64,000 nucleotides of DNA from the NCBI RefSeq assembly GCF_026319325.1, contig NZ_JAPDMU010000002.1:248001-312000 (forward strand). Reading direction: 5' to 3'. Made by a program: the position numbers and the translations under genes. Position 1 is the stretch's first letter; every line of letters starts with the position of its first letter. Shown here in pieces: positions 1 to 64,000 of the stretch. Source of the stretch: Methylophaga sp. OBS3. GTDB lineage: Bacteria; Pseudomonadota; Gammaproteobacteria; Nitrosococcales; Methylophagaceae. The notes under the pieces are model-generated. The model had not been told where the DNA came from. It saw only the letters and a list, made by a program, of their open reading frames with translations, and did no database searches.

Positions 1-317
1 GTGATACGCTCAAAGCACTTTACAAAGTTTTAGAGCAACGCAAACAAGCGGATGCTGACAGCTCTTACGTTGCGAGCTTGTATCAAGCTGGCACCGACAA
101 GATATTAAAAAAACTGGGTGAAGAAGCCACTGAAACCGTTATTGCAGGTAAAGCAGGTGATGCCAGTCAAATCATTTATGAAACGGCGGATCTGTGGTTT
201 CATTCCATGGTTTTATTGGCGCATAATGATATTGATGTTCAGGCCGTACTCGATGAACTCGATCGACGCTTTGGTCTGTCAGGTCTTGAAGAAAAAGCCA
301 ACCGGGGTTCCAAATGA
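1..317 (+). CDS. hisE: Phosphoribosyl-ATP pyrophosphatase, 3' part
   Basis: This is the C-terminal part of HisE, which hydrolyses phosphoribosyl-ATP to phosphoribosyl-AMP in the second step of histidine synthesis. The reading frame is open from base 3 ([14 protein letters not shown]...), so the start codon lies just before the window. The helical MazG-like signature is visible: KKLGEEATE followed by YETADLWFH, whose acidic residues bind Mg2+. The stop overlaps the hinT start by 4 bp. The order hisE-hinT-tatABC is common in gammaproteobacteria. Only a few N-terminal residues are missing. Confidence 0.95.
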
Positions 318-652
318 GCGACTGTATCTTTTGCAAAATTGTTGCCGGTGAAATTCCATCAAGCAAAGCTTACGAAGACGATTTGCTTTATGTTTTCAAA
401 GACATCAACCCCAAAGCTGATGTCCACCTCCTTGTGATACCTAAAACGCATATTGCTAGATTAGATCACGCTAATGAAACACACAGTGACTTATTGGCAA
501 AGATGCTATTAATCCTGCCTAAAATTGCTGTTTCTCAAGGCTTAAACGACGGTTTTCGCACTATCATCAACACAGGCCCAGGTGGCGGCCAAGAAGTTGA
601 TCATTTACACATTCATCTTCTGGGCGGTGGAAACCTGCCTGGATTTCACTAG
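314..652 (+). CDS. hinT: HIT-family purine nucleoside phosphoramidase
   Basis: This is a cytoplasmic histidine-triad hydrolase of the HinT/PKCI branch (112 aa, the usual length), acting on AMP-lysine and related phosphoramidates. The N-terminal CIFCKI motif carries the zinc-site cysteines found in many bacterial members. The catalytic triad HLHIHLL lies near residues 96-102. The ATG overlaps the hisE stop, so the genes are translationally coupled. The physiological substrate is not known from sequence. Confidence 0.95.
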
Positions 653-661
653 GAGCAGCTC

Positions 662-910
662 ATGGGTTTTGGCGGCATCAGTGTTTGGCAGTTACTTATC
701 GTTTTAGTCATCGTAGTACTGCTGTTCGGTACAAAAAAACTACGCTCATTAGGTGGTGACTTGGGTAGTGCAATTCGTAGCTTTAAAAGCTCTTTACGCG
801 ATGGTGAAGAAGATAAGGATAATAAGAGCGATCAACTTCAACATGATGTTGATAACGATTTATCCACAACCAGCAGCCAAAAAGAAAAAGACGCTGATAA
901 AAGTAAATAA
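662..910 (+). CDS. tatA: Twin-arginine translocase subunit TatA
   Basis: TatA (82 aa) forms the protein-conducting assembly for folded, twin-arginine-signal proteins. It has the standard plan: a short N-terminal membrane helix (about residues 6-21), the FGTKKLR hinge, an amphipathic helix ([15 protein letters not shown]) and a charged Lys/Asp/Glu-rich tail. An AGGAG ribosome site lies 6 bp before the ATG. It is first in tatABC. Tat export matters in methylotrophs because many periplasmic cofactor proteins use it (general knowledge). Confidence 0.96.
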
Positions 911-912
911 CC

Positions 913-1218
913 GTGTTTGATATCGGTTTTTGGGAGTTACTTCTTATCGCGGTAGTCGCACTCGTCGTTGTCGGCCCAGACAGACTGCCACGCTTGGCAA
1001 GAATTACCGGTTTATGGCTTGGCCGTGCCAGTGCACAACTACAGTCAATCAAAAATGAAATTTCTGCTGAGTTACGTGCTGAAGAGCTAAAACAAGCTTT
1101 GCGTAAACCTGAGGATATGCCCGATCTGAATGAAAAAATTGATTTAGATCAGCCAGCAAAAAAAGAATCTAAACGAACAAACAACGACTCAGCAGAAGAT
1201 AACGATGCAAAACGCTGA
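913..1218 (+). CDS. tatB: Twin-arginine translocase subunit TatB
   Basis: TatB (101 aa) pairs with TatC to form the signal-peptide receptor. The start is GTG, two bases after the tatA stop, and gives the canonical [14 protein letters not shown]-terminus. The single membrane helix (about 5-21) contains the diagnostic VGPDRLPR hinge after it. The rest is an amphipathic helix and a charged tail. The 3' end overlaps tatC by 14 bp. At 101 aa it is shorter than E. coli TatB (about 170 aa), but short tails are usual outside enterobacteria. Confidence 0.94.
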
Positions 1219-1963
1219 TCAACAACCACTCATTTCCCATCTGGTTGAGCTACGTGATCGGTTATTGCGTGGCATTTTGGCCATTTTACTGATTGCTGTT
1301 TGTTTACTGCCATTCGCCAACGATTTGTATCTGCTGCTATCTGATCCATTACTCAAACACCTGCCTGAAACCAGCAGCATGATTGCGACCGAAGTGGCAT
1401 CGCCATTTCTAGCACCATTCAAGCTGACCTTAAGCACCGCTATTTTGTTGTCTATGCCCGTCCTGCTTTATCAGCTCTGGTCATTTATCGCGCCAGGCTT
1501 ATATCAACATGAAAAACGCATAGTTTTTCCATTGATGTTCGCAAGTACCGTCCTATTTGTCCTGGGTATTTTGTTTGCTTATTTTGTGGTGTTTCCACTG
1601 ATGTTTGGTTTTTTAACCCAAGCCGCACCAGAGGGTGTCGCGGTAATGACTGATATCAGCCATTACCTTAATTTCGTTTTAAAACTATTTTTTGCCTTTG
1701 GTTTTGCATTTGAAGTGCCGATCGTAACGCTATTGCTCATATGGACAGGAATTACAACTAGACACAGCCTCAAAGAAAAACGGCCTTACGTTATCGTTGG
1801 TGCCTTTGTTATAGGCATGCTTCTGACACCACCAGATGTGATTTCTCAAAGCCTTTTGGCGCTACCTATGTGGCTGCTATTTGAATTAGGTTTGTTTTGT
1901 GCTCGGTTTCTACCGAAAAAAAACGAAGAGACTGAGTCGTCAGAAACAGAAGACGGCGACTAA
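1205..1963 (+). CDS. tatC: Sec-independent translocase subunit TatC
   Basis: TatC (252 aa) is the polytopic core of the Tat receptor, with six predicted membrane helices. The conserved N-terminal cytoplasmic motif [12 protein letters not shown] is at residues 10-21. The first periplasmic loop ends in FLAPFKLTL. The conserved [10 protein letters not shown] segment lies near residue 207. The acidic C-terminus ends next to the convergent pentapeptide gene, with which it overlaps by 4 bp. Confidence 0.96.
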
Positions 1964-2304
1964 CTCGAGTAGCGCATTCGCGTACCATGCTGTAGTGAGA
2001 GCGTTATTTCTTCAGGGCTAAGTTCTTTGGGGAAGTAAACACCTGAAATTTTAGCGCCATGAATGCTTGCGCCTTCCAGACCCTTACAACCTCTAAAATC
2101 GATGCCCCTAAGATCTGCCTGTCTCAAATAAGCATTCGAGAGATCCAGCTTGTCAGCATTAAGTCCTTGAAGGTTCATATGTCTGAAATCACAACCGGTG
2201 AGATCTGCTACCTCGCCAGCAGCAACACGCTGGTTAAACTGTTCAATCTGTCCATCACGTAACAGACGGTACAATGGATCGTGCGAAATAATCGGTGCTG
2301 CCAT
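1960..2304 (-). CDS. Pentapeptide-repeat protein
   Basis: This 114-aa protein has a short N-terminal helical part and then a right-handed beta-helix type repeat block. Roughly residues 35-92 read as A(D/N)LXX units: [40 protein letters not shown]. No catalytic motif is visible, so the molecular role is unknown. It follows the small gene at 2310-2558 by 5 bp and is probably cotranscribed with it. It converges on tatC with overlapping stop codons. Confidence 0.8.
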
Positions 2305-2309
2305 ACTGT

Positions 2310-2558
2310 TTACGCCGTCAAGTCGATAGTGCCGCCTGGGTTATCAGGATTAAATCCTGACGCCACAGCTTCTTCACTAGCATTAACCACCAGGGCATTA
2401 CTCAAGGCTGTTGGTCCCTGTTCTTGAGATAGCGTGGTATTACTGGTTTCTTCTACTTGTTGATTTTGTGTTTGCTGTCCCACTTGACGATCATCGTTGT
2501 TAAGTGGATTGGTCAAAGTAGGTTGGCCAGCAAAAGGGGCAATACCTGGAATTTCCAT
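2310..2558 (-). CDS. Small hypothetical protein, low complexity
   Basis: This is an 82-aa polar, Asn/Gln/Thr-rich protein with no signal peptide or membrane helix. It starts MEIPGIAPFAG and ends in NPDNPGGTIDLTA, which looks like a conserved tail. I chose the ATG at 2558 because AAGGAG lies 6 bp upstream. A longer in-frame extension to 2633 has no ribosome site. It probably forms a two-gene operon with the downstream pentapeptide protein. I do not recognise the family. Confidence 0.65.
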   Translation of the reverse strand: MEIPGIAPFAGQPTLTNPLNNDDRQVGQQTQNQQVEETSNTTLSQEQGPTALSNALVVNASEEAVASGFNPDNPGGTIDLTA

Positions 2559-2736
2559 AATAAACTCCTTAATAACGTTTTCACGTCTTAGTAAATTTAT
2601 CTTAACACCAAATTCAGTTAAATACTGCAACATACGTTGATAAGAAAAATCCTTTCACTCTCATAACTTAGCACTAGTATCACGGAAATTTTGTGATATT
2701 GTTGGCTTAGACCTTAATGTTTAAGGATTAACGTTG

Positions 2737-3690
2737 ATGTGCCTGTTCAATCGCTTGTTATGGGCCTTTGGAACCAGCTTCATTCTCATCAGCAGTCTGC
2801 TAGTAATGAGTTGTAAGCCGGCAAATGAGCCCACACTAAAAGTTGGCAATATTCCATGGGCTGGCTACGAGGTTCTCCATCTTGCTCGCGCTTTAGATTT
2901 ATACCCTGAAGATCGAATCAAACTGATTGAACTTAGCTCTTCTACGGAAACCTTGCGAGCGCTACGTCATGGACAGCTGGATGTTGGCGCTTTGACTTTA
3001 GACGAAGTGTTACGACTCTCTGAACAGATAGACGATTTACAGATCCTATTAATTACAGATATCTCAAATGGTGCTGACAAAATTATTGGCGGCCCCAACG
3101 TCAACAAACTCAGTGATCTGAAGGGTAAACGCATCGGCGTCGAAGAAGGTGCCGTCGGTGCCTATCTATTATTCCAAGCACTGCAAAAAGCAGAGCTTAC
3201 AGTGGATGATATTACGGTCGTTCCCTCTACGGTTAACCAACACTTTTCATTGATGCAAAAACGTCAGATTGATGCGGTTGTTACCTTTGACCCAACAGGC
3301 TACAAATTACAAGAACTAGGCTACAAACTTCTGATTGACAGCCAACACATAGACAGCAAAATCATGGATGTTTTGGTCGCTCGAAAAAGTGTTTTACAAA
3401 CGCATCCTGAGTCACTTCAATTACTCATCGATAATTATTGGCCAGCACTAGACTATTTAAAACAACACCCCAAAGAAGCCCACTCCATTATTGCCCCCAG
3501 ACTTGGCGTTAGCGTTAGCCAATTAGGAAGTTTATACCAACAACTTATCCTGCCAGATAAGCAGGAGAGCCAGCGTATTATGGAAACCGCTTTACCAAGC
3601 TATATTCAGCAAACTGGGGAGTTTTTGTTGCAGCAAGGGTTATTAACCCAAATTCCAGATAGTCCTTCATTGCTGCCAAACTATGAATAA
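2737..3690 (+). CDS. ABC-type substrate-binding lipoprotein (NMT1/TauA-like)
   Basis: This is a 317-aa periplasmic binding protein of the NrtA/SsuA/TauA/ThiY type. An N-terminal hydrophobic stretch ends in a lipobox (LLVMSC, Cys near residue 26), so it should be lipid-anchored. The motifs VGNIPWAGYE and GKRIGVEEGAVGAYLL are typical of the fold. No permease or ATPase gene is nearby. Its stop overlaps by 8 bp the start of a PAS/GGDEF/EAL protein, which suggests a sensory rather than transport role (inference). The ATG at 2737 follows AAGGA; a TTG at 2734 is an alternative. Confidence 0.85.
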   Translation: MCLFNRLLWAFGTSFILISSLLVMSCKPANEPTLKVGNIPWAGYEVLHLARALDLYPEDRIKLIELSSSTETLRALRHGQLDVGALTLDEVLRLSEQIDDLQILLITDISNGADKIIGGPNVNKLSDLKGKRIGVEEGAVGAYLLFQALQKAELTVDDITVVPSTVNQHFSLMQKRQIDAVVTFDPTGYKLQELGYKLLIDSQHIDSKIMDVLVARKSVLQTHPESLQLLIDNYWPALDYLKQHPKEAHSIIAPRLGVSVSQLGSLYQQLILPDKQESQRIMETALPSYIQQTGEFLLQQGLLTQIPDSPSLLPNYE

Positions 3691-6600
3691 ACCGTCACCT
3701 ATTGATACGTTCCGGTTAGCGTTATGGATCCCGACTATTGTCGTGGTGATGTTTTTAATTATTTCCGGTTTTCAGGCACGTTATGAATACAAAGAACGCA
3801 TCGAGTTAATAACTGAAAATGCACAAACACATCTCTATGAGAGCGCATTACAGCTTGCCCATACACTCGAGTATGCGCTCGCTAATCAACAGTTAGAACA
3901 AGTTCAAAGTGCTATTTCAGGTTTTGTTCTCGGTGACAGTGCACAACTTGCCGTATTAGTGAATAGTGAAGGGCGGGTAAGTTATAGCTCTCAATTTGCA
4001 TGGAAACATCTTGCTGCTGAAGATATTTTTGATTCGACCCAACGTGACTTATTGGCTAACAGCAATAATTTTCATGACATTCAACAGTATGCCGATGATG
4101 GACGCTTATTAGTTGCTGTTCCTCTTAATTTAACCGAAAAGCCATTACTCACCTCAAATCACCACCCACCTGTTCTCATTTTAGAAAGTGATGTCAGTCA
4201 CCAACTAGCGCAAGCTGGTCATCAATCTATACAGCAAACGTTGCCTTCCTTATTTCTATTTTTATTGGCAACCCTATTATTTATTACCATCATTCAGTCC
4301 ATAGCTGTAAAGCCGATTCAGGTTTTAAAAGGACTCGCTAAACAGCTCCATCAGCAAAATTTTGACCTGCATAATCCATTAAGAGGTAACACTGAGCAAA
4401 CCGCGGTTGGTGATGTGCTGGTGAATACCGGCAAGCAACTCAAACAATATATTGCTGACGTCACTGATCGTGAACAACGCTTACACATCACATTGCAATC
4501 CATCGGTGATGCCGTGATTGTGACTGATGCTAATGGCCTTATCACACGCATTAACCCTGTTGCTTGTCGATTAACAGGTTGGACAGAAGGCCAAGCTCTC
4601 GGCCAATCATTGATGAGTGTGTTTGATATATACAACGCCAATAACAATGAACCTATCGAGAATCCTGTTAGCAAAGTTCTTGAAACTGGCGATGTTGTTG
4701 AGCTCAGCAACAGTACTTTGCTATTAGCTCGAGATGGCACCAGATACCATATTTCTGATAGTGCCGCGCCTATTCGCTCAACAGCAGAACCTGATGCGCC
4801 TATTCTTGGAGTGATATTGGTTTTTCAAGATGTCTCAAAACAATATCAACTTCGCCAAGAGCTCAAACAATCGGTCGACTTTTTACAGAGCATGCTACGT
4901 GTTAGCCCAAGTGTGACTTATGTATTAGATATTCTGCCTGGCCCTGTATTTCGCCTTAGTTATGTCACAGAATCCGTAGAAGGGATTACGGGTATTAGTG
5001 CTGACTTTTGGTTAAAAAATCCCCACAACTGGCAACAACATATTCACCCGGAAGATGCCGCTCAGGTCATGGAAACCCTGCAACGAGCGTTGAATAACGA
5101 TAAACCTGTCAGTAATAGATTCCGTTTTAAACATAAAGATGGTCATTATCTATATGTTCAAGACTGCTTAAGTGCCAGTCAAACGCAAGAGGGTATGACG
5201 CAAATCGTTGGTGTGGTTCTAGACACTAGTGAGCAACAGCACATGCTGGCTGAGAATATGTTGCTTGGGGATATTCTTGAACGCTCGCTTAATGAAATTT
5301 ATATCGTTGATGCAGAAACGATGCTATTTACTCGCGTTAATCAAGGAGCAAGAAAAAATCTTGGTTATAGCATGGAAGAACTCCAAACCATGACGCCGTT
5401 GGATATAACGCGTGATATTTCACATGAACAGATGTTGGAGATTCTTGAACCACTTACCTCTCAAGAACAACCTAGACTACAGTTTGAAGCCCAACATTGG
5501 CGAAAAGATGGTTCAACTTATCCGGTGAGTGTTTCAATACAATCTGATTTTTATGATGATCGAAAAGTCTATGTCGCCATCATTGATGACATCAGTGAAC
5601 GAAAACAAACTGAGCAAGCACTTAATCTTGCCAATATGGTGTTCAAAAATAGTAATGAAGGCATCATTATTACCAATGCCGAAAACCGTATTATCCGAGT
5701 TAATGCCGCTTTCACCGATATGACCGGTTATGACGAGTCGGAAGTGCTAGAGCAAAATCCAAATTTACTGAAGTCTGGCAAACATGGCCTGCACTTCTAC
5801 GAAAACCTTTGGGAATCACTAAAACAAGAAGGTCGTTGGTCTGGGGAAATTTATAACCGACGTAAAAACGGTGAAATTTATCTGCAGTGGTTATCTATCA
5901 CTCAAGTCAATAACCAAGATGGACACTGTCAAAATTTCGTGGCGATCATGTCGGATATCACCAAATATCGCGAAGCTGAGCAACGTATTAACTTTTTAGC
6001 CCATCACGATGTACTCACCAAGCTTCCAAACCGTGCTTTACTTAGTGATCGCATTCGTCAGGCAGTAATTACCAATGATCGATATGGGCAAAAACTGGCT
6101 TTACTTTATTTAGACCTAGATCGTTTTAAATTTATTAACGACAGTCTTGGGCACGCTGTCGGTGACTTACTACTTATCTCGGTTGCTGAAAAGCTTAAAA
6201 AACAAATGCGAGATCAAGACACTGTCTGTCGAACAGGTGGTGATGAATTTATTATTTTGCTACCAGACACCGATGCTGATGGTGCTGCACACGTTGCCCA
6301 AAAGCTCATTGAGAAAATGACTGAGCCATTTGAAATTGAAGACAATCAATTATTTATTACGCTTTCAATTGGCATCAGTATTTACCCCGATAATGGTAAA
6401 GATCCTGAAACGCTCAATAAACATGCCGATACCGCTATGTATCGCGCTAAACACGCTGGTCGAAACCAATATCAGTTCTTCACAGAAGAAATGCATTCAC
6501 AGATCATCCATAAACTGGAACTGGAACATGCATTACGTTTTGCCCTAAGCCGTGAACAGCTCTATTTAGCCTACCAACCGCAAGTTGATCTTACGTCCAA

Positions 6601-7288
6601 TAAAATCAGTGGCGCTGAAGTTTTACTTCGCTGGCACTACCCTCCAGTAGGTGACATTTCTCCTTTAGAATTTATTCCTGTCGCCGAAGAGACAGGCATG
6701 ATTAATCCTATTGGTCACTGGATATTGGACACCGCCATTGGCCAATGTAAAAAATGGTATGACGATGGTCATCAAGATTTAGTTATGGCTATCAACATAT
6801 CAGCCGTGCAGTTTAATAACCCAATGTTAGTCAGTACCATCGTAGAGCTACTTGAAACGCACAATCTTCCCCCGAAAAACCTCGAGCTAGAAATCACTGA
6901 GTCGGTCGCCATGTTTAATATGGATCTCACCATTAAACAAATGCAGGCCATGGCTGCTGCAGGAATTCGGTTATCGTTGGATGACTTTGGAACAGGTTAT
7001 TCTTCGTTGAGTTATCTGAAAAAATTTCCGATCAATAAACTCAAAATCGATCAAAGCTTTGTTTTTGACATGCTTGATGATCCTGATGATGCCGCGATTG
7101 TTGATGCCGTGATAACGCTGGCACATTCACTGGGATTAAAAACACTCGCTGAAGGGGTTGAAACCCATGATCACCTTCTAGCCTTAAAAGAAAAAGGCTG
7201 CGATCTCATGCAAGGTTTTTATTTTAGTAAACCGATCTCTGCTGAAGATTTCGAAAACATGTTAGTTGCACAAACTGAAAACAGGTAA
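3683..7288 (+). CDS. PAS-GGDEF-EAL cyclic-di-GMP sensor protein
   Basis: This 1201-aa membrane protein combines diguanylate cyclase and c-di-GMP phosphodiesterase modules. It has membrane helices near 13-30 and 188-207 with a periplasmic sensor region between. A HAMP-like segment (about 208-262) and four PAS domains (about 265-385, 400-515, 525-640, 645-765) follow. The GGDEF domain (770-935) has an intact GGDEF motif at 852-856. The EAL domain (945-1195) reads EVL at the signature but keeps DDFGTGYSS. Both activities may be present. Translational coupling to the binding lipoprotein suggests ligand-dependent control (inference). Confidence 0.93.
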   Translation: MNKPSPIDTFRLALWIPTIVVVMFLIISGFQARYEYKERIELITENAQTHLYESALQLAHTLEYALANQQLEQVQSAISGFVLGDSAQLAVLVNSEGRVSYSSQFAWKHLAAEDIFDSTQRDLLANSNNFHDIQQYADDGRLLVAVPLNLTEKPLLTSNHHPPVLILESDVSHQLAQAGHQSIQQTLPSLFLFLLATLLFITIIQSIAVKPIQVLKGLAKQLHQQNFDLHNPLRGNTEQTAVGDVLVNTGKQLKQYIADVTDREQRLHITLQSIGDAVIVTDANGLITRINPVACRLTGWTEGQALGQSLMSVFDIYNANNNEPIENPVSKVLETGDVVELSNSTLLLARDGTRYHISDSAAPIRSTAEPDAPILGVILVFQDVSKQYQLRQELKQSVDFLQSMLRVSPSVTYVLDILPGPVFRLSYVTESVEGITGISADFWLKNPHNWQQHIHPEDAAQVMETLQRALNNDKPVSNRFRFKHKDGHYLYVQDCLSASQTQEGMTQIVGVVLDTSEQQHMLAENMLLGDILERSLNEIYIVDAETMLFTRVNQGARKNLGYSMEELQTMTPLDITRDISHEQMLEILEPLTSQEQPRLQFEAQHWRKDGSTYPVSVSIQSDFYDDRKVYVAIIDDISERKQTEQALNLANMVFKNSNEGIIITNAENRIIRVNAAFTDMTGYDESEVLEQNPNLLKSGKHGLHFYENLWESLKQEGRWSGEIYNRRKNGEIYLQWLSITQVNNQDGHCQNFVAIMSDITKYREAEQRINFLAHHDVLTKLPNRALLSDRIRQAVITNDRYGQKLALLYLDLDRFKFINDSLGHAVGDLLLISVAEKLKKQMRDQDTVCRTGGDEFIILLPDTDADGAAHVAQKLIEKMTEPFEIEDNQLFITLSIGISIYPDNGKDPETLNKHADTAMYRAKHAGRNQYQFFTEEMHSQIIHKLELEHALRFALSREQLYLAYQPQVDLTSNKISGAEVLLRWHYPPVGDISPLEFIPVAEETGMINPIGHWILDTAIGQCKKWYDDGHQDLVMAINISAVQFNNPMLVSTIVELLETHNLPPKNLELEITESVAMFNMDLTIKQMQAMAAAGIRLSLDDFGTGYSSLSYLKKFPINKLKIDQSFVFDMLDDPDDAAIVDAVITLAHSLGLKTLAEGVETHDHLLALKEKGCDLMQGFYFSKPISAEDFENMLVAQTENR

Positions 7289-7299
7289 AGGAGCCTTTT

Positions 7300-7533
7300 A
7301 TGCGCCAACAACAAGTCGATCAAATTGAAGTATTACTTCACTTCAACCTAGACAGTACATTACAAGGAATCAAAATCCATCATGATGCGCGTCAAGGTTT
7401 AGTTGATGCAGCCAAACAACTTCATGAATTAGGTCTTATCAGTAACGAAGATGGTGGTTATCTCACCGAACTCGGACATAAAGCCGCTGAACACTTACAA
7501 CAAGCACTTCGTATTATGAAACCTATCAATTAA
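7300..7533 (+). CDS. TIGR02647-like small protein
   Basis: This 77-aa protein resembles the conserved TIGR02647 family of gammaproteobacteria, recalled from sequence pattern only. It appears to be a small winged-helix-like all-helical protein, with LVDAAKQLHELGLISNEDGG then YLTELGHKAAEHLQ. AAGGAG stands 7 bp before the ATG. It is 11 bp downstream of the c-di-GMP sensor gene and overlaps the convergent folA stop by 8 bp. Its function is unknown. Confidence 0.75.
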   Translation: MRQQQVDQIEVLLHFNLDSTLQGIKIHHDARQGLVDAAKQLHELGLISNEDGGYLTELGHKAAEHLQQALRIMKPIN

Positions 7534-8014
7534 TACGCTGATAAATTTCAAAACAGTAGTCATACTGGTTTTTACTGTCTGCTTGATGTTTTTCTTGCGA
7601 CAGTAACTGCCAGTCTGACCAGTTAATCTCAGGAAACCAGGTATCACCCTCAAGTGATGCCTGAACACGTGTTAAATAAAGCTTATCTGCCTTGGGCAAC
7701 AACTGTTCATACAAAGACGCTCCGCCCATCAACATCACTTCTTCCTCATCAATACACATGTTTAATGCTGAATCAGGATCGGCCGCTAATTCACAACCTT
7801 CAGCGGGCTGAAAATCAGCCTGACGAGTCACAACAATGTTTCGTCTTCCAGGTAAGGCTCTACCAATCGACTCATGCGTATTACGGCCCATGATCAACGG
7901 TTTGCCCATCGTAGTACGTTTAAAAAACTGTAAGTCCGCAGATAACCGCCAAGGCAAGTCATTATCACGACCTATTAATCGATTTTCATCCATCGCAACA
8001 ATTATCGATAACAT
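7526..8014 (-). CDS. folA: Dihydrofolate reductase
   Basis: FolA reduces dihydrofolate to tetrahydrofolate with NADPH. The protein is about 162 aa, the standard length. Hallmarks are the N-terminal IIVAMDENRLIGRDNDLPW, the TTMGKPLIMGRNTHESIGR cofactor segment and a C-terminal half with MLMGGASLYEQ. I prefer the second ATG (8014), because AGGGG sits 6 bp before it, while the ATG at 8020 would abut that sequence. It is divergent from priA across a 424-bp gap with DnaA boxes. Confidence 0.96.
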   Translation of the reverse strand: MLSIIVAMDENRLIGRDNDLPWRLSADLQFFKRTTMGKPLIMGRNTHESIGRALPGRRNIVVTRQADFQPAEGCELAADPDSALNMCIDEEEVMLMGGASLYEQLLPKADKLYLTRVQASLEGDTWFPEINWSDWQLLSQEKHQADSKNQYDYCFEIYQRIN

Positions 8015-8438
8015 TTTCATCCCCTAAAACAGCTGCGACAGCATAACAGTTATACACCGCTGGCAAAGCTTTCACCTGTTTACAAAAGTGTTAAACCAAC
8101 ATTTTCAAACAACGATAAGCTTAAATTCCAGATCATCACTAAATTAAATTTAATATTTAAATTCAAACACTTAAACAAAAATCCAATATTGCATAAAGTC
8201 TGTACAAGATCGGTATGGTTGGTAGAACATTAGGGATCATAACCTGTGGATAAAATTCCCTGTGGATAACTCACATAATTATCCACAAGCAATCAATGTC
8301 GCAAAACGAAAGTTACCCACAGGTAAAATAGCTGTTAAGTTGTTAATTTAAATCAGCTAAACAAATTTATCCCAATATTCACAGGCATAAAACATTAACA
8401 TCATAAAACTCTTTCTATCTCTTTACTTGTATTGATTA
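8015..8438. other. folA-priA intergenic region with DnaA-box cluster (candidate oriC)
   Basis: This gap carries no gene. Three perfect 9-mer DnaA boxes are seen: TGTGGATAA at 8245-8253 and 8261-8269, and TTATCCACA at 8279-8287. Two one-mismatch boxes follow at 8313-8321 (TTACCCACA) and 8375-8383 (ATATTCACA). On the left, 8140-8163 is 24 bases of A/T only. On the right, two CTCTTT repeats lie 10 bp apart at 8410-8425. GATC occurs at 8131, 8208 and 8235. This resembles an oriC or a DnaA-regulated or DnaA-titrating site. The alternatives cannot be separated without genome-wide skew data. Confidence 0.6.
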
Positions 8439-10604
8439 ATGTCTTGCATCATCGAAATTGCCATCAATTGTCCGCTTAGACAAACATTCGACTATTTGTC
8501 TGATGAACAACCAGATGTCTGGCAAAAAGGCATGAGAGCCAAAGTGCCTTTTGGCAGCAAGCAAGTCATCGGTATCGTGACCGATATCAAAATGGAAGAA
8601 ACTCAAGATCGAAAATTAAAAACCATCACCGAGCGTCTTGATGATTCACCTTGTTTTGATTCGGAACGATTTGAACTCATTCGCTGGATAAGTGCTTATT
8701 ACCATCATCCTATTGGCGACTGCTTTGCCACGGCCTTGCCAAAAAAAATTCGCCTAGGTGAACCGCTTAGCCCAACCCTTAAAAATGTATGGTCTGCTAA
8801 ACCCAGCGAAGCGCCGAAATTAGGTCAAAAACAGCAAGCCATTTTGAGTGAGTTGCAAACTTCAGAACGTGGATTGGATGAAACCGAATTAAAAAACCGC
8901 TTAGGTAACGTCAAACCCAGTTTGCAAGGGCTTGCTGAAAAAGGTTTAGTTGAGTCACAACAACATGTCGATGTTGAATGGAGTACCGAGAACAAAGAAA
9001 AAACTTGGCCTTTAAACCCTGAACAACAAGTCGCTTTTGATGAAATCCATGGCCAATCCGGCCAATTTCAACCATTTTTATTACATGGCATAACCGGAAG
9101 TGGCAAAACCGAAGTCTATTTGGCCTTAGCGAGAGAACAAATAAAACTTGGCAAACAAGTACTTATTTTGATTCCTGAAATAAGTCTGAGTGGTCAATTT
9201 GTTAATCGTTTTAAAGCCGGCATCACTGGAAGAGTGGTACTTAGTCACTCTGCCATTAACGATAATCAACGAAAACAAGCTTGGTCATTAGCCCAAAGTG
9301 GTGAAGCTGATGTCATTATCGGAACAAGATCAGCCGTATTTATGCCACTAAAACGGCCTGGCTTAATGATTATTGATGAGGAACACGACGGCGCTTTTAA
9401 ACAACAAGATGGACTTCGTTATCACGCCAAAAATGTTTTATTGATGCGTGCCAAAAACGTCAATGTACCCGTCGTAATGGGAAGTGCCACACCCTCGTTA
9501 GAAAGTCTTTATCAAGTTCAGCAAAACCGTTATCGATTGTTAACGTTAAAACAACGTGCTGGTAACGCTCGTTTACCCAATATGTCGTTGATTGATTTAA
9601 GTTTGCAACCTCAAGCTGTCATCAGTAGAGAACTACAAGAAAAAATCGCCAATCATTTAGCTAAACAACAACAAGTTTTGTTGTTTATAAATCGACGTGG
9701 CTTTGCTCCGGTTTTGATGTGTCATAGCTGTGAATGGCAAGCAACATGTCGAAGCTGTGATGCAAAACTGGTTGTGCATCAACACAAAAATCAATTGTTT
9801 TGTCATCACTGCGGTCTCATTCAACGACTTCCAGAATCATGTCCCGAATGTGACAGTACTGATCTCAATACCTATGGCGCTGGTACCGAAAAAATCAGTC
9901 AAATGGTGCAAGGCTTATTTCCCGATACGCCGGTATATCGAATCGATCGTGACACAACACAAAAAGTAAATGCCTTTGATGATTTATTTGAGCCGATTCG
10001 AAATGGCCAATCCGCTATTTTGGTTGGTACCCAAATGCTGGCAAAAGGGCATGATTTTCATAACGTTACTTTGGTTGGTGTGTTAGATGCTGATCAAGGG
10101 TTATTTAGTGCTGATTTTCGGGCAACAGAATATTTAGCCCAAGCCGTTATTCAAGTCACCGGACGTGCGGGACGGGGAGAGCAACAAGGTGAAGTTGTGA
10201 TACAAACAAGACAAATCAGTCACCCATTCTGGGCTGATGTATTGACTCAAAACTATGGCAAACTAGCCAATGAGTTATTGGCTGAACGCTCTGCAATGCA
10301 ATTACCACCGGCAAGTTACTGGGCAATTTGGCGCGCAGAATCACCAGTGAATTTTCAAGCGATGGAATTATTGCAATTACTCGCCGATAAGGTGGGTAAT
10401 CAACACCATGTTCAAGTAATGGGACCTGTTCCTGCGATTATGGAAAAACGTGCTGGTCGTTATCGGGCGCAATTGGTTTTTTCAAGCCAATCTCGAAACG
10501 CGTTACATCAATTAATTGATAAACATTTAGCAACAATTAGCAAAGCCAAACTTGCGCGAAAAGTTCGTTGGTCACTGGATATCGATCCGATTGAGCTAAT
10601 GTAA
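8439..10604 (+). CDS. priA: Primosomal helicase PriA
   Basis: PriA (721 aa) is the superfamily-2 helicase that restarts stalled replication forks. The N-terminal DNA-binding part (about 1-200) is followed by Walker A GITGSGKTEVY, the DEEH box in IIDEEHDGAFKQ and the GSATPSLES motif. An eight-cysteine zinc region (CHSC, CRSC, CHHC, CPEC) sits inside the helicase. The C-terminal motif with GRAGRG is intact. No clear ribosome site precedes the ATG. priA-argS-SPOR order is conserved in pseudomonads. DnaA boxes lie immediately upstream. Confidence 0.97.
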   Translation: MSCIIEIAINCPLRQTFDYLSDEQPDVWQKGMRAKVPFGSKQVIGIVTDIKMEETQDRKLKTITERLDDSPCFDSERFELIRWISAYYHHPIGDCFATALPKKIRLGEPLSPTLKNVWSAKPSEAPKLGQKQQAILSELQTSERGLDETELKNRLGNVKPSLQGLAEKGLVESQQHVDVEWSTENKEKTWPLNPEQQVAFDEIHGQSGQFQPFLLHGITGSGKTEVYLALAREQIKLGKQVLILIPEISLSGQFVNRFKAGITGRVVLSHSAINDNQRKQAWSLAQSGEADVIIGTRSAVFMPLKRPGLMIIDEEHDGAFKQQDGLRYHAKNVLLMRAKNVNVPVVMGSATPSLESLYQVQQNRYRLLTLKQRAGNARLPNMSLIDLSLQPQAVISRELQEKIANHLAKQQQVLLFINRRGFAPVLMCHSCEWQATCRSCDAKLVVHQHKNQLFCHHCGLIQRLPESCPECDSTDLNTYGAGTEKISQMVQGLFPDTPVYRIDRDTTQKVNAFDDLFEPIRNGQSAILVGTQMLAKGHDFHNVTLVGVLDADQGLFSADFRATEYLAQAVIQVTGRAGRGEQQGEVVIQTRQISHPFWADVLTQNYGKLANELLAERSAMQLPPASYWAIWRAESPVNFQAMELLQLLADKVGNQHHVQVMGPVPAIMEKRAGRYRAQLVFSSQSRNALHQLIDKHLATISKAKLARKVRWSLDIDPIELM

Positions 10605-10682
10605 GCCGTTTTTGGGCTCGGCTAATGATGTTATCAAGGCATTGATCGGTTAGAATGCCTGTTTTTGAAAACATCAAATTGG

Positions 10683-12455
10683 ATGCCACCACTTTTGAAA
10701 GCACATCTGATACCTCTGCTAGAAAAAACCGTCGCTACGCTTCAACAGCAACAACAATTACCTGCTGAACTGCCTGTCAGTATCAACCTTGAGCGCAGCA
10801 AAGATAAAGCACATGGCGACTTCGCCTGTAATATCGCTATGGTTTTGGCAAAACCAGCCAAAATGAATCCACGACAAATCGCCACATTGATCGTTGAGCA
10901 ATTGGCTGAAGATGATGTGTTAGCGAAAGCAGAAATTGCAGGCCCTGGCTTTATCAATCTGTTTTTGACTGAAAAGGCAAAATTACAAGTTGTAAATGAT
11001 GTCATTAGCCAATCTGGCCAGTATGGATTGAGTAAAGTGGGTGCTGGCAAAAAAGTACAAGTTGAGTTTGTTTCAGCCAATCCAACCGGTCCATTACATG
11101 TTGGTCATGGCCGTGGTGCAGCTTACGGTAGCGTTGTTAGTAGCCTACTTAAAGCAGTTGGTTTTGATGTTCATCGTGAATATTACGTTAACGATGCGGG
11201 TCGCCAAATGGACATTTTGGCCACCAGTGTTTGGTTACGTTATTTAGAGTTATTAGGTGAAAGTTTTACTTTCCCAAGTAATGGTTATCGTGGTGAATAT
11301 ATCCGTGATATCGCAGCTGAACTCCAACAAAAACATGGTGATAGCTTTTTACGTAAAGCCGATGCTGTGTTTGAGGGGGTGCCGACTGATGAACCTCAAG
11401 GTGGTGATAAAGAAGCGCATATCGATGGTTTAACCCAACAAGCGAAACAGTTATTGGGTGCAGTAGATTACCGAACCGTTTTTGATATTGGTTTGAATGC
11501 GATTTTGGGTGACATTCGTGACGATTTGGCTGAGTTTGGCGCTGAATATGATGAATGGTTCTCTGAGCGTTCATTGGTAGAAAGTGGTGTTGTCGATGAA
11601 GCCATTGAAACATTGAAATCAGCCGATATGCTCTATCAAGACAATGGTGCTTGGTGGTTTAGATCAACCGCCTTTGGTGATGAAAAAGATCGTGTTGTTG
11701 TCCGCGATAATGGTCAAGCAACTTACTTTGCTTCAGATATTGCTTATCACTTACATAAATATCAGCGTGGTTTTGATCAGATCATAGATATTTGGGGTGC
11801 TGACCATCATGGTTATATCCCAAGGGTTAATGCTGCCGTTCAAGCATTAAAGCAAGATGCTGACAAACTCAAAGTCTTATTAGTGCAATTTGCGGTGTTA
11901 TATCGCGGCACTGAAAAAGTCGGTATGTCGACGCGTAGTGGTGAATTTGTCACCTTACGTGAACTTCGTGAAGAAGTTGGTAATGATGCAGCACGTTTCT
12001 TTTACGTGTTACGTAGTGCTGATCAGCATATGGATTTCGATCTGGAATTGGCGAAATCACAAAGTAACGATAACCCTGTCTACTATGTGCAATATGCACA
12101 CGCACGGGTGTGTAGTGTCTTCAGACAACTCGCTGAGCGTGGTATTGATTGGGATCAAAAAGCCGGTTTTGCCAGCCTTGAACTTCTGTCTACCGATCAC
12201 GAACAAGCTTTGTTAACGATGTTGGCCCGTTATCCAGAAGTATTGGAATTAGCTGCGATTAATTACACACCACACGTGTTAGCGCATTACTTGATGGACT
12301 TAGCCCGTGATTTCCACACTTACTACAATGCATATCAATTTATTAGTGATGATATTGCGTTGACGCAATCACGTTTAACTTTGATTGCTGCAGTCAGACA
12401 AGTTATTGCTAATGGTTTAGGTTTAATGGGCGTTTCTGCGCCACAAACAATGTAA
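10683..12455 (+). CDS. argS: Arginyl-tRNA synthetase
   Basis: ArgS is a class I aminoacyl-tRNA synthetase charging tRNA-Arg. The HIGH signature appears as [12 protein letters not shown] and the KMSKS region as VGMSTRSG. The N-terminal Add1 domain ends with the conserved KAHGDFACN, and the C-terminal anticodon-binding domain is helical. The start is uncertain: ATG 10683 gives 590 aa, and an in-frame TTG at 10665 would add six residues. Neither has a good ribosome site. It lies 78 bp downstream of priA and 7 bp before the SPOR gene. Confidence 0.96.
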
Positions 12456-12462
12456 GGGGTTC

Positions 12463-13059
12463 GTGTTGGCTACCAAACGTAATACCCGTAACACGCAAAA
12501 CCGTCAGCAACAGCAACGCGGCAGTATGCCGTGGGGACCAATGTTGTTGAGTTTTGTGGTTGGTGCTTTTGTGATGTTTTTACTGCATCTAAAAGACAAT
12601 GTACCGGCTGATGGCTCACAGAAAACAGCACAAGAACAAAAGAAATCATCTGGCATAGAGCCAACATTTGATTTTTACACGTTATTGCCTGAATCTGAAG
12701 AAGTTGTCACTAGACCTCAAGCGGATAAAAAAACAATTGTTACTGCACCACCTGAAGAAACCGTTGAGACACAGCCTCAACCAGAACAGCCAAAACAAAC
12801 GGCCAGTGTTGCGGATACTGAAAGTTATATTATCCAAGTCGGATCATTCAAAAAGCTTTCAGATGCGGATGCTTACCGTGCAAAACTCGCCTTTTTAGGG
12901 GTTGAGTCTAAAGTGCAAACGGTGACGATTGACGATAAAGATACTTGGCATCGTGTTCAAATTGGGCCGGTAAATGGTCGGGCTCAGGCTGACGCGATGC
13001 AAAAACAATTACGTGAAAATGCGATTGACTCGTTGTTATTGCGAGCCAAACACAGTTAA
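12463..13059 (+). CDS. SPOR-domain membrane protein
   Basis: This 198-aa protein has a short basic cytoplasmic N-terminus, one membrane helix (about 25-42), a Pro/Glu/Gln-rich periplasmic linker and a C-terminal SPOR domain (about 122-197, starting SYIIQVGSFKKLSDADAYRAKL). SPOR domains bind denuded septal peptidoglycan, so the protein is probably FtsN-like and acts at division sites (family knowledge). The GTG start follows AAGGGG. Its place after argS matches the pseudomonad arrangement, where hslVU follows; here fhc genes follow instead. Confidence 0.85.
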   Translation: MLATKRNTRNTQNRQQQQRGSMPWGPMLLSFVVGAFVMFLLHLKDNVPADGSQKTAQEQKKSSGIEPTFDFYTLLPESEEVVTRPQADKKTIVTAPPEETVETQPQPEQPKQTASVADTESYIIQVGSFKKLSDADAYRAKLAFLGVESKVQTVTIDDKDTWHRVQIGPVNGRAQADAMQKQLRENAIDSLLLRAKHS

Positions 13060-13139
13060 ACGGACTTAAATAGTTAAGTTTTGCTTGAAGCAGCGAGTGG
13101 TTGCCCCAAGCTAGTCCGTATTATCCGAGGAATTGCAAT

Positions 13140-14414
13140 ATGAGTAATGCAGACACAGCCAACACCTGGCAGGAAGTCGCAAGTCCCTTCTGCGGTATCG
13201 CGGCTGACGATTTGGTGATTGAGGTTGATGGTAACCAAATCAAAGTGGTTGAAAATGGCGATGCCATTAACACCCCAGCATTTGAAGCACCTTTAGGTGA
13301 TATTCAGCCACGAATTAAAGGTGAGCCAGTCACGCTTGAGCAAGCGGTTTCCTATATGGCTGAACAACTGCGCTCCTCCAAACAACCTGTGATTGCTGGT
13401 TTAGGTACTGATCTTAATGGCGGTCGTGCTGCTATGGCATTGGCTGATAAAAGTGGTGCCAGTGTCGATAGTCAGTTCTCAGTTGCTGCATTTCGCAATA
13501 TCTTAGTGTTACAAGACACCGGCTATATGACTACAACCTTAACTGAAGCACGTAATCGTGCCGATGTATTTGTGGTGGTTGGTAGTGATATTGAAAGCTC
13601 ATTCCCACGCTTTTACGAACGCGTTGTTTGGCCAAAAGAATCCATGTTTGATTTGGATATTAATCAGCGCCAAATCATTTATCTTGGTAAAGCCCCCTCT
13701 GGTGATGCTGCTGTTTCGCCAGATGGTCGTAAACCTCAAGTTTTAGCTTGTGATGATACAGATTTACCAGAAGTTTTATCTGTATTACGAGCGTTAATCA
13801 AAGGTAAAACAGTTCAAGCACAGCAAGTCGGTGGTATCGCAGTAACTGACTTACAAGCCTTAACAGATACCGTGAAAGCAGCAAATTATTCTGTCTTTAC
13901 TTGGTCTGGCACCTTACTGAACTACGATCACGCTGAAACCAGTATTCAAATGCTGTCTGAAGCCATTAAAGAACTCAATAAAGACACCCGCAGCAGTGGT
14001 TTACCGCTGGGTGGTAAACAAGGTGACACTACCATTAATGCTGTGGCTTCTTGGCAAAGTGGTTATCCAATGCGTAGCAGCTTCCAACGTGGTTACCCAG
14101 AATACGATCCGTTCATTTTTAACAGTGAGCGAATGTTGGCAAATGGTGAAGTAGATACCTTGATTTGGGTAAATGCTTTTAATCAAGCAGGTCTTCCACC
14201 TAAGAGTCAGGCACAAACATTTGTTTTGGGTCGAAGTGGTATGCAGTTTGAAACTGAGCCGGATGTTTATATTCCCGTGGGTGTACCAGGTATCGATCAT
14301 GAAGGTCGCACTTTCCGTTGCGATAGTGTCGTCTCTGTACCTTTGAAAAAATTACGCGACAGCGGCTTACCGAGCGTGTTTGATGTGCTCAGTGCAGTCG
14401 AACAGGCCCTGTAG
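13140..14414 (+). CDS. fhcB: Formyltransferase/hydrolase complex subunit B
   Basis: FhcB (424 aa) is the bacterial homologue of archaeal formylmethanofuran dehydrogenase subunit FwdB. In methylotrophs it is part of the Fhc complex, which converts formyl-H4MPT to formate rather than oxidising formylmethanofuran. The N-terminal SPFCGIAADDL corresponds to the archaeal iron-sulfur cysteine motif but retains a single Cys, consistent with loss of redox function. I use the ATG at 13140, which follows CGAGG; an in-frame extension to 13101 has no ribosome site. It is first of four tightly packed fhc genes. Confidence 0.93.
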   Translation: MSNADTANTWQEVASPFCGIAADDLVIEVDGNQIKVVENGDAINTPAFEAPLGDIQPRIKGEPVTLEQAVSYMAEQLRSSKQPVIAGLGTDLNGGRAAMALADKSGASVDSQFSVAAFRNILVLQDTGYMTTTLTEARNRADVFVVVGSDIESSFPRFYERVVWPKESMFDLDINQRQIIYLGKAPSGDAAVSPDGRKPQVLACDDTDLPEVLSVLRALIKGKTVQAQQVGGIAVTDLQALTDTVKAANYSVFTWSGTLLNYDHAETSIQMLSEAIKELNKDTRSSGLPLGGKQGDTTINAVASWQSGYPMRSSFQRGYPEYDPFIFNSERMLANGEVDTLIWVNAFNQAGLPPKSQAQTFVLGRSGMQFETEPDVYIPVGVPGIDHEGRTFRCDSVVSVPLKKLRDSGLPSVFDVLSAVEQAL

Positions 14415-14422
14415 GAGAAATT

Positions 14423-16090
14423 ATGCTTTTAAAACTAACAGGTGGACGGATTTACGATCCGGCACATAACGAAGAAAACGTCGTTCGTGACATTTATGTT
14501 CGAGATGGTCGTATTGTCGCTAAACCGGCTGATGTTCAAGTCGATAAAGAAATCGATTTGCGTGGCAAGGTCGTGATGGCCGGTGCAATTGATATGCATA
14601 CGCACATTGGTGGCGGTAAGGTAAATATCGCCCGCACCATGTTGCCAGAAGATCATGCTGAAGAAGTTTATGCACGTACGGAGTTGCTGCGTAGTGGCTG
14701 TGGTCATGCTGCACCAAGCACATTAACGACGGGTTATCGTTACGCTGAAATGGGTTATACCGCTGGTTTTGAACCCGCCGTATTACCGATTAATGCTCGC
14801 CAAGCACATATGGAAATGCATGACACACCAATCATCGATAAAGGTGGTTATGTCATGTTGGGAAGTGACGACTTCCTGTTACGAATGATGGCAGCCAACC
14901 AAGATCAGGAAGCGATTAATAACTACGTTGCTTGGACGATTAACCATGCACAAGCAATTGGTCTGAAAGTTGTTAACCCGGGTGGCATCAACGCATTCAA
15001 ATTTAATCAGCGTAAGCTGGATTTGGATGAAAAAAATGAATTTTATGGCGTCACACCGCGCGATATTTTGCATCGCCTATCAACAGCCGTAAAAGAAATC
15101 GGTGTTCCACATCCATTACATGTTCATGGCTGTAACTTAGGTGTACCAGGCAATATGCAGACAACTTTGGATACCATCCAAGGTGCTGAAGGTTTGCCGA
15201 TGCACTTAACGCATATTCAGTTCCATAGTTATGGCACTGAAGGCGATTTCAAATTCTCTTCTGGTGCGGCAGAAATTGCTGAAGCCATTAACAAAAATAA
15301 AAACATCACCGTCGACGTTGGTCAGATCTTATTTGGTCAAACCGTTACGGCTTCTGGCGACAATATGCGTCAGTTTGCTGGTGCACCGCATTCACATCCA
15401 GACAAATGGGTTTGTATGGATATTGAGTGTGATGCCGGTTGTGGTGTTGTGCCATTTAAGTACAAAGACCAAAGCTATGTGAACGCATTGCAATGGATGA
15501 TTGGTTTGGAAACCTTCCTGTTGGTTGATGATCCATGGCGGATTTTCTTAACCACAGATCATCCAAATGGTGCGCCATTTACCAGTTATCCACATCTTAT
15601 CAAATTGCTGATGGATCGTACGTTCCGCAACAATATGCTGGAAAGACTGCATCCAGAAGCACAGAAAGCGACACATCTGGCATCAATTGAGCGTGAATAC
15701 TCGCTATACGAAATTGCCATCATGACACGTGCTGGTGCGGCTAGATTGGTTGGTTTAGCTGATCGTGGTCATCTGGGTGTTGGTGCGGCGGCTGATATTA
15801 CGGTTTATACCGATCATGACGATCGTGAAAAAATGTTCGCCACGCCAGACTATGTCTTTAAAGATGGTGAAATGGTTGTTCGTGATGGTGAGGTTCAGAA
15901 AGTCACCTGGGGTACGACACACGTGGTCAAACCTGAATACGATGTCAGTATTGAAAAACCATTAAAACAGTACTTTGACAGATACCACACCATGAACCTG
16001 AGTAACTTCAAAATCAGCAATGATGAAATCGTTGATGATGGTCGCGGCAGCTTAACAATCCAGCCGCTGCATAAAGGAGGCAAGCTGTGA
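14423..16090 (+). CDS. fhcA: Formyltransferase/hydrolase complex subunit A
   Basis: FhcA (555 aa) is the amidohydrolase-family subunit that hydrolyses formylmethanofuran to formate. The metal-binding HxH is in GAIDMHTHIGGG near residue 55. Further metal ligands are expected in PHPLHVHGCNLG, LTHIQFHSYG and LTTDHPNGAPF. AGGAG precedes the ATG. The stop codon overlaps the GTG of fhcD. Length and motifs match the methylotroph family. It is a marker of H4MPT-linked C1 oxidation. Confidence 0.96.
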   Translation: MLLKLTGGRIYDPAHNEENVVRDIYVRDGRIVAKPADVQVDKEIDLRGKVVMAGAIDMHTHIGGGKVNIARTMLPEDHAEEVYARTELLRSGCGHAAPSTLTTGYRYAEMGYTAGFEPAVLPINARQAHMEMHDTPIIDKGGYVMLGSDDFLLRMMAANQDQEAINNYVAWTINHAQAIGLKVVNPGGINAFKFNQRKLDLDEKNEFYGVTPRDILHRLSTAVKEIGVPHPLHVHGCNLGVPGNMQTTLDTIQGAEGLPMHLTHIQFHSYGTEGDFKFSSGAAEIAEAINKNKNITVDVGQILFGQTVTASGDNMRQFAGAPHSHPDKWVCMDIECDAGCGVVPFKYKDQSYVNALQWMIGLETFLLVDDPWRIFLTTDHPNGAPFTSYPHLIKLLMDRTFRNNMLERLHPEAQKATHLASIEREYSLYEIAIMTRAGAARLVGLADRGHLGVGAAADITVYTDHDDREKMFATPDYVFKDGEMVVRDGEVQKVTWGTTHVVKPEYDVSIEKPLKQYFDRYHTMNLSNFKISNDEIVDDGRGSLTIQPLHKGGKL

Positions 16091-16989
16091 TTATCAATGG
16101 TGTAAGCATCGACGAAACCTTCGCGGAAGCGTTTCCGATGAAAGGCACGCGCATTATTATTACGGCGCAAAACCTCGAGTGGGCCATGAATTCAGCGGTG
16201 GCATTTACGGGTTTTGCGACCTCCGTTATTGCATGTGGTTGTGAGGCATCTATCGAACGGACAATGTCACCAGAAGAAACCCCTGATGGTCGTCCCGGTG
16301 TGGCATGTCTGATTTTTGCAATGGGTGGTAAAGGCTTGGCAAAGCAAGTTGAAACCCGTGCAGGACAATGTGTACTAACGGCACCAACAACCGCTTTGTT
16401 TTCAGGTATTGAAGGCGAAGAGGGTAAGAATATTGCCCTAGGTAAAAACCTACGTTTCTTTGGTGACGGTTTCCAGATTTCGAAAATGATTGATGGTGAA
16501 CGTTACTGGCGCATTCCTGTGATGGATGGTGAATTCCTGACCCAAGAAAATACCGGCGTAGTTTCAGCTGTGGGTGGTGGTAACTTCTTAATCTTGGCTG
16601 AATCTCAGCCTCAAGCGTTAGCCGCTTGCGAAGCAGCAATCAAAGCGATGAAACAAATCCCGAATGTGATCATGCCATTCCCGGGTGGGGTGGTGCGTTC
16701 TGGTTCGAAAGTCGGCTCAAAATATAAAGCCTTGAGTGCCTCAACCAACGATGCATTTTGCCCGACGCTAAAAGGTCAAACTAAGAGTGAGTGCTCACCA
16801 GAAGTTGAGTCAGTCATGGAAATCGTTATTGATGGTTTGAGCAAAGAAGATATCGATAAAGCGATGCGTGTAGGTATCCAAGCAGCCTGTGACTTAGGTG
16901 CTGAAAATGGTATTCGTCGTATCAGTGCCGGTAACTATGGCGGTAAATTAGGACCGTTCCACTTTCATTTGCGGGAGATCATGGCATGA
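16087..16989 (+). CDS. fhcD: Formylmethanofuran:H4MPT formyltransferase
   Basis: FhcD (300 aa) is homologous to archaeal Ftr. It transfers the formyl group from formyl-H4MPT to the methanofuran analogue. The N-terminal MIINGVSIDETFAEAFPMKG and the PFPGGVVRSGSKVGSKYK segment are family hallmarks. It starts with GTG overlapping the fhcA stop (GTGA), preceded by AAGGAGG. The stop overlaps the fhcC start (ATGA), so translation of all of fhcA-D-C is coupled. Confidence 0.96.
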   Translation: MIINGVSIDETFAEAFPMKGTRIIITAQNLEWAMNSAVAFTGFATSVIACGCEASIERTMSPEETPDGRPGVACLIFAMGGKGLAKQVETRAGQCVLTAPTTALFSGIEGEEGKNIALGKNLRFFGDGFQISKMIDGERYWRIPVMDGEFLTQENTGVVSAVGGGNFLILAESQPQALAACEAAIKAMKQIPNVIMPFPGGVVRSGSKVGSKYKALSASTNDAFCPTLKGQTKSECSPEVESVMEIVIDGLSKEDIDKAMRVGIQAACDLGAENGIRRISAGNYGGKLGPFHFHLREIMA

Positions 16990-17801
16990 GTTCGCTGACG
17001 TTATCTTTAAAAGCCGAGTTAGCACAGCGTGTTGATTGCTCGCCATTAACCGCGGATAAACTGGCTGGTAAATCGGCTCAAGAGATTGGTGAGTTAACTC
17101 TAGTCTCTGGTCGTGTCGCCGTTAAAGTTGCTGAGTTATTCACGATTAGTGGTGATGATGTAACAGATATTCGCTTTGAAAATAGCAGCGCCAAATTAGA
17201 TCGCATTGGTCATGGTATGTCACAAGGCAGTATCACGATTGATGGTGATGCCGGTGCATATCTTGGTCAGTTCATGACGGGCGGCAGTATTGTCGTTAAT
17301 GGCAATACCTTTATTTACACAGGTTGTGAAATGAAGGGCGGCCAAATCAAAGTGAACGGTAATACCGGTGATTTTGTTGGTGGCGCACGTGTCGGTTACA
17401 AAAACGGTATGACCGGCGGCACGATTATCATCACAGGTAATAGTGGTGCACGTACCGGTGATCATATGCGTCGTGGCATGATTCTGATTGAAGGTGATGC
17501 CGGTGAGTACTGTGGTTCACGGATGGTTTCAGGCACGATTGCTGTGCAGGGTCAGGTTGGCAAACATTTAGGTTATGCCATGAAGCGTGGCACCTTGTTG
17601 TTAAGCCAGATGCCAAAACAAGGTATTTCAGCAAACTTTAATGATTGTGGTGCGCATACTTTGGCGTTTTTACCACTGTTATTTAAAGCTTTTAAAAAGC
17701 TCGACAGTACCTTTGCCAAGGTTGAACCATTTTCTCGAGTTCAACGTTACGCAGGTGATATCGGTGGTATCGGCATGGGTGAGATCCTGGTCAAACTGTG
17801 A
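16986..17801 (+). CDS. fhcC: Formyltransferase/hydrolase complex subunit C
   Basis: FhcC (271 aa) is the structural subunit homologous to FwdC and to the C-terminal beta-helix of glutamate synthase. About seven Gly-rich repeats occur between residues 75 and 200, e.g. GDAGAYLGQFMTGG, GCEMKGG and GDAGEYCGSRM. It has no catalytic residues and scaffolds the FhcA and FhcD subunits. It is last in fhcBADC. A possible hairpin lies 20 bp downstream, before fbp. Confidence 0.95.
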   Translation: MSSLTLSLKAELAQRVDCSPLTADKLAGKSAQEIGELTLVSGRVAVKVAELFTISGDDVTDIRFENSSAKLDRIGHGMSQGSITIDGDAGAYLGQFMTGGSIVVNGNTFIYTGCEMKGGQIKVNGNTGDFVGGARVGYKNGMTGGTIIITGNSGARTGDHMRRGMILIEGDAGEYCGSRMVSGTIAVQGQVGKHLGYAMKRGTLLLSQMPKQGISANFNDCGAHTLAFLPLLFKAFKKLDSTFAKVEPFSRVQRYAGDIGGIGMGEILVKL

Positions 17802-17820
17802 TTTACAAATGCGGTTATAA

Positions 17821-17857
17821 AAAATGTTGGTTGCGTTCACACAGATAACAACATTTT
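17821..17857 (+). terminator. Inverted repeat after fhcC
   Basis: AAAATGTTG (17821-17829) and CAACATTTT (17849-17857) form a perfect 9-bp stem with a 19-nt loop. It lies between fhcC and fbp and ends in TTTT. It could be a weak terminator or an mRNA-end stabiliser separating fhc from fbp. The stem is AT-rich, so confidence is low. Confidence 0.4.
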
Positions 17858-17902
17858 GATGTAGCCTGAATCACCCTGACGCAAAAAAAAGGATTTCCAG
17901 CC

Positions 17903-18922
17903 ATGTCTGATATCGGCAAGTCGGTTGGCCAGTTTATCGTCGAAACCCAGCGAGCTCATCAAGACTCTACCGGTGATTTATCGGGACTGCTGAATGATAT
18001 TGTCAGTGCCTGTAAAAAAATATCGCACCTGGTTGGTCGTAGCGGCTTAATAGGGTTGGGCGGCTATGCTGATTCAGAAAATGTGCAGGGTGAAACCCAA
18101 AAAAAACTCGATATCATCAGTAATGATGTGATGATTGATCATCTTAAGTGGACCGGGCATCTAGCTGCCATGGCCTCAGAGGAAATCGAAGATATCATCC
18201 ATATTCCGGCTAAATTTCCCAAAGGCCGTTATCTGATTTGTTTTGATCCGCTTGATGGTTCATCAAATATTGATGTTAACCAGTCCGTCGGTAGTATTTT
18301 TTCTATCTTGCGTTATGACGGCAAAAACAAAAATCCAACCCTAAAAGACTTTTTACAACCGGGCACAAAACAAGTTTGCGCGGGTTTTACTGTTTATGGT
18401 CCGGCAACTACCTTGGTGCTGACCATAGGTAATGGCGTAAATGGTTTTACCCTTGATCGTGATGTCGGTGAGTTTATTTTGACCCACCCAAATATGCGCA
18501 TCGCTAAAGATACGGCTGAGTTTGCTATTAATATGTCTAACGAACGTTTCTGGGAAGTGCCGGTTAAACAGTATGTCGATGAATGTGTGCAAGGCACAGA
18601 TGGCGAGCGTGAGAAAAACTTCAATATGCGTTGGGTCGCATCAATGGTTGCTGAGGTATATCGCTTACTGACGCGTGGTGGTGTGTTTATGTATCCCATC
18701 GACAGCAAAATAGCCAAACAGGGCGGTAAATTACGTCTGTTATATGAGGCCAACCCGATGAGTTTTATTGTTGAACAAGCGGGTGGCTTAAGTACCACAG
18801 GAACTGAGCGGATCTTATCGATTCAACCCACTGAATTACATCAACGTGTTCCGGTCATCATGGGCTCACAAAACGAAGTTGAGCGAATTGTTCGTTACCA
18901 TCAAGCTGTAAATGTTTCCTAA
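17903..18922 (+). CDS. fbp: Fructose-1,6-bisphosphatase class I
   Basis: Fbp (339 aa) dephosphorylates fructose-1,6-bisphosphate. In a ribulose-monophosphate methylotroph it feeds fructose-6-phosphate regeneration and gluconeogenesis. The metal-binding [11 protein letters not shown] is near residue 115. SEEIED supplies upstream acidic ligands, and [14 protein letters not shown] lies near the substrate pocket. AGGA precedes the ATG by 9-10 bp. The stop overlaps the next membrane gene by 11 bp. Being next to fhc links it to C1 metabolism. Confidence 0.95.
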
Positions 18923-19312
18923 ATCGATACGCATTGTGTTGACGCTAGCCATGTTTATGGCGAGTTATGTGTTGTGTTGGTTGTTACTGTTGATATCTAG
19001 CTTGGGTGTTTTGGGTGGCGCTGCAAATTTGATGGCCTTAATCGTGGCTTTATGTGTGGCATCTCGTATTTGGCCTAAAACACAGACATGGCCACAGTCT
19101 TTGCTCGGTTGGACATTAGCCGGTAGTTTGTTACTGGGTTTAATCGGATTTGTAGCTGGGTATTTTGGCCCAATGTTATTGGCACCAGATGCGCCACAAG
19201 GGCCATTACTAGGTGTTTTTGTAACGGGACCAATGTCTTTGGTTTAGGTGGCATTATCGGCTTGTTAATAGGCTTTAGACGCCGCTATCGATTAACCGTT
19301 GAGGAAGTGTAA
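18912..19312 (+). pseudogene. Small membrane protein gene with a -1 frameshift
   Basis: The frame from 18912 encodes three to four membrane helices but stops at 19245-19247 after GPMSLV. Moving back one base in the T-run near 19238 restores an open frame (FGLGGIIGLLIGFRRRYR and VEEV) to a TAA at 19310-19312. That TAA overlaps the ATG of the next gene (TAATG), as expected for the true coupled end. The gene therefore looks like one protein of about 133 aa carrying a one-base loss. A sequencing error or programmed slippage are alternatives. Family and function are unknown. Confidence 0.6.
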
Positions 19313-19521
19313 TGGGTGAGGCAATCGGTGGATTAGGGATCATCTGGATCCTGTTTTTACTTATTTTAGGTGTGCTGTGGTTTTTGTTGCCTTTTGCTAT
19401 CTTTGGTACCAAAGACAGATTGCGGGATTTAATCGAAGAGAGTCGCCGTGGAAACCAAGAACTTGCGGCGATTCGTAAGCAACTCAGCGATATTCAACAA
19501 TCTTTAAAAGATAAAAACTGA
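19312..19521 (+). CDS. Small membrane protein with coiled-coil tail
   Basis: This 69-aa protein has one or two hydrophobic segments (about 5-34) followed by a charged helical tail (TKDRLRDLIEESRRGNQE...) that probably forms a coiled coil. The ATG overlaps the TAA of the restored upstream frame, and GAGGAAG lies 6 bp upstream. It probably functions with the upstream membrane protein. Family not recognised. Confidence 0.65.
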   Translation: MGEAIGGLGIIWILFLLILGVLWFLLPFAIFGTKDRLRDLIEESRRGNQELAAIRKQLSDIQQSLKDKN

Positions 19522-19615
19522 TTTTCTATCCTTTGTGATACAAATGCGCCTGATAGTGAGTTAAACCCCCAGCGTGTTTACGCTAAGCGCAGTGACTGTT
19601 TCTGGAGTTAACGTT

Positions 19616-20017
19616 ATGCCAAGTTTGTTTGTGGTGCTGTTTATCGTGTCATTGATCCCGATTACATTGGCCGTAATAGGGGGCGTTTTAAGACTTAAGC
19701 AGTTTGGTAAGTTTGATAATCACCACCCAAGACAACAACAGGCACAAATGACTGGTTTAGCCGCGCGTATTTATGGCGCTCAGCAAAATGCTTGGGAAGC
19801 ATTGGTTTTTTATTCCGTTGCTTGCATGTTGGCGTTCTTTTCCAGCATCGATCTGTATTCGCTTGGTTATGCCGCCGTACTGTTTTTATGCTGCCGTTTA
19901 TTACACCCAATTTTTTACGCTTTAAATCAACCAACTTACCGTTCTTTGGTGTTTTTGGTTGGCTGGTTAGCCAACCTTTACATCGTGGTGAAATCGTTTT
20001 TGTCGATAAGTATTTAG
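19616..20017 (+). CDS. MAPEG-family membrane protein
   Basis: This 133-aa protein has four membrane helices and looks like a bacterial MAPEG-family (eicosanoid/glutathione metabolism) protein. RIYGAQQNAWEALVFYSVACMLAF is close to the family signature, and the final helix follows the pattern LLHPIFYALNQ. I chose the ATG at 19616 because GGAG lies 8 bp upstream. A GTG extension to 19574 has no ribosome site. The substrate is unknown. Confidence 0.8.
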   Translation: MPSLFVVLFIVSLIPITLAVIGGVLRLKQFGKFDNHHPRQQQAQMTGLAARIYGAQQNAWEALVFYSVACMLAFFSSIDLYSLGYAAVLFLCCRLLHPIFYALNQPTYRSLVFLVGWLANLYIVVKSFLSISI

Positions 20018-20055
20018 CTTGATGCGTTAGATCATTTAGGGGATAAACAAAGTGC

Positions 20056-20298
20056 TTATGGTTTGTATTGGGTCGGGCAATAAGCACGACTCACAGCTGG
20101 GTCTCTTAATTGACGATGTTTGGTTTTTCGACCACTGACACGAGCACGCCAGACTTTAAATGAGCCAGATTTTAACTCTCGGCGCATCAGTGCGATGGTT
20201 GCTGCTTCATTGAGCCCAAACAACTGTTCAATGGCTTCAAATGGCGTGCGATCCTCCCAAGCCATCTCAATTATTCGATCAATATCACCCAAATTCAT
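20056..20298 (-). CDS. DUF2805/TIGR03643-like small protein
   Basis: This 80-aa basic cytoplasmic protein looks like the TIGR03643/DUF2805 family, with IIEMAWEDRTPFEAIEQLFGL and the VWRARVSGRKTKH segment. The first half looks like a helix-turn-helix. Its ATG overlaps the RND pump stop (TGATG), so it is translationally coupled to the pump. Function unknown. Confidence 0.75.
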   Translation of the reverse strand: MNLGDIDRIIEMAWEDRTPFEAIEQLFGLNEAATIALMRRELKSGSFKVWRARVSGRKTKHRQLRDPAVSRAYCPTQYKP

Positions 20299-23200
20299 CA
20301 GCTAATTGCCTTTTCCCGACCTCGTTTGGTCAGCGATAGAACATAAATCAGCAGGCAGGGTAAGAAGGTCAATGTAATGATCATCGATACAAAAATACCG
20401 ACAAGCACGACAATACCAACGCCGCGATAGAGTTCAGTACCCGCTCCCGGGATAAACACAAGAGGTGCTAGTCCAAAGATGGTGGTTAATGTCGACATCA
20501 AAATTGGACGAAGACGTGTCGCTACGGCCTGGTTCACGGCTTCATGAATGGTAATACCAGCATTCATTAAATTACGTCTTGCTTGTTCAACAATCAGTAT
20601 CGGGTTGTTAACTACCGTACCTAACAAGATGACAAAACCGAGCATGGTAATCATGTCGAAAGCTTGGATAATCGGCGGCAATCCAAACAACCCAAGCAAT
20701 GGGCCAGCATTATTAATGCCGACCAGTCCGACAATACTGGCTGCAATGCCTAACGGCACCGTGGCTAAAATTATTAGCGGGTAACCCCAGTGCGAGAAAA
20801 TAGCGACCAACAGCAGATAGATCAGAACGACCGCCACCATTAAGTTTTCAGATAAAGATTCTCGCGTGGCATCTAACTGATCTGACGCGCCAGAAATACT
20901 TAAGCTAACGCCTTTTGCTATTTCCCCCTCACTTTGCATAGCAGGGATCATCTCATCACGGACTTTATTCACAGCAGTTTCTAATGCCACATCTCGAGGC
21001 GGAATAATCAACAGCGTGACCGTACGTCGACCATCGATACGACGAAGATTGTCACTATCGATGGTTTCCACTAGATCGGCGAGTGCATTTAAAGGCAGAA
21101 CATTTTGGTTTGGTGTAGTAACAGAAAGTGTTGCCAGTCCGGCTAAGTCTTGTTGTTGACCGGCACGGCTGTATAAAAAGATATCAACCTTGTCGTCATC
21201 AATAAAAAACTCATCGACAAACGCACCATCACTGAGCGCTGCAACGGAAAAACCAAAATCATCAGCGGTAAAACCAACTTCCGCTAAACGGTGCCAGCGA
21301 GGGCGAATTTCGATCAGCGGTTGATCCAGTGATAAAGAGGCTGGAATAGAATCAATTTGTGGGTTTTCAAATAAAGACTCAGCTCGGGCAAATGCATTTG
21401 ATGCCGTCGAATACAGATCAGTCATATCTGGACCTGAAATATCGAGGTTAACCGCTCGGGTACCACCTTGATTACTAGAAATAATCGAGCCCCTACTCGA
21501 AAAGGCGCGCATACCCGGGTAGCTTTCAAACAACTCGGTAAGTTTGTCCATCATCTCATCTATATCAGATGAAAGCTTCGGCTCACTTAAAACTCGGATA
21601 CCTGTTGGTGACACCCGAACAAAATAGTAAGAAATCGCTGGAATAGGCGCTTCGCCACGATGAAATGCCTCAGGTTCGGCTTTTCTCGCGGCGGACAATA
21701 CATCATTAATTTCCCGGCCAATTTTTAACATTTCCGTTAAGTTGGTGCCGGGTGGTGGTGTCATGCTGGTAAAGGCTTTGGGTTCTTCACCTTCAGGTAA
21801 GTATTCTGCTGGCGGCATCAAATACCAAGCGGCAACCACGGTTACAGAAAACATAAAGACGATGGTGATGATACGGCGTAAATTGCCAGCCGTTAACCAG
21901 CTTATACTTTTGAGCATCAAACCTGGCTTATGCAAATCATCTAGGCTCTTACTATTGCCACTGCCTAAACCAAAACGAGCACAAGCAGCAGGTACCACAG
22001 CCACAGCAAATAACATTGATCCCAAAATCGCGATAGAAATAGCGATGGCAATATCGGAATACAGTTGACCGGCTTCTTCTTGCACCAGTAATACCGGTAA
22101 GAATACCAACACCGTTGTTAAGCTTGAGGCTAAAACTGCGGTCCAAACTTCGCGAACACCTGTGATGGCCGCCTCAATACGATCTAATCCACGTCGCCTT
22201 GCTTGTTCAATACTTTCGAGCACCACGATGGTGTTATCTACCGTCATACCGATGGCAAAAGCGATACCGGCCAGAGAAATAACATTGATCGTACGTTCAA
22301 AAACCAATAACCCTAAAAAGGCTGCGATAACGCAAACCGGCATACCCATTAGGCCGATCAATGTGCCACGAGCAGTGCGCAAGAAAGCAAACAAAATCAG
22401 GGTGGCGAGTAGGGCGCCTAACAGAAGGTTTTGCGAAACGTTGAGAATGGATGATTCGACATAACGCACATCATCACTTAATAGGGTGATCTCCAGCCCA
22501 TTCGGGTGAAGCAAGTCTTCACGCATGGTTTCGACGACTTGCAACATCTCATATTTGATATCAATAACGTTGGAGCCAGACTCACGTTTAACAGCTAAGT
22601 TTAACGCGCGCTCATCATTGATAATGGCTTGCTCGCGTGACTCAAAGTGATCAAGCCTTACGGTCGCAACGTCTTTCAGCAAAATATCCGTGCCATTGCG
22701 GTGTGCCAGAATCATATTTTCTAATTCAGCTACCGAGTCAAAGCGACCAACTGTTCTCAGTAAATATCGCCGTGAACCATCATCAATATCACCGGCTGAG
22801 GTATCACTATTTCGGGCACGAATGGCATCTCGAACTTCGGTGAGGTGAATACCTCGTTGCGCCAACTTAGCGGCATCAACAAACACCTGCATTTGTCTTT
22901 CTGCGCCACCGCGTAATTGAACTTCTGATACCCCGCTGACACGCTCCATTTGGGTTCGGACATTGTCATCAACAAAGTCGGTGATCATGTCTAAGTCGAG
23001 ATTTAATGGGTTACCCGGCAGTGGTGTTATCGCAAAGTAAAGGAAGGCATTTTCTGAAAATGAACTGCTGCGAATGCTTGGTTGGTCAACATTTTCAGGG
23101 TAACTCGGCACCTGACTCAATGCATTAGAGACCTCAATCAGAATCTCATTGATATCAACACCAAAAGGAAACTCGAGCTCAATAACGGCGTAGCTGGTTT

Positions 23201-23447
23201 CTGCGATGGATTCCATCCGTCTTAGATTTGGAATATTTCTAAGATACCGCTCTTGTTCGATGAGAATTTCTTTCTCAATATCTTGTGGTGTAGCGCCCGG
23301 CCATTGTGTGACCACACTAACCATCCGGGTGTCTAAATCGGGGATCATTTGCACCGGGATAAGTCGAGCGGCAGCGATCCCTAAAACACAGATAATAAGA
23401 ACGATAACGGTTAATAATTTGCCGTTGCGGATTGGCGCTTCAAGCAT
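20298..23447 (-). CDS. RND efflux transporter, inner-membrane pump
   Basis: This 1049-aa AcrB-like resistance-nodulation-division permease uses proton motive force to expel substrates. It has the expected plan: helix 1, a large periplasmic loop, helices 2-7, a second loop and helices 8-12. The signature GMTVDNTIVVLESIEQ lies after helix 4 and carries the proton-relay acidic residues. The second-half equivalent reads LLGTVVNNPILIVEQAR. The adaptor gene is upstream and no outer-membrane partner is adjacent. The substrate cannot be assigned, and there is no local regulator. Confidence 0.92.
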   Translation of the reverse strand: MLEAPIRNGKLLTVIVLIICVLGIAAARLIPVQMIPDLDTRMVSVVTQWPGATPQDIEKEILIEQERYLRNIPNLRRMESIAETSYAVIELEFPFGVDINEILIEVSNALSQVPSYPENVDQPSIRSSSFSENAFLYFAITPLPGNPLNLDLDMITDFVDDNVRTQMERVSGVSEVQLRGGAERQMQVFVDAAKLAQRGIHLTEVRDAIRARNSDTSAGDIDDGSRRYLLRTVGRFDSVAELENMILAHRNGTDILLKDVATVRLDHFESREQAIINDERALNLAVKRESGSNVIDIKYEMLQVVETMREDLLHPNGLEITLLSDDVRYVESSILNVSQNLLLGALLATLILFAFLRTARGTLIGLMGMPVCVIAAFLGLLVFERTINVISLAGIAFAIGMTVDNTIVVLESIEQARRRGLDRIEAAITGVREVWTAVLASSLTTVLVFLPVLLVQEEAGQLYSDIAIAISIAILGSMLFAVAVVPAACARFGLGSGNSKSLDDLHKPGLMLKSISWLTAGNLRRIITIVFMFSVTVVAAWYLMPPAEYLPEGEEPKAFTSMTPPPGTNLTEMLKIGREINDVLSAARKAEPEAFHRGEAPIPAISYYFVRVSPTGIRVLSEPKLSSDIDEMMDKLTELFESYPGMRAFSSRGSIISSNQGGTRAVNLDISGPDMTDLYSTASNAFARAESLFENPQIDSIPASLSLDQPLIEIRPRWHRLAEVGFTADDFGFSVAALSDGAFVDEFFIDDDKVDIFLYSRAGQQQDLAGLATLSVTTPNQNVLPLNALADLVETIDSDNLRRIDGRRTVTLLIIPPRDVALETAVNKVRDEMIPAMQSEGEIAKGVSLSISGASDQLDATRESLSENLMVAVVLIYLLLVAIFSHWGYPLIILATVPLGIAASIVGLVGINNAGPLLGLFGLPPIIQAFDMITMLGFVILLGTVVNNPILIVEQARRNLMNAGITIHEAVNQAVATRLRPILMSTLTTIFGLAPLVFIPGAGTELYRGVGIVVLVGIFVSMIITLTFLPCLLIYVLSLTKRGREKAIS

Positions 23448-23458
23448 GAGCGGTGTCC

Positions 23459-24547
23459 TTATTCCCGATCTTCAACAATACGAACGGTGACACCATTCTG
23501 TAGCACTTCATTACCACGTAAAACCACACGATCCTGTTGTGTAATACCGGTAGTGATAATGGCGGTACGATTATCTTCTTGGCTGACTTTGACGTGTTTA
23601 CGAACAGCTTTATTATCTTCATCAATCACAAAAACACTGCGTCCGCCATCAGGGTGCCTAAACACAGCATCACGCGGGATTGATAAACCGGGTAGCGCGC
23701 CGCGTTGCAGTTTAATCTCAGCAGTTGCCGAGGTGCCAGGTAATAACGCAGCCTCGTTTTCGTCCAAAAGAATACGCACTAAAAAGGATCTGGCTTGGGC
23801 ATTACTAACCGGTACTAAGGCGGCAATTTTGCCGGTTAGTTGCTCGCCTGGACGCGCATCGGGAAAAACGGTAACGGTACTGCCTTCACGAATACTAGAA
23901 AACTGCTCTTGTGGTGCATTAACATCAAGGCGAACCCTGTCTACAGCAACCAATTCCAGCACTTGATCACCACGGTTAACCCATTCACCCGCTTCAGTCA
24001 TTTTGGCACTAATGACACCATTAAACGGTGCCGGTAAAACATGGCGGCGTAACTCTTCAGCTCGAGTGTTTTCATTGGCTTTGGCTGCGGCAAATGCTGC
24101 TTCAGCAAGTGCTAAGTTAGCTTCACGGTTAGCAAGCTCTGTTGCTGAAATATAATTTTCACCACGTAAACGCTGTGCTTCTTGGACTAATCGTCGGGCT
24201 TCTAACACGCTGGCATCAGCTTCTCGGGTAGATGCTTTAGCTTGCTTAAGTTGTTGTTCGCTAATAGCGGGATCTAAACGGAGTAAAACATCGCCTTGTT
24301 TCACTTCATAGCCTGCATCAACTAACACCTCTTTCACCAACCCATCCATTCTTGGCGACAACATAGCTTGTTTTTCTGCGGTGAGAGAACCAGATAAGGT
24401 TAACGTTTCGGATAGGTCTGCAATAACCGGTGTCACTACCGTAACCGGTGGGGTTTCAGCACGGGTTAACGGGGATGTCAGGAGCATTAATAAGCCAATC
24501 CCTGACAGCCAAATAGATACTTTTGGCATATGTGTCACTTTAATCAT
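23459..24547 (-). CDS. RND efflux periplasmic adaptor (HlyD family)
   Basis: This 362-aa membrane-fusion protein links the pump to an outer-membrane channel. It has an N-terminal hydrophobic signal (about 10-30) with no clear lipobox and a split lipoyl domain around LSPRMDGLVKEVLVDAGYEVKQG. An alpha-hairpin (about 95-155) and beta-barrel domains follow. AGGA lies 4 bp before the ATG at 24547; an in-frame ATG at 24529 is possible. The pump gene follows after 11 bp, forming one operon with the DUF2805-like gene. Confidence 0.9.
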   Translation of the reverse strand: MIKVTHMPKVSIWLSGIGLLMLLTSPLTRAETPPVTVVTPVIADLSETLTLSGSLTAEKQAMLSPRMDGLVKEVLVDAGYEVKQGDVLLRLDPAISEQQLKQAKASTREADASVLEARRLVQEAQRLRGENYISATELANREANLALAEAAFAAAKANENTRAEELRRHVLPAPFNGVISAKMTEAGEWVNRGDQVLELVAVDRVRLDVNAPQEQFSSIREGSTVTVFPDARPGEQLTGKIAALVPVSNAQARSFLVRILLDENEAALLPGTSATAEIKLQRGALPGLSIPRDAVFRHPDGGRSVFVIDEDNKAVRKHVKVSQEDNRTAIITTGITQQDRVVLRGNEVLQNGVTVRIVEDRE

Positions 24548-24684
24548 GATGTCCTGACATTTTGAAATACCCTGTAGTGAGCAATTACAGGTGCTTTAAG
24601 TTCCCAATCGATGCTAACACAGGAAGATTACCTATACGCAGATGGAATTGTGTCAAAATGCGGGTTATAAAGTTTTGAGGAAAC

Positions 24685-25767
24685 ATGATGACAATTAGGG
24701 CTTTATTTAAGAACTGGGCCGCACATTACTTATCAGACGAAGAGGGGGTGATTCTCCTTGTTGTTTTGATACTTGGCTTTGCTGTTGTGATTTTACTTGG
24801 CGGCATGTTGGCACCATTCTTAACCGCGCTGGTACTCGCATTTATGCTGCAAGGCGTCATTAACATGCTCACCAGGCGAAAAGTACCTGAATGGCTGGCA
24901 GTCACTATTGTTTACCTTGGATTTATTGGTGCCATGTTGTCGATGGCATTCATTCTCTTGCCCTTACTTTGGGATCAGTTGGTGAATTTGGTACAGGAGC
25001 TTCCACGAATGCTATCGAGCGGGCAGCTATGGTTAGATGGTATTCAGGCCAAGTATCCAAACCTCATTACCCCAGATCAATTACAAAACTGGATCAGTGC
25101 TGCAGGAAGAGAGTTATCTCAGTTTGGACATCGTATTTTGACAAGCTCACTGTCATCGTTAGGTAACTTGGTCGGCTTAATCGTCTATTTGGTTTTAGTG
25201 CCAATTTTAGTCTTCTTTTTGTTGAAAGATCGTCAACAATTAACCGATTTTGCGTTATCGCTGTTACCGGAAAAACGTGGTTTGATGACCCGTGTCTGGC
25301 ATGAAATGGATGGCCAAATCGCTAACTATATTCGAGGTAAAACTATCGAAATTTTAATCGTCGGCATTATTGCTTACGTTATTTTTGCCGCCTTTGGTTT
25401 GCCTTATTCAGCATTGTTGGCGGTAATTGTGGGCATGTCAGTTTTGATTCCATTCATTGGCGCTGCGGTTGCCACCATTCCTGTTGCAGCAGTAGCTGGC
25501 TTTCATTTTGGTATGACCGAACAATTTGGCTATGTGCTTTTAGCTTACGGGATTTTGCAGGCATTAGACGGTAATGTGTTGGTGCCATTGTTGTTTTCTG
25601 AAGCAGTAAATCTTCACCCGGTTTCTATTATCTTGGCGGTGTTATTTTTTGGCGGAATATGGGGTGTTTGGGGCGTATTTTTTGCCATTCCTCTGGCGAC
25701 TCTGATTAAAGCCTTGGTATTTGCTTGGCCCCGGGGAATGAAACATCAGCCCGTCACCGAGGAATAA
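24685..25767 (+). CDS. perM: AI-2E family transporter (PerM-like)
   Basis: This 360-aa protein has about eight membrane helices and belongs to the AI-2E/PerM/UPF0118 family. The conserved C-terminal stretch ALLAVIVGMSVLIPFIGA and the segment LDGNVLVPLLFSEAVNLHP are diagnostic. Substrates vary in this family (sodium/proton exchange or autoinducer export), so function is not fixed. GAGG precedes the ATG. It is divergent from the RND operon. Confidence 0.88.
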   Translation: MMTIRALFKNWAAHYLSDEEGVILLVVLILGFAVVILLGGMLAPFLTALVLAFMLQGVINMLTRRKVPEWLAVTIVYLGFIGAMLSMAFILLPLLWDQLVNLVQELPRMLSSGQLWLDGIQAKYPNLITPDQLQNWISAAGRELSQFGHRILTSSLSSLGNLVGLIVYLVLVPILVFFLLKDRQQLTDFALSLLPEKRGLMTRVWHEMDGQIANYIRGKTIEILIVGIIAYVIFAAFGLPYSALLAVIVGMSVLIPFIGAAVATIPVAAVAGFHFGMTEQFGYVLLAYGILQALDGNVLVPLLFSEAVNLHPVSIILAVLFFGGIWGVWGVFFAIPLATLIKALVFAWPRGMKHQPVTEE

Positions 25768-25966
25768 TCTCCCTATTTTGTTTTGATAGACGGAAAATAG
25801 CCGCGATATTGATTTAGATTAAGGTCGAGATACTTTTGGTTATTTAGCATGCTTTAAAACTTTTTCTAAAAGTATGTGTCACTTAAAAGTAGCGAAATCA
25901 ATATATTGTGATAATAAGATTTAGTTTTTTGCAGTAATTTCACGAAAGTTAATAACTGGAGGATTT

Positions 25967-26392
25967 ATGTTTAAGCAAAACGCAATTCTAGCCATGGGTA
26001 TGGCCGGTGCACTGTTAACAGCACCAATGGCAATGGCTGAAACGCACACAGTGACAGCTCAAGGCATGGCCTTTCAGCCGCTAGTCATCAAAATTGCACC
26101 AGGTGATACGGTTTCTTGGGAAAACATGAGTACCCACAACGTTGAAATGATAGACGGCCTTATTCCAGAAGGCACGGACGCTTTCGTTTCCAAAATGAGC
26201 GAAGATTTCCAGCACACCTTTGAGCAAGAAGGTATTTACGTTTACAAATGTACTCCACACATCGGTGCAGGTATGGGCGGCGCCGTAATCGTTGGTGAAC
26301 CTACTAACCTTGACGCTGTTAAGTCTCAGGATGTTAAAGGTGGTTTGAAACGTGTTGCTGATAAAGCAATCAAAGAAGCTGAAGCAATGTAA
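25967..26392 (+). CDS. Pseudoazurin-like blue copper protein
   Basis: This 141-aa secreted cupredoxin carries electrons in the periplasm. A signal peptide ends at AMA/ET near residue 24. The type 1 copper ligands are visible as His in STHNVE, then Cys, His and Met in KCTPHIGAGMGG. The C-terminal helical tail ends KRVADKAIKEAEAM, as in pseudoazurins. TGGAGG precedes the ATG. It is monocistronic, with a strong terminator following. It may serve methanol or amine dehydrogenation or denitrification (inference). A membrane-tethered paralogue lies at 31462-32283. Confidence 0.9.
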   Translation: MFKQNAILAMGMAGALLTAPMAMAETHTVTAQGMAFQPLVIKIAPGDTVSWENMSTHNVEMIDGLIPEGTDAFVSKMSEDFQHTFEQEGIYVYKCTPHIGAGMGGAVIVGEPTNLDAVKSQDVKGGLKRVADKAIKEAEAM

Positions 26393-26420
26393 GCAGTTAC
26401 TATCTAATTTAGTTTCATCA

Positions 26421-26449
26421 AAACGGTCGCTATTGCGGCCGTTTTTGTT
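26421..26449 (+). terminator. Intrinsic terminator of the pseudoazurin gene
   Basis: AAACGGTCGC (26421-26430) pairs with GCGGCCGTTT (26435-26444), a 10-bp stem with one G-U pair and a 4-nt loop, followed by a T-run. Confidence 0.9.
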
Positions 26450-26534
26450 TTGGGTATCCCACTTAAAAGCACTTCATTTAAAGATTACGTGTGATACCAT
26501 TTGATAATGTTTCTCATTTAGATTAAGGGGCGTT

Positions 26535-26912
26535 ATGAAGTTCATTCATTCTGTGGCGGCAGCCATTTTAAGCTTTGGTGTAGTCACGCTAAGTTATGCA
26601 GATCCGGTTGAACATTTCCAGGGTAAACCTGCTGAGAACTTAGCAGAAGCTGTTAATAACTTTAATGCAGGCAATCAGCGTCTTGCGAAGTTAATGGATA
26701 AAGAATCGTTAACAGCGGCAGATGTCGCGGCGATTCATAAACTGACCTATACGCTTGAGAATGCCTTGGCAAAGATTAATGCCGATTTAGATCAATTAGC
26801 CGTGACATTAGAAGCAATTCATTTGGGTTCTGAAGAGGGTGATGTGGAAAAAGTAAGTGTCGAGACAACAAAGTACTTAGCAGTCACCAATGATTTGTCA
26901 GGACTAAAATAA
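26535..26912 (+). CDS. Small exported protein (DUF6746-like)
   Basis: This 125-aa protein has a signal peptide ending at SYA/DP near residue 22. The mature part is helical and starts with VEHFQGKPAENLAEA, which recalls the DUF6746 family, a tentative memory-based match. The periplasmic role is unknown. AAGGGG lies 5 bp before the ATG. It is followed after 61 bp by another small exported protein, with a hairpin between them. Confidence 0.75.
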   Translation: MKFIHSVAAAILSFGVVTLSYADPVEHFQGKPAENLAEAVNNFNAGNQRLAKLMDKESLTAADVAAIHKLTYTLENALAKINADLDQLAVTLEAIHLGSEEGDVEKVSVETTKYLAVTNDLSGLK

Positions 26913-26937
26913 AAGGAACTGACAAAAGTTATCACCT

Positions 26938-26972
26938 GTCATAGCCTCAAATCAGATGTTTGAGGTTATGAC
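26938..26972 (+). promoter_or_regulatory. Hairpin masking the ribosome site of the next gene
   Basis: Bases 26938-26951 pair with 26959-26972 across a 7-nt loop, giving a 14-bp stem with a single G-U pair. The right arm contains GAGG (26962-26965), the only plausible ribosome site for the ATG at 26974. No T-run follows, so it is not a normal terminator. It should repress translation unless melted or bound. Existence of the dyad is seen directly; the control role is inference. Confidence 0.7.
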
Positions 26973-26973
26973 G

Positions 26974-27333
26974 ATGAAATTAATGGTTTTAACATCACTG
27001 TTGGCTTTTTCGAGCGTGGTTTTATCGGATGCTGTTACCGATGAACAGGGCATCGAGAATTATCAACAATGCATGTTTAGTGAATCAGTACAGAAAAAAT
27101 TAGCCGATAGTGATGAGCCAATTAGTACCTATTGCACAATCCGCTATTTTGATACGGCGCCAACAGCGTTTCAGGCCAATGTATTACTCAACAATCTTGA
27201 AGACATGAAAGCGCAAGATCCCAAGTTTAAAGCCTTTTATGACAAAGTCAGGGAAAGTGGTAACAATGATATTTATACCGACAGACAAATTGTGTTGATG
27301 TATATCGATAAGCGAGAAGTACAAAAAGATTGA
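26974..27333 (+). CDS. Small secreted protein, unknown function
   Basis: This 119-aa protein starts MKLMVLTSLLAFSS with a signal peptide ending near SDA. The mature part holds two cysteines about 22 residues apart (QQCMFSE and YCTIRYF) that may form a disulfide. No family was recognised. I chose ATG 26974 because GAGG sits 8 bp before it; the upstream ATG at 26956 lies in the loop of the hairpin at 26938-26972 and has no ribosome site. A terminator follows at 27364. Confidence 0.65.
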   Translation: MKLMVLTSLLAFSSVVLSDAVTDEQGIENYQQCMFSESVQKKLADSDEPISTYCTIRYFDTAPTAFQANVLLNNLEDMKAQDPKFKAFYDKVRESGNNDIYTDRQIVLMYIDKREVQKD

Positions 27334-27363
27334 GAAGGCTAAATCACAAGATATTCTGACGAG

Positions 27364-27387
27364 ACCACGCTTGGGCGTGGTTTTTTT
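27364..27387 (+). terminator. Intrinsic terminator
   Basis: ACCACGC (27364-27370) pairs with GCGTGGT (27375-27381) across a 4-nt loop and merges into seven Ts on the plus strand. It terminates the small secreted protein gene. Confidence 0.9.
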
Positions 27388-27391
27388 GGAC

Positions 27392-27419
27392 AAAAAAAAG
27401 CCCGTTACAGAACGGGCTT
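27392..27419 (-). terminator. Intrinsic terminator of the TonB receptor gene
   Basis: AAGCCCGTT (27398-27406) pairs with AACGGGCTT (27411-27419) across a 4-nt loop. A run of A on the plus strand (27392-27399) gives the U-tract on the minus strand. It ends transcripts coming from the receptor gene. Confidence 0.9.
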
Positions 27420-27430
27420 GCGGTAAAAAG

Positions 27431-27492
27431 GGAATGCAACCGGTGGTTCTGGGAGAGACCACCGGAGGTCATCAAAAAATTAATGGCATTCC
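27431..27492 (-). other. Structured 3' region of the TonB receptor transcript
   Basis: Two nested inverted repeats lie between the receptor stop (27518) and its terminator. The inner pair is CCGGTGGT (27440-27447) with ACCACCGG (27458-27465). The outer pair is GGAATGC (27431-27437) with GCATTCC (27486-27492). With the terminator this makes about 100 nt of folded RNA. It may be a 3'-UTR-derived small RNA or a stability element (inference). Confidence 0.45.
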
Positions 27493-27517
27493 ATTCTCCG
27501 TCAATTCAGTACAACTT

Positions 27518-29689
27518 TTAGAAGTCGTAAGTAATACCACCGAAGAACAAACGTTCACGGCCAACTAACTTACCTTCGTTACGGCTCACCAAATATTCTT
27601 TATCAAAGAGATTTTCGGCAACAGCAAATAAGGTCACGCTAGAGTTTGGAATACGGTAGTTCATGCTGGCATTCCAAATGGTGTAGCTTGGAATAGTGCC
27701 TTCAATACCGTTACCTGTTTCAATACGGGTATTACCGTCATCAACAAATTGTTTGCTGACATGTTGCACACCAATACGTGCGTGCACGCCACTGCTATGC
27801 TCATAGCCAACATCCATATTTAACAGATGCTCTGGGGCATACTGCATGCGGTTGCCATTGATGGTTGGATCTGGGCCATCTTCATACTCTGCAGTCCACA
27901 AGTTGGTGTAAGCGGCTGAGATATAGAAGTTATTGGTGGTGTTATAAATATCACCAAAGTTAATGCGACCAGCGACCTCAAGACCTGTTTGTTTGCTATC
28001 ACCACTGTTATCAAAAGTATCGCCAAAGTCGATCAGCGTATTTTGGATATCGTTGTGGAATAAGGTGGTTTCAAAAGCAATACCTTTGAAGTAATTGCTG
28101 CGAACACCCACTTCATACAAAGTGCTTTCTTCTGGATCGGCACGGCCACCATCATCGGTGAACTCACGATCTGCTCGAGCTGGTGCAATACCTTTATGAA
28201 CACCGGCAAAAATAGTCGTGTTATCAATACCGTTCCATGCAACACCGAAGCTTGGTAAAAATTCGGTATATGACAAGCTTTCACGGTCTGTTGAATCAAA
28301 CTCGTTGAACTCACTTTGGCTAACGTTTTCTACACGAAAACCTGGCGTGATCGCCCAGTTGTCACCAACATAGAAAGTATTTTGTGCAAAGTAAGACAGT
28401 GCACGCGTTTCTAGGTAAGCACCTTCACGATCTTCACCATTAATTAAAGCGAGATCGTAATCTTCACGCTGCGCCGTATTGGTAGCAAAAACTTGTTGGC
28501 GGTGAATGTTTTCACGGTGGTAACGGACACCGACGATCGCATCATTCTCTAGGCCAAATAAGTTATGACTGAAGTCAGCTCGAGTTTCTGCACCCCAAGT
28601 GTAGTATTGGCGTGGCGCATGACGACCACCACATAAATTGATATCTGCACCCTCGAGATCAGATGTCGTGGTGTTGCCATCATTATTAGTGTCGCCAATG
28701 GCGTCACAATTACGTAAGCGAGATTCCCACTGGCCATTAACTTCACGACCACTGTTGCTAGCACGTAGACCATTACGGAAAGTATCTGTGTAATAAGCTT
28801 GTGAAGACAGGCGGAAGTTATCGTTTACTTGGAATGCGTGAGTTAATTGAATCACATCACGATCTTGTTCCCAATCATCCAGATCAACCGTTGGATGTGA
28901 ATAAGGATCACGATCATATTCATCACGAGTCAGATAGTTTTCAGTTTGGTTTCTACGGTCACGGGTATGGATCAGTTTCAAACCAATGGTTTGGCGATCT
29001 GTGATATCAAGCTCACCTTTAAAGCGATAGTCTTTAACATCAAACTCACTACCGTCATAAATGCCGTCACCTTTGTTTTGGGTAAAACCAAACATAAAGC
29101 CACCAACATCACCACCGTAGCCAATGTTGCCATCTAATAAACGATAATCTTGATTACCGAATGCTGAAGTGACACTACCTTCAACTTCGCCACTGCGTGG
29201 TACAGGCTTGGTAATAAAGTTAACGGCACCGCCTAATGTTTGTGGTCCGTATAGGATTTGGTTAGCGCCTTTGATGACTTCAACACGACTTAAAGCACTT
29301 GATGGTGTTGTGTAATGCACAACAGGATCACCGTAAGGTGCTAATTGCAGCGGTATACCGTCTTCCATCACCATCGTTTTTGCACTACGGCGTGGATTTT
29401 GGCCTCGAATACCAATATTGGTATCAAAGCCCATGCTGCCATCAGGTACGACATTTAAACCTGGAACGGTACGAAGTCTCTCAATATTTGAGATTGGACG
29501 TCGCTCTTCTAAGTACTCTTCATCAATAATGCTGTATGAGCCGGGAACGGCATCTAAACGATCTGGCAGAATGCCTGTGACCGTCATCTTGCCTGTCTCG
29601 ACCGTTTCTTCCTCAGCCATAGCGGCATAAGGTGCCAGCAGTAGCGACGATAAAATCGCGCTGCTGATCAATTTTGGTTTGAAACTCAT
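27518..29689 (-). CDS. TonB-dependent outer-membrane receptor (FecA-like)
   Basis: This 723-aa receptor imports a scarce ligand using TonB energy. A signal peptide ends at AMA/EE (residue 25), then a TonB-box-like stretch near ETGKMTVTG, a plug domain (about 45-160) with RGQNPRRSAKTMVMEDGIPL, and a 22-strand barrel ending in ITYDF with a terminal Phe. It resembles ferric-citrate/siderophore receptors, but there is no FecIR, Fur-like box or transport gene nearby. Residues 328-353 form a Cys-bracketed loop with an EF-hand-like DTNNDGNTTTSD. Substrate unknown. Confidence 0.9.
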   Translation of the reverse strand: MSFKPKLISSAILSSLLLAPYAAMAEEETVETGKMTVTGILPDRLDAVPGSYSIIDEEYLEERRPISNIERLRTVPGLNVVPDGSMGFDTNIGIRGQNPRRSAKTMVMEDGIPLQLAPYGDPVVHYTTPSSALSRVEVIKGANQILYGPQTLGGAVNFITKPVPRSGEVEGSVTSAFGNQDYRLLDGNIGYGGDVGGFMFGFTQNKGDGIYDGSEFDVKDYRFKGELDITDRQTIGLKLIHTRDRRNQTENYLTRDEYDRDPYSHPTVDLDDWEQDRDVIQLTHAFQVNDNFRLSSQAYYTDTFRNGLRASNSGREVNGQWESRLRNCDAIGDTNNDGNTTTSDLEGADINLCGGRHAPRQYYTWGAETRADFSHNLFGLENDAIVGVRYHRENIHRQQVFATNTAQREDYDLALINGEDREGAYLETRALSYFAQNTFYVGDNWAITPGFRVENVSQSEFNEFDSTDRESLSYTEFLPSFGVAWNGIDNTTIFAGVHKGIAPARADREFTDDGGRADPEESTLYEVGVRSNYFKGIAFETTLFHNDIQNTLIDFGDTFDNSGDSKQTGLEVAGRINFGDIYNTTNNFYISAAYTNLWTAEYEDGPDPTINGNRMQYAPEHLLNMDVGYEHSSGVHARIGVQHVSKQFVDDGNTRIETGNGIEGTIPSYTIWNASMNYRIPNSSVTLFAVAENLFDKEYLVSRNEGKLVGRERLFFGGITYDF

Positions 29690-29744
29690 TTCTCTCTCCT
29701 GTGCGTAAAAAGCCCGAGCATCGTAGCGAGCACAGTAGAGTCAC

Positions 29745-29767
29745 CCTATAGGAAATATTCCTAAAGG
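29745..29767. promoter_or_regulatory. 23-bp imperfect dyad upstream of TonB receptor
   Basis: CCTATAGGAA (29745-29754) and TTCCTAAAGG (29758-29767) form 10-bp arms around ATA with one mismatch. The minus-strand sequence includes TATAGG, which may be part of a promoter -10. The dyad lies about 55 bp upstream of the receptor ATG, a good operator position. It does not match the Fur consensus. Confidence 0.5.
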
Positions 29768-29782
29768 TGTGGTGGTTGTAAT

Positions 29783-29929
29783 GGTTATAAACAACCGGTT
29801 TCCAGCGGGTTTAGCAGAGAAAAATGATGTGGTTAAAATCAACCATTTTTGAGTTTGGTTAATATGCCATCTAACTAACGTTTTATTTAAGTTTGAGGGG
29901 TGTGATGTTGAGATTGGTTACATATAACC
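29783..29929. repeat. Three GGTT-N6-AACC dyads
   Basis: GGTT-N6-AACC occurs at 29783-29796, 29831-29844 and 29916-29929, each with the same 6-bp spacer. The second and third are extended to TGGTT and AACCA. All lie in the 323-bp gap between the TonB receptor and rhlE. They look like operator copies for one dimeric regulator (inference). No regulator gene is adjacent. Confidence 0.6.
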
Positions 29930-29955
29930 AGTTCGCGTGGTAGCGAAAGAGAGTG

Positions 29956-30008
29956 CAAAGTGACCTTTTCGATGGTGATTAGGAAAAGGTCACTTTGTTG
30001 TTTTTTTG
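29956..30008 (+). terminator. Strong terminator hairpin with plus-strand T-run
   Basis: A perfect 15-bp stem (29956-29970 with 29983-29997) has a 12-nt loop and is followed by TTGTTTTTTT on the plus strand. The gene it would obviously serve, rhlE, runs on the minus strand, where the T-run is weak. No plus-strand gene is annotated upstream. It may be bidirectional or end a small RNA. Confidence 0.8.
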
Positions 30009-30012
30009 CGAC

Positions 30013-31287
30013 TTAGTTAGTTGTTTTGGGTTTGTTTTTAGCTTTGCTCAGCGTGGTTTCCTGTTGCTGCGCTTGGTCATTCAAACGTTTTTTCTTTTTG
30101 GGTCGTTTGCGTTTAGGCGGTGTAATAACCTCTATCGACATCGGCTTCAGCGGTTGTGTTGGTGTAAAACCTGGTACTTCAACAATTGGGATGATTTCAC
30201 CAATTAATCTTTGAATCGCGCGAAGTTGATCTTGCTCTTCAATACACACCAATGAAATTGCCTCACCAACCGCGCCAGCACGACCCGTTCGGCCAATTCG
30301 GTGAACATAATCTTCCGCCACATCTGGCAGATCAAAGTTGACGACATGCGGCAGTTTATCGATGTCTAGGCCACGTGCAGCAATATCTGTGGCAATTAAA
30401 GCTTGGAGTTTGCCAGATTTGAATTCAGCTAGAGCACGCGTACGCGCGCCTTGGCTTTTATTGCTATGAATGGCTGCGGCAGGCACACCAATATTATCTA
30501 GCTTTTTCGTGAGTTTATTGGCGCCATGTTTGGTTCGACAGAACACCAAAACCTGCGTCCAGTCGGGCTGGTTAATGAGTTCTGCGAGCAAAGCTGATTT
30601 TTGCCCTTTGTCGACAGGAATGATGCTTTGTTTAATGGCGCTGGCCGTCGTGTTCTGTGGCGCTACGGAGATTTCTTCGGGTTGTTGCATCAGACTTTTT
30701 GCTAGTTGCCTTATGGCCGGCGAGAAAGTAGCTGAAAATAACAATGTCTGACGCTTTGGCGGTAATAAGGCAATAATTTTGCGAATATCGTGAATAAATC
30801 CCATGTCGAGCATACGATCAGCTTCATCCAATACCAAGATTTCTAAATCATTAAAACGAATTGCATTTTGCTGATAGAGATCGAGCAACCTACCTGGCGT
30901 CGCAACCAAAATATCAGCGCCGCGACGAAGCTTCATCATTTGCGGGTTAATTTTCACGCCACCATAGACCACACAATGGCTTAAAGGCATAAATTGGCTG
31001 TAAGTCGAAACGCTTTCTGCCACTTGCGCAGCTAACTCTCTCGTTGGCGTCAGAATTAATGTGCGCGCACGATTGGCAGCTACTGGCTTACCGGTACTTA
31101 ATCTTTGCAAAATAGGTAAAGTAAAGCTGGCCGTTTTGCCTGTACCGGTTTGGGCTGCTGCCAGCAGATCTTTACCCGTTAAAACTACGGGAATAGCCTT
31201 GCTTTGAATCGGGGTAGGTGATTGGTAGCCTTGTTTTTCAAGTGCACGAATAATGGGTTCAGCAAGGCCGAGTGTATCGAATGACAT
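30013..31287 (-). CDS. rhlE: DEAD-box ATP-dependent RNA helicase
   Basis: This 424-aa RhlE-type helicase remodels RNA in ribosome assembly or decay. It has the Q motif ([13 protein letters not shown]), Walker [23 protein letters not shown] in [16 protein letters not shown], and [10 protein letters not shown]. The C-terminus is a basic Lys/Arg/Pro-rich tail of about 50 residues. It stands alone, with a hairpin downstream. The exact paralogue (RhlE versus SrmB) is inferred from the short tail and motif spacing. Confidence 0.9.
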
Positions 31288-31461
31288 AATGTTTCCGAGG
31301 GGGTAAGTTGGGCGAGTTGATAACCCAAAAGAGAGATTGTCGTTTCTTCCAGATGATTATCTCATGAATAACGACAGGGCAAGAATCTAAGTCAATCTGC
31401 TTACGAACGAGTAAGAAATGATATGATCCATGACGATAAATCTTGGTATTAGGGAGATCCC

Positions 31462-32283
31462 ATGCGTAAATCTAAAGCGATTATTTCAGCAGTAATCATT
31501 GCAGCCATTGCCATTTTTGTTGTGGCCGTAGTGTCTACCGTAATTACTGGCGGCAGTGAAAATTATCAACGTCCTTCAACAAGCCCAGTACCTTCAGTCT
31601 CGGAAGCTGACCCTGCCCCAGAATCATCAGCAACAGAAGAAGCTCAGGTTTCTGATGAGGCTCAAGCGGCGTTAGCTGATGAAGAAGCGGCTATGGAAGA
31701 TAGCGTGACAGAAGAAGTGGTCGATGCCACATCAGAAGTTGTTGATTCTGCAACAGAAGCTGCAGTAGAAACATCTGAAGCGGTAGCGGATAAAGCCAAT
31801 GAAGCCATTGCAGCTGCAGAAGAAGCGGCAGCGGAAGGTCGTGAACAAGCTGAGCAAATGCTAGAAGAAGTCTCGCAAGAAGCTGAAAAAGTAGTCGCTC
31901 CGCCAGCTGAAGAAGTTAAAGCAACTGGTAAGGTGCACACCGTCACAGCACAAGGTTTAGTTTATAACCCATTAGTCATTCAAATTGCACCGGGTGACAG
32001 TGTTGGTTGGACTAACATGAGCACTCATGACACACAATCTATCGAAGGCTTGATCCCTGAGGGCGCAGAGCCATGGCATTCAGCGATGAGTGAAAATTTC
32101 CAACGTACATTTACCCAGGAAGGAATCTATATTTATAAATGTACACCGCACTTTGGTGCGGGAATGGGCGGTGCCATTATTGTTGGCCAGCCAGTGAACT
32201 TAGAACAAGTACAAGCTTTTGATGCTAAAGGCGCGACCAAGCGTTTAGTCAGTAAAGCATTGCAAGTCGCTGAATCTATGTAA
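31462..32283 (+). CDS. Membrane-anchored pseudoazurin-domain protein
   Basis: This 273-aa protein has an N-terminal membrane anchor (about 6-29) with no clear cleavage site. An Ala/Glu/Ser-rich, strongly acidic, probably helical linker follows (about 45-150). The pseudoazurin domain (about 155-273) is closely related to the protein at 25967-26392. The copper ligands are conserved: His in STHDTQ and KCTPHFGAGMGG. It should tether a blue copper centre at a distance from the membrane. GGGAG precedes the ATG. Its redox partner is unknown. Confidence 0.87.
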   Translation: MRKSKAIISAVIIAAIAIFVVAVVSTVITGGSENYQRPSTSPVPSVSEADPAPESSATEEAQVSDEAQAALADEEAAMEDSVTEEVVDATSEVVDSATEAAVETSEAVADKANEAIAAAEEAAAEGREQAEQMLEEVSQEAEKVVAPPAEEVKATGKVHTVTAQGLVYNPLVIQIAPGDSVGWTNMSTHDTQSIEGLIPEGAEPWHSAMSENFQRTFTQEGIYIYKCTPHFGAGMGGAIIVGQPVNLEQVQAFDAKGATKRLVSKALQVAESM

Positions 32284-32317
32284 TATTTCCACATTACTTA
32301 AATTCAAGTAATAAAAC

Positions 32318-32346
32318 AAAGGCCCACATTTTATGTGGGCCTTTTT
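32318..32346 (+). terminator. Intrinsic terminator
   Basis: AAAGGCCCACAT (32318-32329) pairs with ATGTGGGCCTTT (32333-32344) around a 3-nt loop and runs into Ts. It ends the membrane-cupredoxin gene. Confidence 0.95.
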
Positions 32347-32445
32347 GTTTGCCATCAAAAAATACTTTTTTTCGCTAACACCTGCAGAAAAATTAATGTA
32401 TCCTTGCACGCTTCCTGAGCAAGCTAACAAGTTTATTCAGGTCGC

Positions 32446-32522
32446 GGAGCGGTAGTTCAGTTGGTTAGAATGCTGGCCTGTCACGCCGGAGGTCGCGGGT
32501 TCGAGTCCCGTCCGCTCCGCCA
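32446..32522 (+). tRNA. tRNA-Asp (GTC)
   Basis: This 77-nt cloverleaf has an acceptor stem GGAGCGG/CCGCTCC, discriminator G and encoded CCA. The anticodon loop CTGTCAC places GTC at 32480-32482, and the T arm reads GGGTTCGAGTCCC. It is very similar to E. coli tRNA-Asp. Confidence 0.97.
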
Positions 32523-32551
32523 TTTTCTTTCACCCTTTCTGGGATGGGCTG

Positions 32552-33304
32552 TTATTGCAATAAACGGTCAATAGTTTCCAAAGAAATACTTTTTAAACGC
32601 GCAACAGATTTGGCTGTTTGTTTGTCTTGCGTAGTGTTATATCCCCAGTCAGCCAGCCAAAGCGAAACAGCAGTCAATGCTGGCTCAGCACTGACATCAA
32701 TCAGTGTTGGCAACCGGTCTTCAACAAAACAAATCTCAGGATAGTCTTGGCTTAACGTGGTCAAGATAGCGGTTTTACTTTGTTTCCGCTCTAAGCCGAA
32801 AATTTGATCGGCAGATAGCTCGATACCATTGGCTGCCAAAATAGCTTTAACAAAACGCTCTTGCTTGGTCGTAATGATATACAGCTGTGGTGTCGGAATT
32901 TGCAGTAATAACGCGGCTAAACCTGGGTAAAGCGGATTATTGGCAATCCAGCCAGCAAAGTCTTCATTGATCCAATTGTCGCGAACGCGGCCGAATATAG
33001 ACTTTAATGCCTCATCTGTTAGGCCCGACTGTTGTCTCGCGATATCAATTTGTTCACTGAAATTGTTTAGTAGTGAGTTTGTGGTTTGGCCATCGTACAA
33101 ACGACGACAAATCAGTATTGCTTCAAAGCCAGTTTCAAGTGCTGGGCGAACCTGTTTAAAGCCGGATAAGACATGCTCAGGAATAGTTTCAGGTAATGAC
33201 GGCCAAATCTCTTGAGCTGCAAGCCAAGCACTAAGACCGGTTTCTTGTGCGCTATCACAAATAACGCCATCAAAATCGAGTGCGTAAAGTGTTTTTTCCG
33301 ACAT
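32552..33304 (-). CDS. HAD-superfamily hydrolase
   Basis: This 250-aa haloacid-dehalogenase-type phosphatase has motif I LDFDGVICDS at the N-terminus. Motif II is ITTKQ, and motif III is CFVEDRLPTL. The helical cap lies between I and II. The substrate is unknown. The ATG at 33304 overlaps the stop of the DUF3012 lipoprotein (TGATG), so I use it instead of the GTG one codon earlier. It converges toward tRNA-Asp. Confidence 0.85.
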   Translation of the reverse strand: MSEKTLYALDFDGVICDSAQETGLSAWLAAQEIWPSLPETIPEHVLSGFKQVRPALETGFEAILICRRLYDGQTTNSLLNNFSEQIDIARQQSGLTDEALKSIFGRVRDNWINEDFAGWIANNPLYPGLAALLLQIPTPQLYIITTKQERFVKAILAANGIELSADQIFGLERKQSKTAILTTLSQDYPEICFVEDRLPTLIDVSAEPALTAVSLWLADWGYNTTQDKQTAKSVARLKSISLETIDRLLQ

Positions 33305-33474
33305 CACAACAGACAGTGCTTGGCGTAGTCACCCGCCTCATTTGCTGTCCAGTCGCCCTTTGGTTTTTCTTTCATCATGACACACCAGTCGGTTGAGCCG
33401 ACTTCTGGGCTACACCCAGAGGATATTAATGTGAGACCAAAAAGAAGGCCAACCAGCCAAGATTGTTTACGCAT
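33304..33474 (-). CDS. DUF3012 small lipoprotein
   Basis: This 56-aa ORF starts MRKQSWLVGLLFGLTL and has a lipobox (LISSGC, Cys21), leaving a 36-residue mature lipoprotein. The mature part contains SPEVGSTDWCVMMKEKPKGD and TANEAGDYAKHCLL, a good match to the DUF3012 family from memory. Two further cysteines may form a disulfide. Its stop overlaps the HAD gene start. Function unknown. Confidence 0.8.
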   Translation of the reverse strand: MRKQSWLVGLLFGLTLISSGCSPEVGSTDWCVMMKEKPKGDWTANEAGDYAKHCLL

Positions 33475-33495
33475 CTTGATGCTCCGAAAAGTGGT

Positions 33496-34770
33496 TTAAC
33501 GTTGATAAACCAGCTTACCTTGGAACAAGGTATAAGCTGCTTGATGGCGAAATAGCCAGCCAGCAAAAGGACTGTTTTTACCCGCGCTAACAAGTTTGGA
33601 TGGCTGACACTCAAAGTGAGCTGTTGGGTCAATGATGCAGATATCTGCAGTGGCGCCTACTTTTAACTGGCCAGCTTCAATACCAAGAATATCTGCAGGC
33701 TGACAAGTTAGTGCTGCTAAAGCAGTCATTAAATCCAGTTCATCATCTTCAACTAGTTTCAATGTCAGCGGTAGCAGTGTTTCCAAAGCAGAAATGCCGG
33801 GTGTGGTTTCAGCAAATGGGCCAAGCTTGGCATCAGCGTCTAAGGGTTGGTGGTGTGAGGCGATAGATTGCAAAACACCATCACGTAAACCTTGTTGTAA
33901 TTGCTCGCGATCACGCACACTGCGTAAAGGCGGTAAAACGTGACTAAAGGCATCGTAATTACCCAAGTCATGTTCACAAAGATGTAAGTGGTGGGCACTG
34001 ACATCTGCAGTAACTGGAAGACCTTTTTCTTGTGCTTCACGAATCATTTTGACCGCTCGACCAGTGGATATATTGTGAAAGTGAGCGCGTACTCCGGTTT
34101 GTTCAATTAGTAGCAAATCACGACTTACTGCGATGGTTTCAGCACTTTCCGGAATACCAGACAAGCCTAGTCTTGCACTGACAGTGCCTTCATGAACGCA
34201 GCCTTGTTTTTGTAACCAAGGATCAGCGGCATTAATGAAAACAGTTAAATCTAAGGTCGCGGCATATTCCAATGCCCGTCGCCAAACCACGCTGTTTTTA
34301 ATGGCATTTAGGCCACTACTTACACCAACACAGCCAGCATTTTTTAATGCTGCCATCTCAGCTAATAATTCGCCATCGAGCTTTTGTGTGAGTGCACCAA
34401 TGGTTAATACCATGACACGACCGGCTTTTTTAGCGCGATCTTCAATGAGCTCGATAACGGCAGGTGTATCAATCACCGGATCTGTATCGGGCGGTACTGC
34501 CAAGGTCGTGATGCCGCCTGCAGCTGCTGCTTTGGTTTCACTATCAATGGTTGCTGTATGTTCTTGACCGGGCTCACGCAGGCGCGCGCTGAGATCCACT
34601 AAACCAGGACAAACAATCATGCCGGTTGCATCGATCTCAATATCAGCATGAAAATTCGCTAAATGGTCGCCAATTGCAACGATTGTATCGTCTTCTATAA
34701 AAACTGACTGATTGGTATCAAGTTGGCTGGCGGGGTCAATAATACGGCCCCCTGAGATCAGCGTTTTCAT
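33496..34770 (-). CDS. pyrC': Inactive dihydroorotase-like subunit PyrC'
   Basis: This 424-aa protein resembles dihydroorotase but has lost catalytic metal ligands. The usual DxHxH reads [10 protein letters not shown] (residues 59-68), so both histidines are replaced (Ser61, Arg63). The C-terminal active-site Asp motif reads IASHHQP instead of SDHAP. Inactive PyrC' (PyrX) proteins are known to stabilise PyrB in pseudomonads. Its start overlaps the pyrB stop, consistent with a PyrB-PyrC' complex. An active dihydroorotase must be encoded elsewhere. Confidence 0.92.
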
Positions 34771-35741
34771 GCTTCTGCCTCATGTAAATCAGATTGACTG
34801 CCTAGTGCCATAGACATAACGGCCATGCGGATGGCGATACCATGGGTGACCTGTTCCAAAATCACGGATTGTGGCCCGTCGGCGACTGATGAAGCGATTT
34901 CAACACCACGGTTAATGGGGCCTGGATGCATAACAATGGCATCAGGTTTGGCATAACGAAGTTTTTCTTCAGTTAAGCCAAAGCAGCGGAAATATTCTCT
35001 GGCACTGGGTAATAATGCGCCTTGCATACGTTCGAGTTGTAAACGCAGCATGATGACGACATCAACATCTTCAAGGCCGCTAGCCATGTCGTGATAAACA
35101 TGTACGCCCATAGTGTGGCAATCACGAGGTAAGAGTGTTTGTGGGCCGATAACACGGATTTCACCGACACCTAATGTTGATAAGGCTTGGATCTGTGACC
35201 TTGCAACACGAGAGTGCAAAATATCGCCGACAATTGCGACGCGCAAATTGGCAAAGTCCTGTTTGTGGCGACGGATGGTGAACATGTCGAGCATGGCTTG
35301 TGTTGGGTGGGCGTGACAGCCATCACCAGCATTAATGACGCTTACATGGGGGGCGACATGTTGTGCGATAAACTCAGCGGCACCACTTTGGTTATGACGC
35401 ACAACAAACATATCAGTATGCATCGACTCGAGGTTATGCAATGTATCGAGCAAGCTCTCACCTTTAGAGGTTGCTGAGGTGTTGATATTAAAGTTCATCA
35501 CGTCAGCTGATAGACGCTTTGCGGCTAATTCAAAGGTAGAGCGGGTGCGTGTACTGTTTTCGAAAAACAGGTTAACAATAGTTTTACCGCGAAGTAATGG
35601 GACTTTTTTAACCTGACGGTTACCGATCCCAGAAAACTGCTCAGCACGGTCCATGATTTCGGTTAGCAATGGACGTTTAAGCCCTTCAATCGTTAGGAAG
35701 TGGCGTAAGTGGCCTTGATCAGTAAGTTGGTTACTGTGCAT
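34767..35741 (-). CDS. pyrB: Aspartate carbamoyltransferase
   Basis: PyrB (about 324 aa) condenses carbamoyl phosphate and aspartate in pyrimidine synthesis. The carbamoyl-phosphate motif [13 protein letters not shown] is present. [10 protein letters not shown] lies near the C-terminus. I chose the ATG at 35741, with GGAG 6 bp upstream; the GTG at 35759 would add six residues. It overlaps pyrR upstream and pyrC' downstream, so all three are coupled. No pyrI regulatory subunit is seen; class A ATCases with PyrC' do not need it. Confidence 0.95.
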
Positions 35742-36261
35742 TGATTGCTCCGGCCTCACGAAGTTCTAGGTAGAGTCCATCGGCTTTACGAAGTTTGATT
35801 TGTTGACCTTTTTCTAGCGCAACTTTTGCACCGACAATATCCGGCATAATGGGCAGCTCACGACCATTTCGTTCAATCAACACCGCAAGGGTGACGGTCG
35901 CTGGACGACCATAATCAAAAATCTCATTTAATGCTGCCCGGGTGGTACGGCCGCTGTAAAAAACATCATCCACCAAAACTAAATGGCGATTATCGACGTC
36001 AAATGGCAAATCCGAGGGGGATACTTGTGGGTGCATGCCAATGCGTGTGAAATCATCACGGTAATAAGCAATATTTAGTGTGCCGAGCGGCGCATCAAAA
36101 AAGTCATCGCCAAGCAGTTTGAGTAGCTCTTGAGCAACCCAGACACCGCCGGTGTGGATACCAACGAGTAACGGTTTTTTATTGGCAAACTGCTCGCGCA
36201 GTGTATTTGCCATCTCTTCCAGCAGCGTTTGTATGTCTGCTTGTGTGCTTGGCATAGTCAT
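35731..36261 (-). CDS. pyrR: PyrR: pyrimidine regulator / uracil phosphoribosyltransferase
   Basis: This is a type I phosphoribosyltransferase (176 aa) with the PRPP-binding loop [15 protein letters not shown]. In Bacillus PyrR binds mRNA to control attenuation; in gammaproteobacteria a role in pyr control is less clear. The ATG at 36261 overlaps the ruvX stop (ATGA); ATGs at 36276 and 36255 are alternatives. It is followed by pyrB, overlapping by 11 bp. Confidence 0.92.
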
Positions 36262-36677
36262 TGTTGGTCCAACCATGATTGAAGAATAATTTGTGCTGAC
36301 ATGCGATCGACATCGCTGCGTTTGGCTGACTGAAACTTGTTTTTGAGGCCCATTGATGAGACCGCTTCGAAAGTTGTCAGCCTTTCATCTTGCCAGGCTA
36401 CAGGGATATTAAAGCGATTGTTGAGCCGGTTGCCAAATTTCCTTGCAGATGCAGTCATTTGTTGTTCAGTGCCATCCATATTTAATGGCAAGCCAACCAC
36501 CAATTGTTGTGGTTGCCACTGTTGGATGAGGTTTTCAATAAGTTGCCAATCGGGAATGCCATCTCGGGCTTTTAAAGCGACTAGTGCGCTAGCGGTGCCG
36601 GTTAGTTTTTGGCCAACAGCAACACCGATGTTTTTCATGCCGAAGTCAAACCCCATAACGGTACTAACAGTTGTCAT
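36258..36677 (-). CDS. ruvX: Putative pre-16S rRNA nuclease / Holliday-junction resolvase fold
   Basis: This 139-aa YqgF/RuvX protein has an RNase H-like fold. It has the acidic motif GFDFGMKNIGVAVG, VGLPLNMDG, WQDERLTT and a C-terminal VDRMSAQIILQSWL. Family members process the 5' end of 16S rRNA or resemble resolvases. The ATG overlaps the yqgE stop. The yqgE-ruvX-pyrR-pyrB order is conserved in gammaproteobacteria. Confidence 0.95.
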   Translation of the reverse strand: MTTVSTVMGFDFGMKNIGVAVGQKLTGTASALVALKARDGIPDWQLIENLIQQWQPQQLVVGLPLNMDGTEQQMTASARKFGNRLNNRFNIPVAWQDERLTTFEAVSSMGLKNKFQSAKRSDVDRMSAQIILQSWLDQQ

Positions 36678-37231
36678 GCATGTCCTGCATTATTGGTCAT
36701 CAAATGAATATCGATACCTAATAGTTTAGCACTGGCTTCCCAACGTTCATCTGCCGGTGTATCAAATAATAGTTGGTGGTTAGCAGGAACAGTCAGCCAG
36801 CTATTTTCAGCCATTTCTTGCTCTAGCTGCCCTTCACCCCAACCAGCATAACCTAAGGTAACAAGTGCATTGCGAGGGCCTTTACTGCTGCCTAAATCCG
36901 GCAAGATATCGCTAGAGGTGGTCAGGAATAGATTTTCCTCAATGCCTAAAGTGCTTTTCCATTGTTCGCCACCATCGTGTAACACCATGCCTTGATCTTT
37001 TTTCACCGGGCCACCAAACAGCACCGTGCGGCTTTGTACCCACTCACTATGGTTATCAATGTGTAAATGGCCGAGAAGTTCTGTAAGTTGGATTTTGGTG
37101 GGGCGATTGATGATGATGCCCATTGCACCATTTTCATCATGTTCACAAAGATAAACGACAGAGTGATAGAAAAAAGTGTCGATGAGGTTTGGCATGGCGA
37201 CCAAAAAATGATTTTTAAAATAATCTGCCAT
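36674..37231 (-). CDS. yqgE: UPF0301 protein YqgE/AlgH
   Basis: This 185-aa protein of the YqgE/AlgH family has the signature FKNHFLVAMPNLIDTFFYHSV at residues 5-25 and GAMGIIINRPT. GYAGWGEGQLE lies near residue 125. AlgH was linked to alginate control in Pseudomonas, but the mechanism is unknown. The gene starts 2 bp after trkA ends and overlaps ruvX, so the whole block may be one transcript. Confidence 0.93.
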   Translation of the reverse strand: MADYFKNHFLVAMPNLIDTFFYHSVVYLCEHDENGAMGIIINRPTKIQLTELLGHLHIDNHSEWVQSRTVLFGGPVKKDQGMVLHDGGEQWKSTLGIEENLFLTTSSDILPDLGSSKGPRNALVTLGYAGWGEGQLEQEMAENSWLTVPANHQLLFDTPADERWEASAKLLGIDIHLMTNNAGHA

Positions 37232-37233
37232 GT

Positions 37234-38607
37234 TTAAAAGAAGTTAAAGCCAACTTGGAATAAACGCTCGACTTCTTTGATGTAGCGTTTATTGGTTAAG
37301 AACAAGATAACGTGATCTTCGGCTTCAATGACCGTATTGCGGTGGGCAATCATAACCTCTTCACCGCGAACAATGGCACCAATTGATGTGCCTGGTGGTA
37401 GGTCAATTTCATCAATACGTCGACCGACAACCATTGATGAGTTTTTGTCGCCATGAGCGATGGCTTCTAATGCTTCAGCGGCACCGCGACGTAATGAATG
37501 CACAGCGACAATATCACCTCGGCGAATATGAGCTAGCAAACTACCGATAGTGGCTTGTTGAGGTGATAGGGCGATATCGATGCTGCCACTTTCAACCAAA
37601 TCTACATAAGCGGCACGGTTTATCAGCGATAAGACCTTGCGAGCGCCGAGGCGTTTGGCCAGCATGGCTGACAAAATGTTGGCTTCATCATCATTGGTAA
37701 GTGAGCAGAATAAATCAACTTTATCGATTTCTTCTTCGATAAGTAGCTCTTCATTGGCAACATCACCCAGCAAAACGATGCATTGTGATAGCTCTTCTGA
37801 TAAGTAATCAGCCCGGTCTGGATTCGCCTCAATGATTTTGATTTGATAATCATGCTGCAATGCTCTAGCCAAACGTATGCCGATGTTACCGCCACCAGCC
37901 AACATAATGCGTTTGTATGGCTTATCCAGTCGACGTAGTTCAGCCATGACTGCGCGAATATCTTTACTCGCAGCGATAAAGAAAACTTCATCATCGGTTT
38001 CGATAACAGCATCTGCAGTAGGCGCAATCGCTCGACCATTTCGGAAAATGGCGGCAACACGTGTATCCGTTTTGGGAATGTGTTTACGTAGTTCGCGTAA
38101 TGGATGACCAACCAGTGGGCCACCATGAAAAGCTTTAACTGCAACCAATTGCACCAAGCCATCAGCAAAATCGAGTACTTGCAGGGCGTTCGGGTGACTG
38201 ATCAGACGCTGAATGTAGTCTGTGACCAACTGTTCAGGGCTAATCAGCACATCAATCGCAATAGCTTCGTTGTTAAATAGCTCTGGTTTTGCCAAGTATT
38301 CTGGTGCACGGATCCGAGCAATTTTGGTCGGCGTGTTATACAACGTATGACAGATCTGACAGGCCACCATATTGGTTTCATCACTATTGGTGACCGCCAG
38401 CACTAAGTCGGCATCGGCCGCGCCTGCACGGGCCAGTACATCAGGATGGGATGCTTGGCCTTGGATGGTGCGAATATCGTAGTGATCCTGCAGTTTGGAG
38501 AGGTTGCCGATATTAGTATCAACCAGCGTGATGTCATCATCTTCACGGGCGAGGGTTGAGGCAACTGAAGCACCGACTTGGCCGGCACCGAGGATCAGGA
38601 TCTTCAT
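37234..38607 (-). CDS. trkA: Trk potassium uptake regulator TrkA
   Basis: TrkA (457 aa) is the cytoplasmic NAD-binding subunit of the Trk potassium channel. Two Rossmann RCK-N domains are seen, with [14 protein letters not shown] at residues 7-20 and [14 protein letters not shown] near 238. Each is followed by an RCK-C domain. The membrane partner TrkH is not in the window. In many relatives trkA follows rsmB; here ntrYX-like genes and a DUF4390 gene separate them. Confidence 0.96.
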
Positions 38608-38616
38608 AGTGGCGTC

Positions 38617-39891
38617 CTATACTTGTTTGGTGTCAATGCCAAGGGCACGTAGCTTACGATATAAGTGGGTTCGTTCCATCCCTGCCAGTTTAGCCGCTTT
38701 ACCAACGTTGCCATCCGTTTCCTGGAGCTTTTGGAGCAGGTAAATACGCTCAAATTGTTCACGGGCTTCACGTAACGGCAGATCCAAGTTAATGCCTTCA
38801 ATATCATCGGCATTTGGTGGTGGCTCGGCATGTAATGCAGCTTCGATATCAGCAACATCAATGTCATCGGCATCACCGAGTACCAGCATGCGTTGAATGA
38901 CGTTTTTCAGCTCTAGAATATTACCTGGCCAATTGTAGTTACGCAGGCGGTTTTGTGCGGCAACGGTAAAGCGACGATAGGGCAAGCCAGCTTGTGTTGT
39001 TTGTTGGTCGACAAAAAAGTGCACCAGCTCAGGAATATCTTCGATATGGTCACGTAGCGCCGGAATTTGCAGCGTTATCGTGTTTAGCTGGTAATAGAGA
39101 CCATCTAAAAAGTCACCACGAGCAATGGCTTTTTCCAGTGATTGTTGGGTCGCACAGATAAGTTGGCTTTGTTTTAACTGACCACTTTCTAATAAGTGCA
39201 ACATTAAGGCCTGTGCATCATCGCTCAATAACGCGATATCGTTGATGTAGATACAGTTTTGCTGAGCAAGATTAGTCAATTTATGGCTGTCTAGTGGGAA
39301 GCTCTCCGGACTAAACTCGATAAATTTACCACTGGCATAAGCACCAAGACGATGAAGATAATGGGCATAACAATGTTTACCAGTACCGCCTTCGCCGACC
39401 AATAAAATAGGCATGTCATGGCTAGCCACTTTTTCTGCTTGTTCACGTAGCTGAACCATTTTGGCGCTTTTACCAACCGGTTCAACGGCCATTTCTAGTT
39501 GGATGGCAGCCTGACGAGCACGATTTTCTAACGCAAGCTCAACACCGCGCAGTAATTTGGCCATCGACAGCGGTTTTTCAATGAAGTCACAGGCACCTGA
39601 ACGTGTGGCTTCCACAGCTGTTTCAATGGTGCCATGCCCAGACATCATGACAATGGTGACACTGCTATTTTGTTGTTTAAATTCTTTTAGCAGACTAATG
39701 CCGTCGATATCTGGCATCCAAATATCGAGCAAGACCAAGTTCGGTTGATGTTGAACAAAAGCTTCGCGCGCTTCTTCACCATTACTCGCAATGACGACAC
39801 GATAAGCTTCGTCTTCGAGAATGTCTTTAATCAAATTGCGGATATCGGGTTCGTCATCCACAACCAGTATGAGCGGTTTATCTGTACTCAC
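38617..39891 (-). CDS. ntrX: NtrX-like response regulator with degenerate AAA+ domain
   Basis: This 424-aa regulator has a receiver domain (phosphorylated Asp56 in LVLLDIWMPD), an AAA+ domain and a Fis-type HTH (about 390-424, GKAAKLAGMERTHLYRKL). The AAA+ part is degenerate. Walker A is GEGGTGKH (166-173), Walker B is IYINDIALL rather than LFLDEI, and the L1 GAFTGA loop that contacts sigma-54 is absent. The segment between the Walker motifs is about 25 residues short. It therefore probably acts as an ordinary DNA-binding regulator. Its start overlaps the kinase gene. Confidence 0.88.
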   Translation of the reverse strand: MSTDKPLILVVDDEPDIRNLIKDILEDEAYRVVIASNGEEAREAFVQHQPNLVLLDIWMPDIDGISLLKEFKQQNSSVTIVMMSGHGTIETAVEATRSGACDFIEKPLSMAKLLRGVELALENRARQAAIQLEMAVEPVGKSAKMVQLREQAEKVASHDMPILLVGEGGTGKHCYAHYLHRLGAYASGKFIEFSPESFPLDSHKLTNLAQQNCIYINDIALLSDDAQALMLHLLESGQLKQSQLICATQQSLEKAIARGDFLDGLYYQLNTITLQIPALRDHIEDIPELVHFFVDQQTTQAGLPYRRFTVAAQNRLRNYNWPGNILELKNVIQRMLVLGDADDIDVADIEAALHAEPPPNADDIEGINLDLPLREAREQFERIYLLQKLQETDGNVGKAAKLAGMERTHLYRKLRALGIDTKQV

Positions 39892-42053
39892 GTTTGCTGA
39901 TCCTCAAGTGGCAACCTAATGATTATACCTGCTCCATCGTCTTCGCGGTTTTCTGCCCAGACATCACCGCCGTGTTCTTCAATGATTTTTTTGACGATAG
40001 CCAGCCCCAAACCGGTGCCTTTGGTTTTGGTGGTCGCGTAGGGTTCAAATAAGGTGTTGATCATATCTGCTGGGAAGCCAGGACCTTGATCATGTACGGT
40101 GATTTCTAGCCAACGTTGATGCTGATAGCGCACAGGATGGTAGCTGATGATGATATCAACGGCCATGCCAGCTTCTTCACTGGCTTCAATCGCATTTTTC
40201 AATAAATTGTGGAGAACTTGTCTGAAACGGTTTCGATCTACACGAATTTGTATGTCTTCTTTACTGTTTAGTAAGGCAAATTGATGGTGTGGATTACTTT
40301 GATAAAGCGTTAATACTTCACGCAGCATATCACCGACGGAAATCCACTCAAGCTGTAACCCGGGACTGCGAGCATAGTCAGAAAACTCGTTCACCATTTC
40401 TTTCATGGCTTCGACTTGCTGAACGATCGTATCGGTCAGTTTTGTCAGGGTTTCAGCCTGATCAGTTGGCACCATCGTCACGTATTTATGTTGTAGGCGT
40501 TCAGCAGATAATTGAATTGGCGTCAGCGGGTTTTTGATTTCATGTGCAAGTCGTCTGGCTACTTCACCCCAAGCGGCATGACGCTGCGCCTGTATTAATG
40601 TTGTAATGTCATCAAAGACAACTACCCAGCCGGTTTCGCCAGGTAATGGCGTACCGTGACACATCAAGGTTTGCCGACCCTTGGGTTGGCTAAGCTCAAT
40701 TTGTTGTTCCCAAGCAATAGGTTTCAACGTGTAGTTTTTGATGAGCATGGTGAATGACTGCATGTTGTCACTTAGTCGCGCCAAGCTGTCGAGTGAGCTT
40801 TCAAGGCGTTGTTGCAGGTTAACACCCAGGATATTGTTACTCGCCACGTTCGCTGTACGTAGATACAAATCTTTATCGATGGTGATAACGCCACTCGATA
40901 AGCTGCCTAAAACCGTTGTGAGGTAACTGGTTTGTTGTTCAAGTAGACGGTGACTTCGCTGTGAGGCATTACGTGCCTGAGTGAGGCGTTGGGTCATTTG
41001 GTTGAAAGAGCGAACTAAGAAACCAATCTCGTCATGGCCTGAAGCTGTTAGCTGCATATTGTAGTTACCCGATGCAACCGCGCGAGTACCTTCGGCGAGT
41101 TCTTGTAATGGCTCAACAATACGGCGCGAAATCCACACGGCAAACCAAATTGAGGCCAATACGGTTAAAAATACGATAAGACTGAGTGTCAGAGTAAAAA
41201 TAGTTACCAGCGGCTCACGGAGATAACTTAGCTCTTTGTAGTCAGTGTAGGCATCTTGGACATTTTTACCCAAGTTGCTCAGCTGCTCATTCACTGGAAA
41301 TAAAACGTGCAGAATGCGGTCTTCTTCTAGCAGTGATTTACGAGGAATTTTCACGGCTGAGCGAAGTTGTAATTCATTATTATCTGAAGGATCTAGGCCA
41401 ATATAATCTTCGCCTTGCATGATCTGCCTAAGGATTGCTTCATCCGGCCTGTTTGGAACAATTATCATCGGGTTATCAATGCTAGAGACTACGATTCGGC
41501 CATCCATATTCCAGATACTGAGCTCTAAGGCACCACTAAGACGATTGAGCTCACGCAAGCTATTTCCCAAACTGCTATCAGGCAGTTCAGACAAAACACC
41601 AGCCATCATCCGGGTTTGTCTCAGTAAAGTTCGCATTCTGATGCCAAATGCACTACGGCTAAGCTCTAACGAATCATCAAGCGCCTGTTCGACTTGTACG
41701 TCAAACCAACTGTTAATACCTCGTTGTAAGAAGTGAACTGAAAAGCCATAAACGATGCTGGTGGAACCAACAACTAACAGAACAAATAGGCTGACTAGCC
41801 TTAAGGTGAGCCTTGAGCCGGCAGACTTACGTTGAAAGTCGCGGTAAAGCCGCCATAAGCCTCTGGTGAGCAGACCTGCCAGAATTAATAGGCAAGTCAG
41901 ACCGATACCAAAAATGATCAGAAATAAGTCGTTAAGACGAGATTTATCTTGTGTGGCGGCACTTAGTAAGTAGGCCAACACCAATAACATGATGGCCAGA
42001 GAAAAGTAGGGAGCTGTACCTGTGCTAAGTCTTCTTATCAGTCGGATGGCCAT
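39888..42053 (-). CDS. ntrY: NtrY-like membrane sensor histidine kinase
   Basis: This 721-aa kinase has membrane helices near 16-33, 44-65, 86-104 and 283-307, with a periplasmic sensor region at 108-282. A HAMP domain (308-362), a PAS domain (about 370-485), HisKA with His504 in RRLAHEIKNPLTP, and an HATPase with GPGFP and TKGTGLGLAIVKK follow. It matches NtrY. The stop overlaps the regulator start (ATGA). The ligand is unknown; NtrY proteins sense nitrogen or redox state in other bacteria. Confidence 0.92.
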   Translation of the reverse strand: MAIRLIRRLSTGTAPYFSLAIMLLVLAYLLSAATQDKSRLNDLFLIIFGIGLTCLLILAGLLTRGLWRLYRDFQRKSAGSRLTLRLVSLFVLLVVGSTSIVYGFSVHFLQRGINSWFDVQVEQALDDSLELSRSAFGIRMRTLLRQTRMMAGVLSELPDSSLGNSLRELNRLSGALELSIWNMDGRIVVSSIDNPMIIVPNRPDEAILRQIMQGEDYIGLDPSDNNELQLRSAVKIPRKSLLEEDRILHVLFPVNEQLSNLGKNVQDAYTDYKELSYLREPLVTIFTLTLSLIVFLTVLASIWFAVWISRRIVEPLQELAEGTRAVASGNYNMQLTASGHDEIGFLVRSFNQMTQRLTQARNASQRSHRLLEQQTSYLTTVLGSLSSGVITIDKDLYLRTANVASNNILGVNLQQRLESSLDSLARLSDNMQSFTMLIKNYTLKPIAWEQQIELSQPKGRQTLMCHGTPLPGETGWVVVFDDITTLIQAQRHAAWGEVARRLAHEIKNPLTPIQLSAERLQHKYVTMVPTDQAETLTKLTDTIVQQVEAMKEMVNEFSDYARSPGLQLEWISVGDMLREVLTLYQSNPHHQFALLNSKEDIQIRVDRNRFRQVLHNLLKNAIEASEEAGMAVDIIISYHPVRYQHQRWLEITVHDQGPGFPADMINTLFEPYATTKTKGTGLGLAIVKKIIEEHGGDVWAENREDDGAGIIIRLPLEDQQT

Positions 42054-42619
42054 ATTGCTTCAAACCACTCGCTGGTGAGGTCCCATTTATCAGAAATCAT
42101 TGCCCCGGGACGCATTGGGGAGGGCAGTGCGGTTAAATCTAAGCCACTGCGAATTTGCAAAACGGTGGTGTCTGTTCGCTCTGCGGTATAAGCGGGTGGT
42201 AATGTCAGGCTGGTTATATTGCCCATTGCGCTGAGCGCACTACTCAAAGTTGTAAAGTTACGATGGTTATCGAGATCAAGTGCTGTGAGCATGTATTGTT
42301 GCGATAAGTCGTGGTATCGAAGCTCATAACGTATTTCGGTAGACCAAATTATCGTGTCCCAATGCCACCAGTCCCAAAGTATCGGTGTGCGATCTAAAAG
42401 CTGGATTTCTTGAAAGAAAGTAATCGGTACGCCGTTATCTAATGCTTCTTGAACGCGAGGCGTAATGGGATAACTGATGGTGGCATTGAGCATATGTCCA
42501 TTGCCAATTTGATATACCTGAGCTTGATTGATAGTAAATTGTGTTGCCTGTGCAATTAGCGGCACAGTCAGAAGACAAAAAATCTGTAAAAAGCGCTTAA
42601 TCACGCTGCAAACAGGCAT
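42038..42619 (-). CDS. DUF4390-family exported protein
   Basis: This protein of about 193 aa starts MPVCSVIKRFLQIFCLL, a signal peptide ending near AQA/TQ. The mature part contains DWWHWD, a short Trp-rich motif, and resembles DUF4390, a family often found between rsmB and ntrY. I use ATG 42619; a GTG at 42604 is possible and neither has a strong ribosome site. It overlaps rsmB and ntrY. Function unknown. Confidence 0.78.
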   Translation of the reverse strand: MPVCSVIKRFLQIFCLLTVPLIAQATQFTINQAQVYQIGNGHMLNATISYPITPRVQEALDNGVPITFFQEIQLLDRTPILWDWWHWDTIIWSTEIRYELRYHDLSQQYMLTALDLDNHRNFTTLSSALSAMGNITSLTLPPAYTAERTDTTVLQIRSGLDLTALPSPMRPGAMISDKWDLTSEWFEAIWPSD

Positions 42620-43907
42620 AAAAGAATCCATCAAAAGCATCGTCCCCCGGCAGTCGTTGGTAGCCGCATTGTGCTTTACGTGCCGGCGCTGGATCGACAT
42701 CAATCAAGCGGGCATCGGCATGGCGTTGTAAAAACTCATGGATCTGATCGGTATTTTCACGCTTAAACACCGAGCATGTAGTGTAGACCAAGATACCGTT
42801 TGGTTTCAGTAAAGGCCATAAGTTATCAAGTAGTTGTTGTTGACGATTTGCCAGCTGCTCAATATCTTCAGGCCTTCTAAGCAGTTTGATATCTGGATGG
42901 CGTCGTATTACGCCACTGCCACTGCAAGGTGCATCAATGAGAATACGATCAAATGGTCGACCATGCCACCAACTTTGTGTCTCTGATGCATCTGCTGCAA
43001 TTGTCTGGGCGTTAAAACCTAGGCGACTTAAGGTTTCCTTAACACGCTGAAGCCTTTGCTCATCAATGTCTAATGCTGTGACATTTAAATCTGGCATCGT
43101 TTCAAGCATATGGGCCGTTTTGCCGCCAGGGGCAGCACAAGCGTCCAATACTTCCATCCCAGAACGTAAGTCGAGTAGCGCAGCTACTTGCTGGGCAGCA
43201 CCATCTTGAACAGATACCCAGCCCTCAGCAAAGTAAGGTAACTCATTTACATCTGTTGCTTTATCAAGAAGTAGTCCTTCAGGGCAAAGTGTTTGTTGCT
43301 GACTGGTGATTCCTTTCTCAGACAACAGTTTTTGATAGTCTGTGACATCTGACTTTTGCTGATTAACTCGCAGCATCATGGGGGCTTGCAGATTATTGGC
43401 CTGAAGGATTTGTTGCCAATGTTCAGGCCAGTCTTTACGTAGTGCATCAATCAACCACTGAGGATGTGCAAACCGGCCTGATTCGGTAGTAAGCGCTTGC
43501 TTTTCTAACTCTTCCTGTCGACGTTGATACTGTCTTAAACAGGCATTGAGTAGACCTTTTGCCCACTGTTTTCCCAGTTTGCTGGCGGCATCGACCGTTT
43601 CAGAAATTGCGGCATGAGGTGGAATACGTAACTCTCTTAGTTGATAAATACCAACCAACAATAAGGCGTAGATATCTTGGTCTTTATTTTTTAATTTTTT
43701 TTGTAGCAGTGGCGCAGAAATAGCAACTAACGTGGGATGCAGACGTAATACGCCATAACTCAATTGCTGGGTCAGGCTGCGTTGTTCCGGCGCTAATGTT
43801 GCTAAGTGGCTTGCTAAAACGGGGTTCAGAGATTGGCTTTGCTGAGCGACCGTACTGATAACAAGTGCAGCAGCACTGCGTGGACAAAGGGAAGATGACT
43901 TAGCCAA
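42597..43907 (-). CDS. rsmB: 16S rRNA m5C967 methyltransferase
   Basis: RsmB (436 aa) methylates C967 of 16S rRNA with S-adenosylmethionine. An N-terminal NusB-like domain (about 1-145) is followed by a Rossmann methyltransferase. SAM motif I is DACAAPGGKTAHML. The catalytic cysteines lie in DAPCSGSGV and YTTCSVFKREN. Its start overlaps fmt by 8 bp, the standard def-fmt-rsmB order. Confidence 0.96.
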   Translation of the reverse strand: MAKSSSLCPRSAAALVISTVAQQSQSLNPVLASHLATLAPEQRSLTQQLSYGVLRLHPTLVAISAPLLQKKLKNKDQDIYALLLVGIYQLRELRIPPHAAISETVDAASKLGKQWAKGLLNACLRQYQRRQEELEKQALTTESGRFAHPQWLIDALRKDWPEHWQQILQANNLQAPMMLRVNQQKSDVTDYQKLLSEKGITSQQQTLCPEGLLLDKATDVNELPYFAEGWVSVQDGAAQQVAALLDLRSGMEVLDACAAPGGKTAHMLETMPDLNVTALDIDEQRLQRVKETLSRLGFNAQTIAADASETQSWWHGRPFDRILIDAPCSGSGVIRRHPDIKLLRRPEDIEQLANRQQQLLDNLWPLLKPNGILVYTTCSVFKRENTDQIHEFLQRHADARLIDVDPAPARKAQCGYQRLPGDDAFDGFFYACLQRD

Positions 43908-44829
43908 GCTTTTCGCCCACTTCGATTGATTGAGAATTTAATAGATCGGTCACACTCATACTACGTTTTCCGGGTAATTGTAGTTGGGTGATTTTAAGCG
44001 TGCCTTGGCCTGTAGCGACTAATAGGCCATCACGATCAACTTTAACGATCTCTCCAGCTTCACCTTTAGATTGTTCATCGACTAAGGTTGCTGTCCAAAT
44101 ACGTAAGGTTTCACCACGCCATAGTGTTTGTGTCACTGGCCATGGATTAAATGCCCGAACACGACGATCAATTTCTTCCGCCGTTTGTTGCCAATCGATG
44201 ATGGCTTCTGCCTTTTGTAACTTTTCGGCATAACAACTTTGGTTGTCATCCTGAGGTTCGGCTTTAGGCTGTAAAGCCAAAAGGTCATCCAGCGTTGTTA
44301 GTAGGGTTTTCGCGCCAGACTCAGCTAATTTGTCATGTAACGATTGCGCCGTATCTGTGGTGTCGATAGGAACAATACTACGAGATAAAACTGGTCCAGT
44401 ATCAAGGCCGGCGGCCATCTGCATAATGCAAACGCCGGTTTCTTGGTCACCAGCCAAGATAGATCTTTGAATTGGCGCGGCGCCACGCCATCTGGGTAGG
44501 AGTGATGCGTGAATATTTAAACATCCATATTTGGGCGTATCTAACACGGCTTGCGGCAGAATAAGGCCATAAGCAACGACAACCATGACATCCGCTTGAT
44601 AATCCAGAAGTCGTTGACGATCTGCGGGGTCTTTAAAATTGAGTGGTTGTTCAATCGGAATATTGTGCTCTAAAGCGAGTTGCTTAACGGGACTTGCAGT
44701 TAATTTGCGGCCTCGACCTGCTGGTCTGTCAGGTTGACTATAAACCGCCACAATCTCATGTTGACTGGTCAGTAATGCTGCCAGACAAGTTGCAGCGAAA
44801 TCCGGCGTACCGGCGAAAATGATGCGCAT
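43900..44829 (-). CDS. fmt: Methionyl-tRNA formyltransferase
   Basis: Fmt (309 aa) formylates initiator Met-tRNA using 10-formyl-tetrahydrofolate. It has the N-terminal FAGTPDFAATCLAALL, the conserved NIHASLLPRWRGAAPIQRSI and a C-terminal OB-like domain with VRAFNPWP. It begins 8 bp after def and overlaps rsmB. Confidence 0.97.
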   Translation of the reverse strand: MRIIFAGTPDFAATCLAALLTSQHEIVAVYSQPDRPAGRGRKLTASPVKQLALEHNIPIEQPLNFKDPADRQRLLDYQADVMVVVAYGLILPQAVLDTPKYGCLNIHASLLPRWRGAAPIQRSILAGDQETGVCIMQMAAGLDTGPVLSRSIVPIDTTDTAQSLHDKLAESGAKTLLTTLDDLLALQPKAEPQDDNQSCYAEKLQKAEAIIDWQQTAEEIDRRVRAFNPWPVTQTLWRGETLRIWTATLVDEQSKGEAGEIVKVDRDGLLVATGQGTLKITQLQLPGKRSMSVTDLLNSQSIEVGEKLG

Positions 44830-44837
44830 GACCGTCC

Positions 44838-45341
44838 TTACAGTTTTTGTTTTTGGTGTTTTTCTAATTTTTTACGGATGCGATCTCGTTTGAGATTACT
44901 CAAGTAATCTACAAATAATTTGCCGTCCAAATGATCAATTTCATGTTGTACACAGGTTGCTAGTAAACCCTCTGCGTCCATTTCAAATGGCTTGCCATCT
45001 AAATCCAAAGCTTTAAATCGAATCGTGTCAGCGCGGGTTACGATCTCATAAGCTTCGGGGACTGATAAACAACCTTCTTGGTACTCACGCTCACCCTCGG
45101 TGGTAACCAATTCCGGGTTAATCAAAAATAACGGTTCAGATTTATCATCAGAGATATCGATAACAATGACACGTTTGGTGACATTAACTTGCGTGGCAGC
45201 AAGGCCAATACCCGGCGCTTCATACATGGTTTCTAACATGTCATGAGCCAGCTGACGGATTTCATCATCAACTGTTTCAACCGGTAAGGCTTTGTTGCGA
45301 AGCCGTGGATCCGGGAAATGTAGGATATTTAAAATCGCCAT
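44838..45341 (-). CDS. def: Peptide deformylase
   Basis: Def (167 aa) removes the N-formyl group from new proteins. The three metal-site motifs are [17 protein letters not shown] (Cys ligand) and [12 protein letters not shown] (two His ligands and Glu). It is the first gene of a long minus-strand series and diverges from lysM across a 368-bp gap. Confidence 0.97.
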
Positions 45342-45709
45342 TAATCGTACCTGTTTGCGTAAAACATATTATTTCAAAGAAGTTGTTATTCTTATTGTAA
45401 AGCGCTGGCGCAGCAATGAAAAATCATTCGATCATAGTCCACTCTTAGTTAACCTCTAAATTTATGACAACGAACAACTCTGTTAGTTATCAAAATCTAA
45501 TGATTAATCGTTAATACCAACAAAATAAGTACCTAAAAAGAGCTTTTTGTCTGTGTTCGGTTTTGTGCTAACAGCGACACTGGTGTATAAGCTTATTTTG
45601 ATGCCAAAGCGCTTGATTCGTGCGTTGGCATATAACAAACTATTTGCAGAGGTTGTCATTCACATTCAGGGATGCTGACAACCTGTCCCGTGTCCATGAG
45701 GATATGCCA
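45342..45709. other. def-lysM intergenic region
   Basis: This 368-bp gap holds no convincing gene. It must contain promoters for both def and the LysM gene. ATGCCAA (45601-45607) and TTGGCAT (45625-45631) form a 7-bp dyad with flanking GC-rich pairs. An open frame from 45620 continues into the lysM gene but has no ribosome site. I see nothing else definite. Confidence 0.5.
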
Positions 45710-46741
45710 ATGTTGCGCCGCTTTATTCTGACTTTATTTGTTGCTTTGTTGAGCTTGCCGATTCTTGCCAATGAAGTGGCATTAAATCCCAATCACCCGG
45801 ATCGTTACGTTGTTAAAAAAGGCGATACTTTATGGGACATTTCAGGCATGTTCCTACAGCATCCATGGCACTGGCCTGAGATTTGGGAGGTTAATCCTCA
45901 AGTGGATAATCCCCACCTTATATATCCTGGTGATGAACTATCTTTGGTCTACCGTAACGGACGTCCAGTGTTGGCGCTAAATCGCGGTAAACAAACATAC
46001 AAAATGTCACCAGAAGTGCGCGAAATGCAGTTGCAAAAGCCAATCCCAACCATCGCCATGGCTGATATTGGTCCTTTTTTAAGCAAACCAAAAGTTGTTG
46101 GTGCAGAAGTGTTGGACAGCGCGCCTTATATCGTTGCCAGCAGTGATGAGCGACTCATTTCAGGTACCGGTGACTTTGTTTACGCACGTGGCGTTACCGG
46201 CGAAGCCGGCCAAGATTTCAGTATTTTCCGTGGCGGCAAACAATATGTCGATCCTGATACGGGCGAATTACTCGGTTACGAAGCTATTTATACGGGTGAT
46301 GCAACTGTCACGGCAATTGGTGATCCTTCAACGGTCGATTTAACTTTTACCAATCGTGAAGTACAAATTGGTGACCGTTTACTTGAAGTGGAAGCCGATG
46401 ATTATGAAATGTATTTCTTCCCTCGCTCACCAGAAAAAGATATGTCCGGTCGAATTATTTCGGTATTTGATGGTGTGTCACAAGTTGGTCAATATCAAAT
46501 CATCGTATTGAACTTAGGTACTCGTGATGGTTTAGAGCTGGGTCATGTTTTATCACTTTATAAAGCGGGTCAAACTGTTAAAGATCAAGTTACAGCAGAT
46601 CGCTTTGATGAAGTAACTTTGCCGGATGAGCATGCAGGTGAAGCGCTAGTGTTCCGTTTGTTCGATAAAGTTAGCTATGCCATTGTGATGAAATCAACAA
46701 CAGCTGTTAACCTCTACGACAAGGTCAAATCAGCGGAGTAG
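45710..46741 (+). CDS. Exported LysM-domain protein
   Basis: This protein of about 343 aa has a signal peptide ending near ILA/NE and a LysM domain (about 30-80: YVVKKGDTLWDISGMF, then IYPGDELSLVY). The rest is a beta-rich region with no recognised enzyme motif. Such LysM proteins commonly precede dprA in gammaproteobacteria. I chose ATG 45710, with GAGG 8 bp upstream. It should bind peptidoglycan, but its specific role is unknown. Confidence 0.85.
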   Translation: MLRRFILTLFVALLSLPILANEVALNPNHPDRYVVKKGDTLWDISGMFLQHPWHWPEIWEVNPQVDNPHLIYPGDELSLVYRNGRPVLALNRGKQTYKMSPEVREMQLQKPIPTIAMADIGPFLSKPKVVGAEVLDSAPYIVASSDERLISGTGDFVYARGVTGEAGQDFSIFRGGKQYVDPDTGELLGYEAIYTGDATVTAIGDPSTVDLTFTNREVQIGDRLLEVEADDYEMYFFPRSPEKDMSGRIISVFDGVSQVGQYQIIVLNLGTRDGLELGHVLSLYKAGQTVKDQVTADRFDEVTLPDEHAGEALVFRLFDKVSYAIVMKSTTAVNLYDKVKSAE

Positions 46742-46746
46742 ATTCG

Positions 46747-47874
46747 ATTCTGACACAGGATGATTTTCCATCTGGCCAGAGGGAACTGGCCTGTCAAATA
46801 GCCTTACTGCGAACACCCGGAGTAGGGCCTGTCACATTTGCTAAAGTGATGGCTTTTGCCGGCAAGGCAAGCAGCGTGTTTCAGCAACCAGCCATGCTGA
46901 AACCTTTCTCTGAAAAACTCATCAATGCTCTAAAAACACCTGATTGGCAGCAAGTTAAGCTTGATTTAGATTGGCTTGCAGGACCAGACCGCTACATATT
47001 AACGTTAGATGATCCTCGTTATTCGTCGTTACTCAAAGAAATTTCTGATCCTCCGCCGTTATTGTTTGTTCAAGGCGATGTCGATTGCCTACAGGCATGG
47101 CAATTAGCCATTGTTGGCAGTAGAAACCCAACACCATCAGGTCGTGATAGTGCTTTTGAGTTTGCTCGATTTATGGCTGGCGGTGGGTTACACATTTGTA
47201 GTGGTCTGGCTGATGGAGTTGATGCCGCCGCACATAAAGGTGCTTTGGCTGCTGGCGGCAAAACGGTTGCAGTTGTTGGGACGGGGCTTGATAGAGTTTA
47301 TCCTGCCAAGCATCGGGATCTTGCCCATCAAATTGCCCAGCAAGGGGCCATCGTTTCTGAGTTTCCTTTAGGCACGCCACCACTGGCAGAAAACTTCCCC
47401 CGTCGAAACCGTATCATTAGTGGTTTGTCATTAGGTACGCTGGTGGTGGAGGCTGCTTTAAAAAGTGGCTCATTAATAACGGCGAGAATGGCCATGGAGC
47501 AAGGTCGTGAAGTATTTGCTATGCCGGGCTCGATTCACAACCCATTGGCAAGAGGATGTCATCAGCTAATCCGAGATGGAGCTAAGTTAGTTGAGAATGC
47601 CGATCACATTATTGATGAATTAGGCGCGTTGGCCGAATTTGCGCAAATAGCTGATCCAGAAGCAAATACTGAACTAGCTAGCGCACAGCCGCAAGATGAT
47701 GTCGAATATCAACAATTATTTGAACATTTAGGATTTGACCCCATACATATAGACGAACTGATTTTACGCAGCGGATTGACGGCTGATGCCGTTTCATCCA
47801 TGCTGTTATTACTGGAGCTGCAAGGTCGGGTCAGTGCTCTGCCGGGAGGTAGATATACACGCACTGCTGCTTGA
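46747..47874 (+). CDS. dprA: DNA-processing protein DprA, non-canonical start
   Basis: DprA loads RecA on incoming single-stranded DNA in transformation. The Rossmann core has AIVGSRNPTPSGRD, SGLADGVDAAAH, FPRRNRIISGL and EAALKSGSLITARMA; a winged-helix domain follows at the C-terminus. The in-frame sequence from 46747 contains the conserved N-terminal ACQIALLRTPGVGPVTFAKV, which lies before the first GTG/ATG (46846/46849). No ATG, GTG or TTG exists between the upstream in-frame stop (46708) and 46846. GGAG (46735-46738) is 8 bp before ATT 46747; CTG 46750 is an alternative. The predicted length is about 375 aa, normal for DprA. Confidence 0.85.
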   Translation: MLTQDDFPSGQRELACQIALLRTPGVGPVTFAKVMAFAGKASSVFQQPAMLKPFSEKLINALKTPDWQQVKLDLDWLAGPDRYILTLDDPRYSSLLKEISDPPPLLFVQGDVDCLQAWQLAIVGSRNPTPSGRDSAFEFARFMAGGGLHICSGLADGVDAAAHKGALAAGGKTVAVVGTGLDRVYPAKHRDLAHQIAQQGAIVSEFPLGTPPLAENFPRRNRIISGLSLGTLVVEAALKSGSLITARMAMEQGREVFAMPGSIHNPLARGCHQLIRDGAKLVENADHIIDELGALAEFAQIADPEANTELASAQPQDDVEYQQLFEHLGFDPIHIDELILRSGLTADAVSSMLLLLELQGRVSALPGGRYTRTAA

Positions 47875-47897
47875 TGAGGCCCACAATAGAGAAGCCG

Positions 47898-48365
47898 ATG
47901 AAAGAAAATGTAATTGATGTGTTGTTGTACTTGTTTGAGAACTACATCGACACTGAAGACAGTCGCCAGCCTGATAAAGATACGCTCGAGCTAGAATTAG
48001 AGCGCGTAGGTTTTCAGGAACTGGAAATCCACAAAGCGTTGGATTGGCTTGACACCATGACGGTGGTCGCACCGCAAGTTGACAATCCCGATGCTTCCAT
48101 CCGAGTGTTTAATGACACTGAAATGGAGCGGCTTGATGTACAGTGCCGAGGTTACCTACTGTTTTTAGAACAAGTAGGGGTTTTAGATAGCGAAACACGC
48201 GAAGTTGTTATTGAGCGGGTACTGGCACTAGATAGTGAAGAAATTGATTTAGAGCAACTCAAGTGGGTCGTGCTCATGGTGTTGTTCTATCAACCGGGTA
48301 GAGAAGTAGCTTATGCCTGGATGGAAGATTTGGTATTTGAGGATATGGAGGCGGTCATTCACTGA
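47898..48365 (+). CDS. smg: Smg/DUF494 protein
   Basis: This 155-aa acidic helical protein belongs to the Smg (DUF494) family found beside dprA and topA. The start MKENVIDVLLYLFENYID matches the family. I use the ATG at 47898; in-frame codons upstream (TTG 47871) overlap dprA. The role is unknown, although an effect on translation or DNA uptake has been suggested from context. A terminator follows. Confidence 0.92.
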   Translation: MKENVIDVLLYLFENYIDTEDSRQPDKDTLELELERVGFQELEIHKALDWLDTMTVVAPQVDNPDASIRVFNDTEMERLDVQCRGYLLFLEQVGVLDSETREVVIERVLALDSEEIDLEQLKWVVLMVLFYQPGREVAYAWMEDLVFEDMEAVIH

Positions 48366-48386
48366 TCGTTTTCTAAACCATCCCGT

Positions 48387-48416
48387 CAAGGCCCGTTTTT
48401 ACGGGCCTTGTTATTT
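48387..48416 (+). terminator. Intrinsic terminator of the lysM-dprA-smg group
   Basis: CAAGGCCCGT (48387-48396) pairs with ACGGGCCTTG (48401-48410) across TTTT, followed by TTATTT. It is short on Ts but strongly paired. Confidence 0.8.
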
Positions 48417-48446
48417 GTAAACGGATAAGATTTGGTGCAAAAACCT

Positions 48447-50729
48447 ATGGGAAAAAAACTCGTCATCGTTGAGTCGCCTGCTAAAGCCAAGACAATTAAA
48501 AAGTATCTTGGTAATGACGTAGAAGTACTTGCTTCTTATGGTCATGTACGCGATTTGCTGCCAAAAGAAGGCGCGGTGGATCCGAGTAAAGACTTTGCCA
48601 TGAAGTACCAGGTCATTGACCGTAACAGCAAACATGTCGATGCCATTGCCAAAGCAATGAAAAAAGCTGACACACTCTATCTCGCGACGGATCCGGATCG
48701 AGAAGGAGAGGCGATTTCCTGGCACTTGTATGAACTGCTGAAAAACAAAGGTGTATTGAAAAATAAAGAAACTCACCGTGTTGTGTTTCATGAGATCACC
48801 AAACAAGCCGTAAATGACGCTGTGGCGAATCCACGTGAGTTATCGATGGATTTGGTTAATGCGCAACAAGCTAGACGGGCATTGGACTATTTGGTTGGTT
48901 TTACACTATCTCCGCTATTATGGAAAAAAGTTCGTCGGGGTTTATCTGCGGGTAGGGTTCAAAGCCCAGCCTTACGAATGATTGTTGAGCGTGAGCTCGA
49001 AATCGAAGCGTTTAAAGCGCAAGAATACTGGACGATTGAAGCTGATGCTGAGACGGAAAAAACACCTTTCCAGGCAAAGCTGACGCATTATCAAAATGAG
49101 AAACTGAGCCAGTTCTCAATTGATAACACAGAGCAAGCGGATAAAGTTGTTGCCACCCTCAATAAAGCCGCCGACGGTAAATTACTGGTTACCAATGTTG
49201 AGAAAAAGCAACGTAAACGTAATCCTGCAGCGCCATTTACAACCTCAACACTGCAACAGGAAGCTTCCCGTAAGTTAGGTTTTGGTGCACAACGTACGAT
49301 GAGTGTTGCTCAGCAATTATATGAAGGTGTGGATACGGGGGAAGGTGCTGTGGGTCTTATCACCTACATGCGTACAGACTCAGTGACACTGGCCAATGAA
49401 GCCATTAGCGAATTACGTGAGTTTATTGCGGATCGTTATGGCAACCAATCGGTTCCTAGCAAACCGCAAGAATACAAAACCAAGTCCAAGAATGCCCAAG
49501 AAGCGCATGAGGCTGTTCGACCAACCTCCGTATTGCGTACGCCAGAAGAGATGAAGGCATACTTATCTTCTGATCAATTAAAACTATATAACTTGATTTG
49601 GCAGCGTACTGTCGCGAGCCAAATGGTACATGCGACCTTAAATACGGTTGCGGTAGATCTAGGTTGTGGTGCCGGCAATACGTTCAGAGCTAACGGTTCG
49701 ACCGTTGTTAACCCTGGCTTTATGAGTGTTTATCTTGAGGGTAAAGACGATAGTAAAGCCGATAAAGATGAAAACCTGCTACCGGCAATGGCAGTGGGGG
49801 ATGTGGTCAGCTTGAAAGCGATTCGCCCAGAACAGCATTTTACTGAGCCACCACCACGTTACAGTGAAGCAAGTTTGGTAAGAGCGCTGGAAGAACACGA
49901 TATTGGTCGTCCATCAACCTATGCCAGCATTATCTCTACCTTGCTGCAACGTGAGTATGTTGAGCTTGTTAATAAGCGTTTCCACCCGACAGATGTTGGT
50001 CGCGTCGTTGGTAAGTTTCTAGTTGAACACTTTACCCGTTACGTTGATTACAGCTTTACCGCAAAGCTTGAAGGTGAGCTGGATGCCGTTTCACGTGGTG
50101 AAGAAGAGTGGATCCCATTACTTCGTAATTTCTGGGGGCCATTCAAAGAGCAGGTCGAAACCAAAGATAAAGAAGTTCAGCGTAGTGATGTGACGCAAGA
50201 GCTGTTGGATGAAAACTGCCCTAAATGTGGCAAACAACTCTCAAGTCGTTTAGGTCGCAGCGGCCGCTTTATTGGTTGTACCGGCTATCCTGAGTGCGAT
50301 TACACCCGTAATGTTAATGGCGAAGAAACTACCGCAAGTGAGCCTGAAAAAGTTGAAGGCCGTCAGTGTCCAAAATGTGAGTCTGATCTGATTTACAGAA
50401 CGGGCCGTTACGGTAAATTTATTGGCTGTAGCAACTACCCAAAATGTAAACACATTGAATCGTTGGAGCAGCCTGCCAACACCGGGGTCGATTGTCCACA
50501 ATGTAACAAGGGCGAGATCCTGACGCGTAAGTCACGCCGTGGCAAAGTGTTTTACTCGTGCTCAGAATATCCGAAGTGTGACTATGCTTTGTGGAATGAG
50601 CCCGTCAAAGAAGCTTGTCCAAATTGCCAGTGGCCAATTTTGACTATCAAAACGACGAAGAGCAAAGGCACAGAAAAAGTTTGCCCACAGAAAGACTGTG
50701 GCTTTAGCGAGAAGGTTGAGTCGGCTTAA
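48447..50729 (+). CDS. topA: DNA topoisomerase I
   Basis: TopA (about 760 aa) relaxes negative supercoils. The Toprim domain shows KLVIVESPAKAKTIKKYLG and TDPDREGEAISWH. The catalytic Tyr is in GLITYMRTDS. Four C-terminal Cys-rich zinc modules (about 595-765) are visible, with CPKCGK, CPKCES, CPQCNK and CPNCQW starts. I chose ATG 48447; GTG 48435 is an alternative because the ribosome site is weak. The 3' end overlaps a convergent SelW-like gene by 4 bp. Confidence 0.96.
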   Translation: MGKKLVIVESPAKAKTIKKYLGNDVEVLASYGHVRDLLPKEGAVDPSKDFAMKYQVIDRNSKHVDAIAKAMKKADTLYLATDPDREGEAISWHLYELLKNKGVLKNKETHRVVFHEITKQAVNDAVANPRELSMDLVNAQQARRALDYLVGFTLSPLLWKKVRRGLSAGRVQSPALRMIVERELEIEAFKAQEYWTIEADAETEKTPFQAKLTHYQNEKLSQFSIDNTEQADKVVATLNKAADGKLLVTNVEKKQRKRNPAAPFTTSTLQQEASRKLGFGAQRTMSVAQQLYEGVDTGEGAVGLITYMRTDSVTLANEAISELREFIADRYGNQSVPSKPQEYKTKSKNAQEAHEAVRPTSVLRTPEEMKAYLSSDQLKLYNLIWQRTVASQMVHATLNTVAVDLGCGAGNTFRANGSTVVNPGFMSVYLEGKDDSKADKDENLLPAMAVGDVVSLKAIRPEQHFTEPPPRYSEASLVRALEEHDIGRPSTYASIISTLLQREYVELVNKRFHPTDVGRVVGKFLVEHFTRYVDYSFTAKLEGELDAVSRGEEEWIPLLRNFWGPFKEQVETKDKEVQRSDVTQELLDENCPKCGKQLSSRLGRSGRFIGCTGYPECDYTRNVNGEETTASEPEKVEGRQCPKCESDLIYRTGRYGKFIGCSNYPKCKHIESLEQPANTGVDCPQCNKGEILTRKSRRGKVFYSCSEYPKCDYALWNEPVKEACPNCQWPILTIKTTKSKGTEKVCPQKDCGFSEKVESA

Positions 50730-51001
50730 TTTTTTCGATCGACGTGACCGAGATCTTGCTCGGGGGCGATGACATCACGAACACGTTGTTTTAGTTCGCT
50801 GATGTCAGGGAAACCGCCCTCGGTTTTACGATCCCAAACCAGTTTGTCGTCAGCAGTGACTGTGAATAAGCCACCACTAGCCGGAACTAGCGTTAATTCA
50901 GCAATTTCACCATCAAAAGTTGATAACAACTCTTGCGCCATCCAAGCGGCTCGAAGCAGCCAACGACATTGTGTGCAGTAGTGAATTTTTACGTGATGCA
51001 T
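50726..51001 (-). CDS. SelT/SelW/SelH-family (Rdx) protein
   Basis: This 91-aa thioredoxin-fold protein has the CxxC motif CTQC at residues 9-12, where selenoproteins carry CxxU; here it is Cys. GGLFTV and WDRKTEGGFPD are family signatures. Its function is an unspecified thiol redox role. The ATG overlaps the purK stop (TAATG), so it is coupled to purEK. Confidence 0.9.
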   Translation of the reverse strand: MHHVKIHYCTQCRWLLRAAWMAQELLSTFDGEIAELTLVPASGGLFTVTADDKLVWDRKTEGGFPDISELKQRVRDVIAPEQDLGHVDRKN

Positions 51002-52131
51002 TAATCAGCTTGTAACGCAGCAAACACTTTTTCTGCTTGGCTATATGCGTTATCAGCTTGTTCAGCCAGCACGTTGAAGTGACCCATCTTACGGCCCGGT
51101 CGGGCAGATTTTTTACCGTATAAATGCAGTTTCACATTTGGCTCAGCCAATAATGTTTGCCAATGAGGTTGTGTTTGACCCCAGACATCACCGAGCAGGT
51201 TAATCATAACGACAGGGGTTTGCAGGCTGACATCGCCACTTGGTAGGCCACACAACATACGAACTTGTTGTTCAAACTGTGATGTTGCACAGGCATCTAA
51301 CGTGTAATGACCAGAGTTATGTGGTCTTGGCGCGATTTCATTGGCAATGACTTCATCTTGCTGAGAGATGAAAAACTCTACCGCTAAGGTACCCACATAA
51401 TCTAAGCCTTCTGCAATTTTGCTGGCTTTATCGATTGCTGACTGCGCTAATGCAGGTGCAACGGTTGAAGGTACAGTCGTGCTGTGCAAAATACCGTTCA
51501 CATGAACGTTTTCAGCAACAGGAAATGGCGTGATTTCACCACTTTGGCTGCGTGCCAATACCACAGAAACTTCACGCTCTAAATCAATACGCTGTTCTAA
51601 AACGCACTCTTTTTGACCTAAGTTATCAAATGCAGCATAGGCATCATCTAAGTTTTGGCAAACGACTTGGCCTTTGCCGTCATAACCAAAAGTCGCTACT
51701 TTAAGAATTGCCGGAAAGCTGATTTGGCCTTCGGCTTTAGCTAAATCGTCACGTTGGTAAATGCTAACAAAAGGGACGGTATTAATGCTTTGGCTGCGGA
51801 TAAAGTTTTTTTCCACATTACGGTTTTGCGTTTTTGCCAGTGCTTGTGATGACGGGTGAACCGTCGTGCGTTGCTCTAAAAAGGCAAGTGTTGTGGCTGG
51901 GATATTCTCAAACTCAGTTGAGATGGCCGCACAAGCTGATGCCAATTCGGTCAGTGCCTGTTCATCATCATAGGCTGCGCAAATATGCTGATCTGCGATA
52001 ATGCCGGCAGGACTATCTTTATCTGGATCGAGAACAATAACTTTATAACCCATGGTTTGCGCAGCAGTGGTAAACATTCTGCCAAGCTGGCCACCGCCGA
52101 GCATGCCTAAAGTTGCGCCGGGTAAAATCAT
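51001..52131 (-). CDS. purK: N5-carboxyaminoimidazole ribonucleotide synthase
   Basis: PurK (376 aa) is an ATP-grasp enzyme making N5-CAIR in purine synthesis. The N-terminal GATLGMLGGGQLGRM and the ATP-grasp EFFISQQDEVIANEIAPRPHNSGH are clear. It starts 11 bp after purE ends. Confidence 0.96.
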   Translation of the reverse strand: MILPGATLGMLGGGQLGRMFTTAAQTMGYKVIVLDPDKDSPAGIIADQHICAAYDDEQALTELASACAAISTEFENIPATTLAFLEQRTTVHPSSQALAKTQNRNVEKNFIRSQSINTVPFVSIYQRDDLAKAEGQISFPAILKVATFGYDGKGQVVCQNLDDAYAAFDNLGQKECVLEQRIDLEREVSVVLARSQSGEITPFPVAENVHVNGILHSTTVPSTVAPALAQSAIDKASKIAEGLDYVGTLAVEFFISQQDEVIANEIAPRPHNSGHYTLDACATSQFEQQVRMLCGLPSGDVSLQTPVVMINLLGDVWGQTQPHWQTLLAEPNVKLHLYGKKSARPGRKMGHFNVLAEQADNAYSQAEKVFAALQAD

Positions 52132-52142
52132 TTATCGTCCTC

Positions 52143-52637
52143 TTATGCTTCTGGTGGCAAAGTCATTTCCAGTACCGACTGGTGTTGATCTTTGCGGAAT
52201 TGTTCAAGTTTTTCAGACAGTGCCTTGTCAGTGTTAGCAAGCATGGCAATCGCAAATAAAGCGGCATTGGCAGCGCCGGCTTCACCAATTGCGAATGTCG
52301 CAACCGGAATACCTTTTGGCATCTGTACAATAGATAACAGTGAGTCTTGGCCTTTCAGGTAACGAGAAGGTACGGGCACACCCAGAACCGGCACGGTGGT
52401 ATTTGCTGCCAACATGCCTGGCAAGTGAGCTGCACCGCCTGCACCAGCAATGATGCATTGTAGGCCTTTTTCTTGGGCTGTTTGAGCGTATTCAGTGAGT
52501 AGATCAGGTGTTCTATGTGCAGAAACAACTTGGGCTTCATAAGGCACACCGAAAGCTTCCAGTTGCGCTACTGCTTTTTGCATAACAGGCCAGTCACTAT
52601 TGCTGCCCATTACCACGCCGATAATTGGTTGGCTCAT
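52143..52637 (-). CDS. purE: N5-CAIR mutase PurE
   Basis: PurE (164 aa) rearranges N5-CAIR to CAIR. It shows [20 protein letters not shown] and [13 protein letters not shown], the class I PurE motifs. It is the first gene of purE-purK-selW-like and diverges from gltB across a 242-bp gap. Confidence 0.97.
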
Positions 52638-52802
52638 AATCAGTCTTATCTGTCTGAGAAAAAGCAGTGCATTTTAGCTAGTTTATTGAAAATAGGAAAA
52701 TTTAACCTATAAAAAAGCGTTGTAACTTAACGCGGATAATTGAATGCAACGGTTTGAATAGATATACTTGTTGATCCATTCTGCCGTTTTTTTTGCGACT
52801 CT

Positions 52803-52840
52803 CCTCCGGTTTTGATAAGCCGTGCCGGTTCCGCCGGAGG
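52803..52840 (+). promoter_or_regulatory. GC-rich leader hairpin before gltB
   Basis: CCTCCGG (52803-52809) can pair with CCGGAGG (52834-52840), or CCGG (52825-52828) with CCGG (52834-52837); the two are mutually exclusive. The segment is much richer in GC than its surroundings and lies about 40-80 bp before the GTG of gltB. This may be an attenuator or leader structure (inference). Confidence 0.4.
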
Positions 52841-52879
52841 GATTACGCGACGGCGCTAACAGACGATGAAGGTATAGAC

Positions 52880-58779
<5,900 letters not shown>

Positions 58780-58802
58780 AAAACGCCATTGCTGCAGTCA
58801 TT

Positions 58803-58855
58803 AACGCACTGAGCGTGTCTGATTTGTTTAATCCGGCCGCCAGTGCGTTTTTTAT
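58803..58855 (+). terminator. Terminator after gltD
   Basis: AACGCACTG (58803-58811) pairs with CAGTGCGTT (58841-58849) in a perfect 9-bp stem with a 29-nt loop, followed by TTTTT. The long loop is unusual but the geometry otherwise fits an intrinsic terminator. Confidence 0.7.
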
Positions 58856-58879
58856 GCGCCAAAGAATGAAGGAGAAGCT

Positions 58880-59944
58880 GTGTCAGAATTGAAAAATGAT
58901 CGTTATCTACGAGCATTGTTGAAACAACCGGTAGATAGAACACCGATCTGGATCATGCGCCAAGCAGGGCGGTATTTGCCTGAGTATCGAGAAGTAAGAG
59001 CAAAAGCAGGGGATTTTATGACCCTTTGCTCTACGCCAGAGTTAGCGTGCGAGGTTACTCTACAGCCGTTGAGACGCTATGACTTGGATGCTTCCATCAT
59101 CTTCTCAGATATCCTGACAATTCCTGATGCAATGGGCTTGGGGCTCTACTTTGCGACTGGTGAAGGGCCAAAGTTTGAACGTACGATTCGCACGGCTGCA
59201 GATGTAGAAAAGCTGCCTGTACCAGATATGAATGAAAGCCTGCGTTATGTAATGGATGCTATTCGTCTGACGCGGCGAGAAATTGATGGCAAAGTACCGT
59301 TGATTGGCTTTAGCGGTAGCCCATGGACATTAGCGTGTTACATGGTTGAAGGGGGATCTTCAAAAGACTTTGCCAAAATTAAGGGTATGGCTTTTGATGC
59401 GCCTGATGTAATGCATGCCTTGCTGGCAAAGTTAGCCACGGCGGTTACTGATTACCTAAACGCACAAATTGAGGCTGGTGCCCAAGCTATCATGTTATTT
59501 GATACCTGGGGCGGCAGCTTGAGTGGGCCAAACTATCGTGAGTTTTCTCTGCAATACATGCAGCAAATCATCGCGGGATTAAAGAAAGAGAATGAAGGTC
59601 GTAAAGTCCCGCTAACGATGTTCACCAAAGGTGGTGGTCAATGGTTAAGCCATATGGCCGAGGTTGGTGCAGATGCATTAGGCTTGGACTGGACAACAGA
59701 TATTTCCTTAGCACGATATCAAGTAGGCGATAAAGTCGCGTTACAAGGCAATATGGACCCATGTGTGTTGTACGCTTCACCTGACCGTATTGAAGCGGAA
59801 GTAAAAGATATTCTTGCTGGCTATGGTCATGGCAGTGGCCATGTCTTTAATTTGGGCCATGGTATCCATCCAACCATCAACCCAGAACATGTAGCGGCAT
59901 TGGTTGAGGCTGTTCATAAACACTCAATGCCATACCATCAATAA
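58880..59944 (+). CDS. hemE: Uroporphyrinogen decarboxylase
   Basis: HemE (354 aa) converts uroporphyrinogen III to coproporphyrinogen III in haem synthesis. It starts GTG with AGGAG upstream. [16 protein letters not shown] and [16 protein letters not shown] are family signatures. The C-terminal [13 protein letters not shown] is typical. A bidirectional terminator follows. Confidence 0.97.
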
Positions 59945-59970
59945 TAAATATTCATTTATTAGACATAAAA

Positions 59971-59998
59971 AAAGGGCCGGTAAAACCGGCCCTTTTTG
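59971..59998. terminator. Bidirectional terminator between hemE and amtB
   Basis: AAAGGGCCGGT (59971-59981) pairs with ACCGGCCCTTT (59985-59995) around AAA. A-tract on the left and T-tract on the right allow termination of hemE (plus) and amtB (minus). Confidence 0.95.
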
Positions 59999-60017
59999 TT
60001 ATCACCTAAAGTGGTAA

Positions 60018-61247
60018 TTATTTGGTGTTGCTTGAAAACTCTGGATAAGCTTCCATACCGCATTCAACCAAATCCACACCTTCGGCTTCTTCTTCTTCGC
60101 TAACACGAATGCCCATAACCATTTTCAGGATAGACCAGACAATGAAGCTGACTACGAATACCCAAACAAAGATGGTTACTGCACCGATGATTTGTGCAGA
60201 GAAGCTAGCATCGCTGTTAGTCAGTGGCACAGCCAACAGACCCCAGATACCAACTACACCGTGCACAGAGATAGCGCCGACTGGATCATCAATTTTGATT
60301 TTATCCATGAAGATGATTGAGAACACAACTAACAGACCACCAACTGCACCAATCAGTGTAGCGATAAGTGGTGTTGGTGTGTCAGGACCAGCTGTAATAG
60401 CAACCAGACCAGCTAATGCACCATTCAGAATCATAGTTAAGTCTGCTTTACCGAACAGCAGTTTAGCGACGATTAGAGCAGCAATCACACCACCTGCAGC
60501 TGCAGCGTTAGTGTTCATGAATACATTTGCAACAGCGTTAGCATCAGCAACAGAAGCAGTAGCCAGAACTGAACCACCGTTGAAGCCGAACCAACCCATC
60601 CACAGGATGAATGTACCCAGAGTTGCTAATGGTAAGTTTGCACCTGGAATTGGGCGAACTTCACCGTTAGGACCGTATTTGCCTTTACGAGCACCCAGCA
60701 GGATTACACCAGCAAGCGCTGCAGCAGCACCAGCCATGTGAACGATACCTGAACCAGCGAAGTCAAGGAAACCGATATCACCTAGGTTGAACATGCCGAA
60801 GACATCTTGGCCACCCCAAGTCCAGCTACCTTGCATTGGGTAGATGAAGCCAGTCATGACTACTGCGAAAGCAGCAAATGTCCAAAGCTTCATACGCTCA
60901 GCAACGGCACCAGAAACAATTGACATCGCAGTTGCAACGAACACAACTTGGAAGAAGAAGTCAGCTGATGGAGAGTAAGTCCATTCATCAGCAACGCCAT
61001 CACCCATGATGCCTGACAAGAAGATACCACCGTCATACATAATGCTATAACCAACGATCATGTACATGATGCAAGCAATCGCAAACAACATAACGTTTTT
61101 GGTCAAGATTTCGGCAGTGTTTTTAGAACGTACTAAGCCTGATTCCAGCATTGCGAAACCAGCGGCCATCCACATTACAAAGGCACCACTGATTACAAAG
61201 TAAAAAGTATCCAATGCATATTGGAGTTCGAAGATTTGATTTTCCAT
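60018..61247 (-). CDS. amtB: Ammonium transporter
   Basis: AmtB (409 aa) is an ammonium channel of the inner membrane, with about 11 helices. It starts MENQIFELQYALDTFYFVIS with no cleavable signal, and shows GFAMLESGLVRSKN, DFAGSGIVHMAGAAAAL (pore His) and ISVHGVVGIWG (second pore His). It is last in torF-glnK-amtB, following glnK by 19 bp; GlnK binding should gate it. Confidence 0.95.
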   Translation of the reverse strand: MENQIFELQYALDTFYFVISGAFVMWMAAGFAMLESGLVRSKNTAEILTKNVMLFAIACIMYMIVGYSIMYDGGIFLSGIMGDGVADEWTYSPSADFFFQVVFVATAMSIVSGAVAERMKLWTFAAFAVVMTGFIYPMQGSWTWGGQDVFGMFNLGDIGFLDFAGSGIVHMAGAAAALAGVILLGARKGKYGPNGEVRPIPGANLPLATLGTFILWMGWFGFNGGSVLATASVADANAVANVFMNTNAAAAGGVIAALIVAKLLFGKADLTMILNGALAGLVAITAGPDTPTPLIATLIGAVGGLLVVFSIIFMDKIKIDDPVGAISVHGVVGIWGLLAVPLTNSDASFSAQIIGAVTIFVWVFVVSFIVWSILKMVMGIRVSEEEEAEGVDLVECGMEAYPEFSSNTK

Positions 61248-61266
61248 CGTATTAACTCCTTCAAGC

Positions 61267-61668
<402 letters not shown>

Positions 61669-62385
61669 TTAGAACGATTTAGAAACTGAGAACAAGAAAG
61701 TTTCTTCAGCACGATCGCCGTAAAGATCATCGTCTTCAGCATCGCTGTCAGCGTCTTGGTATGACAGATCAAAAGTGAAGCCTGCCAATTCTTTAGAAAC
61801 ACCTACCCAATAGTGCGTGTAGTCGTCGATACCTTCTGCAAAAGTATTTTCGTCAGCGTCATACAGACCTACACCACCGTAGATTGAGAAGCCCATTGGC
61901 AAATCATAGCCAGCGTCTAAAGAGTAGTACCAACCGTCTTCATCTGAACCCAAAGTATCACCTGAGTAAGCAACACCCAAAGTGAAAATGCTGTAGCTCA
62001 AAGAACCGTATACTTCGTTCCAATTGTAGTCTTCACCTGGGAACATATAACGCAGAACACCAACATCATAGCTGAGACCAGTATCCCCGAACGCACCACC
62101 GAAACCAGCGTAAATATCGATTTCTGTGCTTGCATCATCATCGAAATCGTAGCTTGAAGCCCAAGTACCAGCGTAGAAACCACTGCTGTGAGCGTAATCA
62201 AAGCTGCCTGAAATCGCAGGATCGCCATCAGTTTGTGAAATACCACGCCAGATATATTCAGAAGATAATGCAACGCTAGCACTTGTTGAGTGTTGACCGT
62301 CTTCACTTTCCCAAGCCATTGCTGTTGAAGTCATCGCCATTGTAGAGGCTGCAAGACACAATGCTGATAAGGTTTTCAATTTCAT
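61669..62385 (-). CDS. TorF-family putative porin
   Basis: This 238-aa outer-membrane protein has a signal peptide ending at AMA/WE near residue 24. The mature barrel starts with STSASVALSSEYIWRGISQTDG and ends in SVSKSF, the terminal Phe of outer-membrane barrels. It resembles the TorF/Gcw_chp (TIGR02001) family, which is often next to glnK-amtB. I chose ATG 62385, with AGGAG 7 bp upstream; the in-frame start at 62421 lacks one. It may let ammonium or small nitrogen compounds through. Confidence 0.85.
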   Translation of the reverse strand: MKLKTLSALCLAASTMAMTSTAMAWESEDGQHSTSASVALSSEYIWRGISQTDGDPAISGSFDYAHSSGFYAGTWASSYDFDDDASTEIDIYAGFGGAFGDTGLSYDVGVLRYMFPGEDYNWNEVYGSLSYSIFTLGVAYSGDTLGSDEDGWYYSLDAGYDLPMGFSIYGGVGLYDADENTFAEGIDDYTHYWVGVSKELAGFTFDLSYQDADSDAEDDDLYGDRAEETFLFSVSKSF

Positions 62386-62476
62386 TTTGTTGCTCCTAAG
62401 CAAGAATTGTCGTGTAGTCATTTGAATATTGCGTTGTTCATTTGCAACACGTTGTATTCAGACTGCAACACCTAAC

Positions 62477-62491
62477 GCAGATTGTGTGCCA
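62477..62491 (-). promoter_or_regulatory. Sigma-54 (-24/-12) promoter of torF-glnK-amtB
   Basis: Read on the minus strand the element is TGGCAC-ACAAT-CTGC. GG and GC have the exact 10-bp sigma-54 spacing, with one mismatch (C for T) to TGGCAC-N5-TTGC. The torF ATG is about 90 bp downstream. This fits nitrogen-limited expression of glnK-amtB. Confidence 0.75.
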
Positions 62492-62556
62492 ACTCTGGTA
62501 AATCTAATGAAAACAGGCACATATCGGTTATACGTTGTTTTCGTGTCTGGATAAAG

Positions 62557-62605
62557 TGATTTATTTTGGTGCGACGCAAAAATGACTATGGATCATATTG
62601 GTGCG
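62557..62605 (-). promoter_or_regulatory. Two NtrC-like enhancer sites
   Basis: On the plus strand 62589-62605 (TGGATCATATTGGTGCG) has 14 of 17 matches to the NtrC dyad, and 62557-62573 ends with the same TTTGGTGCG half-site. Their starts are 32 bp apart, three helical turns, as in the glnA enhancer. They sit 65-115 bp upstream of the sigma-54 element. Confidence 0.55.
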
Positions 62606-62674
62606 GCGCTCGTGTGACGAGCTTCGCACAAACTTGATATCATGCAACCACAAATTCCTATAGAAGAAATGCGC

Positions 62675-63454
62675 ATGAATTCTTTGCAGATTAACCCTGT
62701 GGCAGTCGATCTTGGCTTTATGCAAGTCCATTGGTATGGGCTGATGTATCTATTTGGATTCATTGCTGCTTGGTTATTGGCCAGAAGACGTGCCAATCAT
62801 CTCGGTTTAACGAAAACACAAGTTGAGGACCTACTGTTTTATGGTGCTGTTGGCGTTATTGTCGGTGGTCGAATTGGTTACGCATTGTTTTATGATTTGG
62901 CCGCTAATTTAGATAATCCGCTTAATATATTGAAGATATGGCAGGGCGGCATGTCATTCCATGGTGGTTTATTAGGTGTGTTGTTTGCTGTCTGCTTGTT
63001 TGCACGTAAAAACAACAAAACATTTTTTGAAGTGACGGACTTTATTGCGCCGTTAGTACCACTCGGCCTGTTTTTTGGACGTATTGGTAACTTCATTAAT
63101 GGCGAGTTGTGGGGCAAGGTTTCCGATGTACCATGGGCAATGGTGTTTCCGACAGGTGGGGCATTACCAAGACACCCATCACAGCTTTACGAAGCTCTAT
63201 TAGAAGGCTTGGTGTTATTTATTTTGCTTTGGTGGTTTTCAGCTAAACCAAAACCCAGAGCCGCGGTTTCGGGATTATTTTTAGCAGGTTACGGTAGCTT
63301 CCGTTTCTTAGTTGAGTTTGTTCGTGTACCCGATGCGCAATACGGCTATCTCGCCTTTAATTGGCTAACGATGGGACAGATTTTGTGCTTGCCAATGATT
63401 ATTGGTGGTATCGCGATGATGGTTTGGGCTTATCGGGCTAATCCAACAAAATAA
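62675..63454 (+). CDS. lgt: Prolipoprotein diacylglyceryl transferase
   Basis: Lgt (about 259 aa) adds diacylglycerol to the lipobox cysteine. It has seven membrane helices and shows [18 protein letters not shown], the Lgt signature [14 protein letters not shown], and [15 protein letters not shown] chose ATG 62675 ([15 protein letters not shown]); earlier ATGs at 62642 and 62669 are possible. Its 3' end overlaps the convergent dgkA gene. Confidence 0.95.
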
Positions 63455-63794
63455 GTATCCAAGTGCCTGCGGCTATTATTAAGGTAAGTAACACGGCTAG
63501 CGAGCCATAGTCTTTAGCGCGTCCAGATAGTTTGTGGTTATCTGTGCTGACACGATCGACAACACATTCAATCGCTGAGTTGAGTGCTTCGACGATTAAA
63601 ACGGCGAGCAACACGCTAATCATGGCAAAGCGTTCTAAAGCGGTAACATCTAGAAAAAAACTCGCGGTTGCCAGCACGACAAATAAAATAAATTCCTGGC
63701 GGAATGCTGACTCATGACGAATGCCAGAATAGAGTCCTTGCATCGAATAAATGAATGCAAAGATCAGTCGCTTAATACCCGTGTTTTTTTCCAT
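63438..63794 (-). CDS. dgkA: Diacylglycerol kinase
   Basis: DgkA (118 aa) phosphorylates diacylglycerol at the inner membrane. Three helices and the signature [14 protein letters not shown] with [10 protein letters not shown] are present, and the N-terminus carries HESAFRQE. I chose the ATG at 63794; an upstream in-frame start at 63824 adds ten residues without a good ribosome site. Confidence 0.93.
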
Positions 63795-63936
63795 ACCGTC
63801 GTTTTCACTCCCAGTTGGGCGCAAAATGTGTCTTGATTATGCGCTGAATTAACATAAAGCGTTGAATTCTAGGCAAACATTGTGACTAGCATGTTAAAAT
63901 TACTGTTTATTTTTTAACCAAGCTTGTTGGTGGCAT

Positions 63937-64000
63937 ATGGCATTTCAGGATCAATATGATGTGATTGTAGTCGGTGGCGGTCATGCCGGTACCGAAGCGG
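63937..64000 (+). CDS. mnmG: tRNA uridine-5-carboxymethylaminomethyl enzyme MnmG, 5' part
   Basis: The first 21 codons read MAFQDQYDVIVVGGGHAGTE, the FAD-binding Rossmann start of MnmG (GidA), which modifies the wobble uridine of tRNA. The window ends here. In E. coli mnmG flanks oriC, but no DnaA boxes are seen just upstream in this window (63795-63936). Confidence 0.95.
   Translation, partial: MAFQDQYDVIVVGGGHAGTEA

Follow-up and report, generated by a model that had tools for sequence, protein, structure and literature searches.

The window, i.e. the whole stretch of 64,000 nucleotides analysed here, covers C4:248001-312000 (C4 being the contig) of Methylophaga sp. OBS3, the genome of which comprises 2.30 Mb in 8 contigs. 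The original prediction placed a candidate replication origin between folA and priA. Both genes were confirmed by Pfam, the gap between them is indeed free of genes, and it holds three perfect DnaA boxes, spanning 43 bp, exactly where they had been predicted (8245, 8261 and 8279, the last one inverted). Two further boxes had been described as having one mismatch each, which is correct for the box at 8313 but not for that at 8375, which has 2 mismatches against TTATCCACA and 1 against TTATNCACA. The 24-base A/T-only tract on the left and the CTCTTT repeats on the right (about 8409-8425) are also real. The features are collected in Table 1.

Table 1. Features of the folA-priA region in OBS3 (positions in the window)
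Feature	Position	Strand	Remarks
folA (dihydrofolate reductase), left neighbour	7526-8020	-	Pfam
24-base A/T-only tract	8140-8163		weakest duplex in window; position not conserved
Predicted oriC (DnaA-box cluster and unwinding region)	8200-8438	+	unique cluster; local skew minimum; conserved across 41 aligned family loci
DnaA box 1, perfect TTATCCACA	8245-8253	-	kept across family
DnaA box 2, perfect TTATCCACA	8261-8269	-	7 bp past box 1; kept across family
DnaA box 3, perfect TTATCCACA, inverted	8279-8287	+	9 bp past box 2; 0-1 mismatch in most family members
DnaA box 4, TTACCCACA, one mismatch	8313-8321	+	relatives' consensus TTATnnACA
Two overlapping weak DnaA boxes, TTATCCCAA (8367-8375) and ATATTCACA (8375-8383)	8367-8383	+	8 bp apart; face unwinding region
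Conserved three-base-periodic element CATTAACATCA	8393-8403	+	may be a single-strand DnaA-binding element; 9 bp past last box
A/T-rich stretch with CTCTTT repeats, probable DNA-unwinding element	8404-8438	+	ends at priA start codon; its counterpart overlaps the weakest 40 bp in 35 of 41 aligned loci
priA (primosomal helicase), to the right in every locus examined	8439-10604	+	Pfam

Immediately left of box 1, the relatives share a block GTATAA...ATAAGATCGATCA, which is degenerate in OBS3 (window 8205-8244). Farther to the left, the 1201-residue ORF at 3683-7288 resembles, on reading its sequence, a PAS-GGDEF-EAL signalling protein and is preceded by a substrate-binding-like protein. The right flank of the window encodes formylmethanofuran dehydrogenase and formyltransferase subunits.

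To see how exceptional the cluster is, DnaA boxes were counted over the whole genome (2.30 Mb, 8 contigs). The count came to 22 perfect boxes, and a reversed control pattern matched 19 times, so that overall the motif shows no enrichment. No second pair of perfect boxes within 1 kb of each other was found elsewhere in the 2.30 Mb; perfect boxes are thus clustered in the folA-priA gap and nowhere else. By arithmetic from the genome box density, about 2e-6 triples of perfect boxes within 43 bp would be expected. The cluster is also the strongest one across the surrounding 138 kb. Thus, the intergenic DnaA-box cluster expected of an oriC lies in this gap, and DnaA itself is present in the genome.

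The architecture is conserved among relatives, as it should be for an oriC. Of 24 genomes of the same genus, 21 have a single copy of the arrangement TGTGGATAA-7-TGTGGATAA-9-TTATCCACA, with at most 1 mismatch in the boxes, and the 14 triplet loci examined first are all directly upstream of priA. Two other genera of the family have the same layout upstream of priA, the third box being weak or lost in a few. Outside the family, a class-wide sample of 369 genomes contains no such triplet at up to 1 mismatch. The left neighbour is folA in 26 of the 41 loci and another gene in the other 15, which makes priA the constant partner. In these 15 loci (e.g. L065 and L116), a gene ending ...SLKSLLLRRGAEGxLSIAxM... 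converges on the origin. The place of the cluster next to priA and the fixed layout of its boxes both seem peculiar to the family.

In the 41 aligned loci, read toward priA, boxes 1-2 point away from that gene and boxes 3-5 point toward it; then follow a spacer of mostly 9 bp, an 11-base element (CATTAACATCA, CATCATCATCA, CAACAACAACA and similar) and an A/T-rich stretch up to the start codon. In 35 of the loci, the weakest 40 bp of duplex lie between +142 and +204 relative to box 1, and in 4 between +77 and +135, so that in 39 of 41 they are on the priA side of the boxes. OBS3 provides one of the two loci with a weaker tract on the left; its A/T run at 8140-8163 begins the weakest 40-bp stretch of the window. 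We rejected this left tract, which had been proposed as part of the origin, as a general unwinding element, for its position varies among relatives; the conserved A/T-rich stretch is the one on the priA side. Judged from sequence stability alone, an A/T-rich element is therefore present beside the boxes, and the stretch on the priA side is the probable unwinding element. The three-base periodicity of the 11-base element is no more than suggestive, as the test pattern itself favours such a period.

The original prediction would place the skew minimum near 8.2 kb. GC skew was calculated from sampled stretches of the genome, and the cumulative minimum over C4 230-330 kb fell at C4:256804 (window 8804), about 0.5-0.6 kb from the box cluster (C4:256245-256287). 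In the sampled stretches, the skew of C4 is negative from 1 up to about 256 kb, apart from small exceptions at 200 and 242 kb; farther on it is positive, apart from one exception near 308-312 kb and one value near zero at 380 kb. The opposite switch, from plus to minus, was sampled near 550-600 kb of C3. A dif-like match occurs at a single place in the genome, C3:612290, with 3 mismatches. The skew switch opposite the terminus thus lies at the folA-priA cluster, as expected of an oriC. In closed chromosomes of relatives, the sign switches at the same locus or within about 12 kb of it; taken individually, some relatives deviate, with the minimum or change point about 9 kb (G007) or 12-14 kb (G022) away and the raw-skew minimum of G065 20 kb away.

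Such offsets bear on a second location. The genes at 240-256 kb mostly run toward priA, which makes the recF-gyrB end (C4 about 239.7 kb) a serious rival as the origin, with the cluster at priA then serving as a datA-like site for DnaA titration. The skew minima of three relatives are displaced to the recF-gyrB side, the genes at 248-255 kb are directed toward priA and so toward the origin proposed here, and the sister family has recF and gyrB just past dnaN, adjoining its box cluster. We used the skew at third codon positions to separate replication arm from gene direction. From 239.7 to 256.4 kb, plus-strand genes have a mean of -0.114, compared with -0.137 for plus-strand genes of the left arm and +0.035 for those of the right arm, and minus-strand genes have a mean of +0.098, compared with +0.106 on the left arm; genes on both strands thus carry the skew of the left arm. 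A combined change-point fit of OBS3 and four relatives, with an approximate likelihood, has its maximum 0 to +1 kb from the cluster. Over the five genomes, a change point 2 kb off on either side is 9 to 15 log units worse, and placing it at -14 to -16 kb costs more than 60 log units relative to the cluster. The sharpest placement comes from G009 and G065, whereas G022 alone prefers -14 kb and G007 is uninformative; OBS3 alone has its optimum at +11 kb, on the priA side, where the fit exceeds that at the cluster by 2.0 log units. Besides, there is no box cluster at the recF-gyrB end. On the third-position skew, the change point and the absent box cluster, an origin at that end was rejected as very unlikely.

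In every locus examined, priA is the gene immediately downstream of the boxes, which would also suit a DnaA operator for priA (or folA) unrelated to initiation. An operator predicts neither a skew switch nor a conserved, easily melted stretch, and five or more boxes with fixed spacing in facing arrays would seem to exceed its needs; we give this explanation hardly any weight, though the boxes may possibly affect priA transcription in addition. Gammaproteobacterial origins usually lie beside dnaA or mnmG, which would leave the cluster as a datA- or DARS-like regulatory site, but this is extremely improbable and an origin at either gene was rejected: mnmG (C4:312 kb) and dnaA (C4:358.5 kb, minus strand) are 56 and 102 kb to the right, deep in mostly positive skew, neither has a cluster of perfect boxes nearby, and the cluster at priA, instead of lying away from the origin like a datA site, coincides with the skew switch. 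Neither the titration site nor the operator, both named as alternatives from the start, accounts for the switch of replication arm at the cluster.

The gap between folA and priA is therefore almost certainly the chromosomal oriC of OBS3, a methylotrophic gammaproteobacterium, and of its family Methylophagaceae, a reading supported by the skew minimum, the third-position change point, the conserved triplet and the weak duplex. It is an ordinary DnaA-type oriC, known as a kind, in an unusual and family-specific place, next to priA and about 100 kb from dnaA, the customary landmark. By analogy with other DnaA-type origins, DnaA would bind boxes 1-3 tightly and nucleate there, spread toward priA over the weaker boxes 4 and 5, and capture one strand of the 11-base element. 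The A/T stretch directly before the priA start codon would then melt, the DnaB helicase would be loaded, probably by DciA since a dciA gene is present in the genome, and two forks would depart in opposite directions.

The Escherichia coli oriC (mnmG-mioC) has a box cluster with an A/T-rich unwinding stretch on one side, faced by the nearest box, and lies at the skew minimum, separate from dnaA. The OBS3 origin is similar in all these respects, but it adjoins priA and differs in box number and spacing; SeqA was not found in the OBS3 genome, and the loader is probably DciA rather than DnaC. The dnaA-dnaN origin of the sister family (Nitrosococcus-like G023, G025 and G026) also has boxes facing outward from a central divide, and the gene block dnaA, dnaN, recF, gyrB, fhc genes, argS and priA is shared. 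In that family, however, the boxes sit between dnaA and dnaN with a period of 11-12 bp, and no such cluster is found near priA. The basal unwinding system of Bacillus subtilis consists of DnaA-boxes and DnaA-trios, the latter defined as at least 3 NAN motifs of the 3'-GAT-5' type, at most 16 bp from a box and on the correct strand (PMC8287927). OBS3 resembles it in the tandem weak boxes, the 9 bp spacer and the three-base-periodic element adjoining the unwinding stretch, but its triplets do not fit this published pattern. A strict DnaA-trio at 8384-8404 was rejected, as at most two triplets are in register by hand reading; a few relatives with CATCATCATCA reach three, with TAG instead of GAT.

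In OBS3, the origin has recF-gyrB 17 kb to its left, and on its right come priA at 0.2 kb and dnaA-dnaN (C4 357-360 kb) at 102 kb. Across six family genomes, dnaA-dnaN is 74-216 kb off the origin; in each of them it lies on the priA side and is directed toward the origin, i.e. in lagging orientation. For comparison, Nitrosococcus-like G026 has dnaA, the box cluster, dnaN, recF, gyrB, the fhc genes, argS and priA within 26 kb. Since the boxes of the sister family are clustered between dnaA and dnaN, the Methylophagaceae lineage probably moved its origin, or rearrangements carried dnaA-dnaN away. More tentatively, and rather doubtfully, the whole family may have moved the origin away from dnaA-dnaN, its ancestral site, to the priA promoter, and may use there a diverged DnaA-trio of (C/T)A(A/T) triplets, the melting of which would be physically linked to transcription of priA, the gene for the restart helicase.

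Some observations concern other genomes of the order. Perfect DnaA-box triples within 35 bp occur at G026:C2:1364285-1364319, G026:C2:1365860-1365894 and G025:C2:1545512-1545546, far from the dnaA-dnaN origin, and are possible regulatory or mobile-element sites. G024:C1, a closed 1.85 Mb record of an order relative (L176, L218, L219), starts with dnaN-gyrB and has no dnaA or recF in its first 11 kb or last 20 kb; no match to DnaA domain IV was found in this genome, TTATCCACA is not enriched in it, and G024 may have lost DnaA.

In a literature search outside DoriC and most subscription papers, we found no paper on a Methylophaga origin or a gammaproteobacterial origin adjacent to priA. Neither Ori-Finder 2022 nor gammaBOriS mentions an origin adjacent to priA in its main text, and a Francisella paper merely names priA among the genes near the Francisella origin.

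In conclusion, the finding provides a precisely bounded, family-wide origin in a new gene context, for which an origin search relying on dnaA would look about 74-216 kb off. For the question of how origins move, the sister family, whose boxes are clustered at dnaA-dnaN, is a natural comparison, and the conserved triplet element may be a diverged single-strand DnaA-binding site, which can be tested.
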